DNA from: Bacteroidaceae bacterium
GTDB lineage: Bacteria; Bacteroidota; Bacteroidia; Bacteroidales; Bacteroidaceae
DNA: 38,906 nt
NCBI GenBank assembly: GCA_017461605.1
Contig: JAFTXN010000008.1
Location: 1 to 38,906 of the forward strand
Direction: 5' to 3'
Shown here piece by piece: positions 1-38,906 of this stretch. The notes below the pieces were generated by a model, which made no database searches, had not been told where the DNA came from, and saw nothing but the letters and a program-made list of their open reading frames with translations. The position numbers were made by a program, and so were the translations under genes. Positions within the stretch are counted from its first letter, which is position 1. The number at the start of each line of letters is the position of its first letter.

Positions 1-214
1 AAGCCAGTGTCAACCATCTCGGGAATACTGCTTTTGCCCCTGCAGGGCGCATTCATCGTCGTTACACATACTCGGGGCGCTGCCCCGAGCTGAGAGCTTG
101 CCGGCCCTTCAGGCCGTTTCCTTTGTTTAATCTGTTGAAATAACTCCGCAGTTTTTTCATATCCCTCACCCGCTTCGCGGAGCCCACCTACCTTAGGGGA
201 GTAGCCCCTTCCGG
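1..214 (+). mobile_element. Composite palindromic repeat, copy A (cut by window edge)
   Basis: This stretch matches the right-hand ~214 bp of copy C (18095-18308) nearly base for base in order, and matches copy B (13483-13906) in reverse. It holds the same chain of short hairpins: CCCTGCAGGG, CTCGGGGCGCTGCCCCGAG and GGCCCTTCAGGCC, followed by a GC-rich end containing CTACCTTAGGGG and finishing at TTCCGG (214). The left module seen in B and C would lie outside the window. It has no credible coding capacity. Confidence 0.7.
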
Positions 215-249
215 CTTGTTCGTCTGCTGAAAATCAATTGAAAAATCTA

Positions 250-281
250 TCCGAACGGGGCTGTCCTTTTAAGGTGACAGG
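250..281. repeat. Solo fragment resembling the repeat terminus
   Basis: The sequence TCCGAACGGGGCTGTCC and what follows resembles the terminal inverted repeat of the composite element (TCCGGATGGGGCTGTCCCCC...) but is degenerate. It lies 36 bp to the right of copy A. It may be a decayed end of a second insertion; the match is short, so confidence is low. Confidence 0.35.
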
Positions 282-504
282 ATGAGTGTGTTGGAGGGGG
301 TGTGAAAGTATATTTTCTCCGATTTCATCGAAGTTTTTTGGCTTTTCTTGCAAGTTTTTTCCGTTCAAATCGACGCAGCTGATAGCCGATGTGATCTTTT
401 TCGGGCGGGAGGTGTGTTTGTTGGCATGAGTTCGGTTTTTGGGGAAAGCGTTGAAGCTCGGAGGAAAAGCTGTTATAAGAAGTCGAAAAATGCCGAAAAA
501 AATG

Positions 505-512
505 TAACTTTG
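505..512 (+). promoter_or_regulatory. Bacteroidetes -7 box upstream of the GNAT gene
   Basis: TAACTTTG matches the Bacteroidetes -7 consensus TAnnTTTG exactly. The expected -33 position has no clear TTTG. The start codon lies 68 nt downstream of the box. It probably drives the GNAT-parE-coaD-S41 peptidase run of genes. Confidence 0.6.
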
Positions 513-579
513 CTTCGCAAAAAGTATATAATGGCATGTGCTATAACCTTTGTGGTATAGCATTTCATACAAACCGATT

Positions 580-1713
580 ATGGCAGTAACAATTAAGCGA
601 GTAAGTTCGCAGAAAGAGTTGAAGAAATTCATACGCTTCAACTATGAGTTTTACAAGGATAATCCTTATTCCGTTCCCGACCTGTTTGATGACATGATGG
701 GTACGTTCTCCCCGAAGAAGAATGCGGCTTTCGAATTTTGTGAAGCCGACTATTTCTTGGCCCTGCGCGATGACAAGATTGTAGGTCGTGTGGCAGCCAT
801 CATTAACCACCGCGCCAACGAAACCTGGAACACCAAGACGGTGCGTTTCGGGTGGATTGATTTCATAGACGACGATGAAGTGAGCTGCGCCCTCATTGAT
901 GCCGTGAAAGAGTGGGGACGTGAGCGCGGCATGGAGGATATGGAAGGTCCGTTGGGCTTTACCGATCTCGATGCAGAGGGAATGTTGGTGGAAGGCTTTA
1001 ACGAACTTTCAACCATGGCAACCATTTACAACTATCCCTATTACCCTGAGCACATGGAGCGGATGGGGATGGAGAAAAGTGCCGACTGGGTGGAGATGAA
1101 GATATACATCCCTGAAGAAATTCCCGAAAAGCACAAGCGCATTGCCGAAATCATCCGCAAGAAGTATAACCTGCATATCCGCAAGCTCACCAGCAAGCGT
1201 GAGGTGATGCGCAGTGGTGTGGCGCATGACATCTTTCGTCTGATTAATGAAAGCTACGCACCTTTGTTCGGTTTCTCTCGTATGACGGAGCGTCAGATTG
1301 ACCACTATGTGCATTCATACGTGCCGGTGTTGGATCTCCGCATGGTGACCATAGTCGAGAACGAACAGAACGAAATAGTGGCCGTAGGTGTCTCGATGCC
1401 TTCGCTATCGCGTGCCCTGCAAAAGGCCAAGGGCAAGCTCTTGCCTTTCGGCTGGTTCCATTTGCTCAAGACGCTTTTCTGGAAGCGTCCCGAAGTGCTC
1501 GACCTGCTTTTGGTCGGAGTGCGTCCCGACTATCAAGGCAAGGGCGTGAATGCCCTCCTCTTCACCGATCTCATTCCTGTGTATCAGAAGCTTGGCTACA
1601 AGTATGCCGAAAGTAATCCCGAGCTCGAGACCAATGACAAGGTGCAGAATCAGTGGCAATACTTCAAGACCGAGCAACACAAGCGTCGTCGCTGCTACAA
1701 ATGTAAGCTATAA
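580..1713 (+). CDS. GNAT-fold N-acetyltransferase family protein (377 aa)
   Basis: Predicted acetyl-CoA-dependent acyltransferase; substrate unknown. The C-terminal third has a GNAT acetyl-CoA-binding pattern: [17 protein letters not shown] fits the R/Q-x-x-G-x-G/A loop. It ends in a very basic tail ([11 protein letters not shown]). The middle contains [18 protein letters not shown] and a tyrosine-rich stretch, typical of the long (~370 aa) hypothetical GNAT proteins common in Bacteroidetes. The ATG at 580 (MAVTIKRV) is preferred over an in-frame ATG at 550, because it begins the conserved-looking fold and leaves a ~60 nt leader after the promoter. It lies 38 nt upstream of parE and is probably cotranscribed. 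The family call is firm; the function is not. Confidence 0.8.
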
Positions 1714-1751
1714 GCATAAACCCCGGCCCTTTGCGGCACTATATTATCAAT

Positions 1752-3821
1752 ATGGCAGAAACCAACCACTTAAACAATGAAACTGCTGCAGCCTCCGGCA
1801 GTGCCAGTGCTACCTATACGGAGGACAATATCCGCACCTTGGAGGGAGTAGAGCACATCCGTCGTCGTCCGGGTATGTACATCGGACGTTTGGGCGATGG
1901 CTCGCATGCCGAGGATGGTATTTATGTTTTGCTCAAGGAGAGCATAGACAATAGTATCGACGAGTTCAACGAAGGCTATGGCAAGCGTATCGAGATTGAT
2001 ATTGTGGATGGAGCCACCGCAGCCGTGCGCGACTATGGTCGTGGCATTCCCTTGGGAAGTTTGGTGGATGCCGTGTCCAAACTGAACACCGGAGCAAAGT
2101 ATGACACTGCCGTGTTTACTGCTTCTGTCGGTATGAACGGTGTGGGCCTCAAGGCGGTCAATGCTTTGAGCCGCAAGTTTGTGGCCCGTAGTTATCGCGA
2201 CGGAAAGATGCGTGAAGCGGTGTTCGCTTATGGTAAGCTTGTCAGCGATACCGAGAGTGCTACGCAGGAGGAGAACGGCACTTATATCTTTTTCGAACCC
2301 GATGCGGAGCTTTTCCAGAACTATCGTTTCCACTCGGAGTTTGTGGAAAACATGCTCCGCAACTATACCTATCTCAACACCGGGCTGGCCATCTTCCACA
2401 ACGGTCGGCGCATCATCAGCCGTAACGGATTGGAGGACCTGCTCAACGACAATATGACGGCTCCCGGTCTGTATCCCATCATTCACCTGAAGGGTGAAGG
2501 CATTGACATCGCCTTTACGCATACGGCGCAATATGGTGAGGAGTATTATTCCTTTGTCAACGGTCAGCACACCACGCAAGGCGGAACGCACCAGAGCGCA
2601 TTCAAGGAACACATAGCCCGTACCATCAAGGAGCATTTTGGCAAGAATTTTGATGTGCAGGATGTGCGCAACGGTCTCGTGGCGGCTATTGCTATCCGTG
2701 TGATAGAGCCGATGTTTGAGAGCCAGACCAAGATTAAATTGGGCTCACTCACCATGGCTCCCGATAAGGACCGCAATGGTCAGCCCTTCCCTCTGTCGGG
2801 CGTGAGTGTGAACAAGTTTGTTGGCGATTTCGTTAAGGAAAATGTAGACAACTATTTGCATAAGAACACCGATGTGGCCGAGGTGCTGCAACAGAAGATT
2901 CAGGAGAGCGAGAAAGAGCGTAAAGCCATCGCCGGTGTGACAAAGCTGGCCCGCGAGCGTGCCAAAAAGGCTAATTTGCACAACCGTAAGTTGCGCGATT
3001 GTCGCGTACATCTCAACGACCCGGCTCCCAAGATGCGCAAGGGCGAAGAGGAGGAGAACGATCCGCGTCTCGAGTCTGCCATCTTTATCACCGAGGGCGA
3101 CTCTGCCAGCGGTTCCATCACGAAGAGCCGCGATGTCAACACGCAAGCCGTCTTCTCTCTCCGAGGCAAACCGCTCAATTGCTTCGGATTGACAAAGAAA
3201 GTGGTGTATGAGAATGAGGAATTCAACCTGTTACAAGCGGCACTCAACATTGAGGACGGTTTGGACGGATTGCGCTACAACAAGGTGATTGTGGCCACCG
3301 ATGCCGATGTCGATGGTATGCACATCCGTCTGCTCATGATAACCTTCTTCCTGCAGTTTTTCCCCGATCTCATCAAGAAGGGCCACGTTCACATCCTGCA
3401 GACCCCGCTATTCCGCGTACGCAATAAGAAAAAGAAAGTGCGTGCGGCCAAAATCACTGAGGTCGACGAGAAGAGTGCAGGAGCGGCTATACTGAAGAAG
3501 ACAAAGAATTCCGATCGTTCGGAGTTTGAGACCATTTATTGCTATTCGGAAGAAGAGCGCCTGGCAGCCATCGAGCGCCTGGCTCCCGACCCCGAAATAA
3601 CCCGTTTTAAGGGATTGGGTGAGATTTCTCCCGATGAATTCAAGAATTTCATCGGACCGGACATCCGTCTGGAGCAAGTATCGCTTCACAAGAGCGACCA
3701 GGTGAAAGAATTGCTGGAGTACTATATGGGAAAGAACACCATGGAGCGTCAGAACTTCATCATCGACAACTTGGTGGTGGAGCAGGATTTGCCCGAGGAC
3801 GAGGAAGAAGCGACAGCGTAA
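1752..3821 (+). CDS. parE: DNA topoisomerase IV subunit B (ATPase subunit)
   Basis: ATPase subunit of a type IIA topoisomerase, which decatenates daughter chromosomes together with ParC. The N-terminal GHKL ATPase region is visible: RRRPGMYIG, the D-N-S-x-D-E motif in [19 protein letters not shown], and a glycine loop in [13 protein letters not shown]. The C-terminal TOPRIM domain shows [14 protein letters not shown], the metal-binding DADVDGMH and [13 protein letters not shown]. GyrB of the same phylum normally reads EGDSAGG and DADVDGSH, so ParE is the better assignment. At 689 aa it is full length. The start at 1752 (MAETNHLN) is chosen over an upstream in-frame ATG. parC is not in the window. 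Confidence 0.9.
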
Positions 3822-3848
3822 GCCCTCTGTTTTTACCCATTTCATCGA

Positions 3849-4373
3849 ATGTTTTACGCCATGGATAATCATCGTATCAATCAAGCTGCAGCTACCGATG
3901 CAGTCGACTCGCCGCAGGGCGAATTGCGCATAGCGCTCTTCCCCGGCTCGTTCGATCCCTTCACCATCGGACACGCTGACATCGTGAAGCGTGCCCTTGC
4001 CATGTTCGATAAAGTGGTAATTGGTGTGGGTGTGAATGAGAACAAGCGAAACCAATGGTCGGCGGCTCAGCGTGTAGATGCCATTCGCAAAATCTATTGT
4101 GGCAATCCCTGTGTTGAAGTGGTGAGTTATGAATGTTTGACCGTGGATATTGCCCAGCAGGTGGGTGCCGACTTCATTCTGCGCGGTATACGCTCAGTGA
4201 AGGACTTTGAGTATGAGCGCGACATCGCCGGCGTGAACAAGCGCCTATCGGGCATCGAAACCGTCTTTCTGCTCTCCGACCCGGCTTACGCCGATATTTC
4301 CTCCGGTGTGGTGCGCGAGCTTATGGCTTTTGGCAAGGATGTTTCAGCCTTTCTGCCGCATCCCGAGGGATAA
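3849..4373 (+). CDS. coaD: Phosphopantetheine adenylyltransferase
   Basis: Transfers AMP from ATP to 4'-phosphopantetheine to give dephospho-CoA, the penultimate step of coenzyme A synthesis; cytosolic. The nucleotidyltransferase signature is clear: FPGSFDPFTIGH contains the T/HxGH motif. RGIRSVKDFEYE and the ISSGVVREL segment near the C-terminus are also typical. At 174 aa it is about 15-20 residues longer than usual, because of an N-terminal extension before the first beta strand (RIALFPGSF). A second ATG at 3861 is equally plausible; neither has a Shine-Dalgarno. It follows parE by 27 nt. Confidence 0.92.
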   Translation: MFYAMDNHRINQAAATDAVDSPQGELRIALFPGSFDPFTIGHADIVKRALAMFDKVVIGVGVNENKRNQWSAAQRVDAIRKIYCGNPCVEVVSYECLTVDIAQQVGADFILRGIRSVKDFEYERDIAGVNKRLSGIETVFLLSDPAYADISSGVVRELMAFGKDVSAFLPHPEG

Positions 4374-4435
4374 GGCACATCAGGTTTCGATAGAAGAGAA
4401 AACGAAGATACAGAAACGATACAAAACTATAGTAT

Positions 4436-6073
4436 ATGAAACGTTGCAAACATATTATCAGTGCTATTTTCCTGCTGTCCTTTGCTGCCATAGTAAGCAC
4501 GCAGCCGGCGATGGCACAACTCCGTGACAACAGCCAAGAATTTGACATGGAAGCCCTGCGCAAACTGCAAATTGCCGAAATGGCCATTGCACATCTGTAT
4601 GTCGACTCGGTGGACCAAAAGAAGCTGGTGGAGGATGCCATCAATGGTATGCTGAAGATGCTGGATCCACATTCGTCCTACACCAATGCGGAGGAGACGC
4701 GTCGCATGAATGAGCCGCTGGAGGGAAACTTCGAGGGCATAGGTGTGCAGTTCAACATTCTGGAGGATACCTTGGTGGTGATTCAGCCCACATCCAAGGG
4801 ACCGAGCGAACGAGCCGGTATCCTGGCCGGCGACCGCATTGTGAGTGTTGATGATCAGCCGATCGCCGGTGTCAAGATGAGTCGCGATAGCATCATGAAG
4901 AAGCTCCGTGGACCGAAAGACACGCAAGTGAAATTGGGCGTGGTGCGTCGGGGAGTAGACCATGTGCTGACATTCAACATTACGCGTGACAAAATACCTG
5001 TTAATACGCTTGACGCAGCCTATATGATAGCGCCAAAGGTGGGATACATCCATCTGGATCGCTTCGGGGCAACTACGGCAGCGGAAATGCGTGAAAAAAT
5101 CAAGGAGCTGCAGGCGGCCGGAATGAAAGACCTGATATTGGACTTGCAGCTGAATGGTGGAGGCTACCTGGGGGCAGCTATCAGTGTGGCCGGCGAGTTC
5201 TTGGAAAAGGACGACCTGATTGTGTATACCGAGGGGCGAAACACACCGGTCAGCCGCTTCACCGCAGAAGGTGGAGGCCTGTTCAGAGAGGGCCGTTTGG
5301 TGGTGTTGGTCGACGAATACTCAGCCTCGGCCTCCGAGATTGTGAGTGGCGCCATCCAGGACCACGACCGAGGTGTCATTGTGGGCCGTCGTACTTTTGG
5401 CAAGGGATTGGTGCAACGTCCCATCGAACTTCCTGATGGTTCGATGATACGCCTCACCGTGTCGCACTATTTCACACCCTCCGGCCGTTGCATTCAGAAG
5501 CCCTATGTCAAGGGTCACAAAGCCGAATATGACGATGATATGGAGCAGCGCTACAAGCACGGCGAACTGACGTGCATTGACAGCATTCACCTGGATTCTG
5601 CACAGGTGCACTACACGCTGAAGGAACATCGTAAGGTGTATGGAGGCGGTGGCATCATGCCTGATGTGTTTGTTCCGCTTGACACCGCAGTCTATACGCC
5701 CTATCTGCGTGCTGTGCGTCGGCATAACATCATCACCGATTTGGCCTTGCATTATGTGGATTACCATCGCGCTGAATTGCGGACCACTTATCCCGACTTC
5801 GACCGCTTCATCAACGAATACGAGGTGCCGGCGGCTCTGATCGATAGCGTAGCGGCACAAGCCAAGCGTAAGAAGGTGGTACCGGCTGATAGTGCAGAGT
5901 GGCAGAAATCGTTGCCGGATCTTCGCTTCCTGCTGAAGAGCCTCATTGCTTACAATGTGTGGGATCGCAACGAGTATTACCGCATACTCAACAGCCGTAG
6001 CGACATTGTGAAAAAGGCCTTGGAACTTCTGGCAACAGACGAAGGCAAGAAGAAACGCAAACGCAGCAAATAA
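4436..6073 (+). CDS. Secreted S41-family C-terminal processing peptidase (545 aa)
   Basis: Serine protease of the CtpA/Tsp family, which cleaves exported proteins near their C-terminus. Residues 1-27 look like a Sec signal peptide (basic MKRCKH, hydrophobic core, cut near AMAQ). A PDZ domain follows at about 85-170, with the GIGVQF carboxylate-binding loop. The peptidase core at about 190-360 contains LNGGGYLG, EYSASASEIVSGA and RRTFGKGLVQ. The catalytic pair is Ser298 and Lys323, and their 25-residue spacing equals that of E. coli Tsp. The C-terminal ~180 residues are less conserved, with a very basic end (KKKRKRSK). It lies 62 nt after coaD. I see no terminator after it. Confidence 0.88.
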   Translation: MKRCKHIISAIFLLSFAAIVSTQPAMAQLRDNSQEFDMEALRKLQIAEMAIAHLYVDSVDQKKLVEDAINGMLKMLDPHSSYTNAEETRRMNEPLEGNFEGIGVQFNILEDTLVVIQPTSKGPSERAGILAGDRIVSVDDQPIAGVKMSRDSIMKKLRGPKDTQVKLGVVRRGVDHVLTFNITRDKIPVNTLDAAYMIAPKVGYIHLDRFGATTAAEMREKIKELQAAGMKDLILDLQLNGGGYLGAAISVAGEFLEKDDLIVYTEGRNTPVSRFTAEGGGLFREGRLVVLVDEYSASASEIVSGAIQDHDRGVIVGRRTFGKGLVQRPIELPDGSMIRLTVSHYFTPSGRCIQKPYVKGHKAEYDDDMEQRYKHGELTCIDSIHLDSAQVHYTLKEHRKVYGGGGIMPDVFVPLDTAVYTPYLRAVRRHNIITDLALHYVDYHRAELRTTYPDFDRFINEYEVPAALIDSVAAQAKRKKVVPADSAEWQKSLPDLRFLLKSLIAYNVWDRNEYYRILNSRSDIVKKALELLATDEGKKKRKRSK

Positions 6074-6308
6074 GACCCTTTGTTTGTTCCATTGAGGTAG
6101 GCATCTTCAGGCGATTTCTGTGAGCGCTTTCCTGCTTATTCGGTTTGTCCGAATGCAGAGAGTTGCGATGCGGTCTTCCGGATGGTGCTTCGTCCTTGGA
6201 ACAGTGGCGGGCCAGTGAGTTGGAAGGCTTGATTGTTATTTAGCCTCCGGGTTAGAGTTTTCAACTCTTCCTTCTTCGTTTGGCTACGTCAAAAAATAGG
6301 GCAAATGC

Positions 6309-6339
6309 TTGCTTGGACGAAAAAATGTTAGTACTTTTG
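6309..6339 (+). promoter_or_regulatory. Promoter of tRNA-Gln
   Basis: TTG at 6309-6311 and TACTTTTG at 6332-6339 (perfect TAnnTTTG) are separated by 20 nt, the Bacteroidetes promoter layout. The expected start of transcription is about 6345, 20 nt before the tRNA. The rest of 6074-6308 shows no gene, only a small hairpin-like AGAGTTTTCAACTCT. Confidence 0.6.
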
Positions 6340-6366
6340 CCCCGTCATTTGCGAATGACATGTGTT

Positions 6367-6438
6367 TGGCCCATGGTGTAATGGTAGTCACTACAGGTTT
6401 TGGTTCTGTCAGTCAAGGTTCGAATCCTTGTGGGCCAA
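6367..6438 (+). tRNA. tRNA-Gln, anticodon TTG
   Basis: A full cloverleaf can be folded. The acceptor stem is TGGCCCA/TGGGCCA (7 bp). The anticodon stem ACAGG/TCTGT encloses a loop TTTTGGT with anticodon TTG (glutamine). The T stem is CAAGG/CCTTG with loop TTCGAAT. The discriminator base is A and CCA is not encoded. It stands alone between two protein operons and is followed at once by a terminator. Confidence 0.93.
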
Positions 6439-6480
6439 CAACAAGAAATCCCGAAGCATCGCTTCGGGATTTCTTGTTGT
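6438..6480. terminator. 20-bp perfect hairpin after tRNA-Gln
   Basis: Arms 6438-6457 and 6461-6480 are perfectly complementary over 20 bp with a 3-nt loop (ATC). The 3' arm contains TTTCTTGTTGT. It begins on the discriminator base of the tRNA. The convergent ddh gene ends 30 nt away on the other strand, so the hairpin probably stops transcription from both sides. Confidence 0.85.
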
Positions 6481-6509
6481 ATGTGGCTAAATGTTAATGT
6501 TGTGTGCGC

Positions 6510-7409
6510 TTACACCAAGTGAGCAATCAGTTCTTCGCGGTCGCCGTGCAGGAAATCGATGACGGGAACTTCAATCATGGTGTAGCATCCCGGTTGCTGC
6601 TTCATGGCAGCGCGGGCAGCACATACCAATACCTGTCCGGTGAGTGCCGGATTGTTGATGCGCATATTGAACTCGAAGAGCTGGTTCTGTGTATGACCGG
6701 AAACACCCTTACGAGTCAGGTTGACACCATGTCCCATGTCAAGAAGTTCGTTGACACAAGGCACTTGCACCACGTGCGTTTCATCATTTACGAAGTAAGG
6801 ATCAGCCTTGATGGCTGCAGCTACAGTGGAGTAATCGTAGCCTTCAGCCACTTCAATGTAGACCATACGGCGGTGGATGCCTGTTCCGGTGGGAATGGTC
6901 ATGGAGAGCGCTGCTTTTACTCCTTCAACGGCTTTCACGGCCACGGTATGCCCCATCGACATGCCCGGACCGAAATTGGTGTAGGTGATACCCTGGGGAG
7001 CGATGGCTTGAAGCAGGGTTCGCACCACGGAGTCGCTGCCCGGATCCCAACCGGCCGAAATGATGCTTACGGCATTGCCTGCTTTGGCGGCGGTGTCGAG
7101 CGAACGGCGCAGGGTGGTGATTTGGCTGTGGATGTCAAAGCTGTCGACGGTGCAGATACCTTGTGCAAGGATGTCCTTGGCGTAGGCTTCCACGCTGCGT
7201 GTGGGTGTGGCGAGGATGGCAACGTCCACAGACCCAAGCTCGCGAATGTCTTTCACCACTGCATAGGCTGCCAATTCGGCAGGTTTATTTTCTGCACCGG
7301 CACGGCGTACAATACCGGCTACCTCGAAGTCGGGCGCGGCTTCAAGGGCATGCAGGGCATAGCGGCCGATGTTGCCGTAACCCACAATAGCTGCTCTAAT
7401 CTTTTTCAT
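6510..7409 (-). CDS. ddh: meso-diaminopimelate D-dehydrogenase
   Basis: NADPH-dependent enzyme that makes meso-diaminopimelate from tetrahydrodipicolinate in one step, feeding lysine and peptidoglycan synthesis. The N-terminal Rossmann motif is [11 protein letters not shown] (residues 9-19). Also present are [29 protein letters not shown] and the ligand-binding C-terminal half seen in Corynebacterium-type Ddh. Length 299 aa is normal for the soluble Bacteroidales enzyme. The ATG at 7409 (MKKIRAAIV) is the natural start. It appears to be a single-gene unit: upstream is a 278-bp gap holding the terminator of the previous operon. A long antisense reading frame here (6504-7466, +) is a shadow. 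Confidence 0.92.
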
Positions 7410-7458
7410 AGCTTCTTTGTTCTTAAAGATATAGTTGATGTGTTTTGTTTACAAGGCG

Positions 7459-7466
7459 CAAAGTAA
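7459..7466 (-). promoter_or_regulatory. Possible -7 box of ddh
   Basis: On the minus strand TTACTTTG resembles TAnnTTTG with one mismatch, 50 nt upstream of the ddh start. TTG-like sequences lie 12-16 nt further upstream, closer than usual. A weak assignment. Confidence 0.3.
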
Positions 7467-7627
7467 GCAAAAAGCGAGCAAACAAGTGATAATTGGAAAG
7501 AAAAAGTGCTCGTTGACTATACAAGTTTTATCTCTTTTTTTGAAAATTATTGCAAAGAGCAATATCCCCCTTTCGTGCTCTGTCGAAGCATTTTGTGGAA
7601 TGGTGAGCAGAATTAGGATGTCCGTAC

Positions 7628-7667
7628 AAAAAAGCATGGCAACCGTCCGGAAACGGCTGCCATGCTT
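7628..7667 (-). terminator. Rho-independent terminator of the POT transporter gene
   Basis: Arms 7632-7646 and 7653-7667 pair over 15 bp with one mismatch around a 6-nt loop. Read on the minus strand the stem is followed by a run of T (7633-7628). It lies 21 nt past the transporter stop codon. Confidence 0.85.
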
Positions 7668-7687
7668 ATGAATTATTGATGTGTTGC

Positions 7688-9199
7688 TTAGCAAACTTTC
7701 TCCAAGCGCTTCATCATGACGAACATGAAGAGGGCAGAGAGGAGACAGAGCACAATGAATACTGTCCAAACCACCCAAAGCTGGATGCCTCCCCAGAGGA
7801 AACCACCTACAGACACGAGGATATTACCCAAAGCGGTGGCAACGAACCATCCGCCCATCATCATACCTTTGAGCTTGGGAGGAGCAACTTTCGAAACGAA
7901 CGATATACCCATCGGAGAGAGCAAGAGTTCGGCAAAGGTCAGTACGAGGTAGGTGCTGATAAGCCAGTTGGCAGAAATGAATTCACCATCCATTCCCAAT
8001 ACTTTCTGCTCATCAGGAGTCGGCAAACCAATGGAACCGTATGCCATCACTGCGAAACCAACGGCTGCAATAATCATACCCAATGCAATCTTGCGAGGAG
8101 CAGAAGGCTCTTTGCCTTTCTTGGCCAATGCGCCGAAGATGGCGAGGCTGACAGGAGTCAAAGCTACTACATAGAAGGGGTTGAACTGTTGGAAAATGGG
8201 AGCGCTCACGTCAATAGAACCACTGATGCGAGTGTATTGCCAGTAGAGGAGGGCTGCACCGGCGAAGAGTACTACTCCTGAAACCAACTTGTTGCTTGCC
8301 TTCTTGCTTTGGAATACAGAGAACAAGGCATAAACCATTACGATAATTGTCACAAGATTCCAAACGTTGAAAGCCATGCTCTGTACACCGGTGGAAGTCT
8401 TTTCAGTGAATTCATCGGCGAAATAGGTCAGTGTGAGGCCATTCTGATGGAAAGCCATCCAGAAGAAGATAACCACGGCGAATACAAGGCAGAGAGCCAC
8501 GATGCGTGCTTTGTTCTCAGAAGCAGGAAGATCTTCTTCCACTGTCTTTTCGCCGGCTTTCTTCTTGCCGCCTTCCACATGGCGGAAAGTGCTGCGAGTG
8601 AGGTAGTAGATGGCAATCGAGAGTATCAGCGAGGCGCAAGCCACTGCGAAGGCGAAGTGGTAAGAGTCGTTTACGCTGTAACCTAAGTCGGTTTGCGCCC
8701 ATTTCATGATTTCTACGGCAGCAGTCGGAGCAAAGAGGGCACCGATGTTGATGGCCATGTAGAAAATGGAGAAACCGGAATCGCGTTTGTCGGCATATTT
8801 GGGCTCTGCGTAGAGGTCGCCCACCATTACCTGCAAGTTACCCTTGAACAGGCCCGTTCCGAAGCCGATGAGTAACAAGGAGAGCGCCATTACGATCAAG
8901 GCGAACGTGTCACCGCCCAAGGGTAATGAGAGCAATAGATAACCGGCAAACATCACAAAGATACCGATGGTTACCATCTTTCCGAAGCCGAATTTGTCGG
9001 CCATGGCGCCTCCAACCAAAGGCAGGAAGTAGACCAATCCCAGGAATGTGCTGTAGATGGCTCCGGCCGTACCGGGTTCGAGACCGAAATTGGCTCTTAA
9101 GAAAAGAGCGAAGACCGCCAACATGGTATAGTAGCCGAAGCGTTCTCCTGTGTTGGCAAGGGCAAGGGCGTATAAGCCTTTAGGTTGTCCTTCAAACAT
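7688..9199 (-). CDS. POT/PTR2-family proton-dependent peptide transporter (503 aa)
   Basis: Inner-membrane major facilitator that imports di- and tripeptides with protons. Both PTR2 family signatures are recognisable: GERFGYYTMLAVFALFL near the N-terminus (the ExxER-type region of helix 1) and FSIFYMAINIGALFAPT in the fifth-helix region. Many hydrophobic segments, of the order of 12-14, span the protein. A short charged loop between helices 6 and 7 (KKKAGEKTVEEDLPASEN) is probably cytoplasmic. It lies 63 nt after ybaK on the same strand and ends at a strong terminator. I found no separate promoter box. Peptide uptake fits the peptide-using metabolism of many Bacteroidales (inference). Confidence 0.9.
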   Translation of the reverse strand: MFEGQPKGLYALALANTGERFGYYTMLAVFALFLRANFGLEPGTAGAIYSTFLGLVYFLPLVGGAMADKFGFGKMVTIGIFVMFAGYLLLSLPLGGDTFALIVMALSLLLIGFGTGLFKGNLQVMVGDLYAEPKYADKRDSGFSIFYMAINIGALFAPTAAVEIMKWAQTDLGYSVNDSYHFAFAVACASLILSIAIYYLTRSTFRHVEGGKKKAGEKTVEEDLPASENKARIVALCLVFAVVIFFWMAFHQNGLTLTYFADEFTEKTSTGVQSMAFNVWNLVTIIVMVYALFSVFQSKKASNKLVSGVVLFAGAALLYWQYTRISGSIDVSAPIFQQFNPFYVVALTPVSLAIFGALAKKGKEPSAPRKIALGMIIAAVGFAVMAYGSIGLPTPDEQKVLGMDGEFISANWLISTYLVLTFAELLLSPMGISFVSKVAPPKLKGMMMGGWFVATALGNILVSVGGFLWGGIQLWVVWTVFIVLCLLSALFMFVMMKRLEKVC

Positions 9200-9262
9200 A
9201 ATAATTGATTTTTTAGGGTTATTGATAAATTGATTTTATTGTTTTCTGTCATGATGTGAAGC

Positions 9263-9736
9263 CTAAACGATATCTGCTATCTCCCCTCGGCTTTCGCGGA
9301 TAAGGTCTGCCGGAGAAATCCGAATTTGCAGTCCTCGTTGGCCGGCGCTTACGTAAATTTGAGGATACAGCAGCGCAGTTTCGTGGAAGTAGGTAGGAAA
9401 ATGCTTTTTCATTCCTATGGGTGAGCAACCGCCTCTGATGTAACCGGTGGTGGGCAGCAGGTCTTTCATGGCCAGGGGTTCCACTTTCTTGTTGCCGCTT
9501 GCTTTTGCCGCTTTCTTGAGATCGACTTCACAGTTGCCGGGTACCACACACACCAAATGTCCATTGCGATCACCGCGCAGGACGATGGTTTTGAAGACTT
9601 GGTTGATGTCCTGCCCCAAGGCCTCGGCCACGTGTGTGGCAGCCAAGTCGTTCTCGTCGAACTCATAGGGGATGAGTTCGTAAGTCACTTTCGCTTTGTC
9701 GAGCAGTCGGGCTACGTTTGTCTTGGCTGTTTTCAT
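9263..9736 (-). CDS. ybaK: YbaK/EbsC-family aminoacyl-tRNA deacylase
   Basis: Trans-editing enzyme that hydrolyses misacylated tRNA, in E. coli Cys-tRNA(Pro). The 157-residue protein is all one YbaK domain. Visible features are the N-terminal KTNVARLLDKAKVTYELI, the FKTIVLRGD strand, a conserved lysine segment (DLKKAAKASGNKKVEPL) and GYIRGGCSPIGMKK, the glycine-rich GxxSPxG-type substrate loop. Its ATG overlaps the uvrA stop codon by 4 nt (9733-9736), which suggests translational coupling. A ProX-type deacylase is the alternative, but the sequence reads as YbaK. Confidence 0.9.
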   Translation of the reverse strand: MKTAKTNVARLLDKAKVTYELIPYEFDENDLAATHVAEALGQDINQVFKTIVLRGDRNGHLVCVVPGNCEVDLKKAAKASGNKKVEPLAMKDLLPTTGYIRGGCSPIGMKKHFPTYFHETALLYPQIYVSAGQRGLQIRISPADLIRESRGEIADIV

Positions 9737-12576
9737 GCTTCTTTGTTGGGTGTGTGTTCCAGTTCTTCGCGCAAGAATTGTGCGGTAAATCCCTTTCCGC
9801 TTCTTGCTACCTCTTCGGGTGTGCCGGTTACTACCACTTGTCCGCCTCCTCGTCCGCCTTCCGGTCCCATGTCAATGAGGTGGTCGGCCACCTTAATGAC
9901 ATCGAGGTTGTGCTCAATCACGATGACGGTGTTCCCTTTCTCGACCAAACGTTGCAGCACACCGAGCAGCACGCGGATGTCCTCAAAGTGAAGTCCGGTG
10001 GTAGGCTCGTCGAGGATGTAAACGGTGCGTCCGGTGTCGCGCTTTGCCAGTTCGGTGGCGAGCTTCACGCGCTGACTTTCTCCGCCCGAGAGGGTGGTGG
10101 AGGACTGACCAAGTTTGATGTACCCGAGTCCCACGTCCTGGAGCACTTTTATCTTGTGGAGGATGGTGGGTACGTTCTCGAAGAATTCAACGGCCCGATT
10201 GATGGTCATATCGAGTACGTCGGCAATGCTTTTCCCCTTGAAACGCACTTCAAGCGTCTCGTGGTTGTATCTTTTCCCGTGGCACGTCTCGCAAGGAACG
10301 TAGACGTCGGGCAGGAAGTTCATTTCGATGGTTTTGTATCCGTTTCCTTTGCAAGTCTCGCAGCGTCCGCTTTTCACGTTGAAGGAGAAGCGCCCCGGTT
10401 TGTAGCCTCTCATTTTTGCTTCGGGCAGGTTGACAAATAGCGAACGGATATCTGAGAATACGCCGGTGTATGTGGCGGGGTTGGAACGCGGTGTGCGTCC
10501 CAACGGACTTTGGTCGACGGCCACCACTTTGTCGATGTGCTCGATGCCTTCGAGTTTGGCATATTCCAACGGTTCGCGCAAGGAGCGATAGAAGTGCTGC
10601 GAGAGAATGGGCAGCAAGGTGTCATTAATGAGAGTGGACTTTCCGCTTCCCGAAACCCCTGTTACGCAGATGAAAGTGCCCAAGGGAAAGTCCACACTGA
10701 CGTCCTTCAGATTGTTGCCTTTTGCACCAATAATTCGGAGCGTATTCCCGTTACCGCTGCGACGCAGGGCGGGAATTTCAATGGCCCGTTTTCCGTTGAG
10801 ATAATCGGCTGTGAGTGTTCCGGCTTGCAGCATCTCTTTGGGCGTGCCCTGAAACACCACCTCGCCGCCCAGTCGGCCGGCTTTCGGACCCATGTCGACA
10901 ATGTAGTCGGAAGCCAACATCATGTCCTTGTCGTGCTCCACCACAATCACGGTGTTGCCGGTGTCGCGCAGCTCCTTGAGCGAGTTGATTAGCCGAACGT
11001 TGTCGCGTTGGTGCAGTCCGATGCTGGGTTCGTCGAGGATGTAGAGCACATTCACCAACTGTGAGCCAATCTGTGTGGCCAAGCGTATACGCTGACTCTC
11101 TCCGCCGGAGAGCGTCATGGTGGAGCGCGATAGCGAAAGATAGTTCAGACCCACGTCCAACAGGAATTTGAGGCGGGTGCGCAACTCCTTGAGGATTTCG
11201 GTTGCCACGGCCTTGTTCTTGGGTGTCAGATGTTCTTCCACACCCTCCAGCCAAGCATATAGCTCTGCAATGTCCATGGCTGCCAGTTCGGCAATGTTCT
11301 TACCGTTGAAGCGATAGGAGAGGGCCTCTCGGTTGAGGCGTGTGCCATTACACACCGGGCAGGTGGCAGTACACGAGAATTGCTCTGCCCACTTCTGAGC
11401 CGCAGTCGTCATTTCGTTGTCGGCCATTTGGCGGATGTATTTTACCAATCCGCCAAAATCGACGACGTAGTCTTCAGAGGTGTGTGCGATGGATGCAGGA
11501 ATTTGCAAGCGATCCGCAGAACCATTGAATATCTCGTCCATGGCCTCTTCGGGAATTTCGCAAATGGGAGTGTCGAGGGTGCAATCGTAGTGTAGGAGCA
11601 CGGCTTCCACTTCCCAAAAGATGAGTGTGGAGCGATATTTCCCCAAGGGCGCCAAGCCTCCGGCACGAATGCTGAGTTTGTCGTTGGGAACCACCTTGTC
11701 GCGGTCCATGATGCTGACGCTGCCCAGGCCTTTGCACTTGGGGCATGCACCGCTCATCGAGTTGAATGAAAAATTGTGAGGTGCCGGTTCGCGGTAGGAG
11801 AGGCCGGTGGTGGGGCACATCAGTTGCTTGCTGAAAAATCGGGCAGTGTTGTCCGTAGCGTCAAGTACGACCATCAGGCCTTCGCCTTGCTCCAGCGATT
11901 TGTTGACGCTGCGTTTCAGTCGCTCTTCATCCTTTTCGCGCACCTGGAGCTTGTCCACCACCACTTCGATGTCGTGATTCTTGTAGCGGTCCACCTTCAT
12001 GCCTTTCACCACTTCGCGCATTTCGCCGTCTACGCGAACGGTGAGAAAACCTTTGCGTCGCACGGTGTCGAAGAGTTCTTTGTAGTGTCCCTTTCGGCCT
12101 TTCACGAGCGGAGCGAGCAGATACACTTTGTGGCCCTCGTATTGCGAGAGAATAAGTTGCAGAATCTGCTCTTCGGTGTATTTCACCATGCGTTCGCCGG
12201 TGGCATAGCTGTAAGCGTCGGCAGCTCGTGCGTAGAGCAGTCGCAGGAAGTCGTAGATTTCGGTAACCGTTCCTACGGTGGAACGTGGGTTCTTGTTGGT
12301 GGTTTTCTGCTCGATGCTAATGACGGGGCTGAGTCCGGTGATTTTGTCGACATCGGGGCGTTCCAAATTGTCCAGGAAGTTTCGCGCGTAGGCCGAAAAG
12401 GTTTCGATATACCGGCGTTGGCCTTCGGCGTAAAGTGTGTCGAAGGCCAAAGAACTCTTGCCCGATCCGCTCAGTCCGGTAATGACATTCAGGCTATAGC
12501 GAGGCATTGTTACGTCCACATTCTTCAGATTGTGGACGCGAGCTCCCAGTATTTCTATTTTCTTTTCATCCTGCAT
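9733..12576 (-). CDS. uvrA: UvrABC excinuclease subunit A
   Basis: Damage-recognition ATPase of nucleotide excision repair. Two ABC ATPase modules are present: Walker A GLSGSGKSSLAFDTLYAEGQ near residue 34 and GVSGSGKSTLIND near 645. Both have signature motifs (TLSGGESQRIRLATQIG, TLSGGESQRVKLATELA) and Walker B (LYILDEPSIGLHQRD, VYILDEPTTGLHFED). The C-terminal zinc finger is intact (CETC...CETC). The N-terminal insertion reads CPTT...CPKC, so the second cysteine of the first pair is Thr. 947 aa is full length. It begins 9 nt after the T9SS type B gene, so the operon order is type B protein, uvrA, ybaK. Confidence 0.97.
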   Translation of the reverse strand: MQDEKKIEILGARVHNLKNVDVTMPRYSLNVITGLSGSGKSSLAFDTLYAEGQRRYIETFSAYARNFLDNLERPDVDKITGLSPVISIEQKTTNKNPRSTVGTVTEIYDFLRLLYARAADAYSYATGERMVKYTEEQILQLILSQYEGHKVYLLAPLVKGRKGHYKELFDTVRRKGFLTVRVDGEMREVVKGMKVDRYKNHDIEVVVDKLQVREKDEERLKRSVNKSLEQGEGLMVVLDATDNTARFFSKQLMCPTTGLSYREPAPHNFSFNSMSGACPKCKGLGSVSIMDRDKVVPNDKLSIRAGGLAPLGKYRSTLIFWEVEAVLLHYDCTLDTPICEIPEEAMDEIFNGSADRLQIPASIAHTSEDYVVDFGGLVKYIRQMADNEMTTAAQKWAEQFSCTATCPVCNGTRLNREALSYRFNGKNIAELAAMDIAELYAWLEGVEEHLTPKNKAVATEILKELRTRLKFLLDVGLNYLSLSRSTMTLSGGESQRIRLATQIGSQLVNVLYILDEPSIGLHQRDNVRLINSLKELRDTGNTVIVVEHDKDMMLASDYIVDMGPKAGRLGGEVVFQGTPKEMLQAGTLTADYLNGKRAIEIPALRRSGNGNTLRIIGAKGNNLKDVSVDFPLGTFICVTGVSGSGKSTLINDTLLPILSQHFYRSLREPLEYAKLEGIEHIDKVVAVDQSPLGRTPRSNPATYTGVFSDIRSLFVNLPEAKMRGYKPGRFSFNVKSGRCETCKGNGYKTIEMNFLPDVYVPCETCHGKRYNHETLEVRFKGKSIADVLDMTINRAVEFFENVPTILHKIKVLQDVGLGYIKLGQSSTTLSGGESQRVKLATELAKRDTGRTVYILDEPTTGLHFEDIRVLLGVLQRLVEKGNTVIVIEHNLDVIKVADHLIDMGPEGGRGGGQVVVTGTPEEVARSGKGFTAQFLREELEHTPNKEA

Positions 12577-12585
12577 GATAGGTGC

Positions 12586-13314
12586 TTAGGGCGTTCCTGT
12601 GCCGGTGTTCTCTTCGTAGCCGCGCAGCAGGTTGATGGTTTTCTTAATGTTATAGACTTTTCCATCGGCACCACGTGCGTTGATGCGTAGGAAGTAGGCT
12701 CCATCGGGCACGTCGTTGCCGCCATCACGTCCGTCCCAGCCTCCGGCAATGTCTTTCCATTGATAGATGCGTTTGCCCCAACGATTGAAAACGGTGGCCT
12801 CAAAGGAAACGATACTCTGATAGCCCTCTTTTACCTTGAACACATCGTTGATGCCGTCGCCGTTGGGTGTGAAGGCATTGGGCACTTCCAGTTTCGACTC
12901 GCTGATGGCGATGGTGAACGGGCTGTCCATCGTATACTCTAATGTGTCGGTGCCATGTACAAAGCTGATGAACACTTCCACGGTGTAGCTTCCCGACTTT
13001 CTGAAGATGTATTCGGTATCGGCATCATAGCGCACGATGGTTTCTTCACCGCTCACTTGGTCGGCTTGTCGCACGATGCGCCATTCGTACAGCGGGGTGT
13101 ATGGTCCCAAGTCCTGCGCCTGACTGCAAAAACGTGCGTGCAAAGGGGCAGAACCGTCGTAGCCGGTTACGTCTTCCTCCGTGCCGTCTTCTGCGATGAT
13201 AGTCATTGTGGGCGAAGCCGAGGGGAGCACATTTTGTGCTTTAGCCTGTTTATTGAAGCTTCCCCATAGAATACAACTGAGCAGCGTAGCGATGTAGAGT
13301 GCCTTTTTATCCAT
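12586..13314 (-). CDS. Secreted protein with T9SS type B (gliding-motility-type) C-terminal domain
   Basis: 242-aa exported protein of unknown role. Residues 1-26 form a signal peptide (MDKKALYIATLLSC..., ending QAKA). The middle (about 40-135) resembles a PKD/Ig-like beta domain. The last ~95 residues are the conserved CHU_C/gliding-motility C-terminal sorting domain: PNAFTPNGDGINDVF, FNRWGKRIYQW, GWDGRDGGNDVPDGAYF. This domain sends proteins through the type IX secretion system. The protein is unusually short: it carries little cargo besides one beta domain and the tag. It is the first gene of the uvrA operon. Confidence 0.85.
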   Translation of the reverse strand: MDKKALYIATLLSCILWGSFNKQAKAQNVLPSASPTMTIIAEDGTEEDVTGYDGSAPLHARFCSQAQDLGPYTPLYEWRIVRQADQVSGEETIVRYDADTEYIFRKSGSYTVEVFISFVHGTDTLEYTMDSPFTIAISESKLEVPNAFTPNGDGINDVFKVKEGYQSIVSFEATVFNRWGKRIYQWKDIAGGWDGRDGGNDVPDGAYFLRINARGADGKVYNIKKTINLLRGYEENTGTGTP

Positions 13315-13330
13315 ATTACTAATTTGTGCA

Positions 13331-13361
13331 CAAAGATAGTGAAAGGCTCGGAAGAGAGAAA
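13331..13361 (-). promoter_or_regulatory. Promoter of the type B protein-uvrA-ybaK operon
   Basis: On the minus strand TATCTTTG (13338-13331) is a perfect TAnnTTTG, with TTTC 19 nt upstream (13361-13358). Transcription would start near 13325, about 10 nt before the ATG at 13314. The box forms the outer edge of a long palindrome. Confidence 0.6.
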
Positions 13362-13411
13362 TGAAAGAACACAGTTATTTCATTTCTCTCTTCCGAGCCG
13401 CCACCTATCTT
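13331..13411. repeat. Promoter-bearing long palindrome
   Basis: Inner arms 13345-13366 and 13378-13399 are perfectly complementary over 22 bp around an 11-nt loop. Outer arms AAGATAG (13333-13339) and CTATCTT (13405-13411) also pair exactly. The left edge on the minus strand is the -7 box TATCTTTG. Related units occur at 31235-31486: both share ATAGTGAAAGG on the left and CCGAGCCGCC...CCTAT on the right. Confidence 0.8.
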
Positions 13412-13414
13412 ATT

Positions 13415-13437
13415 CAAAGGTAGTGAAAGGTGAGCGG
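13415..13437. repeat. Left half of a second palindromic unit
   Basis: CAAAGGTAGTGAAAGGTGAG repeats the left edge of the preceding palindrome. It again places TACCTTTG, a perfect TAnnTTTG, on the minus strand. The right half is missing, so this looks like a decayed or partial unit. It could act as a second upstream promoter. Confidence 0.55.
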
Positions 13438-13482
13438 AAAGTTTATGAATTGTTCTTGTTTAGTTTCCAGCGTCCAAGCATC

Positions 13483-13906
13483 CCGGATGGGGCTGCTCCC
13501 CTATAGGGGAGCTCCCGGAACGGGTGAGGGGTATGAACGAACGGCGGAGTTCTTTCAACAGATTAAACGAGGAAACGGCCTGAAGGGCCGGCAAGCTCTC
13601 AGCTCGGGGCAGCGCCCCGAGTATATGCAAGACGATGAACGCGCCCTACAAGGGCAAAAGCAGTATTCTCGAGGTGGTTGACATAGGCTTTTTTCCCTGC
13701 AGGGCGCATGGTGAATCTGCGTTTCGTTCTTAGGGTGTTGCCCTAAACTGAGAGCTTCTTCCCCTTTCAGGGGATTTTTCGGGTGGGTACGGAAATCCCG
13801 AGCCAATGTTCATGAGGGTGTTCCGTTTGTTCATGAGCGTATACCGTCTGCTCATACCCCCTCCGCTTCGCTCGTCCCCCTACCTTAGGGGGACAGCCCC
13901 GTCCGG
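13483..13906 (-). mobile_element. Composite palindromic repeat, copy B
   Basis: 424-bp element in reverse orientation relative to copies A and C. It is bounded by CCGG at both ends, with imperfect terminal inverted repeats (CCGGATGGGGCTG... and ...CAGCCCCGTCCGG). Inside are two inverted modules, each a chain of hairpins: CTCGGGGCAGCGCCCCGAG in one and TTAGGGTGTTGCCCTAA in the other, plus CCCTGCAGGG and GGCCTGAAGGGCC. No open frame suggests a transposase. The remainder of this gap, 13907-14063, has a small hairpin (AGCCCCTTTCGGAGGGCT) and nothing else I recognise. Confidence 0.75.
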
Positions 13907-14063
13907 ATGGATTTGTCAATGGGGGCCAGAAGTGTGCAGCCCCTTTCGGAGGGCTTTCCTCTCAGGCTAGCGGCCGACACTTTAGGGGCTTGTCGAGGCC
14001 TTATGGTTTGCAGTTCAACAGGGGATTGAACTGACAGCCTTGCGCTTTGGTCTTGGCGGATAC

Positions 14064-14094
14064 AAAAAGAGCCGCCCCTGAGGAGCGGCTCTTT
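14064..14094 (-). terminator. Terminator of the 1154-aa surface protein gene
   Basis: Arms 14066-14075 and 14085-14094 form a 10-bp stem (AAAGAGCCGC/GCGGCTCTTT). On the minus strand it is followed by TTTTT. It lies about 27 nt beyond the stop codon. Confidence 0.8.
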
Positions 14095-14120
14095 GAGCGT
14101 GTATGTTTCTTGCGAAGTGC

Positions 14121-17100
14121 TTACTTCACGAGAACCTTCTTACCACCGATGATGTAGAGACCGGCGGGGAGGTTGCGAGTTGCAACACCACCCTTCACGT
14201 TGCTGCGGAGGCGTACACCGGAGATAGTGTAAACGTCAACAGTAGCGGTGGGGTTAACTGCGATATTGTCGATAGCAACTTCAGAAGACAGCAGGCCGTC
14301 AGTCGCGAGCTTCACTGTGCCAGTGGGAGCGTCAAGAGCAGGAGCAAACTTGAAGTAACCGGTGTTGGCAGCTACAGTAGTAGCAGTTTCGAGCAGACGA
14401 ACCTTGTTGCTGCGGAATACGTGAACACCCTTAACAGTTACAGTGTCAATAACACCCTGCAAGCCGTTTACTTCGAAGGCTTCGTAGTTGTACACGAGGT
14501 CAGCGGGGCTGGTTACGCTCATGTCGAAGAAGAAGTTCTCAGCGTAGCTTTCAGCGTCTTCGTTGGGCACGTAGATCACGGGAGTACCGGCCTTCAGCAA
14601 TTCGTCAGTGTTTTCAACGAGGTAGAGTTCGCCGTCCTTCTGACCTTCAACGTTGTAGAATACACCGCTCTGGAGGAGAGGAGATACGTCGATGGGCAGT
14701 GTCCATACGCGAGTTACATCAGACATGTCGATGGTGTAAGCCATGGGCATAGCTTCAACTTCAATGAACTTGAATGCAGAGTTGTCAGCGCCGGATGCAG
14801 AGTTCCAAGTAACGAGGTTACCGGGGTTGTTGCCGTTGGGCTGAGTGTTGAGGTAGATACCGTCTTCGAGAACAATGTTGAATGCACCTGCCAGCTGGGG
14901 AGCACCACGGAGGATGAAGCTGTCGGGTTCAGCTACCTGCTTAACGCCGGTGTTGTTCTTCTTCGGGTTAGCGATGTAGAGGCCGGTTGCAAGGTTGCGG
15001 ATGCTTACAGAACCATCATCGTTCTTGATTACCTGCCACATAGCGTCTACGCGCTGTTCTATAGCTGCGTCGAAGGTACCCATATCCTGAGTTACGTCTT
15101 CGCCTTCAGCTGCTTCGGGCAGCGTGTAGTAACCGTGCTGGATGTTAGCGTTGGTACCGCTGCTGACAGCATAGAGGCGGTGGAATCCTGCGGGGCTGTC
15201 GGCTGCACTTTCGATGTAGAAGATACCTTCAGCGCTGGGGATAGCGAGGCTGTTGTTGAATGCAGAGATAGCAGCGCGGAGCTGTTCCTTGAGCGGATTG
15301 ATTTCGTCGAGAGTCATCACGGGCTTCACCTTCGGAGTAACTTCGTCAATCACAGCCTGGAGGGCATCAACAGCGCTCTGAGGATAGTAACCGAGTTCTT
15401 CGCCGATAGCAGCGTTTTCGATGAGTGCTTCAGCCTGCTTGATCAGGTCGTTGAGGATAGCAGGATCGGGATAGTTTTCTACCCATGCATCGTAAGCTGC
15501 TTTCAACTCATCGATGGTTTCCTGAGTGGCAGCTCCGTTGGCGAGTTCTTCATTGGCCTTGGTCAATGCAGTTGTGAGAGCATTAACGATTTCAGCGGGG
15601 ATAGCGTTTACAGTAGCGTTGCTGGGATCTTCGCTAACCTTGTACACGCGGAGTTCGCTGACGCAGAAGTAGTCCCAAGCAGACTGCTTACCGTTACATG
15701 TGTTGGCGCTCATGTCGAGGCGGTAGAACTGATACGGCTTGTCACTCTTGATGGTGAAGATACCGGCAGCGTTAGCTATGCCACCGAATGTGTAGTCGTA
15801 AGTGATAGCGATGGTGTCAACGAGTTCCCATTCGCCGATTGACAGGTCGAAGAAGTCAGCGTCGTTAGAACCATATACATAAGTTGTGTCGGGAATACCG
15901 TGAGTGAGGAGTGTGGTGGCAGAGTAGAAACGCTTAGCCAACTTCACAGCAACAGCATCGAGTTCTTCGCCGAGGTCCAAGATGAGGTTGTGGATGGTAT
16001 CCACGGGTTCGGGAACACCGCCCCACTTAGAGTGGAAGTAAGTCAAGGGATTGCCATCGAGCATTTCAGCGATAGAACCTTCGCCCTCCTGGATAGAGTT
16101 AGAAGTAATCTGAGTTTCGTCAGTGATGATACCTTCGCCTACAGTGAAGCTACCGTCCTTAGCTCCGCCAATGAGGGCAGTCTGGTCGCAAGCCTTGTCG
16201 TAAGCAGCCTGAGCTGTACCAACGAGCTCGGTCAGTTCTTCGTTACGCATGTTCTGGTCTACTTCTGAGCGAAGAGCTTCGAGAGCAGCTTCGTCAACAG
16301 ATACAACCTGCCAGAGTGAACCTGTAGCTGTTACATCCCAGTATACGAGGCTGTAGCCTGCCACCTGAGTGTGGAGACCCCACCATCCGGTGTTGGCCGG
16401 GTTGGCGATGTAGAAGTAACCTGCGAGGCTTTCCTGGTTGCTTTCAGAGTAGCGTACATAGTAACCGAAGGGTTCAGCTGTCTGCGGGAGGATCTTAGAG
16501 AGACCATCCTGTGCGCCGATGTACTTACCGGTCTTGTAGTTCTGGAGGTAGTAGAGGTCGGGGTTTTCTTCGCTCTGAGAGAGTCTCCAGATGTAAGCTG
16601 CGCTTTCGAGTGTCGGAGTTTCAGGAATTTCGTAGTCGGGGGTCCAGTTTACACCGTTTTCGCTGGCGTACATAGTACCATTGCTACGTCCGTTTACGAA
16701 GTAATAGTAACCGGGGCCGATGGGCTTCACGCTGGCAACGAGTGCCTTGTAAGCCTCAAGCAGGGTAGCACCGGCTGCACGGCAAGCAGCGTCGTCTGTG
16801 CTTTCAGTGATCATGAGGTCATAGCAAGCGTCGTAAGCAGCCTGGCAAGCATCAAGAGCGGCCTGATCGCACTGTCCGGGGTTGGTACCTACGGCATAAG
16901 CATCAGCACTGAAGCCGGAGGGGAAGTGCTCAGCGAGCAAGCAAGACATCCATTCGTAGCCTTTGGCTTCAACGGCGGGAACTACCATCCAAGCGTTGGT
17001 GTCGATGTAGCTCCAGAAAGCGGGAGAGTTGCCACCCCACCAACCGGCGAAGTAAGTAGGCTCTTCCTGATCGAACGGCTCAGAGGGGAACACCCAGCTG

Positions 17101-17585
17101 TCAGCACCGATGGGGCTATCACTGATGAACTTGCTGTAACCGGTAGCCCAAAGGTCTGCGAAAGACAAGTCTGCGATAGATTCTTTCTCAGTCCAGTCAG
17201 CCTTACCGGCAGTGAACTTGTAAGCTTCCTCGATGTCGGTGGTGTATTTCACACCCTCGTCGTTCATGAGGTACTTACCGTCTGTGTTACGCTTCAATAC
17301 GTACACAGTTTCACCGGCATCGTTAGTGCCGGTAACTTCGAACACGAAAAGACAAGAGTCCGTGATTGCAGCACTCTTGCCATCGTTGCAAAGATACTGG
17401 CCATACGAACCATCTTCGTTAGAACAGAGCAAAGCATAAGGAGTACCGGGAACAATGGTCTCAACGTTAGGAATGTTGATTCCGTCACCGTTGGTCTGAT
17501 CCACTACCCAATACTGTGCTTGTGCATTCAAGGCACCGGCTGCAAACAGCATCACCGCTGCCAAAAGATTGTAAATCTTTTTCAT
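14121..17585 (-). CDS. T9SS-secreted multidomain surface protein with F5/8 type C-like domain (1154 aa)
   Basis: Exported protein, probably cell-surface, of unknown substrate. Residues 1-23 are a signal peptide (MKKIYNLLAAVMLFAAGALN, cut near AQA). Several lectin-like beta segments repeat a Y-x(2)-N-x(2)-T/D-G-K-Y-L/I pattern (KRNTDGKYLM, QNYKTGKYIG, IRNLATGLYIA). Residues about 485-655 look like a discoidin/F5/8 type C carbohydrate-binding domain (AEMLDGNPLTYFHSKWGG ... FYRLDMSANTC ... ELRVYKVSE). Alanine-rich helical linkers lie around 430-460, 660-700 and 720-780. The last ~65 residues are a T9SS type A sorting domain (VDVYTISGVRL ... NLPAGLYIIGGKKVLVK). No catalytic motif is seen, so adhesion or glycan binding is more likely than hydrolysis. 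It is a single-gene unit with its own promoter and terminator. Confidence 0.85.
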   Translation of the reverse strand: MKKIYNLLAAVMLFAAGALNAQAQYWVVDQTNGDGINIPNVETIVPGTPYALLCSNEDGSYGQYLCNDGKSAAITDSCLFVFEVTGTNDAGETVYVLKRNTDGKYLMNDEGVKYTTDIEEAYKFTAGKADWTEKESIADLSFADLWATGYSKFISDSPIGADSWVFPSEPFDQEEPTYFAGWWGGNSPAFWSYIDTNAWMVVPAVEAKGYEWMSCLLAEHFPSGFSADAYAVGTNPGQCDQAALDACQAAYDACYDLMITESTDDAACRAAGATLLEAYKALVASVKPIGPGYYYFVNGRSNGTMYASENGVNWTPDYEIPETPTLESAAYIWRLSQSEENPDLYYLQNYKTGKYIGAQDGLSKILPQTAEPFGYYVRYSESNQESLAGYFYIANPANTGWWGLHTQVAGYSLVYWDVTATGSLWQVVSVDEAALEALRSEVDQNMRNEELTELVGTAQAAYDKACDQTALIGGAKDGSFTVGEGIITDETQITSNSIQEGEGSIAEMLDGNPLTYFHSKWGGVPEPVDTIHNLILDLGEELDAVAVKLAKRFYSATTLLTHGIPDTTYVYGSNDADFFDLSIGEWELVDTIAITYDYTFGGIANAAGIFTIKSDKPYQFYRLDMSANTCNGKQSAWDYFCVSELRVYKVSEDPSNATVNAIPAEIVNALTTALTKANEELANGAATQETIDELKAAYDAWVENYPDPAILNDLIKQAEALIENAAIGEELGYYPQSAVDALQAVIDEVTPKVKPVMTLDEINPLKEQLRAAISAFNNSLAIPSAEGIFYIESAADSPAGFHRLYAVSSGTNANIQHGYYTLPEAAEGEDVTQDMGTFDAAIEQRVDAMWQVIKNDDGSVSIRNLATGLYIANPKKNNTGVKQVAEPDSFILRGAPQLAGAFNIVLEDGIYLNTQPNGNNPGNLVTWNSASGADNSAFKFIEVEAMPMAYTIDMSDVTRVWTLPIDVSPLLQSGVFYNVEGQKDGELYLVENTDELLKAGTPVIYVPNEDAESYAENFFFDMSVTSPADLVYNYEAFEVNGLQGVIDTVTVKGVHVFRSNKVRLLETATTVAANTGYFKFAPALDAPTGTVKLATDGLLSSEVAIDNIAVNPTATVDVYTISGVRLRSNVKGGVATRNLPAGLYIIGGKKVLVK

Positions 17586-17628
17586 TGAGCATTAAGATTT
17601 AGTTAAACAAAAAATATTCTCACGGGGG

Positions 17629-17659
17629 CAAAGATAAATACTTTTTTCGTGCATGCAAA
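17629..17659 (-). promoter_or_regulatory. Promoter of the 1154-aa surface protein gene
   Basis: Minus strand: TTTG (17659-17656), 19-nt spacer, TATCTTTG (17636-17629). Both boxes match the Bacteroidetes consensus exactly. Transcription should start about 35-40 nt before the ATG at 17585. This is the clearest promoter in the window. Confidence 0.8.
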
Positions 17660-17896
17660 GGTTCGGCAAAAAAAATGAGGAGCGTATATGCTTTTTAGCA
17701 TTTGGCGAGTGAAAAAAACCTTATGGCTCGTTGAATTGTCGAGAGGAGGGGCGCGAGAAACCGGTGTCGATGCCGTGTGATTGTTTTTTTCTTTTTTCTG
17801 CTGTTAAGCATGTTTTCGGGGCCTCTTCCTTGGTTACCAGCGTTCGGACAAGTCGGAAGAGGGGTGCTTTTGTTTGATTTTCAGCATGCGGGCAGG

Positions 17897-18308
17897 CCGG
17901 ATGGCGCTGCTTCCCTAAGGTTGGGGGGACGAGCGAAGCGGAGGGGGTATGAGGAGATAAGAAAGGCTGTTTGTACGTCCTTGGCCGAACTTCCTACCCA
18001 CCCCGAAAACTCCCCTGAAAGGGGAAGAAGCCCTCAGCTTAGGGCAACGCCCTAAGAACGAAACGCATATTCGCCATACGCCCTGCAGGGGCAAAAGCCT
18101 GTGTAAACCACCACGGGAATACAGCTTTTGCCCCTACAGGGCGCATTCATCGTCGTTGCATATACTCGGGGCGCTGCCCCGAGCTGAGAGCTTGCCGGCC
18201 CTTCAGGCCGTTTTCTCTGTTTAATCTGTTTGAATAACTCCGCAGTTCGTTCATACCCCCCCCTCCGCTTCGCTCGTCCCCCTACGTTAGGGGGACAGCC
18301 CCGTCCGG
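17897..18308 (+). mobile_element. Composite palindromic repeat, copy C
   Basis: 412-bp element bounded by CCGG on both sides. The left end runs CCGGATGGCGCTG ... GGACGAGCGAAGCGGAGGGG; the right end is its inverse (CCTCCGCTTCGCTCGTCC ... CAGCCCCGTCCGG), giving terminal inverted repeats of about 50 bp. The two inner modules are diverged inverted copies of each other. Strong hairpins include CTCGGGGCGCTGCCCCGAG (18165-18183) and CTTAGGGCAACGCCCTAAG. It has no transposase-like frame. No obvious target duplication is visible. Confidence 0.75.
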
Positions 18309-18395
18309 AGGTTTTTTCCATTTGATTGTAGATGGTTTTAATGGGGAATGGTTGGTGGGCGAGCACTATGCAGGATGTTGCCCTCGGTTTGCGCT

Positions 18396-18441
18396 AAATT
18401 CTGCAAGCACGGGAGAAAATTCTGCAGTGCTTGTGGAATTT
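18396..18441. repeat. Imperfect inverted repeat upstream of sufC
   Basis: AAATTCTGCAAGCAC (18396-18410) and GTGCTTGTGGAATTT (18427-18441) pair with two mismatches around a 16-nt loop. Its role is unknown. It lies about 160 bp upstream of the suf promoter. Nothing else is recognisable in 18309-18598. Confidence 0.4.
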
Positions 18442-18598
18442 TCTAAACGCCTTGCAGATTTTCTTGCATCGGCAGTCGGTGATAATACACCGATGGTTGG
18501 TGGTGGAACGCGGTTCAGACAGCAGGTCGGAAGACGCTTCCGGGGGCTTAATGTGTGAGACAATTCATTGTGAGATGACAGTGTAGGTCTCCGGGCCT

Positions 18599-18629
18599 TT
18601 TGTGCATCTCGAAAAATTGCGTAACTTCG
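18599..18629 (+). promoter_or_regulatory. Promoter of the sufCDS operon
   Basis: TTTG (18599-18602), 19-nt spacer, TAACTTCG (18622-18629, one mismatch to TAnnTTTG). The sufC ATG follows about 45 nt later, after an A/T-rich leader. Confidence 0.6.
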
Positions 18630-18673
18630 CACTCTGAATACATATTATATATATAAATAAAGACAGAAAGAGA

Positions 18674-19426
18674 ATGCTTGAGATACGTAATCTTCATGCC
18701 TCGGTAGAGGGAAAAGAGATATTGCGCGGTGTCAATCTCACCATCGGCGATGGCGAGGTGCACGTGCTGATGGGACCCAATGGTTCCGGTAAGAGCACAT
18801 TGAGCCATGTGCTTGTGGGTAACCCCAAATACACCGTGACGGAAGGCACGGTGCAGTTCAACGGAAAGGACTTGCTGGCGCTTGCGCCCGAAGATCGCTC
18901 GCACGAAGGAATCTTCATGTCGTTTCAGGCTCCCATCGAGATTCCGGGAGTTTCGATGACCAACTTCATGCGTGCCGCTGTCAATGCCAAGCGCAAATAC
19001 TTCGGGCTGGAACCGGTGGGCGCTTCTGACTTCTTGAAGCTGCTGCGCGAGAAGCGTCAGCTGGTAGGCCTGGATGCTCACTTTATGAGCCGTGGGGTGA
19101 ACGAGGGTTTCAGTGGTGGCGAGCGCAAGCGCAACGAGATATTTCAGATGGCGGTGCTCGAACCCACGTTCAGCATCCTCGACGAGACCGACTCCGGTCT
19201 GGATGTTGACGCATTGCGTATCGTGGCCGAGGGATTCAATAAGCTCCGCACCGAGCGCACCAGCGCCATGGTTATCACGCACTATCAGCGTATGCTCGAC
19301 TATCTGAAGCCCGACTTCGTGCATGTGCTGATGGGGGGGCGTATCGTGAAGAGTGGTGATGCCTCTTTGGGTTACGCCATCGAGGAGCGCGGCTTCGACT
19401 GGATTAAGGACGAAATCAAGGAATGA
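18674..19426 (+). CDS. sufC: Fe-S cluster assembly ATPase SufC
   Basis: ABC-type ATPase of the SUF iron-sulfur cluster scaffold; it works with SufB and SufD in the cytosol. Walker A is GPNGSGKST (about residues 34-42), the Q-loop MSFQAPIEIPGV, the signature FSGGERKRNEI and Walker B FSILDETDSGLD, all in SufC-typical form. 250 aa is the usual length. It is the first gene of this operon and sufD starts 7 nt after its stop. The usual partner gene sufB is not beside it; upstream is about 1 kb of non-coding repeat sequence. Confidence 0.96.
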   Translation: MLEIRNLHASVEGKEILRGVNLTIGDGEVHVLMGPNGSGKSTLSHVLVGNPKYTVTEGTVQFNGKDLLALAPEDRSHEGIFMSFQAPIEIPGVSMTNFMRAAVNAKRKYFGLEPVGASDFLKLLREKRQLVGLDAHFMSRGVNEGFSGGERKRNEIFQMAVLEPTFSILDETDSGLDVDALRIVAEGFNKLRTERTSAMVITHYQRMLDYLKPDFVHVLMGGRIVKSGDASLGYAIEERGFDWIKDEIKE

Positions 19427-19433
19427 CGAAGCC

Positions 19434-20774
19434 ATGACAGCCGTAAAGCAATATCTGCAACTCTATGACCAACATCGCGAAATGTTGGACAAGCATAGTT
19501 GTGCACCGATGAATGCTCGGCGTGCACATGCTGCAGCATGGTTGGAAGAGCATGGGTTGCCCGACACTCGGACGGAACAATATAAATACACCGATGCCAA
19601 TGCTGCCTTTGCCCCCGACTATGGCTTGAACCTGCGTCGTGTGCTGCCCGCCAAGAATCCGTATGAGACATTCCGTTGCCATGTGCCGAACCTCAGTACC
19701 TTGGTCTATTATGTGGTGAACGATGTGGTGTGCCCCCCGTCGGCTACGCTGCGTCTGCCCGACGGCGTGCGCGTGTTGCCGCTCTGTGAGATGGTACGCG
19801 AAAATGCCGATTTCATCGACGAATACTATCATCGTGCGGCCGCTCAAAGCACTGATGACGTCACGGCGCTCAACACCCTGCTGGCGCAGGACGGCTGGGT
19901 GGTGCATATCTCCAAGGGCGTGCATCTCGACAGTCCCATTCAGATTGTCAGTGTCATGGAGGGCCGTGCAGACCTGATGGCCAATCGCCGCATCCTTGTG
20001 GTGGCTGAGCCGGAGAGCGATGCCACGGTGCTGTTCTGCCATCACGTGTCCGGTACATGCCGTTATCTCACCACCGAGGTGGTGGAGGCCTATGTGCATC
20101 CCGGCGCAAAGCTCCGTCTGTATGGGGTGGAGGAGACCGGTGCCGGCTCGCAACACTTCTGTCAGACCTATGCCGAAGTGATGCAAGGCGCTCGCCTGGA
20201 GACCGGCAACATTCACCTGCATGGCGAGATGGTGCGCCACACGTCGCACATCCGCTTGCTGCAACCCGAAGCCGATGCCCGGATGCTGGCGGCCGTGGTG
20301 GCCGGCGACGGCGAGCATGTGGATCATCATGTGCTGGTGGAGCACGCCGCCGAGCAGTGTACGAGCGACATGCTGCACAAATATGTGCTCACCGGGAAGA
20401 GTGTCAGTGCTTTTGCCGGCAAGGTGTTGGTGCAGAAAGGGGCACAGCATACAGTTTCCCAGCAGACCAATGCCAACCTGTGTGCCTCGCCCGAAGCACG
20501 GGCCTATTCGCAGCCGATGCTCGAAATCTATGCCGATGATGTGAAGTGCAACCATGGTTCCACTACCGGAAAGCTCGATGAAACCGCACTTTTCTATATG
20601 CGTCAGCGAGGCATTGCCGAAGACGAGGCACGGCTCCTCTTGCAACACGCCTTTGTCAACGATGTGCTGCAGCGCATCGAACTGACGCCGCTGCGCGAGC
20701 GCCTGGCTCACCTCGTGGAGCTCCGCTTTCGTGGCGAACTGGGCAAGTGTCGCGGATGCATGCTCTGCAAATAA
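19434..20774 (+). CDS. sufD: Fe-S cluster scaffold protein SufD
   Basis: Component of the SufBCD scaffold, a right-handed beta-helix protein that binds SufC and SufB. The N-terminal helical part has RTEQYKYTDANAAF, typical of SufD (TEEWKYT-like). The C-terminal half carries the conserved KCNHGSTTGKLDETALFYMRQRG, followed by ARLLLQHAFVNDVLQRI. The start at 19434 (MTAVKQYL) is chosen over the upstream in-frame ATG because it lies 7 nt after the sufC stop and avoids a long overlap. At 446 aa it is normal. Confidence 0.93.
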   Translation: MTAVKQYLQLYDQHREMLDKHSCAPMNARRAHAAAWLEEHGLPDTRTEQYKYTDANAAFAPDYGLNLRRVLPAKNPYETFRCHVPNLSTLVYYVVNDVVCPPSATLRLPDGVRVLPLCEMVRENADFIDEYYHRAAAQSTDDVTALNTLLAQDGWVVHISKGVHLDSPIQIVSVMEGRADLMANRRILVVAEPESDATVLFCHHVSGTCRYLTTEVVEAYVHPGAKLRLYGVEETGAGSQHFCQTYAEVMQGARLETGNIHLHGEMVRHTSHIRLLQPEADARMLAAVVAGDGEHVDHHVLVEHAAEQCTSDMLHKYVLTGKSVSAFAGKVLVQKGAQHTVSQQTNANLCASPEARAYSQPMLEIYADDVKCNHGSTTGKLDETALFYMRQRGIAEDEARLLLQHAFVNDVLQRIELTPLRERLAHLVELRFRGELGKCRGCMLCK

Positions 20775-20854
20775 GAATGTTCTTTGGAGTCCCCGATTTC
20801 CTTAAAGATTTTCCCTCTCCCTTAGGACACTAAGTTTTGAATAAAAAGAAAGAT

Positions 20855-22072
20855 ATGATATTGCCTGTGGACGAAATCAGAAAGGACTTCCCGATTCTCG
20901 GACGTGAGGTTTACGGCCGCCCCTTGGTCTATCTCGACAATGCGGCTACCACGCAGAAACCGCGTTGCGTGATCGATGCCATCAGCGAAGAGTATTGTTC
21001 GGTCAATGCCAATGTGCACAGAGGCGTACACTTCCTTTCGCAGCAAGCCACTCAGTTGCACGAAGAGGCTCGCGAGGTGGTACGCGCTTTCATCAATGCC
21101 CGTTCCACGGCCGAAGTGGTCTTCACGCGTGGCACCACCGAGAGCCTCAATCTTGTGGCAAGCAGTTTTGGTGATGCCTTCTTGAAGGAGGGCGATGAGG
21201 TGATTGTTTCGGAAATGGAGCATCACAGCAACATCGTCCCTTGGCAACTGTTGCGCGACCGCAAAGGCATTGTGCTGAAAGTAATTCCCATCGATGATAG
21301 CGGACGATTGCAGCTTGAGCAGCTTGAGTCACTCTTCACACCACGCACCCGCCTGGTGAGTGTGGCCCATGTGAGCAACGTGCTGGGTACGGTCAATCCG
21401 GTGAAACGAATAGCCGAGATGGCGCATGCCCATGGGGCTTTGGTGCTGGTGGATGGGGCGCAAAGCGTGCCGCATATCTCGGTGGATGTGCAGGCATTGG
21501 ATTGCGATTTCTACGTGTTCAGCGGTCACAAGGTGTATGGCCCGACAGGTGTCGGAGTGCTCTATGGCAAGGAAGCCCTGCTCGACCGCATGCCACCCTA
21601 TCAGGGTGGTGGCGAAATGATAGCCCGCGTTACGTTTGAGAAAACCACTTACGAACGTCTGCCCTACAAGTTTGAAGCCGGCACCCCCGACTATGTGGGG
21701 ACGCATGCACTGGCCGTGGCGTTGCAGTATGTGTCGCGCATCGGTATGGATACCATTGCTGCCCACGAACATGCCCTCACACAGATGGCCATGGAGCAGA
21801 TGCAACAGGTGAAAGGCCTGCAAGTTTATGGTACGACCGAGGAAAAGGGAGCGGTGGTGGCTTTCAATATCGAAGGTATCCATCACTTGGACCTCGGCAC
21901 GCTGCTCGACCGTTTGGGCATCGCAATCCGCACCGGTCACCATTGTGCCCAACCTTTGATGCAACATTATGGCGTGGAAGGTATGGCACGTGCCTCGTTT
22001 GCCCTCTACAATACGAAAGCTGAAGTCGAGGCTTTGGTGGCAGGCATAGAACGGGTGCGTCGCATGTTCTGA
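20855..22072 (+). CDS. sufS: SUF cysteine desulfurase
   Basis: PLP-dependent enzyme that takes sulfur from L-cysteine for Fe-S cluster assembly. With the ATG at 20855 the PLP lysine is Lys226 (FSGHKVYGPTG) and the persulfide cysteine is Cys364 (RTGHHCAQPLM), the same numbers as in E. coli SufS. That supports this start over the TTG at 20837. Also present are YLDNAATTQKP and EMEHHSNIVPW. It follows sufD by 80 nt. No sufE/sufU gene is adjacent. Confidence 0.95.
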   Translation: MILPVDEIRKDFPILGREVYGRPLVYLDNAATTQKPRCVIDAISEEYCSVNANVHRGVHFLSQQATQLHEEAREVVRAFINARSTAEVVFTRGTTESLNLVASSFGDAFLKEGDEVIVSEMEHHSNIVPWQLLRDRKGIVLKVIPIDDSGRLQLEQLESLFTPRTRLVSVAHVSNVLGTVNPVKRIAEMAHAHGALVLVDGAQSVPHISVDVQALDCDFYVFSGHKVYGPTGVGVLYGKEALLDRMPPYQGGGEMIARVTFEKTTYERLPYKFEAGTPDYVGTHALAVALQYVSRIGMDTIAAHEHALTQMAMEQMQQVKGLQVYGTTEEKGAVVAFNIEGIHHLDLGTLLDRLGIAIRTGHHCAQPLMQHYGVEGMARASFALYNTKAEVEALVAGIERVRRMF

Positions 22073-22115
22073 TTTCTCATTCTTGATTGCAACAAAAGAT
22101 AAATTCTCAAGCAAT

Positions 22116-22433
22116 ATGATACTTTCAACAACCTTTACGCTTGACGGCCATCCTGTGAAAAATTATCTGGGAGTGGTGAGTGCGGAAACCATCATCGGTG
22201 CCAATGCTTTTCGCGATTTGGCTGCCAGCGTGCGCGATTTCTTCGGAGGACGCAGCAATTCGTATGAAGAAGTGTTTGTTCGTGCCAAGGAAACGGCGTT
22301 GGCAGAATTGAGTCAGCGAGCCGCAACCATGGGTGCCAATGCAGTGATAGGTATCAGCATCAATTATACGACTGTGGGTGCCAGTGGCTCGATGCTCATG
22401 GTAACCTGCACCGGCACAGCGGTTGTTGTCTGA
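22116..22433 (+). CDS. YbjQ-family (DUF74) protein
   Basis: Small cytosolic protein of the YbjQ/heavy-metal-binding-domain family, which forms ring-like homo-oligomers; function not established. The whole 105-residue protein fits the family: it starts MILSTTFTLDGHPV, then YLGVVSAETIIGAN, a helix ending ARETALAELS-like (AKETALAELSQRA), then MGANAVIGISINYTTVG. The ATG at 22116 is preferred to that at 22083 because it begins the domain. It lies 43 nt after sufS and 42 nt before rnhB, so it may be the fourth gene of the unit. Confidence 0.85.
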   Translation: MILSTTFTLDGHPVKNYLGVVSAETIIGANAFRDLAASVRDFFGGRSNSYEEVFVRAKETALAELSQRAATMGANAVIGISINYTTVGASGSMLMVTCTGTAVVV

Positions 22434-22475
22434 ACGGAAGATTCAGAAAGCCCGGAATAAACTTCGGCTTGGCTT

Positions 22476-23096
22476 ATGCTTTTACCTATATATAATACAG
22501 ACGGACTTTGTGAGGCCGGTTGTGATGAGGCCGGGCGAGGTTGTTTGGCCGGCAGTGTATATGCAGCCGCTGTCATCCTGCCGCCCGACTATCACAACGA
22601 ATGGCTGAATGACTCCAAGCAACTCTCGGCTCGCCGTCGCTATCTGCTGCGTGAGCAGATTGAGCGCGAAGCCGTGGCTTGGGCTGTCGGGGTGGTTTCG
22701 GCCGATGAAATCGACAAAATCAACATCCTCAACGCTTCCATACTGGCGATGCACCGTGCGCTGGATGCCCTGACGGTGCGTCCGGAGTTTGTGATTGTCG
22801 ATGGTAACCGATTTAAGAACTATGGAGAGACCCCTTGGAAAACCATTGTCAAGGGCGACGGTAAATATCTTTCGATTGCGGCGGCCAGCATCTTGGCCAA
22901 GACTTATCGCGACGACTATATGAAACAACTGCATGCGGAGCATCCCTATTATGGTTGGGATCACAATGCCGGTTATCCCACGCGCGAACATCGCGAAGGT
23001 ATAGCCTTGCACGGACTGACGCCGCATCATCGTCGCAGCTTCCGTCAGTTGGCGGAAGGACAGCTGGAACTATTTGCGCCGGAGGATTTGGCGTAA
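22476..23096 (+). CDS. rnhB: Ribonuclease HII
   Basis: Endonuclease that cuts the RNA strand of RNA-DNA hybrids and misincorporated ribonucleotides. The catalytic acidic residues are visible: Asp17-Glu18 (CDEAGRG), Asp109 (VIVDGNRF) and Asp146 (AKTYRDDYM). Also present are NDSKQLSARRR and YPTREHREGI. 206 aa is normal. The ATG at 22476 is a suitable start. It converges on the alpha-2-macroglobulin-like gene with 57 bp between stops and no clear terminator in the gap. Confidence 0.95.
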   Translation: MLLPIYNTDGLCEAGCDEAGRGCLAGSVYAAAVILPPDYHNEWLNDSKQLSARRRYLLREQIEREAVAWAVGVVSADEIDKINILNASILAMHRALDALTVRPEFVIVDGNRFKNYGETPWKTIVKGDGKYLSIAAASILAKTYRDDYMKQLHAEHPYYGWDHNAGYPTREHREGIALHGLTPHHRRSFRQLAEGQLELFAPEDLA

Positions 23097-23153
23097 CGTC
23101 AGCAGCTTTTTCTTATTCCTTTTCCAACTTGGTTGACTTATGTGCCGGTCGGA

Positions 23154-26100
23154 CTACTCTACCCACAGGGTGGCGCTGCCTGTCTGTGCCGTATATTCGG
23201 GGGCATAGACGCACTGCACCGTGGTGATGCCGCCGTGATAAGTGCCGCTGAGGGTTGTCAGATATTCTTCGGTGAAAACGTGTGTCCCCTTGTGGAGCTT
23301 TTCAAAGAAAAAGTCGGAGGAAGCATCGTGTATGGCGCGATAGCCATGAGTGAAGTTCGTGCGGAAATATCCGGACAAGGGTTGTGACGGCGTGAGACAG
23401 GCAGCTCGGGCGGTGCGCAGCGATACAAAATCGTAATCGCGTTCGGCTGTCAATGTGAACACGCGACGCACGTGTTGCCCCACGCGCAGTCGTGTGTTCG
23501 TTATGTCTACGGTTTGCCACGTTCCCTTCGTCTTGACCTGCCATTCCTCTTTGAGTTGCCATCCGGTGGCATAGGCTGTTACTGCACTTGCCGGTAACGT
23601 GTATTGCGCTGTGACGGCGCCCCACGAGAGCTGCGTACCCTGTTTGGAAAGTATCAGATGGTCGGCCTGCAGTTCGGCGGACTCGTCGAAGCCATGCAGG
23701 GCGTGACCGGCAAGGTGGGTATTTGTTTTTGCCGACGATGCGTCAGAGAACAAGGTGCGGCGTCCTTTCTTCAGAGAAAAGTGCAGTATGTTGGTGGTGT
23801 CTGTCACCGAAGATGCTGCATGTGCTGTGGGCCGTTCGGAGATCAGCAGGGCATAGATGGCATCGGTGGTGGCGCGGCTTGTTTCCCACATCTGCGTTCT
23901 TTTTGATTGCAAGAGCCAAAGCCGCATTTCATCGATGAAATCACGATTTGTCGTGTCTGCGGATTGGTGCAAAGCTTCTATGGTTGCCACCTGCGTGGGA
24001 ATTCTATAAGTGCGCGAGGAGAGGGGAGCACGCTTGCTGTCGAAGTATCGTCCCATCTCAGGGGCAGCCACCGTGTGCTCTAACAGGCTTTGCAGTGCTG
24101 TTGCTGCAGCCTGTTCCTTGTGTTGTGTCTGCAGGATGACAGCCGCCAGCGCTTTGCTGTGCATGTTCATTTGTGGCAGTTGCAGGGCGGCTCTTTCGCA
24201 AAGGAAACGAATGTCTGCCTGTGCTTCGGCAGATGTTGCTCCCTGCATGAGCGAGCGCACGTAGAGATAGTGCAACTGATTATCTGTGATATATCCTTTT
24301 TTGTGAGTGCTGTGCTCGAATTCTTTGAGCGCTTTCACGTCTTTCCGGATGCATTGCTCCCAATAGCCGATGGCTCGCTGCAACATCGTTTGGATGTGCG
24401 GATGATGGCCGGTGAGGTGTTGCAGTCGGGCCAGCACCATGCATACGTCGGCTGTGGTGTGTCTGTTGGCCGGCATCCCCTTGAACCATGCCCATCCCCC
24501 CTCGGGAGTTTGCAGGTCGCGCAGACGATCGATAGCTGTCTGCCGATGAATGTCAGCCGATGCCTTGTCGAAAAGTTGCGACAAGGCTTTTAGCCGCTCT
24601 GCCTCGTTGGCGGCTTGTGCTTCCCACGGACTTTCGGCAAGAAGAATCTGCTTTAGCTCGGGATGTCGTGCCAGGAGGTCGTCCTTGTGGTTGTCTGCAC
24701 TGTCGGCTGTGGCTGTCAGACCTGTCAACATGCGGTGGATGTCCGGTCGTGATTGTGCGATGAAATCGGCCAAAGCCACGGCATAAAGTCGGGTGGCTCG
24801 CTGTGTGGCACTTTCTCCATTCTCTGTGAATAGCGCCGGCAAGGCTACTACCACATATTCGATGGGACGCGATGAGAGTTCCACCCACAAGTGGCGGTTG
24901 CGAGCCTGTTGCAGGTCGGTCCACAGGGTGTCGAGGAGCACGGTGCGTGTGCCTGCTTCGGTCATTGCGAACGGGATGCTGCGATGCACCGTCACACGGT
25001 TGGACAACACCGGCAGCATGTGTTCCTCTCCATCACTGAAGCCGGAACCTGCGGCCATGAAACGGAAGAGAAGCATCGGGTGCCCTTCGTTCGCTTCGTG
25101 CGTAAAGAAGAATGTGCGGCTCTCGCCCGCCTGCAGGCGATAGGTGAATGTGTGAGTGCGGAGTGTTTGCTCGCTGTCGGCATTGGCAACGGTGCAGGTC
25201 AGTTGTCCGGAAATCGTCTTGTCGGAAAGGTTTTGCAGGGTGGCCGGTACGGATATATTGTCGCCCGAGCGAACAAAGCGCGGCATGGCTGCCTGCACCA
25301 TGAATTGGCGGCGAGCCACCACGGTGGTGTCGAGCAATCCGTAATCCATGTGAGCTGTATGTGCCAGGGCCGTGAAATTCCACGAAGTGAGGCTCTCGGG
25401 TAGCGTGAAAGCCAAGGTGACCGTTCCGCTCGCATCGGTGCGGAGCTTGGGCATGAAGAATGCCGTTTCTGCGAAGTTGCTGCGGAAATCGGCGGTGGAA
25501 CCGCTGTTTTCTGCAGTGCTCTTCTTTGTGACAACCACAGCTTCACGGAAGAAAGCATCCTCGTTCGTGGCATCCATCGTGAGGCTGTTTTTGGTCATGG
25601 CCAAGTGGCGTGATTGCGCGTAACCTAGTGTACTCTTGCCTGATCCTGCTGCCACCCTGACGGAGCGCAGGCGATAGTCGCGAAGCGAAAAGAGCGAAGC
25701 GTCCCACCGGGTGAACGACAGGTGGGGTGCCGGACGTCGCTTGAACTTCTCGTGTCCGTAAAGCGACAAAGCCCCGGAGGTGGGCAGACTCCAGGAGGCC
25801 AAAGTGTTGTTGCGGGGGAAATACATTCCGAAGTGCCAAGGCGAAGCGTTTAGCGCATCCAGTGAGGCATCGTAGAGGCGTGCCATCACCGTGGCATCTG
25901 CCGGCGAGCCATCAGGATGGGTGATGCACAATCGCCACTCCTCCGTCTGTCCCGGTGTGAGCCGACTGCGGAAGGTGTTCCATCGTAGCTGCAGTCGCTT
26001 GTCGGGGCGGGGACGCTCTATGGGTACGCTGAAATGATGCAGCGTGTCGTTCTTGACAAAGGCAAAGCAAGCCTCGGCTCCCAAACCATATTCGGGGCGA

Positions 26101-28757
26101 TATGCCAAGTTGAAACGAAGCAGCGAATCGGAGAAGTGAATGCGTCGACTCTCGATGAGAGTGTCGGCTGTCAGTAGGTCGTAGTGCAGCAGCACATCGC
26201 GGTGGGCGGAACCCACAACCACGAGAACAGAATCGCCTTCTGTGTTGCGGCGGATGTATTGATGAAACGCCGCTTTGTCGATGAGGCGTGTATCGTGTTC
26301 GGAGAAGAGTTTGAACCGGCAGGTATCGGTTTCCGTCCTTTCGTGCAGAGTGGTGATGATGGTATAGCTGCCGGAGGGCAAACTCTTCAGCACCTCCGGA
26401 ACAAAGGGCTGTTGGGTGTGGAACGAATCTTGAGCCACGGCCGTTCCCTCTCGGCAAATGGTGAATGTTCCCACGGCCGACACTCCCTTGCCGGCAGCAT
26501 TGGTGAGAGCGATGGTGATCTTGGGGAGTTGCTCTCGACAAACGGACGAAGGCCACGAAGCAGAGAGGAAAGCCGATTGCGATGCTGCATAGAGAGTGTG
26601 CGATGCCGAGGCCGTCTCGCCATTGTCGGCTGTGGCTTCCATGCGGATGCGATAAACATAGTTGACATATTGGTGTGGCAACCGGCTGTTTTTCTCGGTT
26701 TCATCGTAGGTTAGGGGTACGGGGAAGGTGCACCGTCCCAAACTGTCGGTCAATGCCTCTCCACGGATTTCGGGCAGGGACGGACCGTAGAAGCGTGCAG
26801 ATGGTGTGATGGTGTAGCGCACCCGTAAAGCGGACAGCGGAATGTCCGTGTAGGTGGCGGCACGCACAGAGAAAGAAATCGTGTCGCCCAAAGCGTAGCC
26901 GGTGGTCGGGGCTTCGGGTGTCAGCGTGAAGGTGGGACGTTTGTATTCCTCCACTCGGAAATCCACGCCACCCCTTGCTATCGTTCCCCGTCCGCATTCG
27001 ATGCTGAAACGCCCCGGCAGACAGACTTCGGGCAGAACGAAAGAACTGCTGAAATGGCCCATTTCATCGCTATGAAGTGTGGTGGTGAGAACCTCTTTCC
27101 CTTGCTGATTGCGAAGCGTTGCGGTAAAAGAATGATGTGGCAACACTCGATAGTCATCGCCCGAATGGGCGTAAACCATACCACCGAACTGCACCGTTTG
27201 TCCCGGGCAATAGATGCCCCGATCCGTATACACGCGAAGCATGGTGCCTGTGGTGTCGGGCCGGTAGCCGTAGCTGTGAGCGTAGAGGGGGAAAGGAACG
27301 GCCGAAGTGTCGGTGTCGGTCATGATGCAGGCCTGAAAAAGGTTGTCATCGGGCAGTCGCAGCCTGATGGCCCCATCGTGTTCGGCTTTGTAAGTATTGA
27401 CAATGGCATGGGTGCGGCGGTTGAAAATTTTTACTCGTCCACCGGGAATGACAGCCCCCGAAAGAGCGTCTGTAGGAATGATGCGCCAACTGCGCTCTGT
27501 GGCTCCGAAAATCAGCGGTTTGATGCGTGAAACATGCATGAGCTGTTCGGAAGTCTTCTCGCCGTTGAGCCACATTTCGCACAAGAAGATGCCGGCCTCG
27601 GGCGCAGTGAAACGAAGCGTGTCGCACGACAGATGGTAAGGCGCTGCTGCAGGAAAGTGGTGTGCGAGTATGTATTCGGGCTTTCGCTGTGCCGGATGGA
27701 GACTTTCGATGTCATCGCGCAAAACAAACTTGTTGTCGGTCGCGACATTCAGACGGTAGAACCGCAGTTCGGCATGGCGAGCATTCTTTCCGGTAAGGCA
27801 CACGGCATATTCCTTTCCGGGATAAGCCGTTTGGGGAATGTTGTGCCATTCGGCTTGTGCCTGTCGGGCTTTTTTGAGGTAATTCTTCAGCATGGCGGAA
27901 CGCTTCTCCCGACGATAGCGCTGCCATCCCTGTTCGGCCAAATGATAGAAGATGCTGTCACGGTGTGCTCCCGGGGCATAGGAGTCAGCACTTTGACAGA
28001 TCGTGATGTATGTTTCGACGTTGAGGGGTAGGTCCGAAAATTCCTCCGCCACACGGCATAGAGCAGTGAAGGTGGAATCGTTTTGCGGCATACCGTAGGT
28101 GTATCCTCGATGGCTCAGGCTGTCGAGCGTGAGACGCAGTAAGGCCGGGCGTCTGCCGGCTTGTCGATAGAACGACATGGCCCGTGCGCGGAGGTTGTGC
28201 TTCTCCTCTTGGGCGAACACATGGGATGTGAGAGCGGCATGTAGCAGCACGTGCAGCAGGTCGTTGGAGAAATAAGAACTATGTTTGCCCACCGTCAGCA
28301 GGGGCAGGAAGTGTTTCGTGTCGGCTTGTGCCAAAAGCGGAAGACTGTCGAGCGACAGCAGGAAGAGGTTGCGCGCCTGTCGGCTATGAGCGGTGTCGTT
28401 ACGGAATGTGGCGTGTGTCTGTGCCAGTGCCGAAGCCCACATTGCCCGCAGGATGGGTTGTTGTTGGCGAGCATAGGCTTCTTCGATGTGCTTCAGCATC
28501 ACTTTCCCGCTGTCGGGGGCAATGTCGTTCCAAAGGAGGTGGCGCATCAGTAAGGCGCGTAGCATTTGTGCATCGTTGCTTTCGCTTACGGATTTTCGAT
28601 AGACGGCATTCACCGGATCGAGGGCTGATTGTGGCAGGTCCTGACGGATGGCCGCTTCTGCTTTTCTCCACAATTTGTCATAGGACTGTGCTACGGCCGG
28701 CAGCGTTGTGAAAATGGCTACAAGGACGGAGAGAAGTATGGAAACACACTTTTTCAT
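23154..28757 (-). CDS. Alpha-2-macroglobulin family protein lacking the thioester motif (1867 aa)
   Basis: Very large exported protein of the bacterial alpha-2-macroglobulin family, thought to trap or resist proteases in the periplasm or at the outer membrane. Residues 1-24 are a signal peptide without a lipobox (cut near AVAQ). An alpha-helical N-terminal region of ~300 residues is followed by macroglobulin domains. MG2 lies near 505-590 (YTDRGIYCPGQTVQFGGMVY). The alpha-2-macroglobulin core is near 1090-1130 (RTDASGTVTLAFTLPESLTSWNF). A helical thioester-type domain spans about 1300-1600 (QTPEGGWAWFKGM at ~1417). Where the CxEQ thioester is expected (~1309) the sequence reads GESATQRATRLYA, so no thioester can form. 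It starts 25 nt after the membrane protein gene and is probably cotranscribed with it. Confidence 0.9.
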   Translation of the reverse strand: MKKCVSILLSVLVAIFTTLPAVAQSYDKLWRKAEAAIRQDLPQSALDPVNAVYRKSVSESNDAQMLRALLMRHLLWNDIAPDSGKVMLKHIEEAYARQQQPILRAMWASALAQTHATFRNDTAHSRQARNLFLLSLDSLPLLAQADTKHFLPLLTVGKHSSYFSNDLLHVLLHAALTSHVFAQEEKHNLRARAMSFYRQAGRRPALLRLTLDSLSHRGYTYGMPQNDSTFTALCRVAEEFSDLPLNVETYITICQSADSYAPGAHRDSIFYHLAEQGWQRYRREKRSAMLKNYLKKARQAQAEWHNIPQTAYPGKEYAVCLTGKNARHAELRFYRLNVATDNKFVLRDDIESLHPAQRKPEYILAHHFPAAAPYHLSCDTLRFTAPEAGIFLCEMWLNGEKTSEQLMHVSRIKPLIFGATERSWRIIPTDALSGAVIPGGRVKIFNRRTHAIVNTYKAEHDGAIRLRLPDDNLFQACIMTDTDTSAVPFPLYAHSYGYRPDTTGTMLRVYTDRGIYCPGQTVQFGGMVYAHSGDDYRVLPHHSFTATLRNQQGKEVLTTTLHSDEMGHFSSSFVLPEVCLPGRFSIECGRGTIARGGVDFRVEEYKRPTFTLTPEAPTTGYALGDTISFSVRAATYTDIPLSALRVRYTITPSARFYGPSLPEIRGEALTDSLGRCTFPVPLTYDETEKNSRLPHQYVNYVYRIRMEATADNGETASASHTLYAASQSAFLSASWPSSVCREQLPKITIALTNAAGKGVSAVGTFTICREGTAVAQDSFHTQQPFVPEVLKSLPSGSYTIITTLHERTETDTCRFKLFSEHDTRLIDKAAFHQYIRRNTEGDSVLVVVGSAHRDVLLHYDLLTADTLIESRRIHFSDSLLRFNLAYRPEYGLGAEACFAFVKNDTLHHFSVPIERPRPDKRLQLRWNTFRSRLTPGQTEEWRLCITHPDGSPADATVMARLYDASLDALNASPWHFGMYFPRNNTLASWSLPTSGALSLYGHEKFKRRPAPHLSFTRWDASLFSLRDYRLRSVRVAAGSGKSTLGYAQSRHLAMTKNSLTMDATNEDAFFREAVVVTKKSTAENSGSTADFRSNFAETAFFMPKLRTDASGTVTLAFTLPESLTSWNFTALAHTAHMDYGLLDTTVVARRQFMVQAAMPRFVRSGDNISVPATLQNLSDKTISGQLTCTVANADSEQTLRTHTFTYRLQAGESRTFFFTHEANEGHPMLLFRFMAAGSGFSDGEEHMLPVLSNRVTVHRSIPFAMTEAGTRTVLLDTLWTDLQQARNRHLWVELSSRPIEYVVVALPALFTENGESATQRATRLYAVALADFIAQSRPDIHRMLTGLTATADSADNHKDDLLARHPELKQILLAESPWEAQAANEAERLKALSQLFDKASADIHRQTAIDRLRDLQTPEGGWAWFKGMPANRHTTADVCMVLARLQHLTGHHPHIQTMLQRAIGYWEQCIRKDVKALKEFEHSTHKKGYITDNQLHYLYVRSLMQGATSAEAQADIRFLCERAALQLPQMNMHSKALAAVILQTQHKEQAAATALQSLLEHTVAAPEMGRYFDSKRAPLSSRTYRIPTQVATIEALHQSADTTNRDFIDEMRLWLLQSKRTQMWETSRATTDAIYALLISERPTAHAASSVTDTTNILHFSLKKGRRTLFSDASSAKTNTHLAGHALHGFDESAELQADHLILSKQGTQLSWGAVTAQYTLPASAVTAYATGWQLKEEWQVKTKGTWQTVDITNTRLRVGQHVRRVFTLTAERDYDFVSLRTARAACLTPSQPLSGYFRTNFTHGYRAIHDASSDFFFEKLHKGTHVFTEEYLTTLSGTYHGGITTVQCVYAPEYTAQTGSATLWVE

Positions 28758-28782
28758 ACGATGAAATGGGATTTTTTTGATT

Positions 28783-29781
28783 TTATTGGGGAGACTCCTG
28801 CTGTGATCGCTGTCGAAGCCAACCGGTGGCTACCTCCCAATAGTATGTGACGTATGCCAAAACTCCCAGCAGCATCACGAGAACGGTTTTCAGTCCGTGC
28901 GTAACGAGTGCAAACGACTTGGCGATGGCCGGAGGGGCTGCGTAAGCATTGGTGAGGGTCTTGACCACTGCAAAGTGCCAAGGACCGACACCGCCAGGGG
29001 TGGGGAGCAAAACACCGATGCTGGCCATGGCAAAAATATGAAGTGCGTCGATCAGACAGATGTTGCTGAGAGCTTCGTAACAGGGAAGGATGAGCCATAA
29101 CTGCAGGAAGTTGCATACCCAAATGCCGGTGCAGAGGCCGATGAATGCTTTGGGACTTTTCAGACGGGTAATGGCAGTGATGCCTTGCCAGAAATTGAGA
29201 AGCAGCGAACGGATGTGCTTCAGCCGGGGCAGGGTCAGGCCGATGGCGATGCAAACGAGCAAACCGATGCCTATGTAGAGCGTGTAGGAGGGTACGGCTT
29301 GGCGCATTCCGTCGATGAAGCGGTGTACCAGTCCCAGCGTGTCGCTCCATCTGAAAGCCAAGGCTGCCGCTACCACCACGATGAGGCAGACTACATCGGC
29401 CAGCTTCTCGATGACCACTGTGCCGAACGCACGTGTGGATACCTCGGCATTACCCCGGCGCACCAGTAACGAACGTGTGAGTTCGCCGAGGCGCGGTGTG
29501 ACGCTGTTGATGAGATATGAGATAAAAACCAGCTCGATGGCACGGCGCTTCTTGATGTGGATGTCGGCCGATTGCAGCAACATGCGCCAGCGCAACGAGC
29601 GCAACACGTTAGCTACGATACCGGCAAACAGGGCCAATATGATCCAAGTGTAATTGTGACGAGTGCTGAACACCTCGGACAAGTCACGGAAGTTGAAACC
29701 GCGATAAATCCATACCATGAGCACAATTCCCAGCAGGGTGGAGATGAGCAGGAATGCTATGTTCTTAGCTTGCTTTGCCAC
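28783..29781 (-). CDS. YbhN/LPG-synthase transmembrane-domain family membrane protein (GTG start)
   Basis: 332-aa integral membrane protein of the lysylphosphatidylglycerol-synthase TM/UPF0104 family (flippase-like); substrate unknown. About eight hydrophobic helices, the first in AKNIAFLLISTLLGIVLMV. The family pattern is seen in RSLRWRMLL, SYLINSVTPRLGELTRSLLV (N..P.R.GE motif), VIEKLADV and LLPTPGGVGPWHF (P.P.G.G). No ATG lies at the proper place. The only start that keeps helix 1 is GTG at 29781, three bases past the metY terminator T-run. The longer reading frame upstream runs antisense-like through metY and is not real. The next gene is the alpha-2-macroglobulin-like protein. Confidence 0.82.
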   Translation of the reverse strand: MAKQAKNIAFLLISTLLGIVLMVWIYRGFNFRDLSEVFSTRHNYTWIILALFAGIVANVLRSLRWRMLLQSADIHIKKRRAIELVFISYLINSVTPRLGELTRSLLVRRGNAEVSTRAFGTVVIEKLADVVCLIVVVAAALAFRWSDTLGLVHRFIDGMRQAVPSYTLYIGIGLLVCIAIGLTLPRLKHIRSLLLNFWQGITAITRLKSPKAFIGLCTGIWVCNFLQLWLILPCYEALSNICLIDALHIFAMASIGVLLPTPGGVGPWHFAVVKTLTNAYAAPPAIAKSFALVTHGLKTVLVMLLGVLAYVTYYWEVATGWLRQRSQQESPQ

Positions 29782-29784
29782 AAG

Positions 29785-29838
29785 AAAAAAGGTTGTTTCA
29801 GGGGGTAAATATACGTAAACCCTCCTGAAACAACCTTT
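29785..29838 (-). terminator. Terminator/attenuator after metY
   Basis: Arms 29824-29838 and 29788-29802 pair perfectly over 15 bp, with a few further G-C pairs inside. On the minus strand the stem ends in TTTTTT (29790-29785). The GTG start of the next gene follows three bases later, so this hairpin may act as an attenuator for the downstream pair of genes. Confidence 0.85.
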
Positions 29839-29861
29839 GAGGCATCTATAATAATCCTTAA

Positions 29862-31154
29862 TTATCCTTGCGTCGCTTCGTTCAAGGCTTGACGGATGTC
29901 GTCCAAGATGTCGTCCACGTCTTCGATGCCCACAGATAGACGGATGAGGTCGGGGGCAACACCGGCTTCGCGCAACTGTTCGTCGGAGAGCTGTCGGTGG
30001 GTGTGGCTGGCCGGATGGAGCACACAGGTGCGGGCGTCGGCCACGTGTGTGACGATGCAAATCATCTTGAGACTGTCCATGAAACGGATGGCATCCTCGC
30101 GAGAACCCTTCAGACCGAAAGCAATGACTCCGCAACCGCCTTCGGGCAGGTATTTCTCTGCCAGTGCATGATACTTGTCGCCCGGCAGACCGGCGTAGTT
30201 GACCCATGCCACTCGCGGATCGTTATGCAGGAATTCGGCTACGCGCTGTGCATTCTTGCAGTGCTGCTTCATGCGCAAGTGGAGAGTTTCGAGTCCGATG
30301 TTCAGCAGGAAGGCATTTTCCGGACTCTGAATGGAACCAAGGTCGCGCATGAGTTGTGCCGTGGCCTTGGTGATGTATGCACCGGCACCGAAGCTTTCGG
30401 CATAGGTGAGACCATGGTAGCTCTCGTCCGGAGAACACAGACCAGGGAACTTTTCGGCGTGCTCCATCCAAGGGAAACGGCCGCTATCGATAATGCAACC
30501 ACCCACGGCGGTGGCATGTCCGTCCATGTATTTGGTTGTGCTGTGAGTAACAATGTCGGCTCCCCACTCAAACGGGCGGCAGTGAACGGGCGTGGCAAAG
30601 GTGTTGTCGATGATGAGAGGAACACCGTTACGGTGAGCCAATTTTGCAAAGCGTTCGATGTCGAGCACCACACCTCCGGGATTGGAGATGGTTTCGCCAA
30701 ATACGCACTTCGTGTTGGGGCGGAACAACTTTTGGATGTCTTCGTCGCTGCTATCGGGGTCGACAAACGTACATTCGATACCCATCTTCTTCATTGTTAC
30801 GGCAAAGAGATTGTAGGTGCCGCCGTAAATGGTGGAGGAGGAGATGAAGTGGTCGCCGGCCTCACAGATGTTGAATACCGCATAGAACGAAGCTGCCTGT
30901 CCGCTGGAGGTCAGCATGGCTGCCACGCCGCCTTCGAGGGCCGCAATTTTTGCGGCTACGGCATCGTTGGTGGGGTTTTGCAGACGGGTATAGAAATATC
31001 CGGAATCTTTCAGGTCGAACAGACGAGCCATCTGGTCGCTGTTGTCATACTTGAAAGTAGTGCTTTGGTAGATGGGTACCACGCGGGGTTCGCCTTTTTT
31101 CGGTTTCCAACCTCCCTGTACGCAAATTGTTCCGGTCTTTTGTCTCTTTTCCAT
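29862..31154 (-). CDS. metY: O-acetylhomoserine sulfhydrylase/aminocarboxypropyltransferase
   Basis: PLP enzyme of the Cys/Met metabolism family that makes homocysteine from O-acetylhomoserine and sulfide. The PLP lysine is Lys208 in HSTTKYMDGHATAVGG. Other family marks are VPIYQSTTFKYD, YTRLQNPTND, SSGQAASFYAV, ETISNPGGVVLDI and DNTFATP. 430 aa is typical for MetY, longer than MetB/MetZ (~390). A cystathionine synthase role is less likely. A promoter lies in a palindromic unit at 31234-31241, and a terminator follows the gene. Confidence 0.92.
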   Translation of the reverse strand: MEKRQKTGTICVQGGWKPKKGEPRVVPIYQSTTFKYDNSDQMARLFDLKDSGYFYTRLQNPTNDAVAAKIAALEGGVAAMLTSSGQAASFYAVFNICEAGDHFISSSTIYGGTYNLFAVTMKKMGIECTFVDPDSSDEDIQKLFRPNTKCVFGETISNPGGVVLDIERFAKLAHRNGVPLIIDNTFATPVHCRPFEWGADIVTHSTTKYMDGHATAVGGCIIDSGRFPWMEHAEKFPGLCSPDESYHGLTYAESFGAGAYITKATAQLMRDLGSIQSPENAFLLNIGLETLHLRMKQHCKNAQRVAEFLHNDPRVAWVNYAGLPGDKYHALAEKYLPEGGCGVIAFGLKGSREDAIRFMDSLKMICIVTHVADARTCVLHPASHTHRQLSDEQLREAGVAPDLIRLSVGIEDVDDILDDIRQALNEATQG

Positions 31155-31233
31155 TGTATTTTCGTTTATGAGTTCTCGTTGTAGTTTTGTTTTCTTTCTT
31201 GTCAGTTTTTTGTTGTTTTGTATTGACAGAGTG

Positions 31234-31241
31234 CAAATATA
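31234..31241 (-). promoter_or_regulatory. -7 box of metY inside a palindromic unit
   Basis: Minus strand TATATTTG, a perfect TAnnTTTG. It is the left edge of the first of three 84-bp palindromic units. Transcription would start near 31227, giving a ~70-nt leader. No clear -33 TTTG is seen. Confidence 0.55.
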
Positions 31242-31486
31242 GTGAAAGGCGAGAGCAGGGAAAAGGAAAACTTGTTTTTCTTTTGCATGCCGAGCCGCCT
31301 CCTATTTTGCGTGAAGCGAAATATAGTGAAAGGCGAGTAAAAAGCTTGAAAATGCGCTTGCGAATTTTCAGAAGCTTGTCCGAGCCGCCTCCTATATTCT
31401 GTAAATATAGTGAAAGGCGAGTGAAAAGCTTGAAAATGCGCTTACGAATTTTCAGAAGCTTGTCCGAGCCGCCTTCCGTGCTTTGG
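31235..31486. repeat. Three tandem 84-bp palindromic units
   Basis: Units start at 31235, 31319 and 31403, an exact 84-bp spacing. Units 2 and 3 are nearly identical. Unit 1 shares the ends but has a different inner stem. Each begins AAATATAGTGAAAGGCGAG and ends CCGAGCCGCC with a CCTAT-like edge. Inside units 2 and 3, AAGCTTGAAAAT...ATTTTCAGAAGCTT forms a hairpin. The ends resemble the palindrome at 13331-13411. Confidence 0.85.
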
Positions 31487-31518
31487 CTTTTGCGTTGGGA
31501 TACATTATATAATATATG

Positions 31519-31530
31519 TACGCGCGCGTA
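31519..31530. other. Alternating purine-pyrimidine palindrome
   Basis: TACGCGCGCGTA is a perfect palindrome with four CG steps, preceded by an AT-rich stretch (ATTATATAATATATG). Such sequence can adopt Z-DNA or a cruciform. No function can be assigned. Confidence 0.4.
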
Positions 31531-31548
31531 TAGTGGTGACGCTAGTAT

Positions 31549-31567
31549 TCCGGATGGGGCTGCCCGA
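31549..31567. repeat. Solo terminal fragment of the composite repeat
   Basis: TCCGGATGGGGCTGCCCGA matches the terminal inverted repeat of the 412-424-bp element (copy B left end) over about 16 bp, but nothing else of the element follows. It is probably a relic. Confidence 0.45.
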
Positions 31568-31702
31568 ATGCTGTGCGTGGGTCGGTGATGTCTGTGCTTT
31601 GGGTGCGCGCGGCTTTTGTTGCAATGTCGGTATCTCGTTGTTCCGTGTCGCTTTTTGTGACTTGTGAGTGAGAAATTTCCCGTATTTTATAGTGCTTTCC
31701 AC

Positions 31703-31734
31703 CTTGGGTATTCGAATTTTTATTGGTAACTTTG
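31703..31734 (+). promoter_or_regulatory. Promoter of the rpsL operon
   Basis: CTTG (31703-31706), 20-nt spacer, TAACTTTG (31727-31734, perfect -7 box). Transcription should start near 31741, leaving a ~75-nt A-rich leader before rpsL. Confidence 0.7.
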
Positions 31735-31816
31735 CAGCCCGAAAGGTGTAGTGTGCACTTTTGGAAACAAGAAGAAAATAACAAATACAATATATAACAA
31801 ATTAAAAATCACTACA

Positions 31817-32200
31817 ATGCCTACTATTCAACAATTGGTAAGAAAGGGTAGAAGCGTAGCTGCAGACAAATCGAAGTCTCCCGCGTTGGACGCTTGCCCT
31901 CAGCGTAGAGGCGTGTGTGTACGTGTGTACACTACAACGCCTAAGAAACCTAACTCAGCAATGCGTAAGGTTGCTCGTGTGCGTTTGACAAACTCCAAGG
32001 AGGTGAACTCCTACATTCCCGGAGAAGGTCACAACTTGCAGGAACATAGCATCGTATTGGTACGCGGTGGTCGTGTGAAGGACCTCCCGGGTGTGCGCTA
32101 TCACATCGTGCGTGGTACACTTGATACTGCCGGTGTAGCCAGCCGCACACAGCGTCGTTCTAAGTATGGTGCCAAGCGCCCCAAAGCAGCTAAGAAGTAA
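31817..32200 (+). CDS. rpsL: 30S ribosomal protein S12
   Basis: Decoding-centre protein of the small subunit. The conserved loops [19 protein letters not shown] and [15 protein letters not shown] are intact. The lysines associated with streptomycin sensitivity (Lys43/44 region and the K of RVKDLPG) are wild type. The start at 31817 ([11 protein letters not shown]) is the universal S12 start; the upstream in-frame ATG lies just after the promoter and is not used. 127 aa. First gene of the str operon. Confidence 0.97.
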
Positions 32201-32289
32201 GAAACATTAAATTTGGTTGGCAAAAGGTTGAGTAAACATCCGGAGGTGGTGTTGAAGACTAATGCAGCCCAACAAAACCCAACAAAACA

Positions 32290-32766
32290 ATGAGAAAAGC
32301 AAAACCTAAGAAGCGTGTGATCCTTCCGGATCCCGTTTACGGAGACGTTAAAGTTTCCAAGTTTGTGAACCATCTGATGTATGATGGTAAGAAGAACATT
32401 TCTTACGAAATTTTCTACAAGGCCCTCAATCTCGTAGGTGAGAAGATGAAGGACCAAGAGAAGTCGGCTCTCGAAATATGGAAGACCGCTCTCGATAAGG
32501 TAACTCCTCAGGTGGAAGTGAAGAGCCGTCGTATCGGTGGTGCTACTTTCCAAGTACCTACTGAAATTCGCCCCGATCGTAAGGAATCTGTCTCTATGAA
32601 GAATATGATCAACTACGCTCGCAAGCGTGGCGGTAAGACTATGGCCGATAAGCTCGCAGCCGAAATCATGGATGCTTATAACGAGCAGGGTGGTGCTTTC
32701 AAGCGTAAGGAAGATATGCACCGCATGGCTGAGGCAAACCGTGCATTCGCTCACTTCAGATTCTAA
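32290..32766 (+). CDS. rpsG: 30S ribosomal protein S7
   Basis: Primary binder of the 3' domain of 16S rRNA. The protein starts MRKAKPKKR and contains [38 protein letters not shown] and the C-terminal [17 protein letters not shown]-like end. 158 aa is normal. The 89-nt gap after rpsL contains complementary GGTTGG and CCCAAC tracts. It could hold an S7 autoregulatory site as in E. coli (inference only). Confidence 0.97.
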
Positions 32767-32770
32767 TACC

Positions 32771-32780
32771 AAAGGAGATA
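32771..32780 (+). promoter_or_regulatory. Strong Shine-Dalgarno of fusA
   Basis: AAAGGAG ends 8 nt before the ATG at 32786. Such a strong Shine-Dalgarno is uncommon in Bacteroidetes and is not obvious before the other genes here. It fixes the fusA start, which is not the upstream in-frame ATG at 32627. Confidence 0.7.
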
Positions 32781-32785
32781 CAATC

Positions 32786-34906
32786 ATGGCAAAGCAAGAC
32801 TTACTTTTTACCCGTAATATCGGCATTATGGCCCATATCGACGCGGGCAAAACAACAACTTCTGAGCGTATACTCTTCTACACCGGTAAAACTCATAAGA
32901 TCGGTGAAACTCACGATGGCTCTGCCACAATGGACTGGATGGCGCAGGAGCAGGAACGTGGTATCACAATTACCTCGGCTGCTACAACCGCATTCTGGAC
33001 TTGGGCCGGTAAGCAGTATAAGTTCAACTTGATTGACACTCCGGGACACGTTGACTTCACCGCTGAGGTGGAACGCTCACTTCGTGTGCTTGATGGTGCT
33101 GTGGCTACCTACTGTGCTGTAGGTGGTGTGGAGCCCCAGTCTGAAACCGTATGGCGTCAGGCTGATAAGTACAACGTACCTCGTATCGGTTATGTGAACA
33201 AAATGGACCGTTCGGGTGCAGACTATTACGAAGTGGTGCGCCAAATGAAAGAAGTACTCGGTGCAAATCCTTGCCCCGTATCAATTCCTATTGGTGCTGA
33301 AGAAAACTTCAAGGGTATCATCGACCTGATTAAGATGAAAGCCATCCTGTGGCACGACGAAACCATGGGTGCTGAGTATGACGTGGAAGATATTCCCGCT
33401 GACCTCAAGGCTGAAGCAGAAGAGTGGCGCGGTAAGATGCTTGAAGTTGCTGCTGAATGCGACGAGGCATTGATGGAGAAGTTCTTCGAGGATCCCGACA
33501 CTATCACTGAGGACGAGATCGTAGCAGCCATCCGTAAGGGTACTCTCGCTCTCGATATTGTTCCGATGACTTGTGGTTCTTCGTTTAAGAACAAGGGTGT
33601 ACAGACATTGCTCGACTATGTTTGTATGTTCTTGCCCTCACCCCTTGATACTCCCAGTGTTGTGGGTACCAACCCCGAAACCGGTGAGGAAGAGACCCGT
33701 ACTCCCAGCGAAGACGATAAGACTTCTGCTTTGGCATTTAAGATTGCCACTGACCCCTATGTGGGCCGCTTGACTTTCTTCCGTGTATATTCAGGTAAGA
33801 TTGAAGCTGGTTCTTACGTATACAATGTGCGTTCCGGTAAGAAGGAGCGTGTGTCTCGTATCTTCCAGATGCACTCCAACCACCAGAATCCCGTGGAAGT
33901 GATTGGTGCCGGTGATATCGGTGCCGGTGTAGGCTTCAAGGATATCCGTACCGGTGACACTCTTGCCGAAGAAGGTGCACCTATCGTTCTCGAATCTATG
34001 GACTTCCCCGATCCCGTTATCGGTATCGCTGTTGAGCCCAAGACCCAGAAGGACCTCGACAAGCTCTCCAATGGTCTTGCCAAGTTGGCAGAAGAAGACC
34101 CCACTTTCACCGTTCGTACCGACGAGCAGAGCGGTCAGACCGTTATCTCAGGTATGGGTGAGCTTCACCTCGACATCATCATCGACCGTCTGAAGCGTGA
34201 GTTCAAGGTGGAATGTAACCAGGGTAAGCCCCAGGTGAACTACAAGGAAGCCATCACCAAGACTGTTAACCTCCGTGAGGTTTACAAGAAGCAGTCCGGT
34301 GGTCGCGGTAAGTTCGCTGACATCATCGTGAACGTTGGTCCTGTGGACGAAGACTTCAAGGAAGGCGGTCTGCAGTTTGTCAACAAAGTTACCGGTGGTA
34401 ACATTCCTAAGGAATTTATCCCCTCTGTGCAGAAGGGCTTTGAGAATGCCATGAAGAGCGGTGTGCTCGGTGGCTATCCCCTTGACAGCTTGAAGGTGGA
34501 ACTCCTCGATGGTTCTTTCCACCCCGTAGACTCTGACCAGTTGTCCTTCGAAATCGCAGCTCTCCAGGCTTACAAGAATGCTTGTGCTCAGGCAGGTCCT
34601 TGCCTCATGGAGCCGATGATGAAGCTCGAAGTGGTAACTCCCGAAGAGAACATGGGTGATGTGATCGGTGACTTGAACAAGCGTCGCGGTCAGGTGGAAG
34701 GTATGGAAAGCGGCCGCAGCGGTGCTCGCATCGTGAAGGCTACTGTGCCTCTGGCAGAGATGTTCGGTTACGTAACAGCTCTCCGTACCATCACTTCAGG
34801 TCGTGCTACCAGCTCTATGCAGTATGACCACCACGCAGCCGTTTCCAACAGCATCGCCAAGGCTGTGCTCGAGGAAGTGAAGGGTCGTGTAGATCTCATC
34901 AAATAA
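32786..34906 (+). CDS. fusA: Elongation factor G
   Basis: GTPase that drives ribosome translocation and, with RRF, recycling. G-domain motifs: [17 protein letters not shown] (G1), [20 protein letters not shown] (G3) and NKMDRSGAD (G4). Domain IV and V motifs such as GRGKFADI and [15 protein letters not shown] follow. 706 aa is full length. The gene lies 19 nt after rpsG, as expected in the str operon. The gene order with S12, S7 and S10 identifies it as the main EF-G. Confidence 0.97.
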
Positions 34907-34927
34907 TTTAAACAATAAATTGCCGGA

Positions 34928-34969
34928 AGAGTGGCGGGCTAACGAATGACTCTTAGCCCGCCCCACTCT
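34928..34969 (+). promoter_or_regulatory. Strong hairpin between fusA and rpsJ
   Basis: AGAGTGGCGGGCTAA (34928-34942) pairs with TTAGCCCGCCCCACTCT (34953-34969) through 15 bp with a 2-nt bulge. No T-run follows, so it does not look like a terminator. It may be an mRNA processing, stability or autoregulatory element inside the operon. Confidence 0.6.
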
Positions 34970-34996
34970 AAAGGTCTATCAAAAAAAACAAACACA

Positions 34997-35302
34997 ATGA
35001 GTCAGAAAATTAGAATTAAGCTGAAGTCTTACGATCACACACTCGTGGAGAAATCTGCAGAGAAGATCGTGAAGAACGTGAAAGCAACGGGTGCCATCGT
35101 CAGCGGACCGATTCCCCTCCCCACTCGTAAGCGCATCATCACCGTGAACCGCTCTACCTTCGTAAACAAGAAGAGCCGTGAGCAGTTCGAAGTTTCCACT
35201 TACAAGCGTCTCATCGACATCTACAGCTCTACAGCTAAGACTGTTGACGCTCTCATGAAGCTGGAACTCCCCTGCGGTGTAGAAGTAGAAATCAAGGTGT
35301 AG
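34997..35302 (+). CDS. rpsJ: 30S ribosomal protein S10
   Basis: Small-subunit protein, also the NusE antitermination factor. The family pattern is complete: [37 protein letters not shown] and [15 protein letters not shown]. 101 aa. The start at 34997 is standard. In most Bacteroidales rpsJ is followed by rplC; here a terminator follows 26 nt after the stop. Confidence 0.97.
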
Positions 35303-35328
35303 TACATCTGTACTCAACCAGCGAATAC

Positions 35329-35370
35329 AAATGTCCGTATGCAGTCTTTGTGTACGGACATTTATTGTTT
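35329..35370 (+). terminator. Terminator after rpsJ
   Basis: AAATGTCCGTA (35329-35339) and TACGGACATTT (35353-35363) form a perfect 11-bp stem followed by ATTGTTTTC. This closes the rpsL-rpsG-fusA-rpsJ unit. Confidence 0.85.
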
Positions 35371-35424
35371 TCGCAAGTTGGGAACCAGCAGATAGGAAAA
35401 GCATCAGAATAGTATCATGACACT

Positions 35425-35631
35425 ATGAGGAAATCCACAACCGGGAGGCGGACTTCCGGAAAACCGAAAGCTAAGGTCGGAAAAGGCTGGGAGAGCGGTC
35501 CGAGGGTGGGGAAGTCGCGTGCCGGCAAAGCTAACAATCAGCGAAACCGAATCCTGAAGAAAGCACCCAAGCCGAAACTGATCATCACCCCCGATGGTCA
35601 TTGCTTGCGGCCCGATAGTGATAGAACATAA
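35425..35631 (+). CDS. Small, very basic hypothetical protein (68 aa)
   Basis: I do not recognise this protein. It has 11 Lys and 9 Arg against only 4 acidic residues, many Gly, Pro and Ser, and no hydrophobic segment. The N-terminal two thirds look disordered (GRRTSGKPKAKVGKGW, KSRAGKANNQRNR). The C-terminus is more ordered (PKLIITPDGHCLRP). It could bind nucleic acid (inference). The case for a real gene: it sits between the rpsJ terminator and its own strong terminator, whose stem starts at its stop codon. The case against: its composition could arise by chance and no promoter box is evident. Confidence 0.5.
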   Translation: MRKSTTGRRTSGKPKAKVGKGWESGPRVGKSRAGKANNQRNRILKKAPKPKLIITPDGHCLRPDSDRT

Positions 35632-35678
35632 AGAAGCGACGTGTGAATGAATGCTCATTTGCACGTCGCTTCTTTGTT
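35630..35678 (+). terminator. Near-perfect 21-bp terminator hairpin
   Basis: AAAGAAGCGACGTG (35630-35643) pairs with CACGTCGCTTCTTT (35662-35675). The stem continues inward through two G-U pairs and AATGA/TCATT to a 4-nt loop. GTTTC follows. It begins on the last base of the small ORF stop codon, so it probably ends that transcript. Confidence 0.8.
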
Positions 35679-35769
35679 TCAATGAATTTTGCGGAAGCAC
35701 GGACTTCATGGTGCCACCTGCAGTGTTAGCTTGGTGGAAAAGTGCCGTGGAATGTCAGATGCCCACACC

Positions 35770-35848
35770 GCAATGCAGCCATTGCTGCGTCATGTTTTAT
35801 ATTGTTGCTACAATAAATGTAAGAGGAGAGCGGAATGTTGTACCTTTG
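35770..35848 (+). promoter_or_regulatory. umuDC promoter with two candidate operators
   Basis: TACCTTTG (35841-35848) is a perfect -7 box only 8 nt before the umuD ATG, so the transcript should be nearly leaderless. No good -33 box is present. Two inverted repeats lie upstream: GCAATG-CAGC-CATTGC (35770-35785) and ATTGT-TGCT-ACAAT (35801-35814). Either could be the site of a damage-responsive repressor (inference). Confidence 0.55.
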
Positions 35849-35856
35849 CTACCACT

Positions 35857-36285
35857 ATGGATAAGTTTGTACCACATACCATCGATGTAGCAGAATCGTA
35901 CGAGAGCCATCTGCTGGGAGATGTGAAAGCCGGATTTCCATCGCCGTCAGAAGATGTACGTGAGAAGTTGGACCTTGTCAAGTTGCTTGTCAGAAACCGG
36001 GCTTCCACTTTCTTCTTCCGTGTAAACGGAGTCTCAATGGTGGATGCAGATATAGACGAGGGTGACATTATTATTGTAGACAGAGCCGTTGCTCCATACA
36101 ACAACTGTAAGGCTGTTTGCTATATCGATGGCGAATACACCGTCAAGCGTGTGGAGATTGGCGATAACAAAGTCCGGTTGATGCCGGCCAATGAGAATAA
36201 CAAGGCCTATAAGCCCATAGAAGTAACGGCGGAGAACGATTTTCTAATTTGGGGCGTCGTTACCTATGTCATCAAGAAGATGTAG
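35857..36285 (+). CDS. umuD: UmuD-type self-cleaving S24 peptidase, DNA polymerase V accessory subunit
   Basis: LexA-fold serine peptidase that cleaves itself on RecA filaments to give UmuD', the partner of UmuC in translesion synthesis. With the ATG at 35857 the catalytic residues are Ser60 (RVNGVSMVDA) and Lys97 (GEYTVKRVE), the same numbers as E. coli UmuD. The cleavage site is Ala25-Gly26 (DVKAGFPSP). 142 aa matches UmuD and there is no DNA-binding domain, so it is not LexA. umuC starts 2 nt after its stop. Confidence 0.93.
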   Translation: MDKFVPHTIDVAESYESHLLGDVKAGFPSPSEDVREKLDLVKLLVRNRASTFFFRVNGVSMVDADIDEGDIIIVDRAVAPYNNCKAVCYIDGEYTVKRVEIGDNKVRLMPANENNKAYKPIEVTAENDFLIWGVVTYVIKKM

Positions 36286-36287
36286 CG

Positions 36288-37553
36288 ATGTTTGCCCTGG
36301 CCGATTGTAACAACTTCTTTGCTTCTTGTGAGCGGGTATTCCGTCCCGACTTGCGAGGGAAACCCGTCATTGTCTTGTCGAACAATGACGGCTGCGCTAT
36401 TGCAAGAAGCAACGAAGCCAAGGCCTTGGGTATAAAGATGGGAGCACCGTTTTTTAAGATAAGAGACATTGTCAGAAGGCATAATGTAGCGGTGTTTTCC
36501 GGAAATATGGCACTCTATGGCGATATGTCGCAACGGGTTCGTTGGGTGTTGGAAGAGTTTGCTCCCGGCATCGAGGTCTATTCCATCGATGAGGCATTCT
36601 TGGATCTCAGGGGGATGAAAAATATAGACTTTGATGCGTATGCGAAGCGTATCTCTGCACAATGTAGGAAGATGACCTCTATCCCGGTTTCGGTAGGCAT
36701 CGCTCCGACCAAGACGCTTGCCAAGATAGCCTCGAAACTCTGCAAGCAATATCCGAAACTGAGAGGCGGTTGCTACATGCATCGCCCGCAGGACATTGAA
36801 AAGGTGTTGCGCAAGTTCCCGATAGAGGAAGTTTGGGGCATTGGGCGTCGCTCTGCTCCGAAGTTGAAAGCGAGGGGTGTCAATACTGCATACGAGTTTA
36901 CGCAATTGCCCGAAGGAGTTGTGCGGATGATGCTTGGCATTGGTGGTGTCAGAACATGGAAAGAACTGCGAGGCATCCCTTGCCTAGAGTTTGAAGACGG
37001 ATTTGAGGCAAAGCAGTCGATATGCGTTTCGCGCAGTTTCTCTTCCGAGATATATGAGGTGAAGGAACTGCAGGAGCAAATTGCTAATTTTGCTTCCGCT
37101 ATGGCAAGTAAGTTGCGCCAGCAGCAGTCGGTAACATCGGAAATGGTGGTTTTCGCCTATACCAATCGTTTCAGGGAGGATGTGCCGCAGATACATGCCA
37201 ACACCCTTGTGTCATTCATCACTCCCACAGCCGAGGAGCGTATCATCATTGCGCAAGCTGTGAGTGCCGCCAAAACCCTGTTTAAGCAAGGCTTTGGATA
37301 TAAGAAAGCGGGAGTGATTGCCACGAAGATAGTTCCCGAGAAGCATGTGATGCACTCGTTGTTTGAAGACCGGGAAGCCGTCGAGCGCGAGCACAAGATA
37401 ACATCAGCCTTGGATGCCATCAATGCTACCTTTGGTAAAGGAACCATCAAATTGGCCGTTCAGGGAAGTGGAGAAATCAAGTCGTCGAGTGAAAATCAAT
37501 CGCCACACTACACGACGCGATGGAGCGATATCCCCCACGTAACAATCAAATAG
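36288..37553 (+). CDS. umuC: Y-family DNA polymerase V catalytic subunit
   Basis: Error-prone translesion polymerase. The metal-binding residues are Asp6 (ALADCNNFF) and Asp101-Glu102 (YSIDEAFLDL), at the same positions as in E. coli UmuC. Also present are VLSNNDGCAIARSNEAKALG, SVGIAPTKTLAKIASKL and the helix-hairpin-helix-like WGIGRRSAPKLKARGV. The C-terminus ends SPHYTTRWSDIP, the usual UmuC tail. 421 aa. It forms a two-gene operon with umuD. The 230 bp after it show no terminator and no gene. Confidence 0.95.
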   Translation: MFALADCNNFFASCERVFRPDLRGKPVIVLSNNDGCAIARSNEAKALGIKMGAPFFKIRDIVRRHNVAVFSGNMALYGDMSQRVRWVLEEFAPGIEVYSIDEAFLDLRGMKNIDFDAYAKRISAQCRKMTSIPVSVGIAPTKTLAKIASKLCKQYPKLRGGCYMHRPQDIEKVLRKFPIEEVWGIGRRSAPKLKARGVNTAYEFTQLPEGVVRMMLGIGGVRTWKELRGIPCLEFEDGFEAKQSICVSRSFSSEIYEVKELQEQIANFASAMASKLRQQQSVTSEMVVFAYTNRFREDVPQIHANTLVSFITPTAEERIIIAQAVSAAKTLFKQGFGYKKAGVIATKIVPEKHVMHSLFEDREAVEREHKITSALDAINATFGKGTIKLAVQGSGEIKSSSENQSPHYTTRWSDIPHVTIK

Positions 37554-37783
37554 CAGAACTTCAGTATTGGTTACGGCCTTGATGAGCAAACTCAAACCAC
37601 ATGCAATAGGTCTGGGTTAATCAACACGATGCAACAGATTTAGCAGAAATTGTGTCATAGGAACACTAATCACACTCTAAGTTTGTTGCGTGTAATCAGT
37701 TGTGATATCCTGCGAATACGAATAAGGCTTTGATAAAGATGTTGTTTTTTTAAAGAATTTTATGTAAGTAAAAATAAGTTTCG

Positions 37784-37791
37784 TACATTTG
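37784..37791 (+). promoter_or_regulatory. -7 box of the structured leader
   Basis: TACATTTG, a perfect TAnnTTTG. The expected start of transcription is about 37797, directly in front of the first leader hairpin. The -33 region is A/T-rich without a clear TTTG. Confidence 0.6.
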
Positions 37792-37796
37792 CGGCA

Positions 37797-38114
37797 AGAC
37801 GGAGAAGTTCCGTTTGCGACATATTGAAATAACGTAGAAGCGTTATGCTAGTCTTGTAACATTGAAACCTAGGAAATTTCAAAGTACATACAAGGGATGG
37901 CATAGTGGTTCTCACGCGTATAGCGTGGGCTGCTACCCCATTTGTGTATGTACGGGTTTTCCTAGGACCTCAATGTTTAGAATGGCACACCAGTCCCACG
38001 CTTTGTGCGTATTATAATAAACATTGTTCTTTGGGGATTGGAGGACGAGAGGGAGCCTAGGGTTAAGACAGGCTTCCAAGTAAGAATAAATCTAATCACA
38101 ATAAACAATAAATT
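37797..38114 (+). ncRNA. Candidate structured 5' leader or small RNA
   Basis: Ordered stems can be drawn. H1 ACGGA/TCCGT (37799-37813). H2 ATAACG/CGTTAT (37829-37846). A long nested domain at 37858-37977: AACATTGA/TCAATGTT, CCTAGGAAA/TTTCCTAGG, GTACATAC/GTATGTAC and a tip CTCACGC/GCGTGGG. H5 GGGAGCCT/AGGCTTCC (38051-38077). Two rival pairings exist: CAATGTTTA (37971-37979) with TAAACATTG (38018-38026, 9 bp), and AGCGTGGG (37922-37929) with CCCACGCT (37995-38002, 8 bp). Each would break a helix of the long domain. The RNA ends 30-40 nt before the ATG of the leucine-rich repeat gene. I do not recognise a known family; 6S-type or Bacteroidales-specific RNAs are alternatives. Confidence 0.55.
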
Positions 38115-38519
38115 ATGGAAAAACTCAGAACTTTCTTATTGGCATTCTTAATGCTGATAGGTTGTGTAACAGTGTCGGCTTATGACGTCGAAGTGGACGG
38201 GATATATTATGACCTAGACTCAACGTCGCATGAGGCGAAAGTAACGTACAAGGCACTTGATGGGAATGTTAATCAGAGCGATTATTCTGGTGATGTTGTA
38301 ATTCCTACAACAATTTCTGTTGAAGGGGTGGCTTATGGTGTTGCTTCTATTGGAGATTATGCGTTCAGAGGTTGCAGTGGTCTGACTTCCATTGCGCTTC
38401 CCGAAGGTGTCACCTCTATTGGAAATTGGGCGTTCAATGGTTGCAGTGGTCTAACTTCCATTGCGCTTCCGGATGGGGTTACTGCTATTGGATACGAAAC
38501 CTTTTCTGATTGTATTTAG
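38115..38519 (+). pseudogene. BspA-type leucine-rich repeat surface protein, truncated
   Basis: 134-aa exported protein. Residues 1-22 are a signal peptide (MEKLRTFLLAFLMLIGCVTV, cut near VSA). A beta region follows (VDGIYYDLDSTS...). Then come 23-residue LRR_5 repeats: one at 38349-38417, a second at 38418-38486 and a third that breaks off after IGYETFSDC. Repeats have the pattern IGxxAFxGCSGLTSIALPxGVTx. Family members usually have many more repeats and often a C-terminal sorting domain; here a stop (TAG at 38517-38519) comes two codons after the repeat pattern is lost. It is most likely truncated by an insertion. A short functional protein is possible. Confidence 0.7.
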
Positions 38520-38522
38520 AAG

Positions 38523-38552
38523 CCCAAAACAACCCAAAACAACCAGAAATAA
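38523..38552 (+). repeat. Three 10-bp tandem repeats
   Basis: CCCAAAACAA occurs twice in direct succession (38523-38532, 38533-38542), followed by the variant CCAGAAATAA (38543-38552). They begin 3 nt after the truncated gene's stop codon. Confidence 0.75.
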
Positions 38553-38711
38553 CCATTTATAAACCTTTAATTATCAGTACATTCTAAAATTTAACACTTT
38601 CAGACTGCTTTTTGATGGTTCCCAAATTTCCACATATTTTTGATACATATTTCTGACGTGGAGAATTTGCGGAGCTTATTTTTTGTCATTTCGTGTAGAT
38701 AGTTGACAAGG

Positions 38712-38820
38712 GTTTACAACCGTTTACGATGAGTGGCAAATTCCGCCCCGATATGTGAGGATTATCACATCGAGTAGAAAGGCGACAACGGTTTACTACT
38801 GTTTACCTCCGTTCACCACT
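38712..38820 (+). repeat. GTTTAC repeats spaced 10 bp
   Basis: GTTTACAACC-GTTTACGATG at 38712-38731 and GTTTACTACT-GTTTACCTCC-GTTCACCACT at 38791-38820. The 10-bp phase puts all copies on one face of the helix, as for a multimeric DNA-binding protein. An inverted copy GTAAAC lies at 38852-38857, just before the next ORF. Confidence 0.65.
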
Positions 38821-38867
38821 TCAGATACATGAGAATGAAGAAGTGAAATTAGTAAACGATAAGCAGT

Positions 38868-38906
38868 ATGAAAGTAACCAAGAAATGTGCTTTTTGTGGT
38901 CAGTCC
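38868..38906 (+). CDS. Start of a zinc-ribbon ORF (13 codons visible)
   Basis: ATG at 38868 opens MKVTKKCAFCGQS, with a CxxC half-site. Small Bacteroidetes proteins that pair an N-terminal zinc ribbon with a helix-turn-helix, often excisionase-like and beside tyrosine recombinases, begin in this way. The visible part is too short for more than a suggestion. Confidence 0.4.
   Translation, partial: MKVTKKCAFCGQS

Follow-up and report, generated by a model that had tools for sequence, protein, structure and literature searches.

A leader RNA with two mutually exclusive, covarying folds in front of unrelated genes of Bacteroidales, probably a regulatory switch

The leader in the window

The window, by which we mean the whole stretch of 38,906 nucleotides that was analysed, ends with its contig at position 38906, downstream of a short open reading frame (ORF) of BspA type. 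Positions 35689-37553 hold two genes, one for a UmuD-like S24 peptidase and one for a UmuC-like Y-family polymerase, and the leader studied here lies 3' of them (Table 1). At one other locus (L011) the polymerase gene and the leader are kept and a different gene stands behind. The original prediction had described this leader as a highly structured RNA following a promoter box; the box, the paired strands and the repeated motifs (AACATTG twice, CCTAGG three times, CACGC twice, ATGGCA twice) are all where it had placed them, and the nested domain 37858-37977 which it drew is part of the minimum-energy fold. The two alternative pairings that it listed can indeed be formed: AGCGTGGG (37922-37929) with CCCACGCT (37995-38002), and CAATGTTTA (37971-37979) with TAAACATTG (38018-38026).

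The minimum energy of 37797-38114 is -108.8 kcal/mol, which none of 100 shuffled sequences reaches (z -6.85), and the part 37850-38030 has a z of -5.2 (none of 200 shuffles as good). This structure is more than chance since homologues exist. They show that the conserved unit covers only about 170 nt of the leader and that the hairpin displaying a strand in its loop comes after it. The window copy is placed 110 nt before its ATG, against a usual distance of 40-75 nt (about 50 nt).

Table 1. Features of the leader in the window. Values of z come from the exchange of helix arms among copies (93 canonical copies; 70 others, remote and class together) unless another sample is given.
Feature	Position	Strand	Basis
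-7 promoter box TACATTTG	37784-37791	+	sequence; box of TAnnTTTG type
transcript 5' hairpin	37797-37815	+	minimum-energy fold; arm covariation z -18.3 (n=127 canonical copies)
conserved leader RNA element	37836-38005	+	match of covariance model R1, 162.7 bits
strand A5	37841-37858	+	helix A partner 37889-37907 in state II; z -8.7 canonical, -12.5 others
strand A3	37889-37907	+	pairs with A5 in state II; belongs to P2/P3 in state I
P1 5' strand (P1a)	37858-37876 (37858-37865 and 37868-37876)	+	minimum-energy fold; z -24.1 canonical, -24.4 others
P1 3' strand (P1b)	37958-37977 (37958-37966 and 37970-37977)	+	minimum-energy fold; arm-exchange covariation
P2 helix, enclosing P3 and P4	37884-37892 with 37945-37953	+	minimum-energy fold
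P4 hairpin CTCACGC/GCGTGGG, state I	37911-37929	+	fold; z -0.9 canonical (not significant), -9.8 others
strand B5 GCGTGGGCTG	37923-37932	+	helix B with 37991-38001 in state II; z -3.8 canonical, -13.1 others
strand B3 CAGTCCCACGC	37991-38001	+	used by helices B, D (CAGTCCC) and P0 (ACGC)
D 3' strand GGGATTG	38034-38040	+	partner CAGTCCC 37991-37997; in the window minimum-energy fold; z -9.6 canonical, -8.5 others
P6 hairpin, D strand displayed in loop	38026-38046	+	folds alone, -3.4 kcal/mol; absent from the minimum-energy fold of the whole leader
downstream ORF, 134 aa, short BspA-type fragment	38115-38519	+	partial LRR_5 match

Homologues and their neighbouring genes

A covariance-model search with R1 finds four matches in the genome which carries the window: two canonical copies, at C5:37836 (the window copy) and C4:126220, and two remote ones, at C9:314587 and C9:151131. 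In the order, R1 matches occur in 49 of 148 genomes, this one included, with scores of 116-179 bits for the canonical group (plus four degraded copies at 45-83 bits) and of 44-97 bits for the remote group; a single genome holds up to 15 matches. A survey of the phylum gave matches in 15 of 296 genomes, again counting our own, and the other 14 all belong to the same class, with one weak match each (36-70 bits) whose architecture, when read, proves to be the same. We refer to these weak single copies, which take the family into other orders, as class copies. Matches by DNA similarity are present in 21 of 101 genomes, own included, and at least 119 stretches of a species-level genome collection match a degenerate pattern. 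Among the pattern matches listed, 117 of 119 are Bacteroidales by title, the carriers including Bacteroides, Phocaeicola, Parabacteroides, Alistipes, Prevotella, Segatella, Muribaculaceae, Barnesiella and others; the two remaining titles, Clostridia (L048) and Roseburia (L137), are both metagenome bins and were perhaps mis-assigned. Phages were rejected as a main carrier: 2 of 50,697 phage records match, and an exact pattern finds 10 stretches of a viral collection. Two of the loci collected, L016 and L057, are identical. Tandem copies in the same orientation, 1.1-1.4 kb apart, are seen at L020 (1518-1687 and 2967-3133) and L208 (401-564 and 1526-1689).

Comparison with Rfam 15 by covariance-model search, covering the 6S, 6S-Flavo and Bacteroidales-1 families to which the original prediction had pointed, placed no family on the element in 40 sources (the window and 39 loci). 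The only matches at gathering score are a tRNA in the window and the FopS small RNA (RF04319) at L055:4662-4728, outside the element and about 430 nt upstream of the leader copy which begins at 5154 of that locus. Nor did we find a recognisable description of the leader in open-licence papers, a scope which does not establish its absence in print.

The position of the element relative to promoters and genes is strict. A TAnnTTTG box is found at most 90 nt upstream of 124 of the 134 canonical copies, where random positions would give 6.8, and of 26 of the 52 remote ones, where they would give 3.7. A same-strand ORF starts 40-75 nt downstream in 118 of the 134 canonical copies, where a mirrored control gives 3 and random positions 22.6, and in 31 of the 52 remote copies, where these controls give 1 and 6.5. 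When six loci which repeat others or are degenerate are left out, an ATG ORF begins within 170 nt in 192 of 207 copies, and at 40-75 nt in 142. Six class copies (L232, L233, L234, L238, L240 and L241) have no ORF start within 220 nt, and a seventh (L235) only a doubtful one. The copies of L233, L234, L235, L238, L240 and L241 are single copies from outside Bacteroidales, with no clear near gene and often with a T-run after the core, and may be stand-alone RNAs. Two of them, L234 and L241, have a divergent ORF some 115-122 nt upstream. A candidate small ORF ahead of the gene, read as ATGCTTATCTTGTAA in many of the canonical copies, was dropped by eye; the remote copies listed mostly have GCGTTAGC and no ATG.

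The genes behind the leader are diverse. Their 187 distinct proteins form 130 clusters, 104 of them singletons, and the largest cluster holds 12 exported proteins of one family, which share the motif F(L/K)G(I/F)P(V/I)(D/E)G. This secreted family, whose function is unassigned, is encoded by the first gene behind the leader at each of its loci (L043, L056, L066, L067, L069, L101, L109, L111, L143, L146, L155 and L156). A Pfam scan, which covered 139 of the 187 proteins, gave at most five members per family (Zn_ribbon_2 5, LRR_5 4, SH3_3, cNMP_binding and TerB 3 each, DarT 2, Beta-lactamase2 1). A signal- or membrane-like N-terminal segment is carried by 124 of the 187 proteins, compared with 162 of 674 background ORFs, as judged by our own hydrophobicity rule and with spurious ORFs among the background. 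The original prediction had tied the leader to surface-protein genes of BspA type; with the LRR_5 repeat in only 4 of the 139 scanned proteins this tie is not supported, and a BspA-specific leader was rejected. We likewise rejected a common role in defence, DarT being matched by 2 of the 139 proteins and other PADLOC families mostly by single ones, and the idea that one gene always stands upstream: among the 25 families listed out of 108, Mob_Pre occurs in 8 of 104 upstream proteins, Relaxase in 2 and the rest in 1 to 4.

Two exclusive sets of pairings

Read from 5' to 3', the leader consists of the 5' hairpin, A5, P1a, P2a, A3, the P4 hairpin, B5, P2b, P1b and B3, after which come the P6 hairpin with the D strand in its loop and the start codon. 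Four of its strands (A5, A3, B5 and B3) can be paired in two ways. In state I, A5 pairs with B3 (P0) and A3 with B5 (P3) around P1, P2 and P4, so that one long nested hairpin is formed; in state II, A5 pairs with A3 (helix A) and B5 with B3 (helix B), which gives two hairpins side by side.

Because the helices shift register between copies, we set the energy of the duplex which a copy forms with its own arms against that obtained with arms swapped among copies (2000 permutations), a statistic which ignores the tree. One set contains 93 canonical copies out of 154 rows (four rows had no flank and the rest were dropped as near-duplicates), the other 70 copies, 56 remote and 14 class. For the remote part 58 of 60 matches were taken, an antisense echo in L177 and one tandem copy of L208 being left out, and L171 and L199 were then removed since no P4 strand was found in them. 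P1 and the helices A, B and D covary in both sets (Table 1). The values are lower for P0 (z -3.1 canonical, -4.2 others) and P3 (z -2.4 and -5.9), and P2, in a rough test on windows, gives -3.2 for 86 canonical copies and -2.6 for 11 others. P4 covaries in the other copies and shows no significant covariation among the 93 canonical ones. Four unrelated strand pairs used as controls stay at an absolute z of 1.2 or below, and controls with reversed arms within 1.6, except for P1 (-4.3 and -3.8) and, in the set of 70, for D (-3.4). With the exception of P1, the helices lose strength on the antisense strand, which points to selection at the level of RNA.

An alignment of 28 rows was examined column by column. 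For state I, 96.6 per cent of the cells are paired and 87 cells have changes on both sides, a number equalled in none of 500 shuffles; 10 pairs have such changes, which 92 of 500 shuffles reach. For the columns of A and B together, 91.3 per cent of the cells are paired (0 of 500 shuffles equal) and the covariation score is equalled by 3 of 500 shuffles; the count of pairs changed on both sides, four, is weak, being reached in 46 of 500.

The original prediction had proposed two mutually exclusive pairing sets and, from them, a two-state regulatory RNA. One of its pairings, AGCGTGGG with CCCACGCT, is helix B, which is conserved and covaries; the other, CAATGTTTA with TAAACATTG, does not covary (z -0.1 in the 93 canonical copies, -1.7 in the 70 others) and has to be given up as part of a switch. 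The second alternative helix is instead A, which had been missed, and which is exclusive with state I and covaries. A two-state RNA is thus supported, with covarying helices and outside Rfam, and a switching function would be consistent with them. A further candidate, helix E (A5 with the strand before CAG), was dropped for want of covariation (z 0.2 and -1.0). What had been noticed in the window was correct, and it is one copy of a larger family of leaders. We are confident that this structured leader is real, widespread and outside Rfam, and that it has two exclusive covarying folds.

The energy model also predicts an order of events. When the RNA is cut after the P4 strand, helix A is predicted in all 93 canonical copies and in 64 of the 70 others; with P1b added it disappears from every copy of both sets, and in the full-length element A is predicted in 2 of 93 and 1 of 70 copies and B in 1 of 93 and 1 of 70. 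Forcing B alone, where this can be done (74 of 93 canonical, 42 of 56 remote and 10 of 14 class copies), makes A return in 67, 33 and 8 of them respectively; the average penalty is 11.3, 14.3 and 9.2 kcal/mol. Since forcing B restores A, the exchange is cooperative in the model. The finished RNA is thus predicted to prefer state I by about 9-14 kcal/mol, and without help the model never ends in state II. For the window copy, forcing A or forcing B leads to the identical state II, at -94.2 compared with -108.8 kcal/mol, and forcing the CAATGTTTA pairing is cheaper than state II (-98.3 kcal/mol). If the RNA stops at the end of the element, 80 of 93 copies are predicted to form P0, and 29 of 93 if 60 nt are added; like P6, this helix is absent from the minimum-energy fold of the window.

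Helices B and D exclude each other, because both need the B3 strand with its CAGNNCC. Matches for D at the set score are found in 80 of 93 canonical, 39 of 56 remote and 12 of 14 class copies, and in 40, 26 and 6 of them in a reversed control with one draw per copy, so that chance matches are common. A stem surrounds the D match in 58 of the 80 canonical copies where random placement would give 27.5, in 21 of the 39 remote ones (13.1 expected) and in 9 of the 12 class ones (3.9 expected).

A probable switch, its alternatives and comparable systems

Two exclusive folds in front of many unrelated accessory genes suggest a shared control switch for exchangeable genes. The leader is probably a regulatory switch acting on the gene behind it, and a new family of bistable cis-regulatory mRNA leaders is the reading which we favour, with some reserve as to the signal and the regulatory output. 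The leader would act in cis, 5' of unrelated accessory genes, in Bacteroidales and more widely in the class. Helix A would arise in the nascent RNA and be displaced once P2 and P1 are complete; the finished RNA would, according to the energy model, settle in state I, and the loop of P6, between the element and the start codon, would pair with CAGNNCC to form helix D. The RNA might be held in state II by a ligand, by a protein or by the speed at which it is transcribed, in which case B would be kept and D blocked, and the structure beside the start codon, and with it translation, would be altered.

The folded 5' end could instead be a constitutive module which stabilises the mRNA or boosts the translation of freshly acquired genes, helix A being a mere folding intermediate. 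State I does dominate in the finished RNA as modelled, the downstream genes have no common function, and the comparison of copies shows that the leader is transmitted together with its promoter. However, the strands of A and B covary, for which there would be no need with one stable fold, and we regard this explanation as rather doubtful.

Somewhat less probable still is an attenuator, in which helix B or a closed hairpin, followed by a U-run, would form an intrinsic terminator in competition with P4 and state I, some copies being complete terminated RNAs. Behind the CACGC core, 35 of the 56 remote copies and 7 of the 14 class copies have a run of at least six T, B covaries strongly in these same groups, and the class copies lacking a clear near ORF would fit terminated RNAs. 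In the canonical group, to which the window belongs, the run is present in only 6 of 93 copies, however; the finished RNA is predicted almost never to favour B; and D and P6 are located past the U-run, so that read-through would be needed. As the T-run is mostly found in remote and class copies and rarely in canonical ones, the groups may differ in output. For the bistable switch, this output would perhaps be translation in the canonical group; for remote copies, whose CCCACGC is often followed by a U-run, it may be termination instead.

The genes adjoining the leader are exchanged. Among 10,118 aligned pairs of 154 copies (from 151 loci, some of which are the same place twice), 136 have 200 nt or more in common upstream but under 60 downstream, 73 show the reverse pattern and 14 share both sides. 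These pairs cannot be treated as independent. In 14 one-sided pairs which we inspected, homology runs through the element and stops between -35 and +43 nt of its end, and L145 and L155 differ in the first gene alone, with 0.77 kb before it and 3.5 kb after it shared. One could see here an integron-like DNA recombination site where cargo genes insert. Yet random copies of the element are about 75 per cent identical, and as the element is conserved everywhere, one-sided homology would stop at its border anyway; the antisense helices are weaker except P1, the spacing to start codons and promoter box is strict, and most copies do not flank a gene on both sides. Exchange of the genes does not imply that the element causes it, and we hold a recombination site to be improbable. 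In one visible case the exchange is seen behind a mobilisation gene: on the plasmid pBUN1 (L245 4001-5126), typed as mobilizable, the leader lies between mobV and the beta-lactamase gene blaMUN-1, 49 nt before the latter; on a circular record of Parabacteroides distasonis (L247 4001-5444), typed as non-mobilizable, it closely precedes a DUF4433 gene whose product matches DarT.

A trans-acting or 6S-like small RNA, next to genes by chance, is the least credible of all: some genomes outside Bacteroidales do have a single copy without a near ORF, but neither 6S nor any other Rfam family matches in the 40 sources, genomes may hold several copies, and most canonical copies have the near same-strand ORF counted above (118 of 134).

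If the bistable switch is accepted, a bolder and quite tentative extension may be considered, namely that the leader is a portable socket, at the same time a gene switch and a junction for the exchange of accessory genes in Bacteroidia. Its cargo might be a DarT-like gene, a beta-lactamase, surface proteins or lipoproteins, and a new gene could come at once under one RNA signal through the refolding of the nascent transcript. Were the switch to be confirmed, many uncharacterised and often exported proteins of dominant gut bacteria would form one hidden RNA-controlled regulon, the signal of which would become directly searchable by experiment. It would also show exchanged genes arriving with ready-made regulation, and would provide a deeply conserved natural example of an mRNA leader whose strands change partners during transcription.

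Other structured RNAs restricted to an order or to the phylum have been obtained by comparative genomics of Bacteroidetes, and include Bacteroidales-1, Bacteroides-1, Flavo-1 and 6S-Flavo (PMC2864571). The comparison covered those with an Rfam entry, which do not match the leader; Bacteroides-2 is given no Rfam accession in that paper. No Rfam riboswitch matches the leader in the 40 sources either.

Integron cassette sites are structured sites behind which single genes differ between relatives, as they do here; the leader differs from them in that it precedes the gene, has its own promoter and folds less well on the antisense strand. With riboswitches of second-messenger type, such as those for c-di-GMP, where one structured leader with exclusive folds stands before many unrelated genes in several copies per genome, the likeness extends to all these traits, the exclusive covarying folds of the present leader being subject to the limits given above, among them those of the A and B column counts. 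The mRNAs of hok type have metastable 5' hairpins and belong to toxin-antitoxin pairs with an antisense RNA. Our leader is common to unrelated genes, and no small-toxin coding of the hok kind was found among its diverse downstream proteins (187, of which 139 by Pfam); what it shares with hok, in silico, is a hairpin of the nascent RNA which is replaced by a long-range fold at completion.

What the first reader, a model, noticed from the sequence alone, without database searches (positions are those of the whole stretch)
37797..38114. Highly structured leader with two mutually exclusive pairing sets, upstream of a surface-protein gene
After a perfect -7 box, about 315 nt can fold into a nested domain of four stacked helices (37858-37977). 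Two of its strands have equally good or better partners downstream: CAATGTTTA with TAAACATTG (9 bp), and AGCGTGGG with CCCACGCT (8 bp). The motifs AACATTG, CCTAGG and CACGC each recur in the second half. A region around ATGGCA...CACGC...GCGT is roughly duplicated (37897-37927 and 37982-38010). This is what a two-state regulatory RNA would look like. The pairings are read directly; the switch function is inferred.
Basis: partly seen in the sequence, partly recalled or inferred. Interest (0 to 1): 0.8.

Follow-up and report, generated by a model that had tools for sequence, protein, structure and literature searches.

The report
Portable structured leader RNA of Bacteroidia
In front of a surface-protein gene sits a large, strongly conserved folded RNA leader that recurs across gut and environmental Bacteroidia ahead of many unrelated, mostly exported proteins, has no match in the Rfam library, and looks like an interchangeable control module whose trigger is still unknown.

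Summary
In detail: leader 37797-38114 follows a -7 box and folds far better than chance (z -6.85). Neither it nor 11 further loci match an Rfam family. Its RNA family occurs in 34/58 genomes of the genus, 113/393 of the order and 16 genomes of other orders of the class, with up to 20 matches per genome. Covariation is decisive: 94.2% of cells paired, 41/46 pairs doubly changed. A kissing hairpin, P9/P10, ends a median 16 nt before the start codon. Downstream genes share no common family but are exported-like (88/110 versus 263/801 neighbours). The module is interchangeable: core portions at least 90% identical precede unrelated genes in 249/267 pairs, and related integrative elements with MobV relaxases change cargo at or near the core's 3' end. 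The two-state idea is partly supported: AGCGTGGG/CCCACGCT is conserved and each half can fold alone, but it costs about 15 kcal/mol and hardly covaries; the other alternative is not conserved. Signal-responsive translational control is inferred, not shown.

The parts
37784..37791 (+). -7 promoter box TACATTTG (Bacteroidetes TAnnTTTG type)
   Evidence: TAnnTTTG within 80 nt upstream of the core in 159 of 187 elements, beginning 39-56 nt upstream in 138; within 60 nt in 150 of 208 against 7.7 in shuffled sequence
37797..37815 (+). P0, 5' hairpin at the presumed transcript start
   Evidence: a hairpin clearly better than shuffles in 72 of 81 testable leaders
37818..37823 (+). GACATA box between P0 and the core
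   Evidence: 78 of 208 elements against 3.2 in shuffled sequence
37836..38006 (+). RNA core (model R1, P1-P7)
   Evidence: 161 bits, E 1.2e-38, but the window is one of the 14 sequences R1 was built from; structure counts
37837..37843 (+). P1 5' strand (a1), pairs with 37998-38004
   Evidence: 98.4% of cells paired, 6 of 7 pairs with double changes; no signal in the swap tests (+0.5; -1.7) because it hardly varies
37846..37849 (+). P2 5' strand, pairs with 37984-37987
   Evidence: 94.4% paired, 3 of 4 pairs with double changes; swap z +1.9
37853..37858 (+). P8 5' strand, complementary to 37889-37894; pseudoknot or alternative helix
   Evidence: partner-swap z -4.0 and, with tighter strands, -6.0 against a reversed control of -1.9
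37858..37865 (+). P3 5' strand, pairs with 37970-37977
   Evidence: 98.1% paired; swap z -27.3
37868..37876 (+). P4 5' strand CCTAGGAAA, pairs with 37958-37966
   Evidence: 9 of 9 pairs with double changes; swap z -11.1
37884..37892 (+). P5 5' strand, pairs with 37945-37953
   Evidence: 9 of 9 pairs with double changes; swap z -27.6
37895..37900 (+). P5b 5' strand, pairs with 37938-37943
   Evidence: MFE fold of the window; one weakly covarying column pair (87/160)
37903..37917 (+). b1: P6 5' strand (37903-37908) and P7 5' strand (37911-37917)
   Evidence: swap z -4.4, -5.9
37923..37935 (+). a2: P7 3' strand GCGTGGG and P6 3' strand CTGCTA; GCGTGGGCTG could instead pair with 37991-38001
37990..37997 (+). 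b2 head CCAGTCCC: 5' strand of the P9 kissing contact with 38033-38041
   Evidence: P9 swap z -4.7, with tighter strands -8.5 against a reversed control of -2.9; covariation counts on a set selected for P9
37998..38004 (+). P1 3' strand
38024..38048 (+). P10 hairpin: 38024-38030 with 38042-38048 in the form that leaves the loop GGGGATTGG (38033-38041) free for P9; the isolated fold extends the stem by three pairs into that loop
   Evidence: family test z -16.5 against -5.6 (reversed strand) and +0.8 (shifted windows), 137 elements
37756..38045 (+). block shared with the syntenic locus L065 (83.8% identity); homology ends here and the downstream gene differs
38115..38519 (+). downstream gene: 134-aa BspA-type leucine-rich-repeat protein with signal-like N-terminus
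   Evidence: PF13306, E 9.8e-17

Best explanation
The feature is one copy of a class-wide structured 5' leader RNA of Bacteroidia. Anatomy (shown by comparison): -7 promoter, 5' hairpin, GACATA, a long rod of seven helices closed by P1, then a hairpin P10 whose loop kisses the CAGUNCC strand inside the rod's base (P9), ending about 16 nt before the start codon. It is a self-contained promoter-plus-leader module ahead of exchangeable, mostly exported genes, both in chromosomes and at the head of the cargo region of MobV-type integrative elements. Proposed mechanism (inferred): it acts in cis on translation. In the long-rod state P9 docks P10 next to the start codon and restricts ribosome loading; when P1 opens, a2 can take b2 away from P10 and release it. 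A common trans-acting signal or protein would thus control a scattered set of surface proteins. The direction (docked = off) is a guess; the ligand is unknown.
For: RNA family: 94.2% of 4703 cells paired, covariation score 0.583 against 0.210 in shuffles and at most 0.108 when slid; the 21 best of all column pairs are 20 pairs of the model plus one directly extending P3 (columns 36/207). P9 z -8.5 and P10 z -16.5. Cis-acting: gene on the same strand in 172 of 179 loci where one was called; core-to-start distance median 51 nt, 44-60 nt in 110 of 171; P10-to-start median 16 nt over 119 elements; two elements in series ahead of one gene in two genomes. Common role: up to 20 matches per genome; exported-like products in 88 of 110 downstream genes against 263 of 801 others (odds 8.2, p 3e-21). 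RNA rather than DNA: many G-U cells (columns 42/199, 28 of 105; 97/149, 70).
Against: No expression, probing or ligand data. No common downstream family (at most 4 of the 121 scanned), so no metabolic hint at a ligand. P9 is weaker than -5 kcal/mol in 41 of 206 elements, and by eye it is missing in the tandem leader. In the window P10 lies about 66 nt from the start codon, an outlier. The reversed-strand controls of P9 and P10 are themselves below zero (-2.9; -5.6). The alternative fold costs a median 14.7 kcal/mol and its central helix hardly covaries.
Confidence: 0.55

Rival explanations
1. Constitutive module: promoter plus stable leader that protects the mRNA and presents an open start site, a ready-made expression signal for mobile and accessory genes; nothing is sensed.
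For: Unrelated downstream genes; the leader heads the cargo region of integrative elements; the usual 16-nt gap between P10 and the start codon would suit positioning.
Against: A plain stabiliser does not need near-invariant strands and several covarying long-range contacts; strong bias to exported products is not explained.
Confidence: 0.25
2. Recombination element: the conserved strands a1 and b2 serve mainly as junctions at which cores and cargo genes are exchanged, by homologous recombination or by a site-specific enzyme, as in a gene-cassette system.
For: Core portion at least 90% identical in 267 pairs among 199 elements (97 involved), gene side unrelated in 249, neither flank related in 217. 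In 29 pairs picked for core portions at least 94% identical and unrelated flanks, identity is 0.53-0.73 over the 60 nt upstream, 0.40 falling to 0.25 beyond, and 0.36 right after the core. Of 12 pairs with related upstream DNA that part company near the core, 9 do so -3 to +9 nt from the core end. Helices that bridge the junction (P1, P2, a2-b2) hardly vary, helices on one side (P3-P5; P9-P10) vary.
Against: The other 3 of the 12 pairs part at -33, -35 and +65 nt, the 15 pairs shown were hand-picked and share elements, and in the window the block ends at P10. Covariation with many G-U pairs and the distance to the start codon speak for RNA function; exchange can follow from ordinary recombination in conserved stretches plus selection for pairing; no recombinase is tied to the element.
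Confidence: 0.12
3. Trans-acting RNA with read-through: the leader is processed or terminates and works elsewhere, like the paralogous sRNAs of Bacteroides.
For: Multicopy, canonical promoter, strong fold.
Against: The one terminator-like site in the window stretch 37700-38300 lies inside the core (37925-37941) without a real T run; none lies between core and gene. Spacing to the start codon is narrow. [quoted passage not shown]
Confidence: 0.06

Closest known systems
Multi-gene riboswitches such as the c-di-GMP class (GEMM), recalled
   Same: Compact conserved leader, many copies per genome, unrelated genes, occasional tandem arrangement, also in mobile elements
   Different: No Rfam match; GGDEF domains were found in 0 of 12 genomes that carry the RNA, so c-di-GMP is an unlikely ligand there
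Bacteroidetes RNA motifs of Weinberg et al. 2010 (6S-Flavo, Bacteroidales-1, Bacteroides-1, Flavo-1; PMC2864571, passages read)
   Same: Structured RNAs of the same phylum
   Different: No match of these Rfam models to the window leader at E up to 5 or to 11 further loci, divergent ones included, at E up to 1
FopS / GibS sRNA family of Bacteroides (PMC11697453, passages read)
   Same: Multicopy RNA of gut Bacteroidales with canonical promoter; its authors suggest spread by phages
   Different: Short sRNA with seed and Rho-independent terminator, intergenic, antisense or 3' UTR; ours is a rod-shaped 5' leader
Integron attI/attC gene cassettes (recalled)
   Same: Structured element, promoter upstream, interchangeable gene downstream
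   Different: An integron integrase was not sought; covariation with G-U pairs and start-codon spacing point to RNA

Membership tests
Riboswitch | Conserved RNA fold supported by compensatory changes | tested here: met
   41 of 46 pairs with double changes
Riboswitch | Located in the 5' leader of the controlled gene | tested here: met
   position by sequence only; no transcript data
Riboswitch | Expression platform coupled to the fold | tested here: inconclusive
   P9/P10 kissing hairpin a median 16 nt before the start codon; its effect is not shown, and it is weak or missing in part of the elements
Riboswitch | Downstream genes share a pathway that fits a ligand | tested here: not met
   no Pfam family above 4 of 121 proteins scanned, of 155 called; only an export bias
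Riboswitch | Binds a small ligand without protein | not testable with these tools
   needs in-line probing
c-di-GMP riboswitch | Matches the Rfam model and host makes c-di-GMP | tested here: not met
Flavo-1, Bacteroidales-1, 6S-Flavo and other Rfam 15 families | Covariance-model match | tested here: not met
   in the leader nothing above gathering, only a chance SNORD42 at E 3.7; nothing in 12 sources at E up to 1
FopS/GibS sRNAs | Single-stranded seed region followed by a terminator hairpin | tested here: not met
   architecture differs; the R1 seed was not searched for and transcript ends are unknown
Integron gene cassette site | Recombinase-dependent exchange at a defined crossover point | not tested
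   exchange is seen; no enzyme or precise crossover was established

The most novel reading that the evidence does not exclude
The element is a plug-and-play leader: a fixed 'socket' (promoter, a1, P3-P7) and an exchangeable 'plug' (b2, P10 and the gene) that fit together because the bridging strands are nearly invariant. It would be both a folded RNA controlling translation of exported proteins and the junction of a gene-cassette-like exchange system in Bacteroidia, with the folded strand as the recognised site.
Probability: 0.15. Interest if true: 0.95.

Novelty: new variant of a known kind. Interest (0 to 1): 0.8.

Why it matters
A large structured RNA with up to 20 matches per genome, present from gut Bacteroides and Prevotella to other orders of the class, has no match in Rfam 15. 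If it is a switch, one signal would control many surface and exported proteins of dominant gut bacteria, including the cargo of transferable elements (for example a beta-lactamase gene on plasmid pBUN1). The modular exchange also offers a direct view of how mobile elements acquire and express new surface genes. The question 'what does it sense?' is now testable with a defined fold and a long list of natural variants.

Tried and rejected
Rejected: the pair CAATGTTTA/TAAACATTG as a conserved alternative. A c-di-GMP sensor (GGDEF in 0 of 12 genomes). c-di-AMP seems not to be required either: the cyclase domain is in 11 of 12, missing from G778, which has one match. A GNRA tetraloop as a general feature of the 5' hairpin: 12 of 102 loops, though against 1.6 in shuffles. 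A tiny upstream reading frame at the ATG in a1: read by eye in the Prevotella-type elements, absent from the divergent group shown. A metabolic theme among downstream genes. State B as the favoured fold. P1 and P2 give no signal in the partner-swap test. Papers: in the listings, and in passages of PMC7366714, PMC2864571, PMC9723704, PMC8040213, PMC10994844 and PMC11697453, I saw no description of this element; no paper was read whole. Supplements could not be opened, so one of the 3161 candidates of PMC8040213 may be this RNA.

Selections and a mended error: A4 holds 105 elements; swap tests used 98 after dropping those over 93% identical; one search used 83. A9 was chosen for P9 energy below -6 and spacing, and 94 of the 112 so chosen were aligned, so one search is biased; one search is not. 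Pfam scans had 121 of 155 called downstream proteins and 99 of 135 upstream ones. The 216 elements held 8 weak matches to the opposite strand; one search dropped them and gives the numbers used here (before: P10 z -16.2; pairs 269, 250, 218; export 88 of 111). Searches were not redone; only one such row had a P9 partner. One search counted 143 pairs with homologous upstream proteins and 1 with homologous downstream ones, but some loci lacked a called downstream protein (L193 and L247 share theirs); with both proteins present it is 94 pairs from 27 loci, 1 also downstream. By DNA, 12 of 151 pairs with homologous upstream sequence also share the gene side. In the large searches only 48 or 7 candidates per genome were scored, so copies are lower bounds; one match of G098 is the opposite strand of another. 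Gene calls are from a simple longest-frame caller; export was scored by a hydrophobicity and lipobox rule, not by a trained predictor. In one search L336, L338, L340 and L342 seem to have been printed on the wrong strand; they are not used for structure counts.

Full report
Check of the observation. The strings, the -7 box and the pairings are in the sequence at the stated places. The leader folds at -108.8 kcal/mol, z -6.85, with 0 of 100 shuffles as good, and it holds more long complementary words than shuffles. Rfam gives nothing for it: the only window hit at gathering level is a tRNA, and in 37560-38300 at E up to 5 only a chance SNORD42 match at E 3.7.

The family. A DNA search found 26 places in 13 of 61 genomes, among them a second copy in the window's own genome. 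From 14 of these I built a covariance model, R1. It finds 34 of 58 genomes of the genus, 113 of 393 of the order and, in the phylum sample, 19 of 395 genomes, of which 16 belong to other orders of the same class. In a deeper search of 12 genomes that carry it, matches per genome range from 1 to 20; the window's genome has 6. An exact pattern scan of named genomes stopped at its limit with 119 stretches; by my reading of the titles the 80 listed are Bacteroidales (Bacteroides, Phocaeicola, Parabacteroides, Prevotella, Alistipes, Barnesiella, Muribaculaceae and others) except one contig labelled Clostridia. There are 11 viral contigs, 7 records of the plasmid collection (one of 1.77 Mb) and 2 phage records. 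Rfam again finds nothing in 12 sources, divergent ones included, at E up to 1.

Structure. On 105 aligned elements 94.2% of 4703 cells pair, 41 of 46 pairs show changes on both sides, and the covariation score is 0.583 against 0.210 in shuffles and at most 0.108 after sliding (the alignment was made with the model, which favours it). Without using the structure, the 21 best of all column pairs are 20 pairs of P2-P5 of the model plus one pair that extends P3. A partner-swap test, in which each strand is paired with the strand of a near relative, gives z -27.3, -11.1 and -27.6 for P3, P4 and P5, -4.4 for P6/P7 and nothing for the hardly varying P1 and P2; unrelated strands used as controls range from +2.1 to -2.7. 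A stricter form gives -5.9 for P6/P7. Two contacts beyond the nested fold appear. P9 joins CAGUNCC in the base of the rod with GGNACUG downstream (z -4.7; -8.5, reversed control -2.9). Its downstream strand is the loop of a new hairpin, P10, whose own stem covaries (z -16.5 over 137 elements that have a P9 partner; controls -5.6 and +0.8). P10 ends a median 16 nt before the start codon in 119 elements. A third contact, P8, has z -4.0, or -6.0 against -1.9 with tighter strands; it may be a pseudoknot or part of another state.

Leader anatomy. A TAnnTTTG box lies within 80 nt upstream of the core in 159 of 187 elements, in 138 of them beginning 39-56 nt before it; the start codon follows the core by a median 51 nt, 44-60 nt in 110 of 171. 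A 5' hairpin is present in 72 of 81 testable leaders and GACATA in 78 of 208 against 3.2 expected. The next gene is on the same strand in 172 of 179 loci with a called gene. In two related genomes two whole elements stand in series before one gene. No terminator-like site lies between the core and the gene in the window.

Two states. P1 and P2, and the alternative a2-b2, hardly vary, so covariation says little: a2-b2 pairs in 97.9% of cells, with a covariation score that 96 of 500 shuffles reach. The swap test gives -2.3 or, stricter, -4.2 against -1.5. Folding halves alone is more telling: the 5' half has mean z -2.43, changing to +0.32 without its first strand, and the 3' half -4.19, changing to -0.92 without a2. 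Both halves can therefore close on themselves, as a domain-swapped or cotranscriptional state would. The cost is a median 14.7 kcal/mol. The pair CAATGTTTA/TAAACATTG is not conserved.

Genes. No downstream Pfam family exceeds 4 of the 121 proteins scanned (of 155 called); upstream, the MobV relaxase domain is the commonest (11 of 99 scanned, of 135; the next reach 2). Yet exported-like N-termini mark 88 of 110 downstream products against 263 of 801 other genes of the same loci (p 3e-21). On plasmid pBUN1 the element stands between mobV and blaMUN-1; on a Parabacteroides plasmid it precedes a DUF4433 gene.

Exchange. The window and locus L065 share 88.7% identity through the polymerase gene upstream, then the leader 37756-38045 at 83.8%, then nothing: the downstream genes differ. 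Of 94 element pairs with homologous upstream proteins and both genes called (27 loci), 1 also has homologous downstream proteins; by DNA it is 12 of 151 pairs. Five integrative elements with homologous MobV proteins are 92-96% identical over 4.4-5.2 kb in the five comparisons shown and part at the core end, -3 to +9 nt; over all 12 shown pairs that part, 9 fall in that range and the others at -33, -35 and +65; two further pairs keep the same gene and one runs off a contig. For L174 and L179 homology resumes after the cargo at 98%. Among 199 elements, 267 pairs (97 elements) share the core portion at 90% or more; the gene side is unrelated in 249 and neither flank is related in 217. In 29 non-redundant pairs chosen for core portions at least 94% identical and unrelated flanks, identity is 0.53-0.73 over the 60 nt upstream (conserved promoter region), 0.40 falling to 0.25 beyond, and 0.36 right after the core. 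Helices whose strands lie on the same side of this junction vary freely; those that bridge it do not. I read this as modular exchange; whether by ordinary recombination plus selection for pairing, or by a dedicated enzyme, is open.

Mechanism. Shown: a conserved RNA fold, placed as a 5' leader, with a kissing hairpin beside the start codon. Inferred: transcription of this leader, translational control, one shared signal, the direction of control. c-di-GMP is unlikely. The likeliest rival is a constitutive expression module. Novelty: no Rfam match, and no description in the listings and passages seen; unread papers and supplements remain a gap.

Noticed in passing
window 38115-38519: The BspA-type gene is only 134 aa and ends inside a repeat; DNA homology to the syntenic locus L065 stops at 38045, so this gene was probably brought in and is cut short.
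   Followed up: partly
window 35854-37553: S24-peptidase and Y-family polymerase genes (umuDC-like) directly upstream of the leader; the same stretch precedes the leader in L065.
   Followed up: partly
L374:256-632 and L375:4001-4373: Two complete RNA elements about 50 nt apart ahead of a single gene, in two related genomes: a tandem leader.
   Followed up: partly
L323:6001-7126 (plasmid pBUN1, B. uniformis): Element between mobV and the class A beta-lactamase gene blaMUN-1.
   Followed up: partly
L322:6001-7461 (P. distasonis plasmid): Element just before a DUF4433 gene (DarT-like toxin family, recalled).
   Followed up: no
L078, L226, L235, L313, about 1.6-5 kb after the core: After the cargo comes a conserved hairpin (terminator-like) and a stretch resembling a tRNA gene end, probably the right end of the integrative element (by eye).
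   Followed up: no
window 13464-13562, 13848-13924, 17875-17962, 18259-18306, 153-251: Several stretches match the spacer between polymerase gene and leader in L065 (4615-4868) at 76-92%: a dispersed intergenic repeat.
   Followed up: no
L101:5085-5160, L385:4900-4990 and similar: A divergent subgroup carries a conserved GCCTATGAAGCATA stretch in the 5' part of the leader.
   Followed up: no
L226:4650-4809, L062:5213-5384 and others: The opposite strand also scores weakly (25-39 bits) with the model, as expected of a long rod; no antisense transcript was looked for.
   Followed up: no
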